IMG/VR virus record: IMGVR_UViG_3300030103_004456
Location: 1 to 37,789 of that record
DNA length: 37,789 nt
Direction: 5' to 3' (one strand)
From: a virus
Below, piece after piece: positions 1-37,789 of the stretch. How positions within the stretch are numbered: the stretch's first letter is position 1; each line of letters opens with the position of its first letter. A program made the position numbers and the translations under genes. The notes below the pieces were generated by a model that saw only the letters and a list, made by a program, of their open reading frames with translations, did not search any database and was not told where the DNA came from.

Positions 1-2
1 CT

Positions 3-914
3 ATATTCTTTAGTGATGCCACAAGTGGCACTGGTGAACTTTCAGGTGCTATTGAATATAAACATAATGATAACTATATGCGATTTAGAACAAATGGAGA
101 TGAGAGACTTCGCATTGAATCTGGTGGTGATGTTGATATTAAAAATGGAGTGCTTAAATTAGCGAGTGGTGCAAATCGTAGATTGTTTTATCGTTCTGGA
201 AATAATGATGTAATATTAGAAGCAGATAGTGGTGATTTCTATCGTCAGGATATTGCTAATTCCACTCATGAATTTTTTACAGGTAATAATGAAAGACTTC
301 GCATCACAGCAGGTGGTGTAGTTGAAGTAAAAACTGTTGGAGGGGCAGCTACATTTAGAATTAGAAGTGGTGGTGATCAAGAAATTTATGCTGCAAATAA
401 TACAGATAAAGTAACATTATTTTGTGATCATAATAATCAACTTACCATTGCTGAAAAATTAAGATTTACAAATACATCTGGTGGAATTTTAAGGAGTGAT
501 GGAAAACATGCATTGAAACCTACTGGAGGTTGTATACAAACTAAAGTAACATATAGAAACTCTAAATTTACAAATAGTAGTAATTCATATCAGGTAGTGC
601 ATTCTCATGATTTTACAGTTGAGTCTGGAAATTTAATCGCTATGCATTTTGATGCAGATATGAATGCAGATACTTCACCTACTTCTTGGCAAATGATGGG
701 TCTAAGAATCGGTAGCACATTCTATAGTGAAAAAATTATTGAACATTCTTCTGGTCAGAATATGAATGCAAGTGCAAGTGGATTAACTGGTGCCATGTCA
801 GCTGGAAATCATGCTGTGCAGTTGGTGACAAGAAATGGAGGAGGTCAATGTTCTTATAATGAAGGTAACACTGGTACAGGGATTGTCCTTCATACATATG
901 AATACGTAGCTTAA
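3..914 (+). CDS. Tail-fibre-like virion protein, C-terminal part (5' truncated)
   Basis: The frame is open from the window edge, so the start lies upstream; the first internal ATG is at 78. The visible 304 residues contain two copies of an NxERLRI-type motif (DERLRIESGG and NERLRITAGG), spaced like the repeat units of long beta-rich fibre proteins of T4-like cyanophages. The last 120 residues form a different, probably globular tip. There are no membrane segments or enzymatic motifs. It is followed after 5 nt by a tail-assembly-chaperone-like gene, the usual partner of fibre genes. A structural fibre or whisker role is likely, but which fibre it is cannot be told from the fragment. Confidence 0.7.
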   Translation: MFFSDATSGTGELSGAIEYKHNDNYMRFRTNGDERLRIESGGDVDIKNGVLKLASGANRRLFYRSGNNDVILEADSGDFYRQDIANSTHEFFTGNNERLRITAGGVVEVKTVGGAATFRIRSGGDQEIYAANNTDKVTLFCDHNNQLTIAEKLRFTNTSGGILRSDGKHALKPTGGCIQTKVTYRNSKFTNSSNSYQVVHSHDFTVESGNLIAMHFDADMNADTSPTSWQMMGLRIGSTFYSEKIIEHSSGQNMNASASGLTGAMSAGNHAVQLVTRNGGGQCSYNEGNTGTGIVLHTYEYVA

Positions 915-919
915 AACTT

Positions 920-1306
920 ATGGAAAATACATATCACGACGTACTTAAGTATCATTTTTCTCATTGCCAATTTGCGATGGATGGAAATGAGTATTCTGGT
1001 CTAAAATGGTTAGATTCAAAGGTTGAAAAACCTACAGAGTCTGAAATGAATACTTTACTTTCTAATTTAGATAATTTAATTGGAACTCCTCTCATGAGAG
1101 AATTAAGAAGACATCGAAATGCGAGACTTCAAGAATGTGATTGGACACAGGGAGTTGATAGTCCTCTTTCAGATTCAAAGAAAGCAGAGTGGCAAACATA
1201 TCGTCAAGCACTTAGAGATATTACTAAAACACATGTTCCCTCAGTTGTGGTAGGAACAACATTACTCGATATTGATGTAGTTCCTTGGCCAACAAAACCT
1301 AATTAA
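920..1306 (+). CDS. Phage tail assembly chaperone-like protein
   Basis: 128 residues. The middle and C-terminal part (about residues 62-126) reads R-x-x-R-N-x-R-L-x-E-x-D-W-T, then SPLSDSKKAEWQTYRQALRD, then a VPWPTKP ending. This is the layout of the Phage_tail_APC / tail-fibre-assembly family seen at the C-termini of many tail-fibre chaperones. Such proteins help fold or attach fibres and are not usually in the virion. It begins 5 nt after a fibre-like gene, supporting a fibre-specific role. Its 3' end overlaps the convergent halogenase stop by 8 nt, and no terminator is visible between them. Confidence 0.7.
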   Translation: MENTYHDVLKYHFSHCQFAMDGNEYSGLKWLDSKVEKPTESEMNTLLSNLDNLIGTPLMRELRRHRNARLQECDWTQGVDSPLSDSKKAEWQTYRQALRDITKTHVPSVVVGTTLLDIDVVPWPTKPN

Positions 1307-2771
1307 TCATAGACCCAAAATCATTATTAGTCATTCTGTCTGGGATAATTTTTGAAAATTTATGCTGCACTTGATTAAATTCTTTCTTTGCATATTCATA
1401 CCAATTTGGTTCAATTCTTTCATACTCTTCGATCACTTCCATTGGTATATGATTCAAACCAGATAGTATTGTCATCCAAATTCCAAGACCAGCAGCACCC
1501 TCATAGTTTTTAAAGTCAAATTTTGTAATCAACCTCTCTTTACACAATTGTATTATTTCTTTTCCTTCATCAGTTATTGTAATATCTTTCCAAAAATCAG
1601 TTCCTAAACCTTTCCCTGAGTAACTCAAATTTACAAGGTTACGAAAATCAATTATCATATCACTTATGTATTTGTTGAAGATTTTACGAGTCATTGGTTT
1701 ATTCATTTCTTCGTATGTGGATCTTAAACATTGACTTGCAAAAATGCTTATTTGTGTAACTGTTGTATGAATACTTGTTGCTTGTAAGGGTTCAAGAAAA
1801 GATCCACATAAACCCACACTCAATACATTTTTATTCCATGTATTCTCAAGCATTCCACTTTCAAATTTATGATGACGATATTCTGATACTCTGTAACCAA
1901 TATATTTTTCTAATTCTAATTGTGCTTCTTCTTTTGATTGATACTTATCACAATAAACATAACCTACACCTCTTTTATTTAAAGTAGGTATATCCCATAT
2001 CCAACCACTTGATGCTGCTGTTGATGTTGTAGTGGAATGATAATCACCACTTCTTATTATCACTGTAGATATTGATTTATTAACTGGTAGATACTTAGAG
2101 AATGAGATAAACGGAACATCTTGTGAGAGAATACGATGAAAACCACTAGCATCTATCCAAAAATCTGCTTGTAATTCACCCTCTTCCTTATCTATATTGT
2201 CTTTATACAAAACACTTTGAACATTATTTGTTTTATCTTCTTTTTTCACATCTGTTATCTTCGCATCTATATGTTTAATTCCTTTCTCACGACCTTTATT
2301 CCTCAAAAATACAGAGGTTTTTAAAACTTCTAAGTGAAGGGCTGGTAATGGAAGAAAAATATTTCCATCTAATCCAATATCTAATAACTTATTTTTATTA
2401 AAATTTCGAGATAATGATGATAGAGATGGATCTTTATTTTCTTTTAGAAGGAGATAAGTAAAATGATCTATTTCTTCTGTTTGAGTCATTGACCCATCTA
2501 TAGGACAATAAAAATCTGAACCAACTCCATCCCAATTTAAAAATCTCTTGGTGAGTTTAGGCATACTTGATGTTTCATTAAAGAAAGTAGTCCAATTAGG
2601 AATACATTGCTTTAAAAATTCTGTAAATGCAACTGTTGTGCTCTCTCCTACACCAATAGTTCCTTTTAATTCATCTTCAATTAAGGTGATATCACATTCT
2701 GGATATTTGGTTTTAATAATAATCGCTGAAATCCAACCAGCAGTTCCACCACCTATGACTCCTATTTTCAT
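1299..2771 (-). CDS. Flavin-dependent tryptophan-halogenase family protein
   Basis: 490 residues, starting at the ATG complementary to 2769-2771. Family hallmarks are the FAD-binding GGGTAGW at residues 7-13, GVGEST at 40-45, and the WxWxIP motif (WIWDIP), which in this family excludes monooxygenase activity. Lys72 in the segment before FLNW aligns with the catalytic lysine of PrnA/RebH (Lys79). The segment matching the catalytic glutamate (PLESTG in RebH) reads PLQATS here, with Gln at residue 330. The family uses FADH2, O2 and halide to halogenate tryptophan or other aromatics; viral members such as VirX1 are known. It sits alone on the minus strand between plus-strand genes, like an auxiliary gene. 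Substrate is unknown and activity uncertain. Confidence 0.85.
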   Translation of the reverse strand: MKIGVIGGGTAGWISAIIIKTKYPECDITLIEDELKGTIGVGESTTVAFTEFLKQCIPNWTTFFNETSSMPKLTKRFLNWDGVGSDFYCPIDGSMTQTEEIDHFTYLLLKENKDPSLSSLSRNFNKNKLLDIGLDGNIFLPLPALHLEVLKTSVFLRNKGREKGIKHIDAKITDVKKEDKTNNVQSVLYKDNIDKEEGELQADFWIDASGFHRILSQDVPFISFSKYLPVNKSISTVIIRSGDYHSTTTSTAASSGWIWDIPTLNKRGVGYVYCDKYQSKEEAQLELEKYIGYRVSEYRHHKFESGMLENTWNKNVLSVGLCGSFLEPLQATSIHTTVTQISIFASQCLRSTYEEMNKPMTRKIFNKYISDMIIDFRNLVNLSYSGKGLGTDFWKDITITDEGKEIIQLCKERLITKFDFKNYEGAAGLGIWMTILSGLNHIPMEVIEEYERIEPNWYEYAKKEFNQVQHKFSKIIPDRMTNNDFGSMIN

Positions 2772-2869
2772 TGACAAGTATGATATTATAATATATAATA
2801 ACTTATATATTAGATTTTTGCAATGTCCACTTGGGATTATATTGCATTTGAGTGGTAATAAAAATAATA

Positions 2870-2897
2870 TAGACAAATCATTACAAAGTGATATAAT
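2870..2897 (+). promoter_or_regulatory. Sigma70-like promoter upstream of the glutaredoxin gene
   Basis: TAGACA at 2870-2875, a 16-nt spacer and a perfect TATAAT at 2892-2897. It lies in the intergenic region between the divergent halogenase and glutaredoxin genes, giving a leader of about 35 nt. The -35 is weaker than in other promoters of this window. A minus-strand TATAAT (2790-2785) lies only about 14 nt before the halogenase ATG and has no convincing -35. Confidence 0.45.
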
Positions 2898-2937
2898 AAG
2901 AAATCATTAAGATTATAAATCATTATTTAAGGATAAT

Positions 2938-3174
2938 ATGAACTTTACGGTCTATTCCAAGGATGGATGTCCATATTGCGAAAAAATTAAAGAAGTTTTA
3001 GACTTGACAAAACTAAGTTACGTGGTGTATAATTTAGATGAGCACTTTGACAAAAACTCTTTCTATGAAGAGTTTGGAAATGGTTCTACCTTTCCACAAG
3101 TCTCAGTCGATGGTAAAAAATTAGGGGGATGTGTTGACACAATCGAATACCTCAAAGAAAATAAAATCGTCTAG
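2938..3174 (+). CDS. grx: Glutaredoxin
   Basis: 78 residues, a normal size for a monothiol/dithiol-type small glutaredoxin. The CPYC active site is at residues 11-14, followed by the TFPQVSV segment carrying the cis-proline and a GGC-D glutathione-site turn. This dithiol disulfide oxidoreductase would act in the cytoplasm; in T4-like phages it typically serves as electron donor to ribonucleotide reductase, which is not in this window. AAGGA at 2930 precedes the ATG as ribosome binding site. It heads a run of small genes and has its own sigma70-like promoter. Confidence 0.9.
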   Translation: MNFTVYSKDGCPYCEKIKEVLDLTKLSYVVYNLDEHFDKNSFYEEFGNGSTFPQVSVDGKKLGGCVDTIEYLKENKIV

Positions 3175-3346
3175 TGACGATATAAATAAATCGACCTACC
3201 ACATTGATCGTGGTTTTGAGTTAATACTCTCTGGAGGTAAAAAAAAGAGACCTAAATCATTTCGTATTGGGTTGGATAAAGTTATTTCATTTTTCACAAA
3301 AAAGATAACTATCCACTTTGATTTTTTTATTGATATACAAAAATAA
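3131..3346 (+). CDS. Small conserved-looking phage protein, unknown function
   Basis: A 71-codon frame beginning with GTG inside the 3' end of the glutaredoxin gene (44-nt overlap), with GGGGG just upstream. The core, HIDRGFELILSGGKKKRP followed by F-R-I-x-L-D-K-V and an aromatic-rich tail, resembles from memory a small basic protein of other cyanomyoviruses, which is the main reason for calling it. It has no known domain. A perfect T4-type TATAAATA at 3181-3188 lies inside it and may be chance. If it is not translated, 3175-3357 is a 183-nt gap without other recognisable features. Confidence 0.4.
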   Translation: MLTQSNTSKKIKSSSDDINKSTYHIDRGFELILSGGKKKRPKSFRIGLDKVISFFTKKITIHFDFFIDIQK

Positions 3347-3357
3347 CAGGGAGCATT

Positions 3358-3576
3358 ATGTTAGCCGTAACTTTGGTATTTGGTTCTTTTCTTCTTATTG
3401 GTTTCCTTATCGTAGGAGTAATAGGTGGATGGGTCGCCAGAGATTATATGATGAACTATCAGGAGATGCCGAAAGTACATCCTGAAATGTTTGATCAAAA
3501 TGGGAATTTAGTTCCCGATGATATTGTAGCATTCCGATTTGAAAACAATTATGACAACGACGAAGAAGAAGACTAG
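3358..3576 (+). CDS. Small membrane-anchored phage protein, unknown function
   Basis: 72 residues. Residues 3-27 form one strongly hydrophobic segment rich in Leu, Ile, Val, Gly and Phe. It is followed by a short soluble part (VARDYMMNYQEMPKVHPEMF) and an acidic tail ending in EEED. The topology suggests a single-pass inner-membrane protein, cytoplasmic tail likely. CAGGGAG at 3347 gives a clear ribosome binding site 5 nt before the ATG. Similar proteins with the same juxtamembrane block are recalled from other T4-like cyanophages, without known function. It overlaps the next gene by 26 nt. Confidence 0.7.
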   Translation: MLAVTLVFGSFLLIGFLIVGVIGGWVARDYMMNYQEMPKVHPEMFDQNGNLVPDDIVAFRFENNYDNDEEED

Positions 3577-4156
3577 TAAACCTAGGACAACAACAGTTAA
3601 AACAAAAGCATCTACAACAGCAATACCTGTATTGCCTAATATACCATTTGCATATGAAGTTTTAGATGCTGCTTCTAAACAACGAAGTAAAGCAAAAAAA
3701 ATAGAGGTGCTACAAAGATACAAGCATCCATCACTTACAACCATATTTGTATGGAATTTTGATAGTAGTATAATTTCTTTATTACCAGCAGGTGAGGTTC
3801 CTTATGGCAATACAAGAGAAGATAATAGTATGACTGGAACATTATCTGATAAGATTAATGATGCAGTTGGAAAGATGGGTGAGATGGGTTCAGCATCTTT
3901 AGGTTCACAAGACCAAGGTAAAGCATCTATTCGTAAAGAATATACAAAGTTTTATAATTTTTGTAAGGGTGGTAATAGTGGATTAAGTAGTCTACGTAGA
4001 GAGACTATGTTCATTAATATTCTTGAAGGATTACATCCACTTGAAGCAGAGATACTTATTTTAGTAAAGGATAAAAAATTAGAAGATAAGTATAAAATAA
4101 GTAAAGAAATAGTATCTGCAGCATATCCAGAAATAGTATGGGGTGATAGAACATGA
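3551..4156 (+). CDS. Conserved cyanophage protein (DUF6433-like), unknown function
   Basis: 201 residues from the ATG at 3551; a TTG at 3539 would add four residues. It opens with a basic low-complexity stretch (TTTKKKTSKPRTTT). The core has the block PFAYEVLDAASKQRSKAKK and later FVWNFDSSIISLLP, which recall a conserved T4-like cyanophage family of unknown function, probably DUF6433 (from memory). The C-terminal part (ETMFINILEGLHPLEAEIL) is helical, as in T4-like proteins that handle phage DNA or RNA polymerase, but no catalytic motif is visible. It overlaps its neighbours on both sides, so it is part of one operon. Confidence 0.65.
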   Translation: MTTTKKKTSKPRTTTVKTKASTTAIPVLPNIPFAYEVLDAASKQRSKAKKIEVLQRYKHPSLTTIFVWNFDSSIISLLPAGEVPYGNTREDNSMTGTLSDKINDAVGKMGEMGSASLGSQDQGKASIRKEYTKFYNFCKGGNSGLSSLRRETMFINILEGLHPLEAEILILVKDKKLEDKYKISKEIVSAAYPEIVWGDRT

Positions 4157-4524
4157 GTAAACCATTAGGTCAAACAGCATCACCCGAAACTGTTGAGAAC
4201 AAAGAAGAACCAACTGTTATATGGAGCAAGAAAGAGAAGGATACCTCGAAAGAAATATATGGAACTGAATTGTTAATTGAAAGTGGATGCAAAGAAGATA
4301 TTAAGACAACAGAGGCACCAACAGATGCAATGATTGTAACATATGAATTTGCGGGTAAGGAACGTCAAGACTTAACAAGAGGTTCAAGAGTAGATGTGTT
4401 TGATATGTATTATGATAAGTTCAAGAGTGGATTGAAGTCTATTGATTATGGTTACGGTAATATCAAACCAAACCTATGGGGATATCAATCAACACAAGGA
4501 CCCAAAAAGAAAAAGCGTAAGTAG
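4153..4524 (+). CDS. Hypothetical phage protein with Lys-rich C-terminus
   Basis: 123 residues, starting at an ATGA overlap with the preceding stop. The N-terminal half is polar and acidic (ETVENKEEP, KKEKDTSKE). The C-terminal half has VFDMYYDKFKSGLKSIDYG and PNLWGYQS and ends in a basic PKKKKRK tail that could contact nucleic acid. No known domain is recognised. It is the last gene before the regulatory island at 4525-5070. No clear intrinsic terminator is visible after its stop. Confidence 0.6.
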   Translation: MSKPLGQTASPETVENKEEPTVIWSKKEKDTSKEIYGTELLIESGCKEDIKTTEAPTDAMIVTYEFAGKERQDLTRGSRVDVFDMYYDKFKSGLKSIDYGYGNIKPNLWGYQSTQGPKKKKRK

Positions 4525-4576
4525 TTGTAAAAATAGTCGAAAAAAAATCCCGCCAAAAATTTGATCTGTAGGGTTT

Positions 4577-4594
4577 TTGTAACAGTTGTTACAA
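4577..4594. promoter_or_regulatory. Candidate NtcA-binding box
   Basis: A perfect 18-bp dyad, TTGTAACA-GT-TGTTACAA, containing TGTA-N8-TACA. This is the consensus for NtcA, the cyanobacterial 2-oxoglutarate-responsive nitrogen regulator (GTA-N8-TAC). Its centre (4585.5) lies 20 nt upstream of a TATACA hexamer at 4613 and 31 nt upstream of TAGTAT at 4624. The first spacing fits a class II NtcA-activated promoter. The call is from sequence match; binding is inferred. Confidence 0.55.
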
Positions 4595-4600
4595 TATTAC

Positions 4601-4629
4601 TTGACTATATACTATACATGTGTTAGTAT
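4601..4629 (+). promoter_or_regulatory. Sigma70-like promoter of the regulatory island
   Basis: TTGACT at 4601-4606, a 17-nt spacer and TAGTAT at 4624-4629. The predicted RNA start would fall near 4636, just before the first aptamer-like element at 4639, so the element would be at the extreme 5' end of the mRNA. An alternative -10 (TATACA, 4613-4618) fits NtcA-type spacing instead and would start RNA near 4625. Confidence 0.55.
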
Positions 4630-4638
4630 TCTAACATA

Positions 4639-4681
4639 CGTTCAACCTCATAAGAGGTCGCAAGTAAGCCGACTCGGAACG
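4639..4681 (+). promoter_or_regulatory. Glutamine-aptamer-like RNA element 1 (glnA / Downstream-peptide type)
   Basis: P1 is CGTTC 4639-4643 paired with GAACG 4677-4681. P2 is ACCTC 4645-4649 with GAGGT 4654-4658 and an ATAA loop. The single-stranded core is CGCAAGTAAGCC followed by GACTCG. From memory, the cyanobacterial glnA and Downstream-peptide motifs share CGUUCA, a P2 hairpin, an AAGUA-containing core and GGAACG closing P1 in the same order. These motifs bind L-glutamine and also occur in marine phages. Location just after a promoter and before a short gene fits the Downstream-peptide class. Confidence 0.65.
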
Positions 4682-4684
4682 GAT

Positions 4685-4864
4685 CGTTCATCATCGTGTT
4701 ACCAATTCTACTAGCTACTACTTTTACTTGTGCTGATGCCAACTGGATTGCAGAGGGTGTTATTATAAGCGAAACTATACCTGCGGAAACAAAGGTAGAA
4801 ATTTTGGAAGTTATATTAGAAGGATGTTACGGATACGATGACGCAAAAGCCGACTGAAGGAACG
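4685..4864 (+). promoter_or_regulatory. Aptamer-like RNA element 2, split by a nested gene
   Basis: P1 is CGTTC 4685-4689 with GAACG 4860-4864. P2 is TCATCGT 4691-4697 with ACGATGA 4835-4841, extendable to 10 bp (4691-4700/4832-4841) with G-U pairs. The core after P2 reads CGCAAAAGCCGACTGAAG, closely matching element 1 (CGCAAGTAAGCCGACTCG). The P2 loop is replaced by the 53-codon gene at 4696-4857, whose GTG start is in the 5' strand of P2 and whose last codons and stop form the 3' half. A GGGT/ACCC hairpin (4864-4875) follows, before the DUF4278 ribosome binding site. This arrangement is inferred from pairing only. Confidence 0.5.
4696..4857 (+). CDS. 53-residue peptide nested in RNA element 2
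   Basis: GTG start, TGA stop. The N-terminus LPILLATTFTCADANW is hydrophobic and resembles a short signal or membrane-associating segment; the rest is acidic and ends YGYDDAKAD. From memory, many T4-like cyanophages carry a peptide of this type (hydrophobic N-terminus with TCADA, acidic C-terminus) between the same two flanking sequences. There is no Shine-Dalgarno at normal spacing; the start lies inside a predicted helix, suggesting translation is conditional. It may be the peptide of the Downstream-peptide motif. Function is unknown. Confidence 0.55.
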   Translation: MLPILLATTFTCADANWIAEGVIISETIPAETKVEILEVILEGCYGYDDAKAD

Positions 4865-4895
4865 GGTTTCCACCCTACTACTTTGGAGAAAGCCA

Positions 4896-5039
4896 ATGGC
4901 AAAAGTCACTTATCGTGGTGTCGAGTATGACACTGAAGAGTACAACGCAAAAGTTGTTGCAGACGCAACACAGCGTAACAGACACGATTTAATGTATCGT
5001 GGTCTTAAAGTTAGAAGCAAGGCATCACCTTGCAGTTAA
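4896..5039 (+). CDS. DUF4278-like small protein
   Basis: 47 residues. It contains the repeated YRG signature of the cyanobacterial DUF4278 family: VTYRGVEYDT at residues 4-13 and LMYRGLKVRS at 32-41. The GGAG at 4884-4887 is a good ribosome binding site. DUF4278 proteins are short, cyanobacteria- and cyanophage-restricted and of unknown function, so this gene supports a cyanobacterial host. It lies downstream of both aptamer-like elements and directly before a strong terminator, so it is the last gene of a short, specially regulated transcript. The peptide is moderately basic (Arg/Lys-rich second half). Confidence 0.75.
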   Translation: MAKVTYRGVEYDTEEYNAKVVADATQRNRHDLMYRGLKVRSKASPCS

Positions 5040-5044
5040 CAAAG

Positions 5045-5070
5045 AGAGGGGTTGCTACCCCTCTTTTTTT
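5045..5070 (+). terminator. Intrinsic terminator after the DUF4278 gene
   Basis: Perfect stem AGAGGGGT 5045-5052 with ACCCCTCT 5057-5064 around a TGCT loop, followed by a T-run to 5070. It closes the regulatory-island transcript. Confidence 0.9.
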
Positions 5071-5080
5071 ATGTTATAAT
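5052..5080 (+). promoter_or_regulatory. Sigma70-like promoter overlapping the terminator
   Basis: TTGCTA at 5052-5057, a 17-nt spacer and a perfect TATAAT at 5075-5080. The -35 hexamer lies in the terminator loop and the spacer contains the T-run, so the end of one transcript and the start of the next share the same bases. It would drive the replication block beginning at 5100. Confidence 0.6.
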
Positions 5081-5099
5081 TAGATGAAAGAATAGTTTT

Positions 5100-5267
5100 A
5101 TGGACAAAGAAAAACTCAAACTATTAGTTCGTCAACTAGAATTATCGGTAGATGCTATAAAAGCAGAAATCTATTCAGATGTTGATGCTTATAAAAATTC
5201 ACCTGCTTTTAAGCAAGTAAGTGATTATGATGAACTTCACGATGATGACGATGGCTACCCAGACTAG
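5100..5267 (+). CDS. Small acidic hypothetical protein
   Basis: 55 residues: a helical N-terminus (KEKLKLLVRQLELSVDAIKA) followed by a strongly acidic tail with a DELHDDDDGYPD ending. It is the first gene after the 5052-5080 promoter. Comparable short acidic proteins are recalled from the same place in other cyanomyoviruses. No domain is recognised. Its 3' end overlaps the next gene by 17 nt, which supports translation of both. Confidence 0.6.
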   Translation: MDKEKLKLLVRQLELSVDAIKAEIYSDVDAYKNSPAFKQVSDYDELHDDDDGYPD

Positions 5268-5418
5268 AGCAAAGAGATTAGTTAAATTATTAGAAAGACT
5301 TCTAAAGAAAAGAGAACTTTTTGATGATGATAAATTAAATTTGATCAAAGAACAATTAAAGATTGCTAAAAATGAATTAGCAAGAATTGAAGAACAAACA
5401 TCTAAAGGATTTAAGTGA
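5251..5418 (+). CDS. Small coiled-coil hypothetical protein
   Basis: 55 residues from the ATG at 5251; an upstream in-frame ATG at 5221 would lie deep inside the preceding gene and is less likely. The whole protein is predicted helical with heptad-like Leu/Ile spacing (RLVKLLERLLKKRELF, LIKEQLKIAKNELARIEEQT) and ends TSKGFK. Similar proteins are recalled from T4-like cyanophages. It probably oligomerises; function is unknown. Its stop overlaps the GTG start of the methylase gene. Confidence 0.65.
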   Translation: MATQTRAKRLVKLLERLLKKRELFDDDKLNLIKEQLKIAKNELARIEEQTSKGFK

Positions 5419-5967
5419 GTATTATACCATTTCCTGATAAAAAATATAATATCATCTATGCTGATCCACCTTGGCAATATAATGAAAGTTGGGGTAATGG
5501 ACAGGTTGGATATGATACAATGACTAATGATGACATTTGTAAATTACCTGTTCGTGATTTGTTAGCAGAACAAGCACATCTCTATTTGTGGGTTACAAAT
5601 CCTTTTATTGCAGAGGGTTTAGAAATTTGTAAAGAATGGGGATTTGATTACAATAACTTGGGTCAAAACCTACGCAAATGGAAAACCAGAAATGGGTATG
5701 GGATATTATTTTAGAGGTTGCACTGAACATATAATTTTTGGTGTAAAAGGTAAAATGAAATGTACAAACAAAACCACTAAAAATATGTTTCAAGCAGTTA
5801 ACTCAAGTAGACATAGTGAGAAACCTCATCAAGTTAGAGAGATGATTGTTAACAGTAGTGGTGATTTACCAAGAATTGAATTATTCGCTAGACATAAATT
5901 TAAGGGTTGGGATGCTTGGGGAAACCAAATTGAAGAAAAAAACACATTAGAGGATTATTTTGTATGA
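5415..5967 (+). pseudogene. MT-A70 family adenine methyltransferase, frame disrupted
   Basis: The 5' part (GTG at 5415) encodes KYNIIYADPPWQYNES with the catalytic DPPW at residues 17-20 and HLYLWVTN. The 3' part, in the +1 frame, encodes TWVKTYANGKPEMGMGYYF, HIIFGVKGK, and PRIELFARHKFKGWDAWGN to a stop at 5967. Both halves are needed for an MT-A70 domain (SAM-dependent N6-adenine methylation). The frame changes between about 5649 and 5658; skipping one base there reads GFDY-ITWVKTY smoothly, giving about 183 residues. In the original frame, translation stops at 5714. One indel, real or an assembly error, explains it. The stop overlaps thyX (ATGA), as in an intact operon. Confidence 0.75.
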
Positions 5968-6599
5968 ACGTAAAACTAATAAGTGTCTCTCCTGATGCGG
6001 AAAAACATATGGCATATTGTGCTCGTGTGAGTAATCCAAACAATCAAGAGAATGACAAGTATGCAGGTCTGTTAAGATACTGTATAAAACATCAACATTG
6101 GTCAATTTTTGAGCAAGCATTTATGACCATTGAAATTAATACAACAAGAGGTCTTGCTGCACAAATATTGAGACATCGTTCTTTTACATATCAAGAGTTC
6201 TCTCAAAGATATGCTGATAGTAGTTTATTGGGTGATAATATTCCATTACCAAAACTTCGTAAGCAAGATGAGAAAAATCGTCAAAACTCTACTGATGATT
6301 TAGACCCAATGCTTGTTCAAGATTTGGAAATTAGAATGCAGAAATACTTTAAAGATGGTATGGACTTATATAAGAAAATGTTAGATTTAGGTGTAGCAAA
6401 AGAGTGTGCTAGATTTGTATTACCATTGGCAACACCTACTCGTCTTTATATGTCTGGAACTGTTCGTTCTTGGATACACTATATTGAACTTCGCTCTGGT
6501 CATGGAACACAAAAAGAGCATATGGATATTGCAAATGCTTGCAAAGATATCTTTATCAAACAGTTTCCGACTGTAGCAGAGGCTATGGAGTGGTCATAA
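5964..6599 (+). CDS. thyX: FAD-dependent thymidylate synthase ThyX
   Basis: 211 residues, normal for the family. The ThyX signature RHRxxSxxxxSxRY is present as RHRSFTYQEFSQRY at residues 70-83, with the C-terminal substrate-binding region RSWIHYIELRSGHGTQKEH. It converts dUMP to dTMP using methylene-tetrahydrofolate, FADH2 and NADPH, supplying thymidine for an AT-rich phage genome. ThyX in place of T4-type ThyA is typical of marine cyanophages. It starts in an ATGA overlap with the methylase remnant and overlaps the next gene by 10 nt. Confidence 0.93.
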   Translation: MNVKLISVSPDAEKHMAYCARVSNPNNQENDKYAGLLRYCIKHQHWSIFEQAFMTIEINTTRGLAAQILRHRSFTYQEFSQRYADSSLLGDNIPLPKLRKQDEKNRQNSTDDLDPMLVQDLEIRMQKYFKDGMDLYKKMLDLGVAKECARFVLPLATPTRLYMSGTVRSWIHYIELRSGHGTQKEHMDIANACKDIFIKQFPTVAEAMEWS

Positions 6600-7069
6600 T
6601 TCTTGATGATGTAATTGGTGAATCTGATTTCCAAAAAGATGCACTAGACATATTAAAGGATGGGAATATTGAGGAGACTTGGTATAATCTTAATGACCAA
6701 CATCACTTTGACAATTTTTGCACACAATTTATAAATGTTGCAAATCAATATCTTGATTTGACATCTTGTATAGGTTACGAATTTTGGACACAAAATAATA
6801 CTAAACCTGTTGATTGGCATTATGATAAAGATGAAAGATTGAGCAAGGACAATGTTTTCAGTTTTCCTCTATGCTCAATTGTATATTACCTTGTAGTTGA
6901 AAATCTAAAGGGTGGACAATTACTAATAGAAGATGATATAATAACTCCAAGAACCGATAGAATGGTGATTTTTTCACCAGGCAAATTACATACTGTTCAG
7001 TCTTTTGAGGGAAATAGAGTATCACTCTTGATCAACCCTTGGGACAGGGACATAAATACATTTACATAA
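6590..7069 (+). CDS. 2-oxoglutarate/Fe(II)-dependent oxygenase-like protein
   Basis: 159 residues from a GTG at 6590 inside the end of thyX; an ATG at 6539 is in frame but lies well inside thyX. The iron-binding triad is visible: WHYDKD (His77, Asp79) and the distal His134 in SPGKLHTVQ, with Arg143 in NRVSLLINPW for 2-oxoglutarate. The double-stranded beta-helix core includes SIVYYLVVENLKGGQLLIED. Small stand-alone 2OG oxygenases of this type are common in cyanomyoviruses and are presumed to hydroxylate proteins, nucleotides or other substrates. The substrate is unknown. Start site moderately uncertain. Confidence 0.75.
   Translation: MVIILDDVIGESDFQKDALDILKDGNIEETWYNLNDQHHFDNFCTQFINVANQYLDLTSCIGYEFWTQNNTKPVDWHYDKDERLSKDNVFSFPLCSIVYYLVVENLKGGQLLIEDDIITPRTDRMVIFSPGKLHTVQSFEGNRVSLLINPWDRDINTFT
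7051..7058 (+). promoter_or_regulatory. Late-type promoter CATAAATA
   Basis: CATAAATA close to the T4 late consensus TATAAATA, ending 23 nt before the ATG at 7082, within the spacing seen for the other late-type elements of this window. It lies inside the end of the oxygenase gene. Confidence 0.45.
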
Positions 7070-7081
7070 CTTTATATTGAT

Positions 7082-7336
7082 ATGGCAACTTACCCTGTAG
7101 TAAACACAAAAACTGGTGAACAAAAAGAAGTTGTGATGAGCATCACAGAATGGGATAAATGGAAAGAAGACAATCCTGATTGGTTAAGAGATTATTCTGA
7201 TCCCTCAACTATGCCAGGTGTAGGAGAAGTCGGTGAGTGGCAAGATAAGTTAAGAAAAAAAGCACCTGGTTGGAATGATATTCTGAAAAAAGCGAAAAAA
7301 GCAAATCCAAGGAATAAGACCATAAACACACTTTAG
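7082..7336 (+). CDS. Conserved phage hypothetical protein
   Basis: 84 residues. The N-terminus MATYPVVNTKTGEQKEV followed by MSITEWDKWKEDNPDW is a recurrent module in marine T4-like phages, resembling the non-zinc part of FmdB-like short proteins (from memory). The C-terminus is basic (KKAPGWNDILKKAKKANPRNK). No cysteine pairs are present, so a zinc ribbon is excluded. It has a candidate late-type promoter and sits 4 nt before phoH. Function unknown. Confidence 0.65.
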   Translation: MATYPVVNTKTGEQKEVVMSITEWDKWKEDNPDWLRDYSDPSTMPGVGEVGEWQDKLRKKAPGWNDILKKAKKANPRNKTINTL

Positions 7337-7340
7337 GAAA

Positions 7341-8099
7341 ATGCCTAGAAAAAAGAAAACCAATGGTGAACAACCAATTGGTATTGGATATACCTCTAAA
7401 CAGATGAAGAGGAAAAAACCGATTAGTAATACATATCTGATTGATATTGAACCAATTACTGACAATCAGAAGAAACTTTTTGATTCATACTCTGAAGGAA
7501 AGCAACTTGTTGCATATGGAACAGCAGGAACTGGAAAAACATTTATCACTTTATATAATGCTCTTTCAGATATACTTGATGAAACCACACCATATGAAAG
7601 GATTTACTTAGTTCGTTCATTAGTGTCAACTCGTGAGATTGGTTTTCTACCAGGTGATCACGAAGACAAAGCAGATATTTACCAGATACCATACAAAAAT
7701 ATGGTCAAATATATGTTTCAGATGCCATCTGATGCTGATTTTGAGATGTTATATGGTAATCTGAAAGCACAAGGTAGTATTAAATTCTGGAGCACATCTT
7801 TTATTCGTGGTACTACATTAGATAATGCAATCATTATAGTAGATGAATTTCAGAATCTGAACTTTCACGAATTAGATAGTATTATCACTCGTGTTGGTGA
7901 AAATAGCAGGATTGTTTTTTGTGGCGATGCAAGTCAGACAGATTTAGTCAAAACAAATGACAGGAATGGAATACACGATTTTCTTAACATCTTGCGTAAA
8001 ATGCCATCTTTTGATATAATAGAGTTTGGCATTGATGATATAGTTCGTTCAGGACTTGTCAAAGAATATATTATTTCAAAATTAGAAGTTGGTCTTTAA
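7341..8099 (+). CDS. phoH: PhoH-like ATPase
   Basis: 252 residues. Walker A is GTAGTGKT at residues 60-67 and Walker B is IIIVDEFQN at 164-172, with the PhoH-typical RSLVSTREIGFLPGD at 92-106 and FCGDASQTD. It is a P-loop ATPase/probable RNA helicase-related protein widespread in marine phages. Its phage role is unproven, with proposals in RNA metabolism or phosphate stress. The N-terminal 30 residues are basic and disordered. The stop overlaps the ATG of the next gene. Confidence 0.93.
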   Translation: MPRKKKTNGEQPIGIGYTSKQMKRKKPISNTYLIDIEPITDNQKKLFDSYSEGKQLVAYGTAGTGKTFITLYNALSDILDETTPYERIYLVRSLVSTREIGFLPGDHEDKADIYQIPYKNMVKYMFQMPSDADFEMLYGNLKAQGSIKFWSTSFIRGTTLDNAIIIVDEFQNLNFHELDSIITRVGENSRIVFCGDASQTDLVKTNDRNGIHDFLNILRKMPSFDIIEFGIDDIVRSGLVKEYIISKLEVGL

Positions 8100-8782
8100 T
8101 GTTTAATCATGTAGATATTGATCTTCCTAAGTTATCAAGAGAAACGATTGATGGTGTTCGCTATTATTCTGTTCCTGATGAGGATGAATTAATAAAATTA
8201 GTTTCAATCACATCTGTAACTAGTCACTTCAATAAACAGATATTTCTGGATTGGAGAAAGAGAGTTGGTAACGAAGAAGCAGACCGTGTGACGAAAGCAG
8301 CAACCACCCGTGGAACTGACTTTCACACCCTTACAGAACATCATCTATATAATGATAAGGAGTTACCAAAGGTTCCTCCGATATCGAGTTTTCTGTTTAA
8401 GGTCGCTAAAGGAAAAATCAATAACATAAATAATATTTACGCTTTAGAGGGTGCTCTCTACAGTAAACAATTAGGTATTGCTGGAACAGTCGATTGTATC
8501 GCTGAATATAACAATGAACTAGCAATAATTGACTTTAAGACTTCTAAAAAACCAAAACCAAAAGACTGGATTGAACACTATTTTGTCCAGTGTATGGCAT
8601 ACGGTTGTATGTTATATGAATTAACAGGATTGTCTGTTAAAAAATTAGTGATTATCATGTCATGCGAAAATGGAGAGTGCGTCGTCTATGAAGAATACAA
8701 CAAAGCAAAGTATATCAAACTCCTCGGAGAATACATTAACAAATTTGTTCAAGATAAATTGGAATTCTATGGAACCAAGTAA
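8099..8782 (+). CDS. PD-(D/E)XK nuclease, RecB/Cas4-like exonuclease
   Basis: 227 residues. Nuclease motifs in order: RGTDFHTLTE at 71-80 (His76, Glu80), E117, GTVD at 129-132, then IIDFKTSKK with Asp145 and Lys147, and Q164 followed by AYG as in motif QxxxY. This is the RecB-family arrangement used in phage exonucleases for DNA recombination or host DNA degradation. It starts at the last base of the phoH stop codon and overlaps gp33 by 14 nt, so it is co-translated with replication genes. Confidence 0.82.
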   Translation: MFNHVDIDLPKLSRETIDGVRYYSVPDEDELIKLVSITSVTSHFNKQIFLDWRKRVGNEEADRVTKAATTRGTDFHTLTEHHLYNDKELPKVPPISSFLFKVAKGKINNINNIYALEGALYSKQLGIAGTVDCIAEYNNELAIIDFKTSKKPKPKDWIEHYFVQCMAYGCMLYELTGLSVKKLVIIMSCENGECVVYEEYNKAKYIKLLGEYINKFVQDKLEFYGTK

Positions 8783-9032
8783 AGAGCTAGAACAGGCAAT
8801 CGAGAACAAATTCTTGACACCTTCTAAATTTGCAATGGAAATCGAAAAGATTGTTGCATCAGAAGAAGATTTCAATTATATCGATGCCATTTGCTACTAT
8901 TGCGAAACTAACAATATTGAGGTAGAATCAGTATCGAAGTTAATCTCAAAACCATTAAAGGAAAGACTTAAGTGGGATGCAACGAGACTTAATTTTATGA
9001 AACCTACATCAAGAGCAAAATTGCCTTTATAA
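8769..9032 (+). CDS. 33: Late promoter transcription accessory protein gp33
   Basis: 87 residues from the ATG at 8769. The block F-x-x-E-I-E-K-I-V followed by NYIDAICYYCETNNIE and SVSKLISKPLKERL aligns well, from memory, with T4 gp33 (IIEKMVEEFGMSYLEAT, FLEENSIPE). gp33 bridges host RNA polymerase beta-flap and the gp45 clamp so that gp55 can activate late promoters. The T4 hydrophobic C-terminal clamp-binding tail is not obvious here; this protein ends TSRAKLPL. It accounts for the CTAAATA late elements upstream of structural genes. Confidence 0.75.
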   Translation: MEPSKELEQAIENKFLTPSKFAMEIEKIVASEEDFNYIDAICYYCETNNIEVESVSKLISKPLKERLKWDATRLNFMKPTSRAKLPL

Positions 9033-9238
9033 TGCCTAAACAATCTGAATTAATGCATTATCGTTTACAAGCGATGTTGCGTGAACATACGTTTCGAGAT
9101 TTAGAATATCTTGGAGTGAGACCTGACAGTATTGGTATTGATCAACACTGGTATCGCATAGGGCAAGTTGAAATCCCTGTTGATGCAATTGAAGAACTTG
9201 GTAATATGGAAGAAGTTGATGAAAGTGACACCATTTGA
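9032..9238 (+). CDS. Conserved hypothetical protein between gp33 and gp59
   Basis: 68 residues, starting in a TAATG overlap with gp33. The core LREHTFRDLEYLGVRPDSIG followed by HWYRIGQVEIPVDAIEEL recalls a short conserved protein at the same site in other cyanomyoviruses. No domain is recognised. The C-terminus is acidic. The 20-nt overlap with gp59 indicates a single operon; a replication-linked role is only suggested by place. Confidence 0.65.
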   Translation: MPKQSELMHYRLQAMLREHTFRDLEYLGVRPDSIGIDQHWYRIGQVEIPVDAIEELGNMEEVDESDTI

Positions 9239-9815
9239 AACGTACCAGTCATATCTATCAATGAAGAATCATTTTACGAATCGTAAGTATGATTTTTTTA
9301 GATATGGTGGAAAATCCAGTGCAACTGTAACCTCATTTAATAAGAGGAAAGATAAGTATTGGTTTGAGAAAACATCTAGAAAATATTCTGATGATGAAAT
9401 TGTTAATTTTTTACTTGCAAATTTCGTGACATCAGACAATCCTAAGAACTTGTGGATTGGTGAGATTATAAACTCAGGTGAAAGAACATATTCAGATTGG
9501 ATGAGAAGACAACAGAGTATGTCTTACCTTTTTAAGGAGCAATCAAATAACTTGCTTGATAATCAAAGTTTAGATAAGATATTAGAATGTAAGAAAGGGC
9601 ATCCAATTATATTAAAAAGATTTTTGGGTGGAGATATTACATTAGAGACGTTTGTTATATTTGATATTATATTTGCATTTTCGGAAAAGTTTGATAAAAA
9701 ATTAAAAGACCCTGTATGGGAAACCGTTAGTCTCAAAATTAAGAAGTATAAACCTTTCCTAAATATTAATGTGTTCCAATTTAAAAAAATCTTAAGGGAA
9801 ATTATTCATGAGTGA
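9219..9815 (+). CDS. 59: Loader of gp41 DNA helicase, gp59
   Basis: 198 residues from the ATG at 9219; the frame is open further upstream into the previous gene, but the start MKVTPFETYQSYLSMKNHF matches the known gp59 N-terminus type. Characteristic features are KYDFFRYGGKS near residue 25, the basic YWFEKTSRKYSD stretch, and NLWIGEI. gp59 is an all-helical protein that binds fork DNA and gp32 and loads the gp41 helicase. Its place next to gp33 and gp32 is as in other T4-like cyanophages. It overlaps the following gene by 8 nt. Confidence 0.85.
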   Translation: MKVTPFETYQSYLSMKNHFTNRKYDFFRYGGKSSATVTSFNKRKDKYWFEKTSRKYSDDEIVNFLLANFVTSDNPKNLWIGEIINSGERTYSDWMRRQQSMSYLFKEQSNNLLDNQSLDKILECKKGHPIILKRFLGGDITLETFVIFDIIFAFSEKFDKKLKDPVWETVSLKIKKYKPFLNINVFQFKKILREIIHE

Positions 9816-10140
9816 ATTTTTTGATTCAGAATTAGTCAGAGAGTCATTAGAGGAGATACAAGGCTTACAAGCTAAAGTATACAGTAATGCCTTCAAGTTT
9901 GGCACGATGAATCGAGAAGATAAACTTGTTCATATTGAACAACTTTCAGAATTATTAGAGAAGCAAAAATTAATGTATACACGCATTAGTTTGTCGAAAG
10001 ACCCAGAGGCAGTGGAATTAAAGGAACATCTTGAAAAATCAGTGCAACTTCTTGGTTTTCCAGAAGGAACTGATATGACATTATTATTCTCTGGTATGTC
10101 AAATACTATTGACAATCTCAAAACACAGCTTGACGCTTAA
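9808..10140 (+). CDS. DUF1825 family protein
   Basis: 110 residues. It begins FFDSELVRESLEEIQGLQ and continues KFGTMNREDKLVHIEQLSEL with MYTRISLSKDPEA, the order seen in cyanobacterial DUF1825 proteins. These are small helical cyanobacteria/cyanophage proteins of unknown function. The gene lies between gp59 and gp32, suggesting a DNA-replication-linked role. Its last codons contain the -35 hexamer of the gp32 promoter. Confidence 0.75.
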   Translation: MSEFFDSELVRESLEEIQGLQAKVYSNAFKFGTMNREDKLVHIEQLSELLEKQKLMYTRISLSKDPEAVELKEHLEKSVQLLGFPEGTDMTLLFSGMSNTIDNLKTQLDA

Positions 10141-10158
10141 GATAATTTCTGTTATAAT
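10130..10158 (+). promoter_or_regulatory. Strong sigma70-like promoter of gp32
   Basis: TTGACG at 10130-10135, a 17-nt spacer and TATAAT at 10153-10158, the best match to consensus in the window. RNA would start near 10165, giving a leader of only about 33 nt that consists almost entirely of the 9-nt repeats. Confidence 0.75.
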
Positions 10159-10163
10159 CCAAC

Positions 10164-10197
10164 TATCCAACGTATCCAATTTATCCGAGGTATCCAA
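10164..10197 (+). repeat. Four 9-nt repeats forming the gp32 leader; candidate autogenous operator
   Basis: TATCC recurs at 10164, 10173, 10182 and 10191, a constant 9-nt period. The units are TATCCAACG, TATCCAATT, TATCCGAGG and TATCCAA; a looser unit (AATCCAAC) precedes at 10156. The third unit carries the GAGG ribosome binding site. The run is nearly free of self-complementarity. T4 gp32 represses its own translation by binding an unstructured leader cooperatively, at roughly 7-10 nt per monomer, so the period fits a gp32 binding array. Confidence 0.6.
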
Positions 10198-11091
10198 ATG
10201 TCTTTTAAAGACCTAAAAAAACAGTCTAAACTTGGCTCTTTAACTGCAAAACTTGTTAAAGAAGTTGAGAAGATGAACAACACAGGCGGTAACGCAGATG
10301 ACCGCATATGGAAATTAGATGTAGATAAAGGTGGTAACGGTTATGCCGTAATTCGTTTCTTACCCGCACCAGAAAACGAAGACCTACCTTTTGTAAAACT
10401 ATATTCACACGCATTCCAAGGACCTGGTGGATGGTATATAGAGAACTCTCTTACCACACTAGGACAGAAAGACCCTGTTTCTGAGTATAACTCTTTACTC
10501 TGGAATAATGGCACTGACCAAGGAAAAGAAACTGCAAGAAAGCAGAAGCGTAAGTTGACATATGTATCAAACGTATATGTGGTTAAAGACCCTGCAAATC
10601 CTGAGAACGAAGGCAAAGTATTCTTATACAAGTATGGAAAGAAAATCTTTGACAAACTAACTGCAGCAATGCAACCTGAGTTTGAGGATGAGGAAGCAAT
10701 CGATCCATTCGATTTCTGGCAAGGTGCTAACTTTAAGTTAAAAGCAAAGAACGTTGCGGGTTATCGTAACTATGATAGTTCTGAGTTCGCTGCAGTGAGT
10801 CCACTTCTTGACGATGATGATGCTCTTGAGTCACTATGGAAGAAGCAATTCTCTCTTGCTGAGTTAGTTGCAAACGACCAGTTCAAGACTTATGAAGAGT
10901 TAAAGACTCGTTTAGATTATGTTCTTGGCAACAAGAAAACAGCAACTCCATCATATGAAGTCGCTGATGAAGATAATGACCGTGGTTCAGCAGAAGAGTT
11001 AGTAACTGCTGCTGTATCAACAACTCCATCCTCAGTGAATGAAGATGAAGACGATGCATTATCATACTTCCAAAAACTAGCGGAAGAATAA
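10198..11091 (+). CDS. 32: Single-stranded DNA-binding protein gp32
   Basis: 297 residues. The basic N-terminus (SFKDLKKQSKLGSLTAKLVK) matches the cooperativity domain, followed by the OB-fold core (YAVIRFLPAP, GGWYIENSLTTLG, RKQKRKLTYVSNVYVV, GKVFLYKYGKKIFDKL). The acidic C-terminus (NEDEDDALSYFQKLAEE) is the partner-binding tail. The protein coats ssDNA and organises replication, recombination and repair. It has no cysteine, so the T4-type zinc site is absent. It has its own strong promoter and repeat leader and is followed directly by a terminator, so it can be made as a single-gene mRNA. Confidence 0.93.
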   Translation: MSFKDLKKQSKLGSLTAKLVKEVEKMNNTGGNADDRIWKLDVDKGGNGYAVIRFLPAPENEDLPFVKLYSHAFQGPGGWYIENSLTTLGQKDPVSEYNSLLWNNGTDQGKETARKQKRKLTYVSNVYVVKDPANPENEGKVFLYKYGKKIFDKLTAAMQPEFEDEEAIDPFDFWQGANFKLKAKNVAGYRNYDSSEFAAVSPLLDDDDALESLWKKQFSLAELVANDQFKTYEELKTRLDYVLGNKKTATPSYEVADEDNDRGSAEELVTAAVSTTPSSVNEDEDDALSYFQKLAEE

Positions 11092-11097
11092 TTATAC

Positions 11098-11122
11098 GGG
11101 GGTCAAACGACCCCCTTTTTTT
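11098..11122. terminator. Intrinsic terminator between gp32 and gp53
   Basis: Stem GGGGGTC 11098-11104 with GACCCCC 11109-11115, loop AAAC, then seven T on the plus strand (11116-11122). It ends gp32 mRNA. On the minus strand it follows the gp53 stop but lacks an equally good U-run. Confidence 0.9.
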
Positions 11123-11846
11123 ATGGAATTATATTTGTATTCTCAGTCGATGATAATTCACCTGATAAAGCAGATGAAGTTCTCTTATCGTATTTTACAA
11201 CATCCCTTAAATCATTTATAAATTGCTGAACAAACTCTCCTTGTAATACATCTATCTCTCTTTTCTCCTCATTTTTTATTACCTCAAACTCAAAATTAGT
11301 GACAGGTGTAGCAATCTTATCGACAGTAACACTAAATTCTGACTTATCATCTAATTGTCGATTACCATCTCCAGAAACTAAAGTATAACGATTGGGAGGG
11401 AACTTAATTGATGAACCATCAATCTTGAAATTTACATCAACTTTGAGACCTGATGCGAGTATTTGACGATTTTGACTATCTAATATTTCAAGAGTTTCAT
11501 AATGATGTATCTCATTCATTTTCTCTTCACTACCATACTTTTGTAAAGCATATTCATACATCTGAAAATCCTGTAGTGGCCATTCGTGTTGTATATTAGT
11601 AATTCCTGCAACCAGAATAACAATATAATCTAGTGTAGTATCGTTATAAAGATCATCAGCTATCGTATCAGGTCTATCACCATCTTTAATAATATACTTA
11701 TTGAATAATGTAACGCTTTCACCTAAAAAATCTGATAGTTTAGCTCTACGAAAAATATTCTTTATTTCGATATAGTCAAACGAGGAGTTTTTATGTCCAA
11801 GAGGAGATTGATATAATATGTTTGGTAACTCTCTAAAATATCCCAT
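11121..11846 (-). CDS. 53: Baseplate wedge subunit gp53
   Basis: 241 residues. The N-terminus MGYFRELPNILYQSPL and the segment YIIKDGDRPDTIADDLYND followed by LDYIVILVAGITN are typical of gp53, whose middle part has a LysM-like fold. gp53 clamps neighbouring baseplate wedges together around the hub. The C-terminal third (residues about 165-241) is more variable and charged. The start codon overlaps the gp48 stop (TAATG). It is the last gene of the minus-strand baseplate operon. Confidence 0.85.
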   Translation of the reverse strand: MGYFRELPNILYQSPLGHKNSSFDYIEIKNIFRRAKLSDFLGESVTLFNKYIIKDGDRPDTIADDLYNDTTLDYIVILVAGITNIQHEWPLQDFQMYEYALQKYGSEEKMNEIHHYETLEILDSQNRQILASGLKVDVNFKIDGSSIKFPPNRYTLVSGDGNRQLDDKSEFSVTVDKIATPVTNFEFEVIKNEEKREIDVLQGEFVQQFINDLRDVVKYDKRTSSALSGELSSTENTNIIP

Positions 11847-13099
11847 TAGTATCCAACTCCTACACTGCCTTCTTTTGTTGCATAATCTTCATTATAAATT
11901 GGATTGATTTCTTTAAAGGTCATACTTAATCTCATCGCTACAGGTGTTCCATCTGAATATGTTGCGTATGTTCCTGCGTTAGTATAATTAACTGATAGTC
12001 CTGTTAACGCACATATCTTAAAACTATTTAAGAAAGGATGATCTACTTTTTTGCCATCTTTATGATGCATATATCGTAAAGAAAAAACGTGAGGTGCTTT
12101 TAGAAACATTCCAGTTGCTGATGAACCATTAAAATCACCTGCTTGTGGAGACATTGCTTGTTTTAGATTTCTAATAATTTGTTTTACTACTTTCATCTCT
12201 GCTGGATCTCTTGGAGTAAAAGTAACATTAAATGGGAATGAACGTAAATTTACTCCTTGAAATAGTAATTCTGTATTTGAGTTTAGAATTTGACCAGTTG
12301 ACCTTCCAATTATACTTCTTTGAGATACATTAGAACCTAACGCTCCAATAGCTGCACCTGATATTGATGCTCTTACAATTCTTGAAATGTCTCCTGGTAA
12401 ATTACCGAAGTCTGCATTTTGTCTAAACAATGAAAGTGCTTGTTGTGCTTGATCAACTCCTCCACCTCCAGTCATTACTTCTTCAGCAACAGCTAAACCT
12501 GCAAGTTCAAGTGCATTTATAGTATCTTCCCCCCAAGTTACACTTTGAGAATCATTTATTTCTTGTGGTGCAGGTAATTCAATGTAGAATTTTATTTTTT
12601 GTTTTTCTGTCATCCTTTGATGACCACTGGTGAAATCAACATCTACTTTTGGAACCTTATTAAAATATGGATTTTTCTTTCCATCATTCATAAATTCATT
12701 TTTTCTCTCTTCCATTCCTATTACTACGTTTTTTGTTTCACCTTTAATAACTCTCTCTCCCATTAAATTTGAAACATTTGCAGTGAGTCCCAAACCACTT
12801 TCTGGTGGTTGATATTCAATACATTTTATTAGTAAAGTATCTCCAGTCGATTCTGATGGTGTTCTTGCAATTGGATATGATAGATAGAATGCACCTGATG
12901 CATCACTAGAAACACCACCTTCACCCCTAAATTTTGGATTTTTCTTATAATTATTTACAGTTGTTTTTGTTGAGTCATTTTGATTATTACCTGCACTCGT
13001 CCCTGTAGAATCTGGTTTGTAATTACCCAGAAACTGTTTTGGATTTGCAGCTCCTGAACTCAGATATGCGGCTTTTAATTTTGAGTCTGATAAAGACAT
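11846..13099 (-). CDS. 48: Baseplate tail-tube cap gp48
   Basis: 417 residues. The region SGAFYLSYPIART, LLIKCIEYQPPESG, KIKFYIELPAPQEIND and the C-terminal HVFSLRYMHHKDGKKV to LTGLSVNYTNAGTYATYSDG are typical of cyanophage gp48. The protein has a tail-tube-like fold in its C-terminal half (FPFNVTFTPRDPAEM is the tube-type strand pair). It caps the baseplate hub and starts the tail tube. A Gly/Ala-rich helical insertion lies at about residues 190-270. A minus-strand CTAAATAG precedes it by 28 nt. Confidence 0.87.
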   Translation of the reverse strand: MSLSDSKLKAAYLSSGAANPKQFLGNYKPDSTGTSAGNNQNDSTKTTVNNYKKNPKFRGEGGVSSDASGAFYLSYPIARTPSESTGDTLLIKCIEYQPPESGLGLTANVSNLMGERVIKGETKNVVIGMEERKNEFMNDGKKNPYFNKVPKVDVDFTSGHQRMTEKQKIKFYIELPAPQEINDSQSVTWGEDTINALELAGLAVAEEVMTGGGGVDQAQQALSLFRQNADFGNLPGDISRIVRASISGAAIGALGSNVSQRSIIGRSTGQILNSNTELLFQGVNLRSFPFNVTFTPRDPAEMKVVKQIIRNLKQAMSPQAGDFNGSSATGMFLKAPHVFSLRYMHHKDGKKVDHPFLNSFKICALTGLSVNYTNAGTYATYSDGTPVAMRLSMTFKEINPIYNEDYATKEGSVGVGY

Positions 13100-13122
13100 T
13101 TATTATTATTATTTTTCCATTA

Positions 13123-13470
13123 TCAACTATTTAGACGTATTCTACCAAATGGAATTGTTCTTAAATCTCTAAGTTCCATTTCATCAACTTTATATAATCC
13201 CCCCACCACTTCTGGAAATGTATATTGCCTCATTTCACCCCAGTGAAAATTTATTCCCTTGAACCCCCACTGAAAAACATCAGTAACTGCAACAAGAGGG
13301 TGTGCATCATATCTGATGTTTGGAGTTTTCGGTCTGTATACAAATACATAGTAGTTTCCTTCCTCTGGTACATTACTCCCTTCAGTTAACACACCAAGAA
13401 TTTCCTGTGCTAAATCATCAGGGTTTTCTGTTCCGATGAGATTTTTCATTATTGGGTCGATGCGACTCAT
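13123..13470 (-). CDS. Conserved phage protein of unknown function next to gp4
   Basis: 115 residues from the ATG complementary to 13468-13470, which overlaps the gp4 stop (ATGA); a longer frame to 13509 is open but sits inside gp4. The conserved-looking block is YYVFVYRPKTPNIRYDAHP, then VFQWGFKGINFHWGEMRQYT and LRTIPFGRIRLNS. From memory similar proteins sit beside gp4 in many T4-like cyanophages. The Trp/aromatic-rich beta pattern suggests a compact beta-fold structural or assembly protein. No function can be assigned. Confidence 0.7.
   Translation of the reverse strand: MSRIDPIMKNLIGTENPDDLAQEILGVLTEGSNVPEEGNYYVFVYRPKTPNIRYDAHPLVAVTDVFQWGFKGINFHWGEMRQYTFPEVVGGLYKVDEMELRDLRTIPFGRIRLNS
13127..13134 (-). 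promoter_or_regulatory. Late-type promoter CTAAATAG upstream of gp48
   Basis: On the minus strand CTAAATAG (complement of 13127-13134), with the 7-mer ending 28 nt before the gp48 ATG at 13099. It overlaps the last codons of the preceding minus-strand gene. Confidence 0.6.
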
Positions 13471-13901
13471 ATTCCTAACTCTTTTTCTGTAACAACCTTG
13501 AACTCCCACTGACGGTCAGCACAGAACTCCCGTGCCATTTTCCATTTCGCTTGGTTCTTTGCATATTCATATGCTTCACGAATATAACCTTTTGTCTGTC
13601 TCTTTGGTTTCACTGGTGGTTTTGTTTGCTTTGCTGGTTTTACTTCAATTACATATCTTTTGATTTTACCACCTCTTTCTTTCACTTTCATATAAAAGTC
13701 TGGAAAGTAACGATGCACCCGATTATCAACGGGTGAACGATAAGGTATTGCAATTTCTTCACTTGCCCACTCTAATATATTGTCATTCTTATCACAATAA
13801 ACCATAAACTTTCTTTCCCACAGTGATCTATAAATGATATTTGTAGGATCACCTTTATACTTTCGAGGATAGGAGGGATAGTATTTTCCCTTGTAAGACA
13901 T
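13467..13901 (-). CDS. 4: Head completion protein gp4 (PD-(D/E)XK, TnsA-like)
   Basis: 144 residues. It starts SYKGKYYPSYPRKYKGDP, then RSLWERKFMVYCD with Glu29, then RYFPDFYMKV with Asp68, and YVIEVKPAKQT with Glu86 and Lys88. This is the TnsA-like endonuclease layout of T4 gp4 (gp50/gp65 family), needed to finish the DNA-filled head before tail joining. It is the first gene of the minus-strand operon and is separated from gp54 by only 32 nt, which hold two opposed late-type promoters. Confidence 0.87.
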   Translation of the reverse strand: MSYKGKYYPSYPRKYKGDPTNIIYRSLWERKFMVYCDKNDNILEWASEEIAIPYRSPVDNRVHRYFPDFYMKVKERGGKIKRYVIEVKPAKQTKPPVKPKRQTKGYIREAYEYAKNQAKWKMAREFCADRQWEFKVVTEKELGI

Positions 13902-13909
13902 CTAAATAG
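13902..13909 (+). promoter_or_regulatory. Late-type promoter CTAAATAG upstream of gp54
   Basis: The CTAAATA ends 25 nt before the GTG at 13934 and begins directly after the gp4 start codon. The same 25-nt spacing is seen upstream of the next plus-strand gene. Confidence 0.6.
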
Positions 13910-13924
13910 GTATGATATGTAATT

Positions 13925-13932
13925 TTATTTAG
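13925..13932 (-). promoter_or_regulatory. Late-type promoter CTAAATAA upstream of gp4
   Basis: Minus-strand CTAAATAA (complement of 13925-13932), ending 24 nt before the gp4 ATG. With the plus-strand element at 13902-13909 it forms a face-to-face divergent pair inside 32 bp. Confidence 0.6.
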
Positions 13933-13933
13933 A

Positions 13934-14758
13934 GTGCCAGCACCAAGACCAAGACAAATATCGGATATACTTCCTAAAATACAGAATGTAGCACAGACAT
14001 CCCAATTTCTTGTTAAGTTCGCTCTACCAAATGGTGGACTGAGAAGACATTTGCGAAGAAGAGGTGTTAATGATAGATTTGTGGGTGATGATGTTGGATT
14101 ACTATGTAGTGATGCAGTTCTACCAGGTAGTGCTTTAGCGACAATTAATACTGCTGGTGATTATCAAGGTGTCATTGAAAGATTTGCTCACACTCGTAAT
14201 TTTACTCAAATAAACTTTGAGTTTTATGTAGATAACGAATATAAATCACTGAAGTTTCTTGAACATTGGATGGATTACACAACTTTTGGATCAGAAGAAG
14301 ATCCATCAGGTGATGCATATTATTTTAGAATGAACTATCCATCATTATATAAATCGAATGAAACAAGAGTAGTTAAGTTTGAGAGAGATCATAATAAATT
14401 TATTGAATATCGATTTATTGGTATGTTTCCAATTAATCTTACATCATTAAGAGTTTCATATAATAATTCACAGGTTCTAAAAGCACAATGCACTTTTAGT
14501 TTTGACAGATATATTTGTGGAGAATCTTCATCTCTCGCTAGATTATTAGGTAAAGCATTTAACTTGAATAATACTTCAGGTGGTGGATATAATCCTGATA
14601 AGGGTGATACGAATATCTATACCTTCAATAATAAACTTAATGCTGCTACATCTGGAACACAGATACTAAACAGTAATACTAATGTTATCCGTGATGCTGA
14701 TGGATATCTAAGAGAATCGACGAGATCGCAAATAGTTTCTGAAGGTAGATCAGTATAA
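13934..14758 (+). CDS. 54: Baseplate tail-tube initiator gp54-like protein
   Basis: 274 residues from a GTG. The first half carries a tail-tube type beta-sandwich (QFLVKFALPNGG, LLCSDAVLPGSALATINT, FTQINFEFYVDNEY, LEHWMDYT, RVSYNNSQVLKAQCTFSFDRY), the pattern of gp19/gp54 tube-fold proteins. gp54 sits on gp48 and nucleates the gp19 tube. Its divergent pairing with gp48/gp53 and gp4 supports this assignment rather than the main tube protein. The C-terminal 60 residues are Asn/Thr/Gly-rich. Confidence 0.72.
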   Translation: MPAPRPRQISDILPKIQNVAQTSQFLVKFALPNGGLRRHLRRRGVNDRFVGDDVGLLCSDAVLPGSALATINTAGDYQGVIERFAHTRNFTQINFEFYVDNEYKSLKFLEHWMDYTTFGSEEDPSGDAYYFRMNYPSLYKSNETRVVKFERDHNKFIEYRFIGMFPINLTSLRVSYNNSQVLKAQCTFSFDRYICGESSSLARLLGKAFNLNNTSGGGYNPDKGDTNIYTFNNKLNAATSGTQILNSNTNVIRDADGYLRESTRSQIVSEGRSV

Positions 14759-14778
14759 AACAAACCTGAAAAAACCCA

Positions 14779-14786
14779 CTAAATAG
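14779..14786 (+). promoter_or_regulatory. Late-type promoter CTAAATAG
   Basis: CTAAATA ending exactly 25 nt before the ATG at 14811, in the 52-nt gap after gp54. It would drive the baseplate hub operon 14811-22676. Confidence 0.6.
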
Positions 14787-14810
14787 TGATACTGAAGTGC
14801 TTAAGTTATT

Positions 14811-15530
14811 ATGCCATTACCAACCATATCAACTCCATCTTATGAGTTGACTTTACCTTCATCCAATCGTAAAATTAAATTTAGACCATTCCTTGTTAAG
14901 GAAGAAAAGATTTTAATCTTAGCGATGGAATCTCAAGATGCACAACAAATTGCTAATGCAGTTAAAGATGTTTTAGCGAAATGTATTTTGACCAGAGGTA
15001 TAAAAATAGAAAAATTATCTACTTTTGATATTGAATATCTTTTCTTAAATATTCGTGGTAAATCTGTAGGTGAACAGATTGAAGTTATGGTCACTTGTCC
15101 TGATGATGGAAAAACACAAGTCCCTACGTCTATCAACATTGATAGCATAAAGGTCAAAAAGGATAAGAAACATACGACTGATATTAAATTAGATGATGAG
15201 TTTTCGATGAGAATGAGATATCCATCACTGAATGAATTCATTAAAACTAATTTTAGTTCTGTTGAAGAAATGAAAGTAGATGATACATTTGATCTGATAG
15301 CGTCTTGTATAGATCAAGTTTATTCTGATGAAGAATCTTGGTCATCTACTGAATGTACAAAAAAAGAACTCAACGATTTTGTCGAACAATTAAATTCTAA
15401 GCAATTTAAGGAAGTTGAAAATTTCTTTGAGACAATGCCTAAATTATCACATAAGGTGAAGGTTAAAAATCCAAATACAGGTGTTGAAAGTGATATTGTA
15501 ATAGAGGGTTTACAGAATTTTTTCGGATAA
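14811..15530 (+). CDS. 26: Baseplate hub assembly protein, gp26/gp51-like (T4 baseplate family)
   Basis: 239 residues. The N-terminus ISTPSYELTLPSSNRKIKFR followed by PFLVKEEKILILAMES, and CPDDGKTQVP, are typical of the T4_baseplate family (gp26-like) in cyanophages. Members act in assembly of the central baseplate hub. The C-terminus ends IEGLQNFFG at a slippery T TTT TTC. A -1 shift there would extend the protein through the next small gene by about 62 residues. This is the layout of tail-assembly chaperones, and the next long gene looks like a tape measure. Confidence 0.75.
   Translation: MPLPTISTPSYELTLPSSNRKIKFRPFLVKEEKILILAMESQDAQQIANAVKDVLAKCILTRGIKIEKLSTFDIEYLFLNIRGKSVGEQIEVMVTCPDDGKTQVPTSINIDSIKVKKDKKHTTDIKLDDEFSMRMRYPSLNEFIKTNFSSVEEMKVDDTFDLIASCIDQVYSDEESWSSTECTKKELNDFVEQLNSKQFKEVENFFETMPKLSHKVKVKNPNTGVESDIVIEGLQNFFG
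15518..15524 (+). other. Candidate -1 programmed ribosomal frameshift site (T TTT TTC)
   Basis: In the gp26-like frame the heptamer is read N-TTT-TTC, i.e. T TTT TTC, a canonical X XXX XXY slippery site, followed by GGA TAA. After a -1 slip the frame continues CGG ATA AGT ATG GCA into the gene at 15533 without a stop until 15712. Recognised from position and frame only. Confidence 0.5.
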
Positions 15531-15532
15531 GT

Positions 15533-15712
15533 ATGGCACATGAAGACCTTGCGTCATACTATAAGTTAAATTTTGCCTTAATGCAACACCATAAATACAG
15601 TTTAACTGAACTAGAGAATATGATACCGTGGGAGAGGGAAATTTATGTTTCACTACTCCAACAATACGTTGAAGAGGAAAATCTAAAGGCACAGCAAGAA
15701 CGGAATGGATGA
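15533..15712 (+). CDS. Small gp26-downstream protein; possible -1 frameshift extension
   Basis: 59 residues: ASYYKLNFALMQHHKYSLTE followed by LENMIPWEREIYVSLLQQY and a charged coiled tail. This pattern (LMQHHKYS, then PWEREIY) resembles the short C-terminal extensions of tail assembly chaperones. The ATG is 2 nt after the gp26-like stop, with only a weak GGA as ribosome binding site, so it may be made as a separate protein by termination-reinitiation, as a -1 fusion, or both. It overlaps the following gene by 8 nt. Confidence 0.7.
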   Translation: MAHEDLASYYKLNFALMQHHKYSLTELENMIPWEREIYVSLLQQYVEEENLKAQQERNG

Positions 15713-17297
15713 GGAACAGCAAGGACTAGCTTCTCCAATAGCGGGAGGATTAAGAGGTATCAGAAGAAGTGTATCTTCTGGTGTCTTTACTGGTCGTGCC
15801 ATGGCTCCTGCAAAACCAGATCCTCAAACAACTCAACTATTGACACAAAATTCATTATCATTATCAAATGTATCAAATCAATTAGCAAATATTTCTGGTC
15901 AAGTTCAACAATTAAATACCTCACTTGGTTCTATACAACAGAATTTAGCAGTTAGTGATAATTTAGAGAGACAGAGAGAAGCAGCGAAACAAAATAGGGA
16001 AAGGCAATTAGCAGAGCAAGGGTTAAGAGAAGGAAAGGAGAGTGAATTAGAAAAGAAGATACAAGGTGCATTATTATTTCCTGTTAGAAAAGTTGCACAG
16101 AAAGCACAGGGGATATTATCAAAATTAGCAAACTTTTTACTTATACTTGCTGGTGGTTGGTTAACTGGGAAAACATTTGAGTTCTTAAAATTAAATCAAG
16201 AAGGTAATCAAAAAGCTTTAGGAGAATTTAAGAGAAAATTTTTATCTCAATTATTATTTGCTGGAACACTACTCTTAGGTGTAGGTTTTGCTATTGCTAA
16301 AATAAAAGCATTAGCATTAGGTATAGGAGCGAAGGCATTAATATTAGGAGCTAAAGGTGTTATAGCTGCACCGTTTCTTATCCTTGGTGCTTTTATCGCA
16401 CGAGCAGTAGCAAAATTTAAAAAAGCTCTTAAAAATGGTGTAGTGAATGCATTTAAGGCATTGACCGATCCAGGTGGATCAGGAGGGGAAGACGATGGGG
16501 GAACAAGTGATGTAACAGCTTCTGATGTAGCTATAGGAACAGGTGGTGGTATACTTGGCACACAAGCACCAAAAGCTGGTAAATTATTAGGACTTCCTGC
16601 CGCTTCTACTCCTAAAACACAATTAGGAAAAGCATTTAAATTCGGCACTAATTTTCTTAATGGAGTTGCTGCTTCATTAGATATTGTATTTGCTAGACAG
16701 GAGTTTAATGAAGAGAAACAAAAATTAATTGAGGAAGGTAGAGCCACTAAGGAAAATGTAAAGAAAGAGGGAATCAAACAAGGTGCAGGTGCGATTGCAA
16801 GTATACTTGCTTCAATTGGTTTAATTTTATTACCAGAACCAACTACAACAGTAGGTGGTATAGTATCATTAGCAGCACTTTTTGCAATACCAACGGCTGC
16901 AGAGTTAACGACTGAAGCAATAGTTGACGCTGCTATTCAAGATAAGGATATTGAAGATGGTGGGACACCTATTGAAGGTGTAAAAGACAACCTAGAAAAG
17001 ACACAAAAAGTAAGTAACACAGGAGATTCGTCAAATGTTACTGCGAATTTTACCGCAAGTGATGCAATAATAGGTGTAAGTAAAGATGGATCTAACATTG
17101 CTAATAACATATCTAATATGGCAGATAGAACAAATGTTGTTAATGTTGGAAATACACCAACAAACTCTGGTTCTAACAATTCAGTCGTAAGCACATCAAA
17201 AAAACAAGCGGTTGAACTTCCAATTATACCATCAGCAGATTTCGCTAATCAGTTTATTGGAGTATCAAGATCATTTTATAATGTGGGGAGTAATTAA
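15705..17297 (+). CDS. Tail structural protein, tape-measure-like
   Basis: 530 residues. Residues about 42-125 form a polar coiled coil (LSLSNVSNQLANISGQVQQL, then Arg/Glu/Gln-rich). Hydrophobic helices lie at 137-160, 179-236 and around 365-410, with Gly/Ala-rich character. The last 110 residues are Asn/Ser/Thr-rich. Long coiled coil plus internal hydrophobic helices, and position directly after a chaperone-like gene pair and before the gp27-like hub, fit a tail tape measure or its hub partner. In T4 this place is held by gp28/gp29. The function is inferred, not from a recognised domain. Confidence 0.55.
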   Translation: MDEEQQGLASPIAGGLRGIRRSVSSGVFTGRAMAPAKPDPQTTQLLTQNSLSLSNVSNQLANISGQVQQLNTSLGSIQQNLAVSDNLERQREAAKQNRERQLAEQGLREGKESELEKKIQGALLFPVRKVAQKAQGILSKLANFLLILAGGWLTGKTFEFLKLNQEGNQKALGEFKRKFLSQLLFAGTLLLGVGFAIAKIKALALGIGAKALILGAKGVIAAPFLILGAFIARAVAKFKKALKNGVVNAFKALTDPGGSGGEDDGGTSDVTASDVAIGTGGGILGTQAPKAGKLLGLPAASTPKTQLGKAFKFGTNFLNGVAASLDIVFARQEFNEEKQKLIEEGRATKENVKKEGIKQGAGAIASILASIGLILLPEPTTTVGGIVSLAALFAIPTAAELTTEAIVDAAIQDKDIEDGGTPIEGVKDNLEKTQKVSNTGDSSNVTANFTASDAIIGVSKDGSNIANNISNMADRTNVVNVGNTPTNSGSNNSVVSTSKKQAVELPIIPSADFANQFIGVSRSFYNVGSN

Positions 17298-18718
17298 TGT
17301 CAATCGAAGCTAGAAGACAATCTGCATTAAAATCATCATTGAGTATTAAAACTATTCAATCATCTGTCACTTCATTTGGCGAAGGATTAAAGAAGTCTCA
17401 GAAATCAGCTGCTAATATAGTTTCACAAACAGAAGAGAGCAATAAATTTAAAAGAACACTTATAAGAAAGGACGGTGATTTTTTTGCAAGAAGAAGAGAG
17501 AATGTAAAAAGAAGACAGAGAGAGGATGAACTTGAGGCATCTAGTTCTGGTGGTATATTAAAACAAACAGGAAGTTTAGTTGCTCGAAGCACAAGAGGAT
17601 TCTTAGGAAGAATTTTAGATTTCTTCGCAATATCATTGTTAGGATTTTTTACTTTACAATTACCAAATATACTAAGAAAATTTGAGTTCTTATTTAAATT
17701 AATTGGTAAAACACTTCAAGTGCTGAGATTTTTTACAGACGGTATAGCTGATTTTCTTGTATCATTTCAGGAGGGGATATTTGGTGTTATTGATAGAATA
17801 AGAGGGATAGATATTCAAGAGGAAGACAGAACAGTAAAACAAGAATTAGATAGAACTGCGAATTCATTACAAGTAGTTAATCAAGAATTATTTTTAGCAG
17901 GAGTTAGATTTACAAAAACAGTTGATAAGGAGGCAGGTCAAAATGTTCCTGTCTTAACTGAATTTGATAATCTTGAACAAGATCAAAAAGGTGATGAAAA
18001 TAATAAACAAGATGAAAATAATATAGAAAAAGATTCTAATAAACAAAATCAAGAATTAGAAAAATTTACTGCGACAGACGCAAACTTGAATTTAAGTCCT
18101 GGTGATGATGATAATGAAAATGTTGAGGATGAAACCGAATTAATCACCCCAACTCCCAATAATTTAGGTGGTGATAATCTTACTAGACAACAACCTGATG
18201 GAATGACAGGTGCAAGTGAAAATGATGGAGATGAAAGAGAATCGCAGGGATTTTTAAGTAACTTAAATAAATTTGTGAAAAATTTCTTAGGAAAAAAAGG
18301 AGAGAAAGAATCTGCAGGAAAAGAAAATGTTGATAAAATATCTTCAAGTATTGCAAAGGAAAAGGAAATATTAAAAGCGAAAGCTGATGAAAATAGAAAT
18401 ACACTATTAGAATCATTAAAAGGAAATCAAAATAAGAGTGTCTCAAATGAGATGTCAACTGAAAATATGTTTGATGGATTTGGATCTAGTAGTTTAGATT
18501 TGATAGATGTTGATGGATTAAAAAAATTTAGTGAAACTAATATTCAAACAGATAGACCATCAACAACAATTTTAATTAATAATATGAGTGAAGGTGGTAA
18601 TAATTCTAAGTCAATATCATCTGGTGGGGTAAATAGTAGTAACCTATCATCAATGTTTATGATGAACAAAGATGATAAAACTATGGATCAAATACAATCT
18701 ATTATACTTAATATCTAA
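17297..18718 (+). CDS. Tail/baseplate structural protein with hydrophobic helices
   Basis: 473 residues, overlapping the previous stop by one base. The N-terminus is basic and helical, including RKDGDFFARRRENVKRRQRE at 58-77. Hydrophobic helices follow at about 100-125 (FLGRILDFFAISLLGFFTL) and 129-160. Residues about 175-470 are acidic, Asn/Asp/Glu/Lys-rich and probably disordered. The layout echoes the preceding protein (charged helix, then hydrophobic helices, then low-complexity tail), so the two may be paired. Candidate hub or tape-measure component; no domain recognised. Confidence 0.55.
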   Translation: MSIEARRQSALKSSLSIKTIQSSVTSFGEGLKKSQKSAANIVSQTEESNKFKRTLIRKDGDFFARRRENVKRRQREDELEASSSGGILKQTGSLVARSTRGFLGRILDFFAISLLGFFTLQLPNILRKFEFLFKLIGKTLQVLRFFTDGIADFLVSFQEGIFGVIDRIRGIDIQEEDRTVKQELDRTANSLQVVNQELFLAGVRFTKTVDKEAGQNVPVLTEFDNLEQDQKGDENNKQDENNIEKDSNKQNQELEKFTATDANLNLSPGDDDNENVEDETELITPTPNNLGGDNLTRQQPDGMTGASENDGDERESQGFLSNLNKFVKNFLGKKGEKESAGKENVDKISSSIAKEKEILKAKADENRNTLLESLKGNQNKSVSNEMSTENMFDGFGSSSLDLIDVDGLKKFSETNIQTDRPSTTILINNMSEGGNNSKSISSGGVNSSNLSSMFMMNKDDKTMDQIQSIILNI

Positions 18719-20046
18719 TGGCAGCAATAGATAAGTCAATATATGAAAAGTTTATCGTTGAGTCGATTGATGGGAAAACTGTGGATATTGCCTCTGGTGT
18801 AATTGAATTTTCATACTTTGAAAATATTTTTTCACCTTATATTACTGCAAGAGCGATTATTGTTAATACTGGAAACACAGTTGAAGATGATAAAGGAATC
18901 CCTCAATCAATCTATAATGGTTTACCCTTAAGAGGTGGTGAGAGAGTAATAATAAAGATAGCTGCTAATTCTAAGAATAATGTTGGACTAGATTTTTCAG
19001 ATGATGAAGAGAGATATTTCTACGTTTCATCTATAACAAATGTCTTAATATCACCCGAATCAGAGTCATTTGTATTAAATCTCTGCTCAAGAGAAGCTTT
19101 GTCTAATCAAACTTCTAGAGTTGGTAAGAAGTTCCCATCTTCACAAAAAATTTCTGACTCTGTTAAAGATATAATAAAAAATTATCTTAAATCACCTAAT
19201 AAGATAATGGAGATAGATGAAACTCAAAATCAATATGGATTCATAGGTAATATGAAAAAACCATTTACTATTATAACTTGGCTAGCATCAAAATCAGTGT
19301 CAAAGGTAGGTAAGCAAGATTCAAGTGCTGGATTTTTATTTTTTGAGAATCAAGATGGATTTAACTTTAAGTCAATTGACAATCTAATGAGTCAGGAACC
19401 ATATCCAGAAACTTTTGCATATACTCCAGCAATTATTAATATTGCAGATCCAAGGAAAGACTTTAAGATTTTAGAATATACCTTAGATAGAAACCAAGAC
19501 TTATTAGGAAAATTAGAAAGAGGTGCTTATGCTAGTGAGAGATATTATATAAATCCAGTATCATTTAAACCAAATACAAATCGAATTTTTAAGAAAAATG
19601 ATTATGTAAGCAAAATAACGACTCTTGGTGAAAGAATCATAAATTTGTTTAGGATTGATAAAAGTGGAAAGGACATTGGAGAATTGCCAAGTCGAATATT
19701 TACTGCTATGTTAGATGTTGGTACAATTGAAAGAGATGCAGATGATAAAGGTTGGGATACACCAGCAACAAGAAATGCTGATCCTGCAAGGATTCATGCA
19801 CAATCAATGATGAGATATAACCAATTATTCACACAAACATTAGAAATATTGATACCATCTAATACAGCACTTTTTGCTGGAACTGTAATAAGATGCGAGT
19901 TTCCAAGAATTGATAAGGCTAAAAGAAAAGAACCTGATCCTGAATCTAGTGGTCTATATATGATAAAGGAATTATGTCACTTCTTTGATGGAAAAGGTTC
20001 TTATACAAAGTTAAAAGTAGTGAGGGATACATACGGAAGAAAATGA
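18718..20046 (+). CDS. Baseplate hub subunit, gp27-like
   Basis: 442 residues, starting in a TAATG overlap. The early part (IASGVIEFSYFENIFSPYIT, ARAIIVNTGN, LRGGERVIIKI, RYFYVSSITNVLISPESESF) has the barrel pattern of gp27/gp44-type hub proteins, followed by SVKDIIKNYL and a C-terminal tube-like part (LEILIPSNTALFAGTVIRCEFP, SGLYMIKELCHFF). gp27 trimers connect the gp5 spike to the tail tube. The following gene encodes the gp5 OB-fold partner and overlaps it by 4 nt, supporting the call. Confidence 0.72.
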   Translation: MAAIDKSIYEKFIVESIDGKTVDIASGVIEFSYFENIFSPYITARAIIVNTGNTVEDDKGIPQSIYNGLPLRGGERVIIKIAANSKNNVGLDFSDDEERYFYVSSITNVLISPESESFVLNLCSREALSNQTSRVGKKFPSSQKISDSVKDIIKNYLKSPNKIMEIDETQNQYGFIGNMKKPFTIITWLASKSVSKVGKQDSSAGFLFFENQDGFNFKSIDNLMSQEPYPETFAYTPAIINIADPRKDFKILEYTLDRNQDLLGKLERGAYASERYYINPVSFKPNTNRIFKKNDYVSKITTLGERIINLFRIDKSGKDIGELPSRIFTAMLDVGTIERDADDKGWDTPATRNADPARIHAQSMMRYNQLFTQTLEILIPSNTALFAGTVIRCEFPRIDKAKRKEPDPESSGLYMIKELCHFFDGKGSYTKLKVVRDTYGRK

Positions 20047-22676
20047 TAGAAAATAATTTACTCAAAACTAATTTCTTAGGTAAAGATGGATTCCGTTGGT
20101 GGATCGGTCAGGTTGCACCTGAAAAGGCACAGGGAAATCAAATAAATCAAGTCGGTAAAGCGTGGGGTGCGAGAGTTAAGGTTCGTATCTATGGTTATCA
20201 TCCAGCAGATGAAACTGAATTGCCAAATGAAGATTTACCTTGGGCTCAAGTATTATTAAATGCTCAAGGTGGTTCAGGAAAAGGTGGTCGTTCTAAATCA
20301 ATGCGTATATCACCTGGTGATACTGTTCTTGGATTTTTTCTTGATGGTGACGATGCACAATTACCAGTTATATTAGGTCTTTTTGCTGCAACAGGTGCTC
20401 GATTTGGTGGTGGAGGAAAATATAAAAATCCATTTGAACCTTTTACAGGATATACTAGTAAAGTAAAACCTGGTAAAATTATAAACAAAAATGAGGATGG
20501 TGGTCAGTCTGGAAAGAAGAATCAAAAATCACCCAGAGTTCTTCCAGAGGATTTAATTAAAACACTTAATGAGAAAGCAGAAGCAGTAGCAAATCAAGCA
20601 CCATCATTACTATCTGGATTAGGTGGATTGATACCACCTGCAGCTGCTGGAACATTAACAGAGAATTTAAATTCTGTAGATTTTGCATCAGGTATAGAAG
20701 CAGCGAGTGCGGGTTTAACAGAAGGATTGAGTAACTTTGATACAAGTGCTTTAGAGGCTAGTGTTTCTCCTGTGATTGGTCAAATGGTTTCATTTGCTGG
20801 ATCTTCAGAGACTGAACAGATAAAAAATGACCTGAAGAATACTATCGCATCTTTTAAGAGTGCAACTCCCCAACAGAAATTTAAATTAAAATCAGACCTG
20901 ACAAAAAAAGTAAGTACCGTGTCAAAGGGTCTTGTTAGTCAGATGACTAATAAATCATTTAAGAGAATGGCTCCAATAATTAATGGTAATCTGGGTGATA
21001 TCTATAGTAATGTATTTACAGCAACTTTAGCAGCGACAAAGAGTACCAGCATCGCTAAAAAAGCAGGGACTGCTGCACAAGCAGCGATGATTCCAGCAAT
21101 AAAAAATTTACAGGAACAATTACCTTGTGTCACACAAGCAGTAAGTGATAGTCTATTTGGATCGATATCTGATCTATTGACACCAATGTTAGATAATGTG
21201 GAAGAATTTACAGAGTGTATTGGTGATCAAATGACGGGTGCAATCTTTAACAAGATACTTGGTGGTCTTGGAAGTGGTTTAGGACCAGCTTTAAGTGGAG
21301 CAAGTAAAGTATTAGGTGGATTCAATCCACTAGACGATATAAGAAGTCAAGCAGAAGGATTGTTAGGTATAAGTGAAGCACTCAAATGTATTACCCCACA
21401 AAAAGTTGCTACTGAATCAAACTTCTGGCAAATTGGAAAGGGTGCGTCAAATGTAGTGGGTGTTGCTGCTGAAACTATTATGGAAGTAGCAAATGTTGCT
21501 CAAGAAATACAAGAAGCAGCAGGTGCACCTCTAGGTGTTTTAGGAAGTATTGCTGCAGACATTGGAGCATTTGATTTCTTAAATCCAAATGTAAGCACAC
21601 AAGGTTTTAGTAGTGCATTAGGTGAGTGCTACACAGGACCACCACTTAATTGTAAGGGTGTTAAGATTAATGTTTTTGGTGCAGATGGTGGTGGTGTCGA
21701 TGCAAGACCAATAATTGGTGCGTTAGTTCCTGATGCATTTGTTGAACAAACAGGAAGTCTTATCGGTGTTCAATTAGCAAATCCTGGTAATGGTTATACT
21801 GTGCCTCCATTAGTTGAGGTGACTGATACTTGTAATAGGGGATATGGTGCAGTTGCTAAAGCAGTGATTGATTATGATCCACAATCACCAACATATCAAC
21901 AAGTGACTGATATTTACATTGTATCACCTGGCGAAAATTACCCTGTGATTGAAGAGAATATTGATGAAACATTCACAGTGGATCACGTTGTCGTAGTTAA
22001 TCCTGGTTCAGGTTATAAAGAAGAGGATGTAATCACTGATAATGAGGGTAATGAGTATACTAAATTCTTAGATGATCAAGGTAGAATTCTAAATGTAATA
22101 CCTCCAAATCCACAAACTCAGAATGTTATAGCAGTAAGTGGAATACCAGTTTTAGAAATAGAATCTGATACTGGAGTAGGAGCTTTAATCAAACCCCAGA
22201 TTGCACCAAGACCTGCATATCAAGGTGAAATTAAACAAAATATTGATTGTATTACTCCTCGTGATGGTATTGTTGGTTTTGTGAATGGCGAACCATATTA
22301 TGGACCTTTCCATGTTCATCCGACTAGAGGTGTTAAGATGGTTGGTGTGGCTCATACAACTTCAGCACACGCAATCATTTATGATACTCCTGCTGAAAGT
22401 AGAGGTAGGAATGCATCTATCACAACTGGATCAACGCAAATACAAACAGTTGCGTCTCAAGGTTCAACTACTTACACACCTCCTGCAACTCCTTCCTCAA
22501 CAACAGAAACCACACCAATGGTTGATACAACAGGTGGTGATGGAAATGTTACATATCAAGACACTACTCCAACACCTCCATCAACTTCTAGTTCATCTGA
22601 TGATAGTGGAGGTTCATCAACACCACCTCCTAGTTCACCACCACCTAGCAGTGGAGGAGGTGGATATGGATACTAA
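20043..22676 (+). CDS. 5: Baseplate hub/spike protein, gp5 OB-fold type without lysozyme
   Basis: 877 residues. Residues 14-130 form the gp5-type OB fold: GFRWWIGQVAP, WGARVKVRIYGYHP, DLPWAQVLL, SPGDTVLGFFLDGDDAQLPV. Unlike T4 gp5 there is no lysozyme catalytic motif after it. The middle (about 180-520) is Ala/Gly/Ser-rich and helical. Residues about 560-745 carry beta-rich repeats (PGNGYTVPPLVEV, PGENYPV, PGSGYKEEDVI), then YYGPFHVHPTRGVKMVG. The last 70 residues are a Ser/Thr/Pro-rich linker ending GGGGYGY. It binds the gp27-like hub; the spike needle is probably the separate beta-helix gene that follows. Confidence 0.82.
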   Translation: MIENNLLKTNFLGKDGFRWWIGQVAPEKAQGNQINQVGKAWGARVKVRIYGYHPADETELPNEDLPWAQVLLNAQGGSGKGGRSKSMRISPGDTVLGFFLDGDDAQLPVILGLFAATGARFGGGGKYKNPFEPFTGYTSKVKPGKIINKNEDGGQSGKKNQKSPRVLPEDLIKTLNEKAEAVANQAPSLLSGLGGLIPPAAAGTLTENLNSVDFASGIEAASAGLTEGLSNFDTSALEASVSPVIGQMVSFAGSSETEQIKNDLKNTIASFKSATPQQKFKLKSDLTKKVSTVSKGLVSQMTNKSFKRMAPIINGNLGDIYSNVFTATLAATKSTSIAKKAGTAAQAAMIPAIKNLQEQLPCVTQAVSDSLFGSISDLLTPMLDNVEEFTECIGDQMTGAIFNKILGGLGSGLGPALSGASKVLGGFNPLDDIRSQAEGLLGISEALKCITPQKVATESNFWQIGKGASNVVGVAAETIMEVANVAQEIQEAAGAPLGVLGSIAADIGAFDFLNPNVSTQGFSSALGECYTGPPLNCKGVKINVFGADGGGVDARPIIGALVPDAFVEQTGSLIGVQLANPGNGYTVPPLVEVTDTCNRGYGAVAKAVIDYDPQSPTYQQVTDIYIVSPGENYPVIEENIDETFTVDHVVVVNPGSGYKEEDVITDNEGNEYTKFLDDQGRILNVIPPNPQTQNVIAVSGIPVLEIESDTGVGALIKPQIAPRPAYQGEIKQNIDCITPRDGIVGFVNGEPYYGPFHVHPTRGVKMVGVAHTTSAHAIIYDTPAESRGRNASITTGSTQIQTVASQGSTTYTPPATPSSTTETTPMVDTTGGDGNVTYQDTTPTPPSTSSSSDDSGGSSTPPPSSPPPSSGGGGYGY

Positions 22677-22680
22677 ATAT
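22673..22680 (+). promoter_or_regulatory. Late-type promoter CTAAATAT
   Basis: CTAAATA overlapping the stop codon of the gp5-like gene and ending 19 nt before the ATG at 22699. Confidence 0.5.
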
Positions 22681-22698
22681 TTACAAAATTTTAATTAA

Positions 22699-23361
22699 AT
22701 GGCAGACAATCAAACCCTACAAAATTGGCAAGGCAGACAATATGAATCCTTTGGTAAATTAAGGATTGATACTGGTAATCCTGAATTAGGAAATGATGGT
22801 GCCACAACATATGCTTTATATGCAGAGAATGATCAGGGATTAACAAGTAGTCTAATAATGTCTGAGGGTGGACAATATAATATATTGAATGATGAGTGTA
22901 TTTCAATAATTGGTGGTGCAAAAAAAGAAGGAGAGGGTGCTTGTATTAATATTGTTGGTAAAGAAGGTGATGTTTGTATAACAGCAGATAAAACTGGTAA
23001 GATAAAAATTAAAGGAAACAATATCACCATTGATTCAGATGACAATATGACTATAAAAACTGGAGATAATATGACTCTTAAGGCAAATTCAATATTCTTT
23101 GATTGTAATGAATTAGCTACAAATGCACTCTGTGGTAATCTTGCACCAAGAGATGTAACATTTGGTGGTTTATGTTTTCGTGGTCAAAAGGTTGGTATAG
23201 ATCAGTTAAACTCTGCGTTTACAGGTGGTGCGTTTGATAATATTGCAGATCAATTAAAAGAGCAAACTGCTGGATTAGCAGACATAGCAGGTAATATTGA
23301 TACAGATGCGATTGAAAGTAATTTATCAAATGCTTTATCAAACTTTGGAGGATTTGGTTAA
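22699..23361 (+). CDS. Baseplate spike beta-helix protein (gp5 C-terminal-like)
   Basis: 220 residues. Residues about 95-140 are a short-period beta-helix: GDVCITADKTGKIKIKGNNI, then TIDSDDNMTIKTGDNMTLKA. The alternating V/I-x-I-x pattern with turns every 8-10 residues is that of T4 gp5C and VgrG-type needles. The C-terminal part is helical and Ala/Asp/Asn-rich. Placed right after the OB-fold gp5 gene, it is likely the membrane-piercing needle encoded separately. Four or more cysteines around 75-150 (ECISI, ACINI, VCITA, FDCNELATNALC) could brace the fold or bind metal. Confidence 0.62.
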   Translation: MADNQTLQNWQGRQYESFGKLRIDTGNPELGNDGATTYALYAENDQGLTSSLIMSEGGQYNILNDECISIIGGAKKEGEGACINIVGKEGDVCITADKTGKIKIKGNNITIDSDDNMTIKTGDNMTLKANSIFFDCNELATNALCGNLAPRDVTFGGLCFRGQKVGIDQLNSAFTGGAFDNIADQLKEQTAGLADIAGNIDTDAIESNLSNALSNFGGFG

Positions 23362-24221
23362 TGGCATATCCAAGTATTGATGACTCTGATGTTAATGTCA
23401 TTGATAATCGAACTGAATTTAACGGTAATGTTTATGTATATGGTGATCTCTATACTGAGAGTATTATTGGTCCTAAATTAGATTTTGATATAGGTGGTGG
23501 AATTAGATTAAGTATTAAAGGTAATGGAGACTCGACATTTCATAATAATGTTGAAATAAAAGAAACATTAAACGTTCTTGGAATAACAACTTTTAATGAT
23601 CGTATAGTAGGAACTTCTGCAACTTTCACAGGAGGTATAGTAGGAACTTCAGCAACGTTCACAGGAAATGTAGAGATTGGTGGTGTATTATCATATGAAG
23701 ATGTAACAAGTGTTGACGCAATCGGAATAGTCACTGCTAGAAATGATATCCATGTGGGTGCTGGTATTTCCGCTGTTGGCATTGTTACTGCTCAATCATT
23801 TCGTGGTGATGGATCTCAATTAACTGGAGTAGAGGCATTTGTCTCAGGTATGATTATTATATGGTCAGGTGCTGCAAATGCAATACCATCAGGTTTTGTG
23901 CTATGTGATGGAAATAATAGCACTCCTGATTTACGAGGTAGATTTGTAGTTGGTCATCATCCAAGTAATGGTGATTATGATGTCAATGATACAGGTGGTG
24001 CAGAGAGTGTTACTCTTACAGTAAATCAAATGCCAACTCATAATCACCCAACAAGTTTTGATGGTAAAAAGTATTTTCCAGGTGGTGGTTCAACAAGTAT
24101 CGGATTTGGTGGTGCAGGTGGATATCCTGCTGACGTATTTTCTATGAGTAATAATGGTGGTAGTCAAGCACATGAAAATAGACCACCATATTTTGCTTTA
24201 TGTTATATTATGAAAACCTAA
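23361..24221 (+). CDS. Short tail fibre with phage tail collar domain
   Basis: 286 residues, overlapping the previous stop by one base. Residues about 60-155 are fibre repeats, including the doublet VGTSATFTGG / VGTSATFTGN and the GIVTARNDIHV / GIVTAQSFRGDGSQLTG module. The C-terminal 130 residues are a collar domain: SGMIIIWSGAANAIPSGFVL, CDGNNSTPDLRGRFVVGHH, NQMPTHNHP and ENRPPYFALCYIMKT. THNH (His227, His229) corresponds to the metal-binding HxH of T4 gp12. It likely forms the trimeric fibre that fixes the baseplate to the cell surface. Related domains also occur in T7-type fibres. Confidence 0.85.
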   Translation: MAYPSIDDSDVNVIDNRTEFNGNVYVYGDLYTESIIGPKLDFDIGGGIRLSIKGNGDSTFHNNVEIKETLNVLGITTFNDRIVGTSATFTGGIVGTSATFTGNVEIGGVLSYEDVTSVDAIGIVTARNDIHVGAGISAVGIVTAQSFRGDGSQLTGVEAFVSGMIIIWSGAANAIPSGFVLCDGNNSTPDLRGRFVVGHHPSNGDYDVNDTGGAESVTLTVNQMPTHNHPTSFDGKKYFPGGGSTSIGFGGAGGYPADVFSMSNNGGSQAHENRPPYFALCYIMKT

Positions 24222-24249
24222 TTGACGATTGTTATAGATATGCTATAAT
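24222..24249 (+). promoter_or_regulatory. Sigma70-like promoter of the small gene at 24270
   Basis: TTGACG at 24222-24227, a 16-nt spacer and TATAAT at 24244-24249. It begins just after the collar-fibre stop codon; the predicted leader is about 14 nt with ACGGA as ribosome binding site. Confidence 0.7.
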
Positions 24250-24269
24250 AGGTTATTCATATACGGAAC

Positions 24270-24464
24270 ATGGAAGATTTCGTTCTTAATGTCGAAGTAG
24301 ACTTTTGCTCTCGCACATTTTCTCTGATTAGTGAACAAGGAGATAGAAGAATAATTAAATGTGATACACCAGACGAGTTTATGAGAGTGCTGAAGGTATG
24401 TGATCAATTACTACCAGCAGATCAAATATTATACAAGGATTTGGTCACTCAAAAAGATAAATAA
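24270..24464 (+). CDS. Small conserved hypothetical protein under early-type promoter
   Basis: 64 residues: VEVDFCSRTFSLISEQGDRR, then IKCDTPDEFMRVL and VCDQLLPADQI. The pattern is beta-beta-alpha, with three cysteines (CS, KC, VC). Similar short proteins are recalled from other cyanomyoviruses, function unknown. It lies between late fibre genes but has a consensus sigma70-like promoter and no late element, so it is probably expressed early on its own transcript. A regulatory or host-takeover role is possible but unproven. Confidence 0.65.
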   Translation: MEDFVLNVEVDFCSRTFSLISEQGDRRIIKCDTPDEFMRVLKVCDQLLPADQILYKDLVTQKDK

Positions 24465-24488
24465 TCATTTAATGGGACGACAGCTAAG

Positions 24489-24496
24489 CTAAATAG
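24489..24496 (+). promoter_or_regulatory. Late-type promoter CTAAATAG
   Basis: CTAAATA 50 nt before the ATG at 24546, a longer leader than at the other late-type elements. The 81-nt gap 24465-24545 holds nothing else recognisable. Confidence 0.5.
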
Positions 24497-24545
24497 ACCT
24501 AGTATTGTATGGTCTTGCCATCAAATTTTATAGTAGATAAAAAAG

Positions 24546-27500
24546 ATGCCTCTTAATAAGTTAGAGAATTTCATAAAGAATACTGAGGGTCGTATTCTTT
24601 ATGTTAATCCAAATGATCTTGATTCAACCGATGGAATTGAAAATCAAGGTAATTCATTAACCAAACCCTTCAAGACACTTCAGAGAGCATTGATAGAGGC
24701 TGCAAGGTTCTCTTATTTGCGAGGAAATGATAATGATTTAGTAGAGAGAACAACTGTTCTACTATTTCCAGGTAATCATATTATTGATAATAGACCTGGT
24801 TTTGGTATTAGAGATGAAGGTGGTGTAGCAAAAGCAGTTAGTCCAAGTGGAGCAGCAACAGGAGCACAAAATACTTTAACACTCACCCTCAATTCTAACT
24901 TTGACCTTACACAAGAAGACAATATACTTTACAAATTTAATAGTGTTAACGGTGGTGTTATAGTTCCAAGAGGAACATCAATCGTTGGACTAGATTTAAG
25001 AAAGACAAAATTAAGACCATTATATGTTCCAAATCCTACAGACTCTAACGTAAAACAATCATCAATACTTAGAATCACTGGTGCTTGTTATTTCTGGCAG
25101 TTTACATTCTTTGATGGTGATGATGCTGGACTTGTATATACTGACCCTTCAGATTTTAGTTCTAATAATGAATCAAAACCAACATTCTCTCACCATAAAT
25201 TAACTTGTTTTGAGTATGCTGATGGTGTAACTAAGAATGAACAGTTTAGTGACTTAACTGATTTAGATATCTACTATAGTAAATTAAGTAATGCTTTTAA
25301 CAGAGCATCAAATCGTGAGGTAGACCAGAAATATCCCGCAGCACCACTAGGTTTTGCACCACAAAGACCTGAGTTTGAGATTGTTGGTGCGTTTGCAACT
25401 GACCCACTTTCTGTTTCTAACATTGAATCAGGTGATGGAGCAACACCAGGTCAAGTTGTTACAGTTACAACTTCGATAGCACATAATCTTACAGGTGGCA
25501 CTCCAATTAAGATTCGTGGTATAAACGTAGCAGATTATAATATTTCAACAAAAGTATCAAACGTAATAAGTTCAACTAAATTCCAATATTCATTACCCTT
25601 TGTTCGTCCAAATTTACCAGCAGGTTCTGCTGGTGGTTTAAGTTCAGCAAATGGTCAGGTATTAGTTGAAACTGATACAGTATCAGGAGCATCACCATAT
25701 ATCTTTAACGTATCAATGCGTTCAGTATTTGGTATGCAGGGTCTTCATGCTGATGGTGCAAAGGCAACTGGTTTCAGGTCAATGGTGACTGCCCAGTTTA
25801 CAGCTATCTCACTACAAAAAGATGATAGAGCATTTGTTAAGTATGATAAAACAAATAGAAGATATAGTGGTATCGCTTTCTCTAAACAAACAGGTGCATT
25901 ACTATCTTCCGAATCATCATCAACAAACCCAAATACAGTATTCCACTTAGATCAGGAAGCTAATTATAGGAAAGAATTTAGAACAACTCACATCAAAGCA
26001 TCAAACGATGCGATTGTTCAGGTTGTATCAGTGTTTGCGATTGGTTTCCACGCACACTTTGAGATGATAAACGGTGCTGACGCATCTATCACTAACTCAA
26101 ACTCTAACTTTGGTTCATTCTCATTAGTTGCTGAAGGATTTAAGAAAGAACCATTTGCAAAAGATAATAAAGGTTTTATAACTTCAATTATAAATCCACG
26201 TTCTGTTGTTACTGATGATAAGCAAATTGAGTATTTACAGATTGACGTATCAGAAACCACTACAACTAAGTTATTCTTATTTGCACAAAATACACTTACA
26301 TTACCACCATCACACATAGCACAAGGTTTCCGTATTGGTGCTAGGTCTGATGATAAACTATACATCGACAAGGGTGGAAGCACATTCCAAGCATCTATTG
26401 TAATGCCTAATGGTGCGACTGGAACATCAAATGTAGGGGAGAAGAATTACGAAGCAATTCATTCTGATGCAAGTGCATCTGTTCAATCAGTATTCACAAT
26501 AGGTGCAGGACATGAATTAGCAAACGGTGAATCAATCAGAATTGTTGCAAATAATGGTGACTTACCTGAGAATCTTGACCCAAATAGAGTTTACTTTGCA
26601 ATAACAAGTACTCAAGACTCAGCATTAGGTGCAACACAAATACGAATTGCATCATCTAAAACAAACGCAGACTTAGCAGTTCCCGTATTTGTGAAGACAG
26701 TTGCAAGTGTAACAGATAAGTTCCGTATTATTAGTAGAGTATCTGATAAGAAACCAAATGATGCTGGACATCCTATTCAATTTGATTCATCTGCTGGACA
26801 GTGGTTTGTTCATACAAGTGCGACAGGAAACACAATTCAATCAAATCTTGGTTCTCTTTCCGATGATGACTTAACATATATTCTAAGAAAGGACGATGAC
26901 CGTAGTTTAGATGAGAAAATTTATAAGATAAGATATGTTGTTCCAAAAGAACTTATCAATGGTAAAGATCCAACAGATGGATTTGTTATTCAAGACTCAA
27001 GTTCTACAAATGTTTTAGCTAATTCTGATTTCACTAAGACAAGTATCACGGCTAATGACTATGGATTTGACCGTAATACTAGATTCATATCACAGGCAAG
27101 TTTTGATAGCACAAATAATTTAGTTAGAGTCCGTTCAGATAAACCTCATAATGTTAATGCAGGTGATCAAGTAATTGTTAGAAACGTAAAGAGTTCAACA
27201 AACTCATTAGGTCTTGATGACAAAGGATATAATGGAACATTCTTAGTTAATGATGTAATTAATGAGAAAGAGTTCAGATACTCAAATACTGATACTAATG
27301 GAATTACACATACTACAGGGACATTCACTAACTCAACACAAACTCGATCAACTGAATTACCTAGATTTGACCGAAATGATAACAAAGGCAACTTCTTTGT
27401 TTACAGAACTGAAGTTATTTCATCTTACATAGAGGGTGTTCAAGATGGTGTTTATCATCTGTTCGTATTGAATGGTAATAATGCGATGGATGAACCATCT

Positions 27501-30287
27501 AATGAGTTTGTTGAGAATAAGTATAATCAAAATATTGTTAATTTATTCCCAGAATATGATCGTGATAATGTAGATGCAAACCCATCTGAAGCAGTATCTT
27601 ATGCGAAGAGATTCCCAATTGGTGATGTTGTTACGAATGACTTAAAGAAGAGTATCACTAGAGAAACAACTAACAAGTTCTTAAAGAACTTTGATGGTTC
27701 AATTGGTATTACATCTGTAACAAATAATAGCACTAATGCTGTTATCAATTTAGATGAAGAGCACGGACTTAGTGCACTTAAGTTTCATTCTTCATTAACA
27801 GGTGGTTCTGGACATACTAACGGAACATACTTTAATGTTAAATTATTCAACTCAAATGCAGCTCCTGCATCTGCGGTCTGGGATGGTGCAACTGCTGATG
27901 TTACAGTTTCTGGTAATTCAGTCACAGCGGTTACAGTAAAAGAAGGTGGTTCTGGATATACAAATGGTGAAACTTTATTCTTTGATAGTTCATCTGTAGC
28001 AACAGGTGGTATTGGTGGTTCACCAAGTGCAAGCATTACAATAGCAACTGCTGGTATTTCATCTGTAACTGGTAATTATATTCAAGTTACTGGTATTACA
28101 ACTGGAACTGATTCTTATCATCGTATATCAAGTATTGGTAGCACAAAACAAATTACTGTTTCTAAGACTGCTGGTGAAACATTACTTGATGGGCAACAGA
28201 TACACGATATGGGTCCTTGGGTCGCTGTTGGAAGTGCAACAACATCTTCAACCACAACTACATTTACAACTCCTGTTGACCACGGTTTAGCAATTGGTAA
28301 TAAATTTAGAATTACTAATAGTAGTGACTTATCTCTTGGAGATTTCATAGTAACATCTGTAGTCGGAGTAACAACATTCTCTGCTGTTACATCATCTGCA
28401 CTTACTGATGCAAAATACATTCTTAAGCATGGATTATCTGATAATGAAGCAATTTCTGGTAGCGATGGAGAAAACCTTGATGTTAGAGGTTATAATATCT
28501 TTGACCACGAAACATTAGTATTAAATGAAGCAGTTGGCACAGGTGATTCAGCATTTAAGGTAACTCTACCTGATGGAACTACAAATGCAACTTCAATTAC
28601 TTCTAGATTCCCATTAGGTTCTTACATCCAAATTGGAAGTGAGATAATGCGTATTGCATCTAACTCATTAAGTGGTTCGGGTGGTGATGAAGTATCAGTT
28701 ATTCGTGGTTCACTTGGAACTATTACTAATAGTCATCTTAAAAATACTAGAATTAGAAAGGTTAAACCATTACCAATTGAACTTCGTAGACCATCTATCG
28801 TAAGAGCGTCAGGTCATACTTTTGAGTATGTTGGTTTTGGTCCAGGTAACTATTCAACTGCACTTCCACAGTTACAGAACAGAACATTATCTGAAAGAGA
28901 AGAGTTCCTTAATCAAGCACAGGAAACATCTTGTGGTAATGTAGTTTATACAGGTATGAATGATCAAGGTGATTTCTACATTGGAAACACTAAGATTGAA
29001 TCTGCTAGTGGAACACAAAAGACATTTGATATTCCTACATCAACAGTTACAGGTGAAGATCCAAATAGATTGAGTGGAGTATTTGATGAGGTTGTTGTTA
29101 AAGAAAGACTACTTGTTGAAGGTGGTAGTTCCAAACAAATACTATCTCAGTTTGATGGTCCTGTTACATTTAATAGTGATGTTAGATTATCAGATGATAC
29201 AAAAACATTTACATCTGAAGCAAAAATCAATGGACAAGATGCTAGGTTTAGAAATACAACTAACTCAACTGCTGTAACAAATGGTTCTGTAGTTATTGAT
29301 GGTGGTGTTGGTATTGGAAAGAGTGTTGTTATCGGTGGAGATATAATTGGAACAGGTGGATTTGATGGTCAGAGTAATATATCAGGTATTACATCTGTAA
29401 CTGCTACATCTTTCTTTGGAGATGGTTCTGGATTAACTGGTACAGGTGCAGCATTAGGTGCTTCTTCAGGCACTCAAAGAATTGTTCTTACAGGTCAAAC
29501 AAGTGGAACAATGACTTCAGTTGCAACTGACTCTGGATTGACATATAATGCTGCGACTGATACTTTAAGCATTACAAAAATAGATGTTGCTAGTGGTATT
29601 GAGGGTAATGCAGGAACAGCAACTACAGCAACCAATGTATCTGGTGCTGCGAATAGAGTTCTATTTAATAATGCCACAGATACAACAACCACTTCTGCCA
29701 ATCTTACATTTGATGGAACATTATTGACTGCATCAACTTTAAGGGCAGGTAACTTACGTTTTGGTGTTGCAACTGGAACTACGATTGATACCACTTCAGG
29801 TGATTTAGTTTTAGATTCATCAAATAATAAAGTTCATATTACAGCAAATGCTGAGATTGATGGTTCATTAACTATTGATAGCACTACTAATTCATCAAGT
29901 AAGGATACTGGTGCTCTCATATTGACTGCTGGTGGACTTGGAGTTGAAGGTAACATTCATTCAGGTGGTGATATAGTTGCATTTAGTGCATCTGATGTGA
30001 CACTTAAGAAAGATATTACACCAATTGATAATGCACTTGATATGATTAATAAGATAAGTGGTAACACCTTTACTTGGAATGTAGGATTGACAGACTTAGC
30101 ACCATATGATAATGGCACTAAGGATACAGGTATTCTTGCACAAGAAGTTGAAGCACTTGGATTACCAGGAGTTACAACTACAAGAGGTGATGGTGTAAAA
30201 GCAGTTCGTTATGATAGATTAATTCCAGTTTTAATTGAAGCAGTTAAAGAATTGACTGCAAAAGTTAATACTCTTGAAAACAAATAA
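24546..30287 (+). CDS. Giant tail-fibre/spike protein with C-terminal S74 chaperone domain
   Basis: 1913 residues. The N-terminus (ENFIKNTEGRILYVNPNDLD, then SLTKPFKTLQRALIEAARFS, RTTVLLFPGNHIID) looks like the start of a pectate-lyase-like beta-helix and is shared by cyanophage structural proteins. The middle is Thr/Ser/Asn/Gly-rich beta repeat. Around residue 1618 is the SFFGDGSGLTG module seen in neighbouring fibres. The C-terminal ~100 residues are a Peptidase_S74 domain: SDVTLKKDI (Ser1816, Lys1821/1822), FTWNVG, GILAQEVEALG, VRYDRLIPVLIEAVKEL and a coiled coil. S74 domains trimerise and then cleave themselves before Ser. Predicted host-binding fibre. Confidence 0.82.
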   Translation: MPLNKLENFIKNTEGRILYVNPNDLDSTDGIENQGNSLTKPFKTLQRALIEAARFSYLRGNDNDLVERTTVLLFPGNHIIDNRPGFGIRDEGGVAKAVSPSGAATGAQNTLTLTLNSNFDLTQEDNILYKFNSVNGGVIVPRGTSIVGLDLRKTKLRPLYVPNPTDSNVKQSSILRITGACYFWQFTFFDGDDAGLVYTDPSDFSSNNESKPTFSHHKLTCFEYADGVTKNEQFSDLTDLDIYYSKLSNAFNRASNREVDQKYPAAPLGFAPQRPEFEIVGAFATDPLSVSNIESGDGATPGQVVTVTTSIAHNLTGGTPIKIRGINVADYNISTKVSNVISSTKFQYSLPFVRPNLPAGSAGGLSSANGQVLVETDTVSGASPYIFNVSMRSVFGMQGLHADGAKATGFRSMVTAQFTAISLQKDDRAFVKYDKTNRRYSGIAFSKQTGALLSSESSSTNPNTVFHLDQEANYRKEFRTTHIKASNDAIVQVVSVFAIGFHAHFEMINGADASITNSNSNFGSFSLVAEGFKKEPFAKDNKGFITSIINPRSVVTDDKQIEYLQIDVSETTTTKLFLFAQNTLTLPPSHIAQGFRIGARSDDKLYIDKGGSTFQASIVMPNGATGTSNVGEKNYEAIHSDASASVQSVFTIGAGHELANGESIRIVANNGDLPENLDPNRVYFAITSTQDSALGATQIRIASSKTNADLAVPVFVKTVASVTDKFRIISRVSDKKPNDAGHPIQFDSSAGQWFVHTSATGNTIQSNLGSLSDDDLTYILRKDDDRSLDEKIYKIRYVVPKELINGKDPTDGFVIQDSSSTNVLANSDFTKTSITANDYGFDRNTRFISQASFDSTNNLVRVRSDKPHNVNAGDQVIVRNVKSSTNSLGLDDKGYNGTFLVNDVINEKEFRYSNTDTNGITHTTGTFTNSTQTRSTELPRFDRNDNKGNFFVYRTEVISSYIEGVQDGVYHLFVLNGNNAMDEPSNEFVENKYNQNIVNLFPEYDRDNVDANPSEAVSYAKRFPIGDVVTNDLKKSITRETTNKFLKNFDGSIGITSVTNNSTNAVINLDEEHGLSALKFHSSLTGGSGHTNGTYFNVKLFNSNAAPASAVWDGATADVTVSGNSVTAVTVKEGGSGYTNGETLFFDSSSVATGGIGGSPSASITIATAGISSVTGNYIQVTGITTGTDSYHRISSIGSTKQITVSKTAGETLLDGQQIHDMGPWVAVGSATTSSTTTTFTTPVDHGLAIGNKFRITNSSDLSLGDFIVTSVVGVTTFSAVTSSALTDAKYILKHGLSDNEAISGSDGENLDVRGYNIFDHETLVLNEAVGTGDSAFKVTLPDGTTNATSITSRFPLGSYIQIGSEIMRIASNSLSGSGGDEVSVIRGSLGTITNSHLKNTRIRKVKPLPIELRRPSIVRASGHTFEYVGFGPGNYSTALPQLQNRTLSEREEFLNQAQETSCGNVVYTGMNDQGDFYIGNTKIESASGTQKTFDIPTSTVTGEDPNRLSGVFDEVVVKERLLVEGGSSKQILSQFDGPVTFNSDVRLSDDTKTFTSEAKINGQDARFRNTTNSTAVTNGSVVIDGGVGIGKSVVIGGDIIGTGGFDGQSNISGITSVTATSFFGDGSGLTGTGAALGASSGTQRIVLTGQTSGTMTSVATDSGLTYNAATDTLSITKIDVASGIEGNAGTATTATNVSGAANRVLFNNATDTTTTSANLTFDGTLLTASTLRAGNLRFGVATGTTIDTTSGDLVLDSSNNKVHITANAEIDGSLTIDSTTNSSSKDTGALILTAGGLGVEGNIHSGGDIVAFSASDVTLKKDITPIDNALDMINKISGNTFTWNVGLTDLAPYDNGTKDTGILAQEVEALGLPGVTTTRGDGVKAVRYDRLIPVLIEAVKELTAKVNTLENK

Positions 30288-30306
30288 ATAACTAAAAAAA
30301 TAACTG

Positions 30307-32430
30307 ATGGCGAATATCAAGAAGAATTTTAATTTCCGTAACGGTGTGCAGGTTGATGATGACAATCTGGCAGTAACCGCTGCTGGCTTAGTCGGCATCG
30401 GGACTACCATACCAACAGAGTCGCTGGATGTTAGGGGAAATGTTACGATAACTGGATTCACGAGTGCATCCACAATGAGTGTTGGAGTTTTAACTATAAC
30501 TGAGTTAGAACCATCTAAAGTTATCGGTGCAGGAGTTAGTATTGTAAGTGGTATTATTACAGCTCAGGGAACAGGAATTGTAACATACTTTGGTGATGCT
30601 AGAAATTTATCAGGTATGCCAACTTCTCAATGGGAAGATAAAGATGTAGGACTAGGGTTTACTAGCATATACAACACAGGTGGTAATGTTGGGGTGGGAA
30701 CCGAAGATCCCCGTTCTACCCTTCAAATTGGTAACAATGTTGATGCTGGAGAAAAAGGTGTAGGTATTAGTTCTGTTGGTAACATAAATGCAACTGGTAT
30801 TGTAACAGCATCTAGTTTCGTTGGTGCTGTCACAGGTGATGTAACTGGAAATCTTACTGGAAATGTAACAGGAAATATTAATTCAACAGGTGTATCAACA
30901 ACAGCAGATCTCAAAGTTACTGAACTAGATGTAGATGGTCATGCTAACTTTGACAATGTTTCAGTTGCTGGTGTATCTACATTTACTGGACTGATTGATG
31001 GTAATGGTGGTGCAAATATTGATAATGTTCAGATTGGAGTTACAGGTGACAATGAAATTGACACATCGACTGGTAATCTAACGATTGATTCTGCTGGTGG
31101 AACAGTTATAGTTGACGACCAGCTTGAAGTCACAGGTACATCTGCATTTACAGGATTAGCAGACTTCAATACGGGTGCAACATTAGGTAACGTAAGAATT
31201 TCTGTTGGTGGAGACAATGAAATTGATACAGTAGCAGGTGGACTTATCTTAGACTCTCAAAATGGGTTGACAACGATTGACGACAATGTGTCAGTCGCAG
31301 GTATTACTACTTTTGATCAAAGCATTGCTGTTGTTGGAACAACCACAACTAGAAATCTATTAGTTACTGGAGTTTCAACATTCACTGGTTCGATTAGTGC
31401 AAACCCAATGACTGTTTCTAATGTCTCAGTCACTTCAGGACTTGGCATTGGTTCAACTGAAACACCTGCATTTGATGTTCAGGTTAGAAAAACAGGTAAT
31501 GCAGAGATACAAGTAACAAGCACAGGTGGACTTGCATCAATTAGTGTTGGTAAGGAAGTTGGAACTGGTAGATCAAATACATCTGAAATCAGATTTGGTG
31601 GTGGAACAGGTTTCCCATATAGTTCTAGCACATCATTAGATATAGTTAACTATGATACTGGTAACTTTAATTACCATCTAAGTGCAAATAATGCTGGTGC
31701 TGTTGCTGGTGACTTTATTTGGCATAAAGGTAAGAACAATAATAGAATGATGACCCTAACTGGTATTGGCGGGTCACTTGGTATCGGAGTTACTCAACCA
31801 ACAGAAACTTTACACGTTGGTGGAAATGGATTTGTCGCTGGTAACTTTACTGTTGATGATACAGTAATTACAAACACATTAAATGTTACTGGTGGTGCAT
31901 CATTTGGTAACTTAAGCAGTGCACAACTTACTTCAACATTGATTGGAAATGTAAGTGCAACATCTGGTGTATCCACATTCTTTAATATTAAAGTAACTGA
32001 CCCAAATAATAACTTTGCTGGTATTGGTATTAAGACTGATAATACTGGTAATCTACCATTTGATTTCTTTGGTGGTTCAGGATTATTATCAACTAGAGTT
32101 TTAATATCTGAAGATGGTGTTGTTGGTTTAGGAACTGATATTCTTCATAGTGATGTAGATATTGTTGCTGATACGAAGAAACTTACATTGTCTGGTCTTG
32201 GTGTAGGAGTAACAACACCAACTGCTGCTGTTGACTTTAAGAACGCTGGACAAGATGGCACAGGTGCATTTGCAAATAGAATGTATATGTATCCACCTCA
32301 AGTTACTCAAACTCAAAGAGATAACTTGGTGGGAGTTACAAATGGTGCTGTCATTTATAATACATCAGCAGGTGGTGGAAACGGAAAACTTCAGGTTCGT
32401 TCAGGAGGAGCTTGGGTTGACTTACATTAA
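30307..32430 (+). CDS. Tail-fibre-like repeat protein
   Basis: 707 residues made almost wholly of short beta repeats. Units include GIGTTIPTESLDVRGNVTIT, VSVAGVSTFTG, STGNLTIDSAGGT, GVTGDNEIDTSTG and the run GDVTGNLTGNVTGNI. The N-terminus ANIKKNFNFRNGVQVDDDNL is a fibre-attachment type seen in cyanophages. The C-terminus (TQTQRDNLVGVTNGAVIYNT, then GKLQVRSGGAWVDLH) resembles a small tip domain. AT-rich 19-nt leader after the S74 fibre suggests co-transcription. It is likely another fibre or long structural rod of the tail; which one cannot be told. Confidence 0.72.
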   Translation: MANIKKNFNFRNGVQVDDDNLAVTAAGLVGIGTTIPTESLDVRGNVTITGFTSASTMSVGVLTITELEPSKVIGAGVSIVSGIITAQGTGIVTYFGDARNLSGMPTSQWEDKDVGLGFTSIYNTGGNVGVGTEDPRSTLQIGNNVDAGEKGVGISSVGNINATGIVTASSFVGAVTGDVTGNLTGNVTGNINSTGVSTTADLKVTELDVDGHANFDNVSVAGVSTFTGLIDGNGGANIDNVQIGVTGDNEIDTSTGNLTIDSAGGTVIVDDQLEVTGTSAFTGLADFNTGATLGNVRISVGGDNEIDTVAGGLILDSQNGLTTIDDNVSVAGITTFDQSIAVVGTTTTRNLLVTGVSTFTGSISANPMTVSNVSVTSGLGIGSTETPAFDVQVRKTGNAEIQVTSTGGLASISVGKEVGTGRSNTSEIRFGGGTGFPYSSSTSLDIVNYDTGNFNYHLSANNAGAVAGDFIWHKGKNNNRMMTLTGIGGSLGIGVTQPTETLHVGGNGFVAGNFTVDDTVITNTLNVTGGASFGNLSSAQLTSTLIGNVSATSGVSTFFNIKVTDPNNNFAGIGIKTDNTGNLPFDFFGGSGLLSTRVLISEDGVVGLGTDILHSDVDIVADTKKLTLSGLGVGVTTPTAAVDFKNAGQDGTGAFANRMYMYPPQVTQTQRDNLVGVTNGAVIYNTSAGGGNGKLQVRSGGAWVDLH

Positions 32431-32451
32431 ATGATTGTGTAATATATTATT

Positions 32452-33147
32452 ATGACATTTGAGACATTTAATATCTTTCCCACTACATTGTACGTGGGGA
32501 AAATGCTTGATCACGAAAAATATAAGGAAGAGTTCTATAAAGTATATCCTCGATATGATTATGAGGAAACTGATATAGACAATACTGTAAGTGAAAATCT
32601 AGGTAAACCATTTATTCACTTAGAGGATAGTTTAGATACACTCTTCAACGAGATTGCCATACACGCAAAGAAATATGTGTGCGAGGTTTTAGAATACAAG
32701 GATATTTTTAATTATGTTATAACAAAGTCTTGGTTATCAAGAGCAAGAAGGTCTGATAATGAAATAAGATGGCATATACATTCGACAAGTCATATATCAT
32801 TTGTTTATTATTTGTCAACACCATCTAATTCTCACGCTGTAGAATTTTCTAATACTTGTAGTAAGAATGATTTATTTCAAGCAATGAACGCAGAGGACAC
32901 AGATGAACCTGAAAGAAATATCGTAAATAATTTTAATGCACTTAACTCCCCTGCATTTTATATGCAACCAATAGAGGGTCATTTAATTTTATTCCCAAGT
33001 TCCTTATCACATCATACTCGATTTTTAGGTGGTGAGTTTCAAGGTGAAAGACTTGGAATTGTAGGTGATATGTCACTTATTCTCAAAGAGGATCAACTTC
33101 ATTATTCAACAGGATACATAGACAACAAATATTGGAAAAAATACTAA
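32452..33147 (+). CDS. 2OG-Fe(II) oxygenase family protein
   Basis: 231 residues. The segment WHIHSTSHISFVYYLSTPSN with His108 and His110, and the distal EGHLILFPSSLSHHT with His187/His188, match the putative 2OG-Fe(II) oxygenase family common in marine phages, where HxH or HxD plus a distal His bind iron. Here the first pair is H-x-H rather than H-x-D, so metal binding may differ. The first 60 residues (FNIFPTTLYVGKM) are also family-like. It lies between a fibre and an adhesin gene, so a structural-protein substrate is possible. Confidence 0.7.
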   Translation: MTFETFNIFPTTLYVGKMLDHEKYKEEFYKVYPRYDYEETDIDNTVSENLGKPFIHLEDSLDTLFNEIAIHAKKYVCEVLEYKDIFNYVITKSWLSRARRSDNEIRWHIHSTSHISFVYYLSTPSNSHAVEFSNTCSKNDLFQAMNAEDTDEPERNIVNNFNALNSPAFYMQPIEGHLILFPSSLSHHTRFLGGEFQGERLGIVGDMSLILKEDQLHYSTGYIDNKYWKKY

Positions 33148-33151
33148 ATAA
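33144..33151 (+). promoter_or_regulatory. Late-type promoter CTAAATAA
   Basis: CTAAATA overlapping the stop codon of the preceding gene, ending 18 nt before the ATG at 33169. Confidence 0.5.
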
Positions 33152-33168
33152 TAAAAAAAGATATAGAT

Positions 33169-34197
33169 ATGACTTTACCATCATCAGGTAATCCATTATC
33201 ATTCTCACAGATAAGCGGTGAGTTTGGTGATAATGATACAAGTTCATTAGGTGGATATAGAATAAGATCAGGTAATCAAAGTTACCCACAAGATTTTGGT
33301 GGTGGATTTTCAGTATCAAGTCTTGATACAGGTATTCCATCTTCTGGTCCGATTAAATTTTCTGATTTCTACGGGAAAAGTTTAAATATTGTTGTTGATT
33401 TTCATACTGGTGGAGCTGAAACCCGTCAAAATGCAAAGACCAGATTTAACAGTAATAATGTGTCAGTCATAGGTGGATATGCTTCTAAACCAGCAAATAC
33501 ATCAGGAAAAAAGGTAACTGTTTACGTTAATAAGCAGATTGGTTCTAATACAAACTCTAGGTTCAATGTTGCACTTAAGACAGGTAATTGGGATAGTAAT
33601 ACTACACTTAATATAAGAACAGGCACATCAGGAAAAATATTTGGATCTGGTGGTACTGGTGGAAGAGGTGGTAATGGTGGTAACACTAATGGAGAACCAG
33701 GTACAGAGGGGTCAAGTGCTTTAGGTATTACATTCGCAGGAACAACCATCACAAATAATGGTAGAATCCAAAGTGGATATGGTGGTGGCGGTGGTGGTGC
33801 AGGTCGTGGAAGAAGCGTATCAGCAGGTAAAAAATCATCAGTATTTAGAACACAGTCAGGTGGTGGCGGTGGTGGAGGAGCAGGTCGACCTATTGGACAG
33901 GGAGGACCTGGCGGAACAGGAGGAAATAATTTTAACGGTGGTGCTGGCGGTAATGGTACTAACACAGTTGCTGGAACTTCTGGTGCTGGTGGATCAGAAT
34001 CTGGTGCTGGTGGAACAGGAGGAGGACCAAATATTGATGCTAACGCTGCCAAAGCACCAAATGGTGGTAATAGTGGTGGTGGAAGTGGTGGTCAAGGAGG
34101 AAATAATGGATTTGCAATTATCACTTCAGGTTCAGCACCAAGTATTTCAGGCAACGCAATTATAGGTCGAACAAAAACTAACACGAACCCTACATGA
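33169..34197 (+). CDS. Glycine-rich distal tail adhesin (gp38-like)
   Basis: 342 residues. The N-terminus TLPSSGNPLSFSQISGEFG and SGPIKFSDFYGKS are common in cyanophage adhesins. Residues about 155-320 are poly-glycine-rich stretches (GSGGTGGRGGNGG, GGGGGGAGRGRS, GGGGGGGAGRP, GGAGGNGTN, GGSGGQGGN) interrupted by short variable segments. This is the arrangement of T4-superfamily gp38 adhesins (phage S16 type), where polyglycine helices stack and exposed loops recognise the receptor. It would sit at the tip of a long tail fibre and set host range. The assignment rests on composition and context. Confidence 0.68.
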   Translation: MTLPSSGNPLSFSQISGEFGDNDTSSLGGYRIRSGNQSYPQDFGGGFSVSSLDTGIPSSGPIKFSDFYGKSLNIVVDFHTGGAETRQNAKTRFNSNNVSVIGGYASKPANTSGKKVTVYVNKQIGSNTNSRFNVALKTGNWDSNTTLNIRTGTSGKIFGSGGTGGRGGNGGNTNGEPGTEGSSALGITFAGTTITNNGRIQSGYGGGGGGAGRGRSVSAGKKSSVFRTQSGGGGGGGAGRPIGQGGPGGTGGNNFNGGAGGNGTNTVAGTSGAGGSESGAGGTGGGPNIDANAAKAPNGGNSGGGSGGQGGNNGFAIITSGSAPSISGNAIIGRTKTNTNPT

Positions 34198-34535
34198 TTC
34201 CAGTTAATATTATTTTTAAAGTGACAAAACATAACCCAGACGATAAATCAATCGAGATTAAATCTTGCTGTCAAAATTCATCTAAACCTATAGATGAATA
34301 CCCAACAGTTCGTGTAGAATATCGTCAACTAGATTTCAGTTCGACATATAATTTACAAGAAAGTATTCGTAGTGTAGCGACTGATCAGGCAATTAAACAA
34401 TTTAGAGATGAAAAAATATTAGATGAGAACCAAACTAATGAGATTGTTGATGGACTTGACATTGATGGATTAGTTGGTAAAATAGTAAAGATATCCTATG
34501 AGGATATGGGTTTGATGCGGGAGATTATTTTATGA
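34194..34535 (+). CDS. Hypothetical protein after the adhesin gene
   Basis: 113 residues, starting in an ATGA overlap with the adhesin stop. The sequence alternates beta strands and helices (IPVNIIFKVTKHNPDDKSIE, VRVEYRQLDFSSTYN, IVDGLDIDGLVGKIVKI). It contains a CC pair at residues 25-26. No domain is recognised. Tight coupling to the adhesin suggests a folding or virion-assembly partner, but nothing in the sequence proves this. Confidence 0.6.
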   Translation: MIPVNIIFKVTKHNPDDKSIEIKSCCQNSSKPIDEYPTVRVEYRQLDFSSTYNLQESIRSVATDQAIKQFRDEKILDENQTNEIVDGLDIDGLVGKIVKISYEDMGLMREIIL

Positions 34536-35038
34536 CAACGTGCAAGAGATACTTTCGTAATTGTAATGATTTTGGTATATGTGTGAATATTGGAAAGAAA
34601 GGATATGTTCTTGCAGAAGACCCGATAGAAAGAAAAACAATATTCCAATATGTAATCTATGGTGTAGGTAAGTTTGCAAAGATATTTGACTCAAACTATA
34701 TTACGTTCGAGAAAGGTAATTTCTATGATGTTCGAGAATATCAAAAACATAATGTGGTATTTGAGGCACAGGAAGATTTCTTTCTCATAGGATTTAATAG
34801 ATTTGATGAACACAACTGGGAAGGTAGATTAATTAAAGAAGATGAAAAGATACTAGATTTACATAGCATCTATGATAAACCAATACCAACTAATCACAGA
34901 TGTTTTCTAGTTTGCTTTGATGGCAACCCTATAGTAAATGATAAGAAGTTTAAGAGGTATGAGTTCTCTGAAGTTACATATCCTAGAGAATATAAAATAA
35001 ACTTGAATGATGGAGTTCTTGGATTTTTTGTAAGATAA
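34532..35038 (+). CDS. Hypothetical protein, unknown function
   Basis: 168 residues, overlapping the previous stop by 4 nt. It is rich in aromatic and charged residues (FQYVIYGVGKFAKIFDSNYI, FDEHNWEGRLI, EFSEVTYPREYKI). The strand pattern suggests a compact beta fold. No catalytic motif or known family is recognised. It is one of three overlapping genes (34194-35514) ending with a hydroxylase-like protein, so its product may act with that enzyme. Confidence 0.6.
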   Translation: MTTCKRYFRNCNDFGICVNIGKKGYVLAEDPIERKTIFQYVIYGVGKFAKIFDSNYITFEKGNFYDVREYQKHNVVFEAQEDFFLIGFNRFDEHNWEGRLIKEDEKILDLHSIYDKPIPTNHRCFLVCFDGNPIVNDKKFKRYEFSEVTYPREYKINLNDGVLGFFVR

Positions 35039-35514
35039 TGTTGACCAAAGATAATCTAAAAGAATTATATAAGTGGGCAAGTCAGTCGAAGTTTCCACTT
35101 AAAAAAGCACCTACCACAGTAGGATATTCCAATAAAGACATATACATTTGTGGATTAAAGTATATTCGTAAAAATATTAATATCCGTAAGAGTTTGATGA
35201 CTGAAAGTGTTTATAATATTATGAAGAATGATGAGATATTATATGCAGTATATTCAAGATTTAGTGGTGGAACTATACTCAAACCACACAAAGACCCTGA
35301 CGTTTATAGTGACAGATATAAAAGAGTACAGATACCATTAGATGTCACAAAAGATTTTTATATGGTATGGAATGGAGAGAATGTTTATTGGGAAAATGGT
35401 GTGACACAAGTATATCATGTAATGGATAATATACATTCCGCATTTAATAATAGTGATAAGACGATGGAATTTTTATTCATAGATGTGAAATTAGAAACTG
35501 AGGTTGAAATATGA
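35038..35514 (+). CDS. Aspartyl/asparaginyl beta-hydroxylase-like protein
   Basis: 158 residues, starting at the last base of the previous stop codon (TAATG). Family-like features: LKPHKDPDVYSDRYKRVQIP with His84 and Asp86, YMVWNGENVYWENG, the distal IHSAFNNSD with His133, and a final FLFIDV strand. This matches the double-stranded beta-helix 2OG-dependent hydroxylases that modify Asp/Asn side chains. The substrate is unknown; the preceding small proteins and the adhesin are candidates by neighbourhood. It is the third 2OG-oxygenase-like gene of the window. Confidence 0.68.
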   Translation: MLTKDNLKELYKWASQSKFPLKKAPTTVGYSNKDIYICGLKYIRKNINIRKSLMTESVYNIMKNDEILYAVYSRFSGGTILKPHKDPDVYSDRYKRVQIPLDVTKDFYMVWNGENVYWENGVTQVYHVMDNIHSAFNNSDKTMEFLFIDVKLETEVEI

Positions 35515-35575
35515 AAAACTATACATACCTTTGGTATGGTTGTTCGTGAAGCTATAAGAATTTTTAAGACCCGAC

Positions 35576-35604
35576 TTGCAAGAGGAGGGTTTTTGTGCTA
35601 TAAT
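35576..35604 (+). promoter_or_regulatory. Sigma70-like promoter of the methylase gene
   Basis: TTGCAA at 35576-35581, a 17-nt spacer and TATAAT at 35599-35604. It lies in the 112-nt gap after the hydroxylase-like gene, which also holds a CATACC-TTT-GGTATG hairpin (35524-35538) without a T-run. Confidence 0.65.
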
Positions 35605-35626
35605 GGGGAGAAAGTATGAGGTATGA

Positions 35627-36598
35627 ATGGTCGATTGTAAGTATATACAAGACGATTGTGTAAGATATTCAGATAATTGTAAAGAACAGTATGATTCGAT
35701 AGTCACAGACCCACCCTACGGAATTGAGTATCTTGGTAACAGTTGGGATACTTACCAGAATTGTGTGGCATTTAAGAGTGGAACTTGGGAGTCGATTGCA
35801 AAGACACTCAAACCAGGTGGACACTTGCTTATCTTTGGTGCATCGAAGACCTTTCATCGACTCACTTGTGCTGTTGAGGACTCAGGACTGAGGATTAAAG
35901 ATGTCTTGATGTGGTTATATGGTCAAGGTATGCCGAAGAGTCAGAACATCGGTAAGAAAGACCCGAAGTGGGAAGGATGGGGAACTGGACTGAAACCTTG
36001 CTATGAACCGATACTGTTAGCACAGAAACCTATCTCAGAGAAGACAATCGTGAAGAACTGTCAGAAACATGGAGTGGGTGGTATCAATATCGAAGAGTCG
36101 AGATTGGAGTCAGGTAGATGGGCAGGGAATGTATTACACGATGGAAGTGAAGAGGTCGAGAATGAGTTTGCAAGATTTGGTGAGCGTGGGAATGGTTGGT
36201 CGAGAAACTATGGTGTAGAGGATTATCAGGGAAGACAATATGGTGGTGGTGTCTTTGGTGGAGGTGGTTACATTGGTGATACTACCTATTGTGATGAAGG
36301 AACTGCGAGTCGGTTCTTTTATTCGACAAAGAGTTCAGTTAAAGAGAGAACACATAATCGAACGATTGAAAATGACCACCCGACTGTCAAGAACCTAGAG
36401 TTGATGAAGTATCTAATCAAACTCATCACACCCAAAGGGGGAACTGTATTTGACCCATTTGCAGGGTCAGGAACAACTCTCATCGCAGCGAAAGAACTTG
36501 GATATAATTCGATGGGGGTTGAACTATCAGAAGAGTATTGTAAGATTATTAAAGACAGAATACAATCTGTCACATCACCACTTGAACAAGTGCTGTAG
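35627..36598 (+). CDS. Orphan DNA methyltransferase (DPPY / FAGSGTT type)
   Basis: 323 residues. Motif IV is DPPY at residues 28-31 and motif I is FAGSGTT at 278-284, an order (IV before I) of the beta group of N4-cytosine/N6-adenine methylases. The SAM-binding part continues LGYNSMGVELSEEYCKII. The region between (about 140-245) is Gly/Arg-rich and variable and likely the target recognition part. No restriction partner is next to it; phage orphan methylases protect DNA from host restriction or regulate packaging and replication. It has its own sigma70-like promoter, and a helicase gene follows. Confidence 0.87.
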   Translation: MVDCKYIQDDCVRYSDNCKEQYDSIVTDPPYGIEYLGNSWDTYQNCVAFKSGTWESIAKTLKPGGHLLIFGASKTFHRLTCAVEDSGLRIKDVLMWLYGQGMPKSQNIGKKDPKWEGWGTGLKPCYEPILLAQKPISEKTIVKNCQKHGVGGINIEESRLESGRWAGNVLHDGSEEVENEFARFGERGNGWSRNYGVEDYQGRQYGGGVFGGGGYIGDTTYCDEGTASRFFYSTKSSVKERTHNRTIENDHPTVKNLELMKYLIKLITPKGGTVFDPFAGSGTTLIAAKELGYNSMGVELSEEYCKIIKDRIQSVTSPLEQVL

Positions 36599-36609
36599 GA
36601 TGCTATCAT
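36582..36609 (+). promoter_or_regulatory. Sigma70-like promoter of the helicase gene
   Basis: TTGAAC at 36582-36587, a 16-nt spacer and TATCAT at 36604-36609, overlapping the methylase 3' end. The -35 lies inside the perfect inverted repeat CACTTG-AA-CAAGTG (36579-36592). RNA would start near 36616, which favours the ATG at 36630 over the in-frame ATG at 36612. Confidence 0.5.
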
Positions 36610-36629
36610 ATATGTATCGAAAGGAAATT

Positions 36630-37789
36630 ATGCAACTTAGACCCCATCAAACAGAAGCACTACAGGCAATGGAGGACAATGACTTAGGACAGGTCATTGT
36701 TCCTACTGGTGGTGGTAAGACGATGTGTATGATACACGATGTCATTCGTGAGATTACTGATTGTGACTATGAGAAAACCTTTGTTGTAGTTGCTCCTCGC
36801 ATACTTCTTGCAGAGCAGTTAGGTAGAGAGTTTATTGAGATACTTGATATTAATTTCAATACATCATTCTCTTATATGCACGTTCATAGTGGTAAAGTCA
36901 AGGGTATGTACAATACTACAAAACCTCTTGAGATACAGGAGTTTGTTGAGAGTTGTACTGGTCACAAGATGATGTTTACTACATATCATTCACTTCACAG
37001 AATACAAGAGAGTGGTGTTGATGTTGACACTATCTACTTTGATGAAGCACACAATTCAGTACAGAGAAACTTTTTCCCTGCGACTGAATACTTCTCAAAT
37101 AATGCTCATCGTTGCTACTACTTCACAGCAACACCAAAGCACAGTAAGACAGTCTTCAAGGCGGGTATGAACGATAAGGATGTATATGGTAAAGTGATAT
37201 GTCAAATCCCTGCTCCAACTCTTGTGAGGGCGGGTTACATACTACCACCTAAAGTTGAGGTGTATCGTTCAAGAATACTCAAGAAAGATGAGTTAGTTGC
37301 TGACAGAGATTGTGAGCAAATGGTCAATGCGATTGATAACATTCGCAAGGACAAAGTATTGATATGTGCAAAGTCAACCAAGCAGATTGTAAGTCTTATC
37401 TCAAGGACAGAGTTTGTAACTGAACTTGCTCACAGAGGTTACAGTTGGATGATGATTACATCAAAGACAGGTGCGATGATTGATGGTGAGAAGGTGACAA
37501 GAGAGGAGTTTTTTGATACACTTAATGCGTGGGGTAGAGACTACAACAAAAGGTTCGTAGTTCTACATCACAGTATCCTATCTGAGGGTATCAATGTCAA
37601 TGGTCTTGAAGCAGTTTTGTTTATGCGTAATATGGACTACATAGGTATCAGTCAGACAATCGGTAGAGTAATTCGTAAGGGTGCAGATGACAAAGTATTT
37701 GGTCTTGTATGTGTTCCTGTTTACTCTAATGTAGGTATCTCTACAGCAAAGAAAGTTGAGGCAGTAGTTGATACTATCTTCAATCAAGG
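36630..37789 (+). CDS. Superfamily 2 DNA/RNA helicase (3' truncated)
   Basis: 386 complete codons, open to the window end. AAGGAAA at 36621 is the ribosome binding site. Helicase motifs in order: MQLRPHQTEALQAM (Q-motif-like), VPTGGGKT (motif I), VVVAPRILLAEQ (Ia), FTTYHSLH, DEAH (motif II), YYFTATP (motif III), VLICAKSTKQI (IV), VVLHHSILSEGINV (V) and QTIGRVIRKG (VI). This is a DEAH-type SF2 helicase of the ResIII/UvsW-like group; T4 UvsW remodels branched DNA. The start follows a methylase gene directly, so a joint DNA-modification or fork-processing role is possible. Confidence 0.87.
   Translation, partial: MQLRPHQTEALQAMEDNDLGQVIVPTGGGKTMCMIHDVIREITDCDYEKTFVVVAPRILLAEQLGREFIEILDINFNTSFSYMHVHSGKVKGMYNTTKPLEIQEFVESCTGHKMMFTTYHSLHRIQESGVDVDTIYFDEAHNSVQRNFFPATEYFSNNAHRCYYFTATPKHSKTVFKAGMNDKDVYGKVICQIPAPTLVRAGYILPPKVEVYRSRILKKDELVADRDCEQMVNAIDNIRKDKVLICAKSTKQIVSLISRTEFVTELAHRGYSWMMITSKTGAMIDGEKVTREEFFDTLNAWGRDYNKRFVVLHHSILSEGINVNGLEAVLFMRNMDYIGISQTIGRVIRKGADDKVFGLVCVPVYSNVGISTAKKVEAVVDTIFNQ

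Follow-up and report, generated by a model that had tools for sequence, protein, structure and literature searches.

This locus raises the question of whether an inverted repeat upstream of a phage glutamine-aptamer leader is an operator for host NtcA and, if so, whether NtcA would activate or repress the leader. GTA-N8-TAC is the NtcA signature, and NtcA is the known regulator for such a sequence. The window, the 37,789-base virus record analyzed here, has relatives in phage collections that are mostly Synechococcus and Prochlorococcus phages.

Organization of the leader

The repeat has perfect 8-base arms (TTGTAACA and TGTTACAA) separated by a central GT, which cannot pair with itself (Table 1). 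The first-pass annotation correctly read TGTA-N8-TACA (4578–4593) within this repeat, but the 18-bp dyad that it called perfect pairs at 16 of 18 positions, the exception being the central GT. Both halves read GTAAC and have the C at the fifth place (GTANC) that is looked for in at least one half of an NtcA site. As also annotated, the box lies directly 5′ of a promoter for the aptamer leader (TTGACT and TAGTAT). The window sequence by itself proves nothing about the box, because its nine GTA-N8-TAC matches are at the chance level of 9.15 expected in shuffles.

Table 1. Features of the glutamine leader in the window and the basis on which each was assigned.
Feature	Position	Strand	Basis or remarks
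NtcA-type box, TTGTAACA-GT-TGTTACAA	4577..4594	+	Core GTA-N8-TAC at 4579–4592, center 4585.5; core and position conserved in related leaders
Sigma-70-like −35 hexamer, TTGACT	4601..4606	+	Sequence read; 17-nt spacer to −10
Late-type element, CTATATA	4605..4611	+	Resembles cyanophage late-promoter CTAAATA/NATAAATA; overlaps −35
Hairpin/dyad UGUGUUAG(UAUU)CUAACAUA containing −10	4619..4638	+	Fold −7.1 kcal/mol, z −4.19
Sigma-70-like −10 hexamer, TAGTAT	4624..4629	+	Sequence read; inferred start near 4636
Glutamine riboswitch aptamer type 1 (RF01739)	4637..4685	+	Rfam 35.9 bits, gathering score 35
Probable second glutamine aptamer, P2 loop holding a 53-aa ORF (4696–4857)	4685..4866	+	Inferred from sequence
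47-aa DUF4278 protein, two YRG motifs	4896..5039	+	Pfam 26.0 bits, cut-off 25.3; phrog_5049, E 9.8e-23
Intrinsic-terminator-like hairpin ending the unit	5041..5068	+	Sequence read

Scores above the respective cut-offs place the first aptamer in RF01739 and the 47-aa protein in DUF4278 (PF14105). The second aptamer is suggested by CGTTC at 4686–4690, a 3′ GGAACG and the arms I2; the Rfam search did not report it and its P1 is not clear in a single-strand fold. The ORF in its P2 loop matches phrog_504 (E 3.5e-8), and related insertions occur in the aptamers of isolate phages. Whole small ORFs are also nested in the P2 loop of glutamine aptamers in P-HM1 (L346), P-SSM2 (L338), L169 and L196, and aptamer-nested ORFs often start CGTTCATCCTATG. 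We presume that the gene regulated by the leader is the DUF4278 gene. In the published work, cited here and below from the portions of text that were available, DUF4278 is the N-terminal part of IF17 and promotes the stability of this glutamine synthetase inhibitor (PMC6316151). A literature search for DUF4278 together with phage found no papers.

The late-type element begins 12 nt after the box core (13 nt for TATATA). Of all 7-mers, CTAAATA is the one most strongly enriched upstream of P-SSM2 and S-SM2 genes, and a cyanophage late promoter of the form NATAAATA has been described, as have overlapping early and late promoters in S-PM2 as a proposed middle mode of transcription (PMC2984593). 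We placed the sigma-70 start by setting the last base of the −10 hexamer as −7.

A conserved element (TCCCGCC...TCTGTAGGGTTTTT, 4530–4579) runs up to the box and recurs elsewhere in many cyanophage genomes, for example between converging genes in Syn19. It is possibly a terminator, though its fold is not unusual (z −0.69).

Conservation in phage and host leaders

Viral glutamine-aptamer leaders were fetched by aptamer pattern alone and their upstream DNA was then inspected. Among the matches listed, 119 of 120 stretches were used, 6 were excluded because their upstream DNA was too short, and merging of near-duplicates left 106 distinct leaders. Fifty of these listed leaders have GTA-N8-TAC at a distal position 52–63 nt upstream (−63 to −52 from CGTTC), where the window's own box begins at −60. 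First-order Markov resampling, the null for box position, gave a mean of 0.87 and a maximum of 5 in the same range. Eleven more of the 106 have the box at a proximal position, 38–39 nt upstream. Conservation of the dyad in related phages, a condition set beforehand, is thus borne out at two fixed positions in 61 of the 106 leaders listed. Furthermore, 57 leaders picked regardless of the box and aligned on the −35 have information peaks at GTA, at a C two bases on and at TAC, with weaker conservation between them. The C at the fifth place of the left half is present in 41 of the 50 distal boxes among the leaders listed.

A search of viral sequence for the exact dyad returned 119 stretches, 49 of which run into a glutamine aptamer. 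Among the remaining 70, nine also reach one on reading, and the first aptamer there carries an ORF. No glutamine leader was found in the cyanophage-like stretches L164, L204 and L217, and the sequence of L209 is incomplete. Eleven isolate phages were examined as well. The match in Syn19 was due to another element; the other ten have the leader and eight of these have the box, which is distal in P-TIM68, S-PM2, S-SM2, Bellamy, P-HM1 and S-SSM7, proximal in S-CREM1 and, unlike other phage boxes, in a host-like place in P-SSM4. The leaders of P-SSM2 and P-SSM7 have no box.

In cyanophage glutamine leaders a dyad encloses the −10, and the arms of this dyad vary between phages yet remain complementary (e.g., AGGTC-TATAAT-GACCT, TGTGTTA-NNNN-TAACACA and GGTATG-CTAA-CATACC). 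The mean arm over 58 leaders was 5.67 bases versus 3.48 with swapped 3′ flanks (maximum 4.05 in 200 trials). In 36 of the 54 leaders with a TAWATA, the stem starts 7–8 nt past this element; in 38 of 58 it stops 2–3 nt short of the aptamer. Arms of at least 6 bases are rare at other promoter-like sites (2 of 39 in P-SSM2, one of them the glutamine leader, and 0 of 47 in S-SM2). Because the stem begins where RNA from the late element would start, we read the dyad as a 5′-terminal RNA hairpin. This covarying hairpin is a further feature of cyanophage glutamine leaders, and we found no description of it in the available text of the literature searched.

Host leaders contain the same three parts. 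Among 201 genomes of the hosts' family, RF01704 (type II) was present in 126 and RF01739 (type 1) in 72. We located 32 of 34 type II leaders (L383 and L384 were dropped) and 30 of 30 type I leaders, the placement of L437 being doubtful. GTA-N8-TAC, mostly as GTAGCA..TGCTAC, precedes the aptamer by 17–21 nt in all 32 type II leaders; it occurs 24–25 nt before the aptamer in 14 of the 30 type I leaders. The idea that the host palindromes are mere RNA hairpins was rejected, since all 32 keep GTA and TAC, whereas the phage −10 hairpin covaries. The phage and host arrangements are not simple copies, because the host boxes are GTAGC-type and differently placed (−17 to −25). Host type I leaders without GTA-N8-TAC (L422, L425–L428 and similar ones) have a conserved GTTCACCATGAAC dyad farther upstream instead.

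Position of the box and sign of regulation

The position of the box relative to the promoter elements is nearly constant. In 28 of 39 leaders its center falls at −50.5 relative to the predicted sigma-70 start, and 13 nt separate the box from TAWHTA in 39 of the 50 distal and 9 of the 11 proximal cases among the leaders listed. Relative to the predicted start set by the late-type element, the box center is at −32.5. With starts so predicted, these centers are within 2 bp of the sites from which NtcA represses pirA and gifA. FNR belongs to the same protein family as NtcA. E. coli FNR is listed as a repressor of ndh and pdhR from −50.5. NtcA represses pirA from −33.5 and −48.5 (PMC8092223), gifA from −30.5 and gifB from −7.5 (PMC6316151).

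NtcA-activated promoters have the box close to −41.5 (PMC8092223), and class II activator sites are followed by N22 and TAN3T. The window's box has no TAN3T at N20–24; among the leaders listed, one follows 9 of the 50 distal boxes and none of the 11 proximal ones, which is not above the background of 73 in 300 windows of the same leaders. In contrast, 23 of 30 host glnA loci have TAN3T 19–25 nt after GTA-N8-TAC (at exactly 22 in 19); the right half there is GATAC, with C at the fifth place as in host glutamine leaders. No canonical activator arrangement was found at 30 host amt loci, so glnA is the one positive control for activator geometry. Class II geometry was thus rejected for the phage box. 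A center at −50.5, a distance of 13 nt to a late-type element and the absence of N22-TAN3T together argue against activation, and the position of the box favors repression. The first-pass annotation had proposed that NtcA activates the leader, citing the gif genes as precedent. The spacing rule fails in the phage leaders and their box positions fit repression sites; furthermore, the precedent points the opposite way, since NtcA acts as a repressor of pirA, gifA and gifB (PMC8092223; PMC6316151).

We therefore propose that the box is a putative operator for host NtcA with a mainly repressive role, and that NtcA release and a glutamine-ON riboswitch jointly gate the DUF4278 peptide on nitrogen sufficiency (probability about 0.6). 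In a nitrogen-starved host, 2-oxoglutarate-loaded NtcA would occupy the box, whose center is at −50.5 for the early sigma-70 promoter and at −32.5 for the late-type CTAWATA start, and block the polymerase at both promoters. In a nitrogen-sufficient host, NtcA would be off the box, the leader would be transcribed and glutamine bound to the aptamers would switch on the peptide. The two inputs would then converge on nitrogen sufficiency as a single output, in the manner of host gifB and DUF4278 genes. Type 1 and 2 glutamine riboswitches of cyanobacteria are ON switches (PMC6316151). The earlier idea that one phage transcript reads both ends of the nitrogen signal probably holds for the two signals, 2-oxoglutarate (via NtcA) and glutamine; the opposing senses assigned to them are not supported, as the inputs probably agree given that NtcA represses gif and pirA genes and that these riboswitches are ON switches.

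A more elaborate gate with three layers is a tentative extension of this proposal. A single NtcA operator would shut the early sigma-70 promoter and the overlapping late promoter together. Since the covarying 5′ hairpin encloses the early −10, it would be present only in the longer RNA made late. Two glutamine aptamers in tandem would follow, one of them with an ORF inside, and the peptide would be made only in nitrogen-sufficient cells, where it could retune host glutamine synthetase or PII signaling during infection.

Activation of the leader by NtcA in a nitrogen-starved host, from an unusual −50.5 position and with the riboswitch withholding the peptide until glutamine returns, is unlikely, yet it is the strongest of the alternatives. 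The register of the box to the −35 is fixed, as in activator sites, and such a constant register can equally mean polymerase contact. The repressive sign is argued from position, and a −50.5 site beside an intact −35 could still aid the polymerase. NtcA sites promoting cyanophage genes have also been proposed (Sullivan et al., 2010; PMC3037559). This alternative is at odds, however, with the distance from the −41.5 of activated sites (PMC8092223), with the scarcity of downstream TAN3T relative to host glnA and with the placement of proximal boxes where gifA and pirA undergo repression.

Identity of the bound factor and related systems

The assignment of the box as a candidate operator for host NtcA is well supported by comparison, and its conservation in related phage leaders supports the annotated NtcA-type box adjoining a glutamine riboswitch. 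Observation of the box in front of the aptamer leader is confirmed, and is stronger than a single sequence allowed. Glutamine riboswitches are also found in phages of SAR11 and OM43 (PMC9004378), whose leaders offer a natural contrast to those of cyanophages. By a rule based on BLASTP of ORFs against P-SSM2 and S-SM2 (cyanophages) and HTVC008M (Pelagibacter phage) only, the box occurs, among the leaders listed, in 58 of 87 cyanophage-like ones versus 3 of the 19 classed as other or unclear. The three boxed unclear leaders lean toward cyanophages in their BLASTP ORF counts. The perfect box is absent from 29 of the 87 cyanophage-like leaders listed, some of which carry degenerate ones. Thus, the box is found where the host has NtcA, as judged across the leader family (58/87 vs. 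3/19 of the leaders listed). Picocyanobacteria have kept NtcA (PMC6316151).

It is less probable still that the box binds another factor, such as a protein of the phage or a different CRP-family protein of the host, or is the upstream element of a cyanophage middle or late promoter. This would agree with the constant 13 nt between the box and the late-type TAWATA, which hold for distal and proximal boxes alike, and with the open matter of middle-gene control in cyanomyoviruses, which have no MotA/Asi (PMC2984593). The near-restriction of the box to cyanophage-like contigs and the presence of the NtcA signature in host glutamine leaders too speak against it. Furthermore, box-N12-TAWATA is no general promoter feature of cyanophages: 11 records contained 8 matches versus 4 to the reversed pattern, and 4 of the 8, including all 3 perfect ones, were at the glutamine leader. 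A chance palindrome without function is very improbable as the origin of the family's box, its chance-level frequency in the window notwithstanding, since position, core and neighbors are kept across divergent leaders.

Among the closest known systems, Synechocystis gifB likewise has an NtcA-type box and a type 1 glutamine riboswitch in one unit with a coding region for DUF4278, the N-terminal part of its product IF17 (PMC6316151). The gifB box is centered at −7.5, unlike the phage boxes (−50.5/−32.5); the phage protein corresponds to the DUF4278 part only, and beyond what gifB has, the phage leader contains a hairpin, a late-type promoter element and another aptamer that bears an ORF. In Prochlorococcus MED4, an NtcA motif in the promoter of PMM1846 has been described earlier together with a glutamine riboswitch and DUF4278 (PMC6316151). 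The phage leader shares this combination with PMM1846 and picocyanobacterial type II leaders but has a type 1 aptamer and a box farther upstream. Synechocystis pirA, with NtcA sites at −33.5/−48.5 that are read as repressive, resembles the phage geometry (−32.5/−50.5), although it has two boxes and one promoter instead of one box and probably two promoters; no glutamine riboswitch for pirA was seen in the available text (PMC8092223).

NtcA sites in T4-like cyanophages were already proposed in 2010, at 1–16 per genome (Sullivan et al., 2010; PMC3037559). Those sites share motif class and phage group with the present box and were read as promoters activated through 2-oxoglutarate, in contrast to the repression favored here. 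The word riboswitch is absent from the text of that paper, and its available portions made no mention that we found of the glutamine leader, its fixed geometry or repression. A literature search, with most subscription papers outside its scope, found no paper joining cyanophage, NtcA site and glutamine leader in the text available. If our proposal is true, the regulatory parts of viruses that infect abundant marine photosynthetic bacteria copy host nitrogen-control logic (a repressor plus an ON riboswitch), and the 2010 proposal becomes a precise promoter with the opposite sign.

One-mismatch matches to box-N12-TAWATA also occur upstream of pstS or an adjoining gene in S-SSM7 (GU071098, 220998–221031) and P-SSM4 (AY940168, 163791–163824), which hints at similar sites for phosphate genes.

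Follow-up and report, generated by a model that had tools for sequence, protein, structure and literature searches.

The window, a stretch of 37,789 nt (positions 1 to 37,789 of IMG/VR record IMGVR_UViG_3300030103_004456), is a fragment of a T4-like cyanophage, and its nearest named relatives are Prochlorococcus and Synechococcus myoviruses. The 5' and 3' halves of a glutamine aptamer are present twice at 4639-4864, and a 53-codon gene opens the P2 stem of copy 2. The parts of the locus are listed in Table 1. All strings quoted in the initial annotation of this DNA were found at the positions it had given. Farther downstream, an adenine-methyltransferase-like gene with a DPPW motif (5415-5967) seems, as judged by eye, to be broken into frames 5415-5714 and 5644-5967 by a frameshift or an assembly error.

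Table 1. Features of the glutamine-aptamer locus and the basis for each assignment
Feature	Position	Strand	Basis
GTA-N8-TAC dyad, NtcA-box-like	4579..4592	+	sequence; 12 nt before late-promoter-like element
CTATATA, late-promoter-like element	4605..4611	+	sequence; common upstream of relatives
5' hairpin directly before the aptamer	4619..4638	+	MFE fold; stem kept, letters differ in relatives
Outer P1 5' strand CGUUC	4639..4643	+	pairs with 4860-4864; P1 variants
P2a hairpin (4645-4649 with 4654-4658)	4645..4658	+	double changes at all five pairs
CGCAAGUA, outer J2/3: pocket letters CGC and E-loop 5' half (AGUA)	4659..4666	+	AGUA in 310/310 loci
P3 5' strand AGCCGACU	4667..4674	+	pairs with 4848-4855; U4674-A4848 covaries
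Inner P1 hairpin GAACG-GAU-CGUUC, copy 1 3' strand (4677-4681) with copy 2 5' strand (4685-4689)	4677..4689	+	P1 covariation
P2b 5' strand, takes in GTG start	4691..4700	+	10 bp with 4832-4841; covariation
Nested gene, phrog_504, 53 codons, GTG start, TGA stop at 4855-4857	4696..4857	+	profile match, dN/dS
P2b 3' strand, doubling as nested-gene codons	4832..4841	+	covariation
CGCAAA, inner J2/3 (CGC pocket letters)	4842..4847	+	sequence comparison
P3 3' strand AGCCGACU	4848..4855	+	covariation with 4667-4674
GAAG, E-loop 3' half; with U4855 it gives the stop codon UGA	4856..4859	+	GAA/AAA in copy 2 only, 309/310 loci
Outer P1 3' strand GAACG	4860..4864	+	P1 variants
Downstream gene, 47 aa, DUF4278	4896..5039	+	PF14105, 26 bits, cut-off 25.3
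Intrinsic-terminator-like hairpin and T run closing the unit	5043..5071	+	sequence, by eye

Copy 1 (4637-4685) was matched by RF01739 (glutamine-I) at 35.9 bits against a gathering score of 35, which bears out the reading of its letters as a glutamine aptamer. The split copy 2 of the window gave no Rfam match as it stands because about 150 nt, the 53-codon frame, part its halves, so that the covariance-model check proposed in the initial annotation came out for the first copy and not for the second. The unsplit copy 2 of phage P-TIM68 is matched by RF01739 at 35.4 bits, and that of S-PM2, with a core identical to copy 2 of the window, scored 33.3 bits. The annotation had named two classes, glnA and Downstream-peptide; the former stood for the outer of the two junctions described below, but the latter did not, since RF01704 (glutamine-II) scored 28.6, below its gathering score of 33, and the Rfam alignment marks non-standard pairs at its second helix, where the glutamine-II pseudoknot helix should lie. 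P-HM2, P-SSM4, and S-TIM4 gave no glutamine match at all in a standard Rfam search. In P-SSM4, a manA RNA (RF01745, 184 bits) was found just upstream of the element, at 317-502 of locus L008.

Pattern scans of IMG/VR and of named phages yielded 390 distinct elements on contigs of cyanophages and of IMG/VR. About 340 of these carry a gene in the second P2, and a homologous gene is found in the first P2 of about 50. The scans were anchored on conserved letters, and the conservation of those letters is therefore no evidence. One pair per genome was found by pattern search in twelve phages; a linker-pattern scan of genomes returned chance matches only. Insert sizes are bimodal in both stems (second P2, 10-29 nt or at least 130 nt; first P2, 10-49 nt or at least 190 nt with two exceptions), and every combination of split and unsplit states of the two stems was seen. 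When only copy 1 and the short-class linker served as anchors, the scan gave 98 split and 8 unsplit second P2 stems. On a weak tree of 176 loci, the nested state changes often, mostly by losses in copy 2 (24/28) and mostly by gains in copy 1 (15/19). A large phage group (loci L458-L577) has CAACG/CGUUG as its inner P1, and many of its members carry further gene types in P2.

Pairing of P2 across the nested gene was scored on 255 loci found without any pairing condition; a first table had used loci chosen by pairing, and that condition was dropped in the later one. Pairs 1-4 of the split P2 were standard in 98-99% of the loci and pair 5 in 91%, compared with 33-61% standard cells in slid registers. 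Among distinct P2 strand combinations, the paired fraction was 0.87, against 0.66 ± 0.02 when the strands were re-dealt (maximum of 0.74 in 5000), and the column pairs that scored highest in a background-corrected G-test fall in the P2 register. In P2a, double changes were found at all five pairs, with tree co-changes amounting to 0.67-1.0 of the rarer column. Both P2 stems thus covary as the P2 hairpin of glutamine-I would, the gene notwithstanding, and the compensatory changes anticipated for the split P2 are present among relatives. The pattern is not due to chance, given 390 distinct elements and split-P2 pairing far above that of slid registers.

The initial annotation had described two self-contained aptamers in tandem; this part did not hold, as P1 and P3 each form between the copies according to covariation. 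In the glutamine-I crystal construct, the E-loop halves AAGUAAG and CUGAAG flank P3, and the outer J2/3 letters of the window are the same as in that construct (PMC5393176). The AGUA half was always in copy 1 and the GAA half always in copy 2 (309/310 loci; AGUA was present in copy 1 in 310/310), and pairing between the two cores was tested for this reason. The inter-copy pair U4674-A4848 covaries (T-A in 143, A-T in 39, and G-C in 3, with two exceptions), its column pair reaching G=202 where the next best reached 21. On a tree built from the downstream gene and the upstream region, which rests on short alignments, this pair co-changed on 27 of the 30/31 branches with a change, compared with 10 or fewer co-changes with any other column. 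Core lengths also shift jointly, with 187 loci at (17,17), 118 at (14,14), and 5 others, a change that amounts to the loss of three base pairs. The 5-bp P3 of the short class is standard in 590/590 cells; two positions of the long-class P3 are usually non-standard (C.A in 185/187 loci and A.C in 154/187).

P1 was examined with a scan that required a changed copy-1 3' strand and left its partner free. The inner P1 was changed from C-G to G-C (CAACG/CGUUG) in 84 loci, with the 5' strand of copy 1 itself mostly still CGUUC, and outer P1 was changed from C-G to U-A (copy 1 CGUUU, copy 2 AAACG) in 10 loci. Both P1 fifth pairs are kept in 374/375 loci when the copies are interlocked and in 290/375 when they are taken in tandem; for the 86 loci with variant P1 letters, the interlocked arrangement fits 85 and the tandem arrangement 1. 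Most of this variation may stem from few ancestral events. The P1 helix of glutamine-I is found as outer P1 between the copies in the same 374/375 loci, and a P1 within each copy is broken in 85/86 variant loci. Taken whole, the interlocked structure had 96% paired cells over 22 distinct rows, and its covariation of 0.333 compared with 0.112 for shuffled and at most 0.063 for slid alignments. The interlocked fold had the lower energy in 38/39 unsplit elements, and outer P1 and the inner hairpin were found unprompted by RNAalifold; P3 was often missed by unconstrained single-sequence folds.

An arrangement of two independent tandem aptamers, with a gene opening P2 of the second one or of both, would agree with the separate Rfam scores of unsplit copies and with the tandem glnA RNAs described in the accessible text of Weinberg 2010 (PMC2864571). 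It breaks one or both of the P1 fifth pairs in 85/375 loci, however, and leaves the inter-copy covariation, the joint length change, and the complementary E-loop halves unexplained; it is rejected on P1 and P3 covariation and can be given hardly any credence. Two tandem aptamers kissing through their cores were likewise rejected, since that arrangement needs a P1 within each copy.

Covariation shows outer P1, the inner P1 hairpin, and P3 as helices that each join the two copies. The outer three-way junction (outer P1, P2a, P3) is on this evidence a canonical glutamine-I aptamer with a complete E-loop, and the combination of AGUA/GAA E-loop and P3 is found in this junction only, its halves coming from different copies. 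The inner junction (inner P1, P2b, P3) is the same junction circularly permuted and enclosed in the outer P3 arm, with P1 closed by the linker and an opening at the shared P3. It retains the pocket-lining letters CGUUC, CGC, and AACGG and has no E-loop. The P2 apical loops are, as far as sequence comparison goes, hosting sites, with a two-cysteine gene in P2b (phrog_504) and, in some phages, a homologue in P2a (phrog_6471). We consider it probable that the element is a single interlocked double glutamine riboswitch and that its nested gene is off in the liganded state. A ligand other than glutamine, bound with altered specificity in this phage group, is very unlikely: J2/3 reads CGC in place of the CGG of the glutamine-I consensus, but CGC also occurs in glutamine-II, a glutamine binder (PMC6698751), the pocket letters are intact, and a DUF4278 gene follows nearly all elements.

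The gene placed inside P2 of copy 2 by the initial annotation proved to be real and conserved. It matches phrog_504 (E=3.8e-9), as do 41/42 relatives, and the copy-1 nested genes, which lie in P2a of about 50 relatives, are phrog_6471; the annotation was therefore right that copy 2 is split by a gene, and in those relatives copy 1 is split as well. Substitutions by codon position were 362/165/617 in copy-2 genes and 115/71/271 in copy-1 genes, and dN/dS was 0.25 for copy-2 genes (75 independent pairs of relatives) and 0.16 for copy-1 genes. By these measures, the nested frames are genes under purifying selection. Two cysteines are invariant in both families (C12 and C44 in phrog_504), and the families match each other by hhalign with a probability of 97 and E of 3e-10 when all sequences are used, and with 85 and 7e-6 for smaller sets, a relationship that suggests that a gene-in-stem unit was duplicated. 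The nested proteins were modelled with three helices at moderate confidence (pLDDT of 78 and 81), and a fold search with these models gave nothing that reached an E of 0.001.

The GTG start was correctly placed within P2 of copy 2, and the last codons and stop of the nested gene do form the aptamer core: the start codon lies at least partly within P2 in 231/259 loci, and 245/259 copy-2 frames end exactly at the core stop codon. The same kind of core is read in different frames by the two nested genes (...DAKAD-stop and ...GRK-stop). Cores are identical in kind with and without a nested gene, and so are set by the RNA. In the short class, GGAG was found in the inner P1 loop of 130/185 elements with the gene and 0/9 without it, and in the long class of 3/153 and 0/43, respectively; occurring only in gene-bearing elements, it fits a Shine-Dalgarno role. 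The idea that the nested mRNA is selected for a folding that closes P2 was considered and rejected as not specific, with synonymous-shuffle z values of -2.2 to -2.4 for nested genes, -2.05 for DUF4278 controls, and -0.7 for chunks of long genes. DUF4278 mRNAs of relatives are likewise more stably folded than their synonymous shuffles (z about -2).

The nested gene could instead be a passenger, accommodated by a permissive stem loop and unconnected with any regulation by the RNA. P2 loops tolerate length change, unsplit relatives with the same cores exist, and the folding bias of the nested mRNA, being shared by DUF4278, is unspecific. Such a passenger would not be expected to come with insert sizes that fall into two widely separated classes, unsplit and split, to keep its start overlapping P2 and its stop within the core almost throughout the copy-2 genes, to be accompanied by an inner-loop GGAG seen only alongside the gene, or to have homologues in the same place in both junctions, and we regard this explanation as unlikely.

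In the interlocked model, each junction would bind L-glutamine, and the shared P3 would couple the two. The ribosome-binding region of the nested gene would then consist of the inner P1 hairpin and P2b. The gene is predicted to be off in the folded, liganded RNA because the inner P1 hairpin precedes it, its start lies in P2b, and its final codons and its stop are part of P3 and the E-loop. Conversely, a ribosome on the nested gene would unfold the sensor; since the start lies in P2 and the UGA stop of the window is built from the final base of P3 plus the E-loop, translation or termination on the gene would presumably be incompatible with a folded sensor. Glutamine should therefore switch the nested gene off. 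Known glutamine switches turn genes on (PMC6698751), and DUF4278, which is probably on with glutamine in the same way, may respond oppositely to the nested gene, which would put the production of the two small proteins in opposite nitrogen states. No conserved expression platform was found for DUF4278, and inspection by eye gave nothing conserved as an alternative pairing of its ribosome-binding site. The full version of the model, with two glutamine pockets that have a helix in common, are coupled cooperatively, and hold genes in their own stems, with translation and sensing physically exclusive, and with two proteins made in opposite nitrogen states, has about an even chance of being correct.

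The inner junction might serve as a scaffold only. A less likely reading is that the RNA is interlocked, that glutamine is bound by the outer junction alone, and that the inner one is a clamp hiding the ribosome-binding site of the nested gene. The full E-loop is confined to the outer junction, as that reading would have it, but the inner CGC and AACGG letters, needless for a plain clamp, are kept throughout, and glutamine-II binds its ligand without such an E-loop (PMC6698751).

Upstream, the GTA-N8-TAC dyad was found in 163/299 distinct regions, compared with 0.9% in shuffles, and an element of the CTATATA/CTAAATA/TATAAATA type in 267/299; the two are separated by 12 nt in 99 regions and 11 nt in 32 (range, 10-12 nt). 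The placement of the dyad differs from the usual geometry of NtcA-activated promoters, and the box can be called only NtcA-box-like. In most of the 293 distinct upstream regions compared, the aptamer is directly preceded by a perfect dyad of 6-8 bp, whose left arm comes in 90 versions; few such dyads were seen in shuffles. This hairpin could be a 5'-end stabilizer or a promoter feature. Its loop is often TATAAT-like. Downstream, a YRG-type (DUF4278) ORF follows 245/247 split and 49/49 unsplit elements. Marine picocyanobacteria lack PirA, a small protein that interacts with PII (PMC8092223). The occurrence of the element in many marine cyanophages, beside DUF4278 and often behind GTA-N8-TAC, points to phage sensing of the host nitrogen state.

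In the cyanophage literature, the glutamine riboswitch is listed among phage RNAs (PMC9964418), whereas riboswitches go unmentioned in the main cyanophage comparison of 2010 (PMC3037559). One glnA element of 99 nt is annotated in the S-CREM1 record. A search confined to the open literature turned up neither interlocked glutamine aptamers nor an aptamer with a gene in one of its stems; the novelty of the interlocked, gene-hosting form is thus not certain. Split copies are missed by standard Rfam searches, and other gene-holding aptamers may be overlooked in the same way. Riboswitches are normally described as leaders before genes; here, the aptamer contains coding sequence, and letters of the sensor core double as codons (read in two different frames, as DAKAD-stop or GRK-stop).

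Among known systems, the element resembles glutamine-I (RF01739) in its outer junction, with P1, P2, the E-loop AAGUAAG...CUGAAG, P3, and the pocket letters, but its P3 encloses a second junction instead of being a simple hairpin, and its P2 can hold a gene. With glutamine-II (RF01704), it shares the CGUUCA and CGCA letters and the position before short ORFs, but it lies below the cut-off (28.6 of 33) and is without the pseudoknot-type second helix. Glutamine-II acted as an ON switch in a GFP fusion, and its pocket consists of C1, G2, G18, C19, C39, G40, and G41 (PMC6698751). Weinberg 2010 (PMC2864571) described glnA RNAs in tandem as well as Downstream-peptide RNAs ahead of short ORFs, and the tandem glnA RNAs are alike in having two adjoining glutamine-type units; in the accessible text of that report, they are a plain tandem without interlocking or a nested gene. 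Two pseudo-symmetric ligand pockets in one RNA are also known from the ydaO c-di-AMP riboswitch, from a title cited in PMC5393176. For the element described here, two junctions on one shared helix would offer a simple way of building a cooperative sensor. The ydaO riboswitch has another ligand and another fold, and it is not known to hold a gene. ORF-bearing group I and group II introns are likewise structured RNAs with a protein gene in a peripheral loop, but they are catalytic and mobile and encode endonucleases or maturases, whereas the present element is a sensor RNA with tiny two-cysteine proteins.
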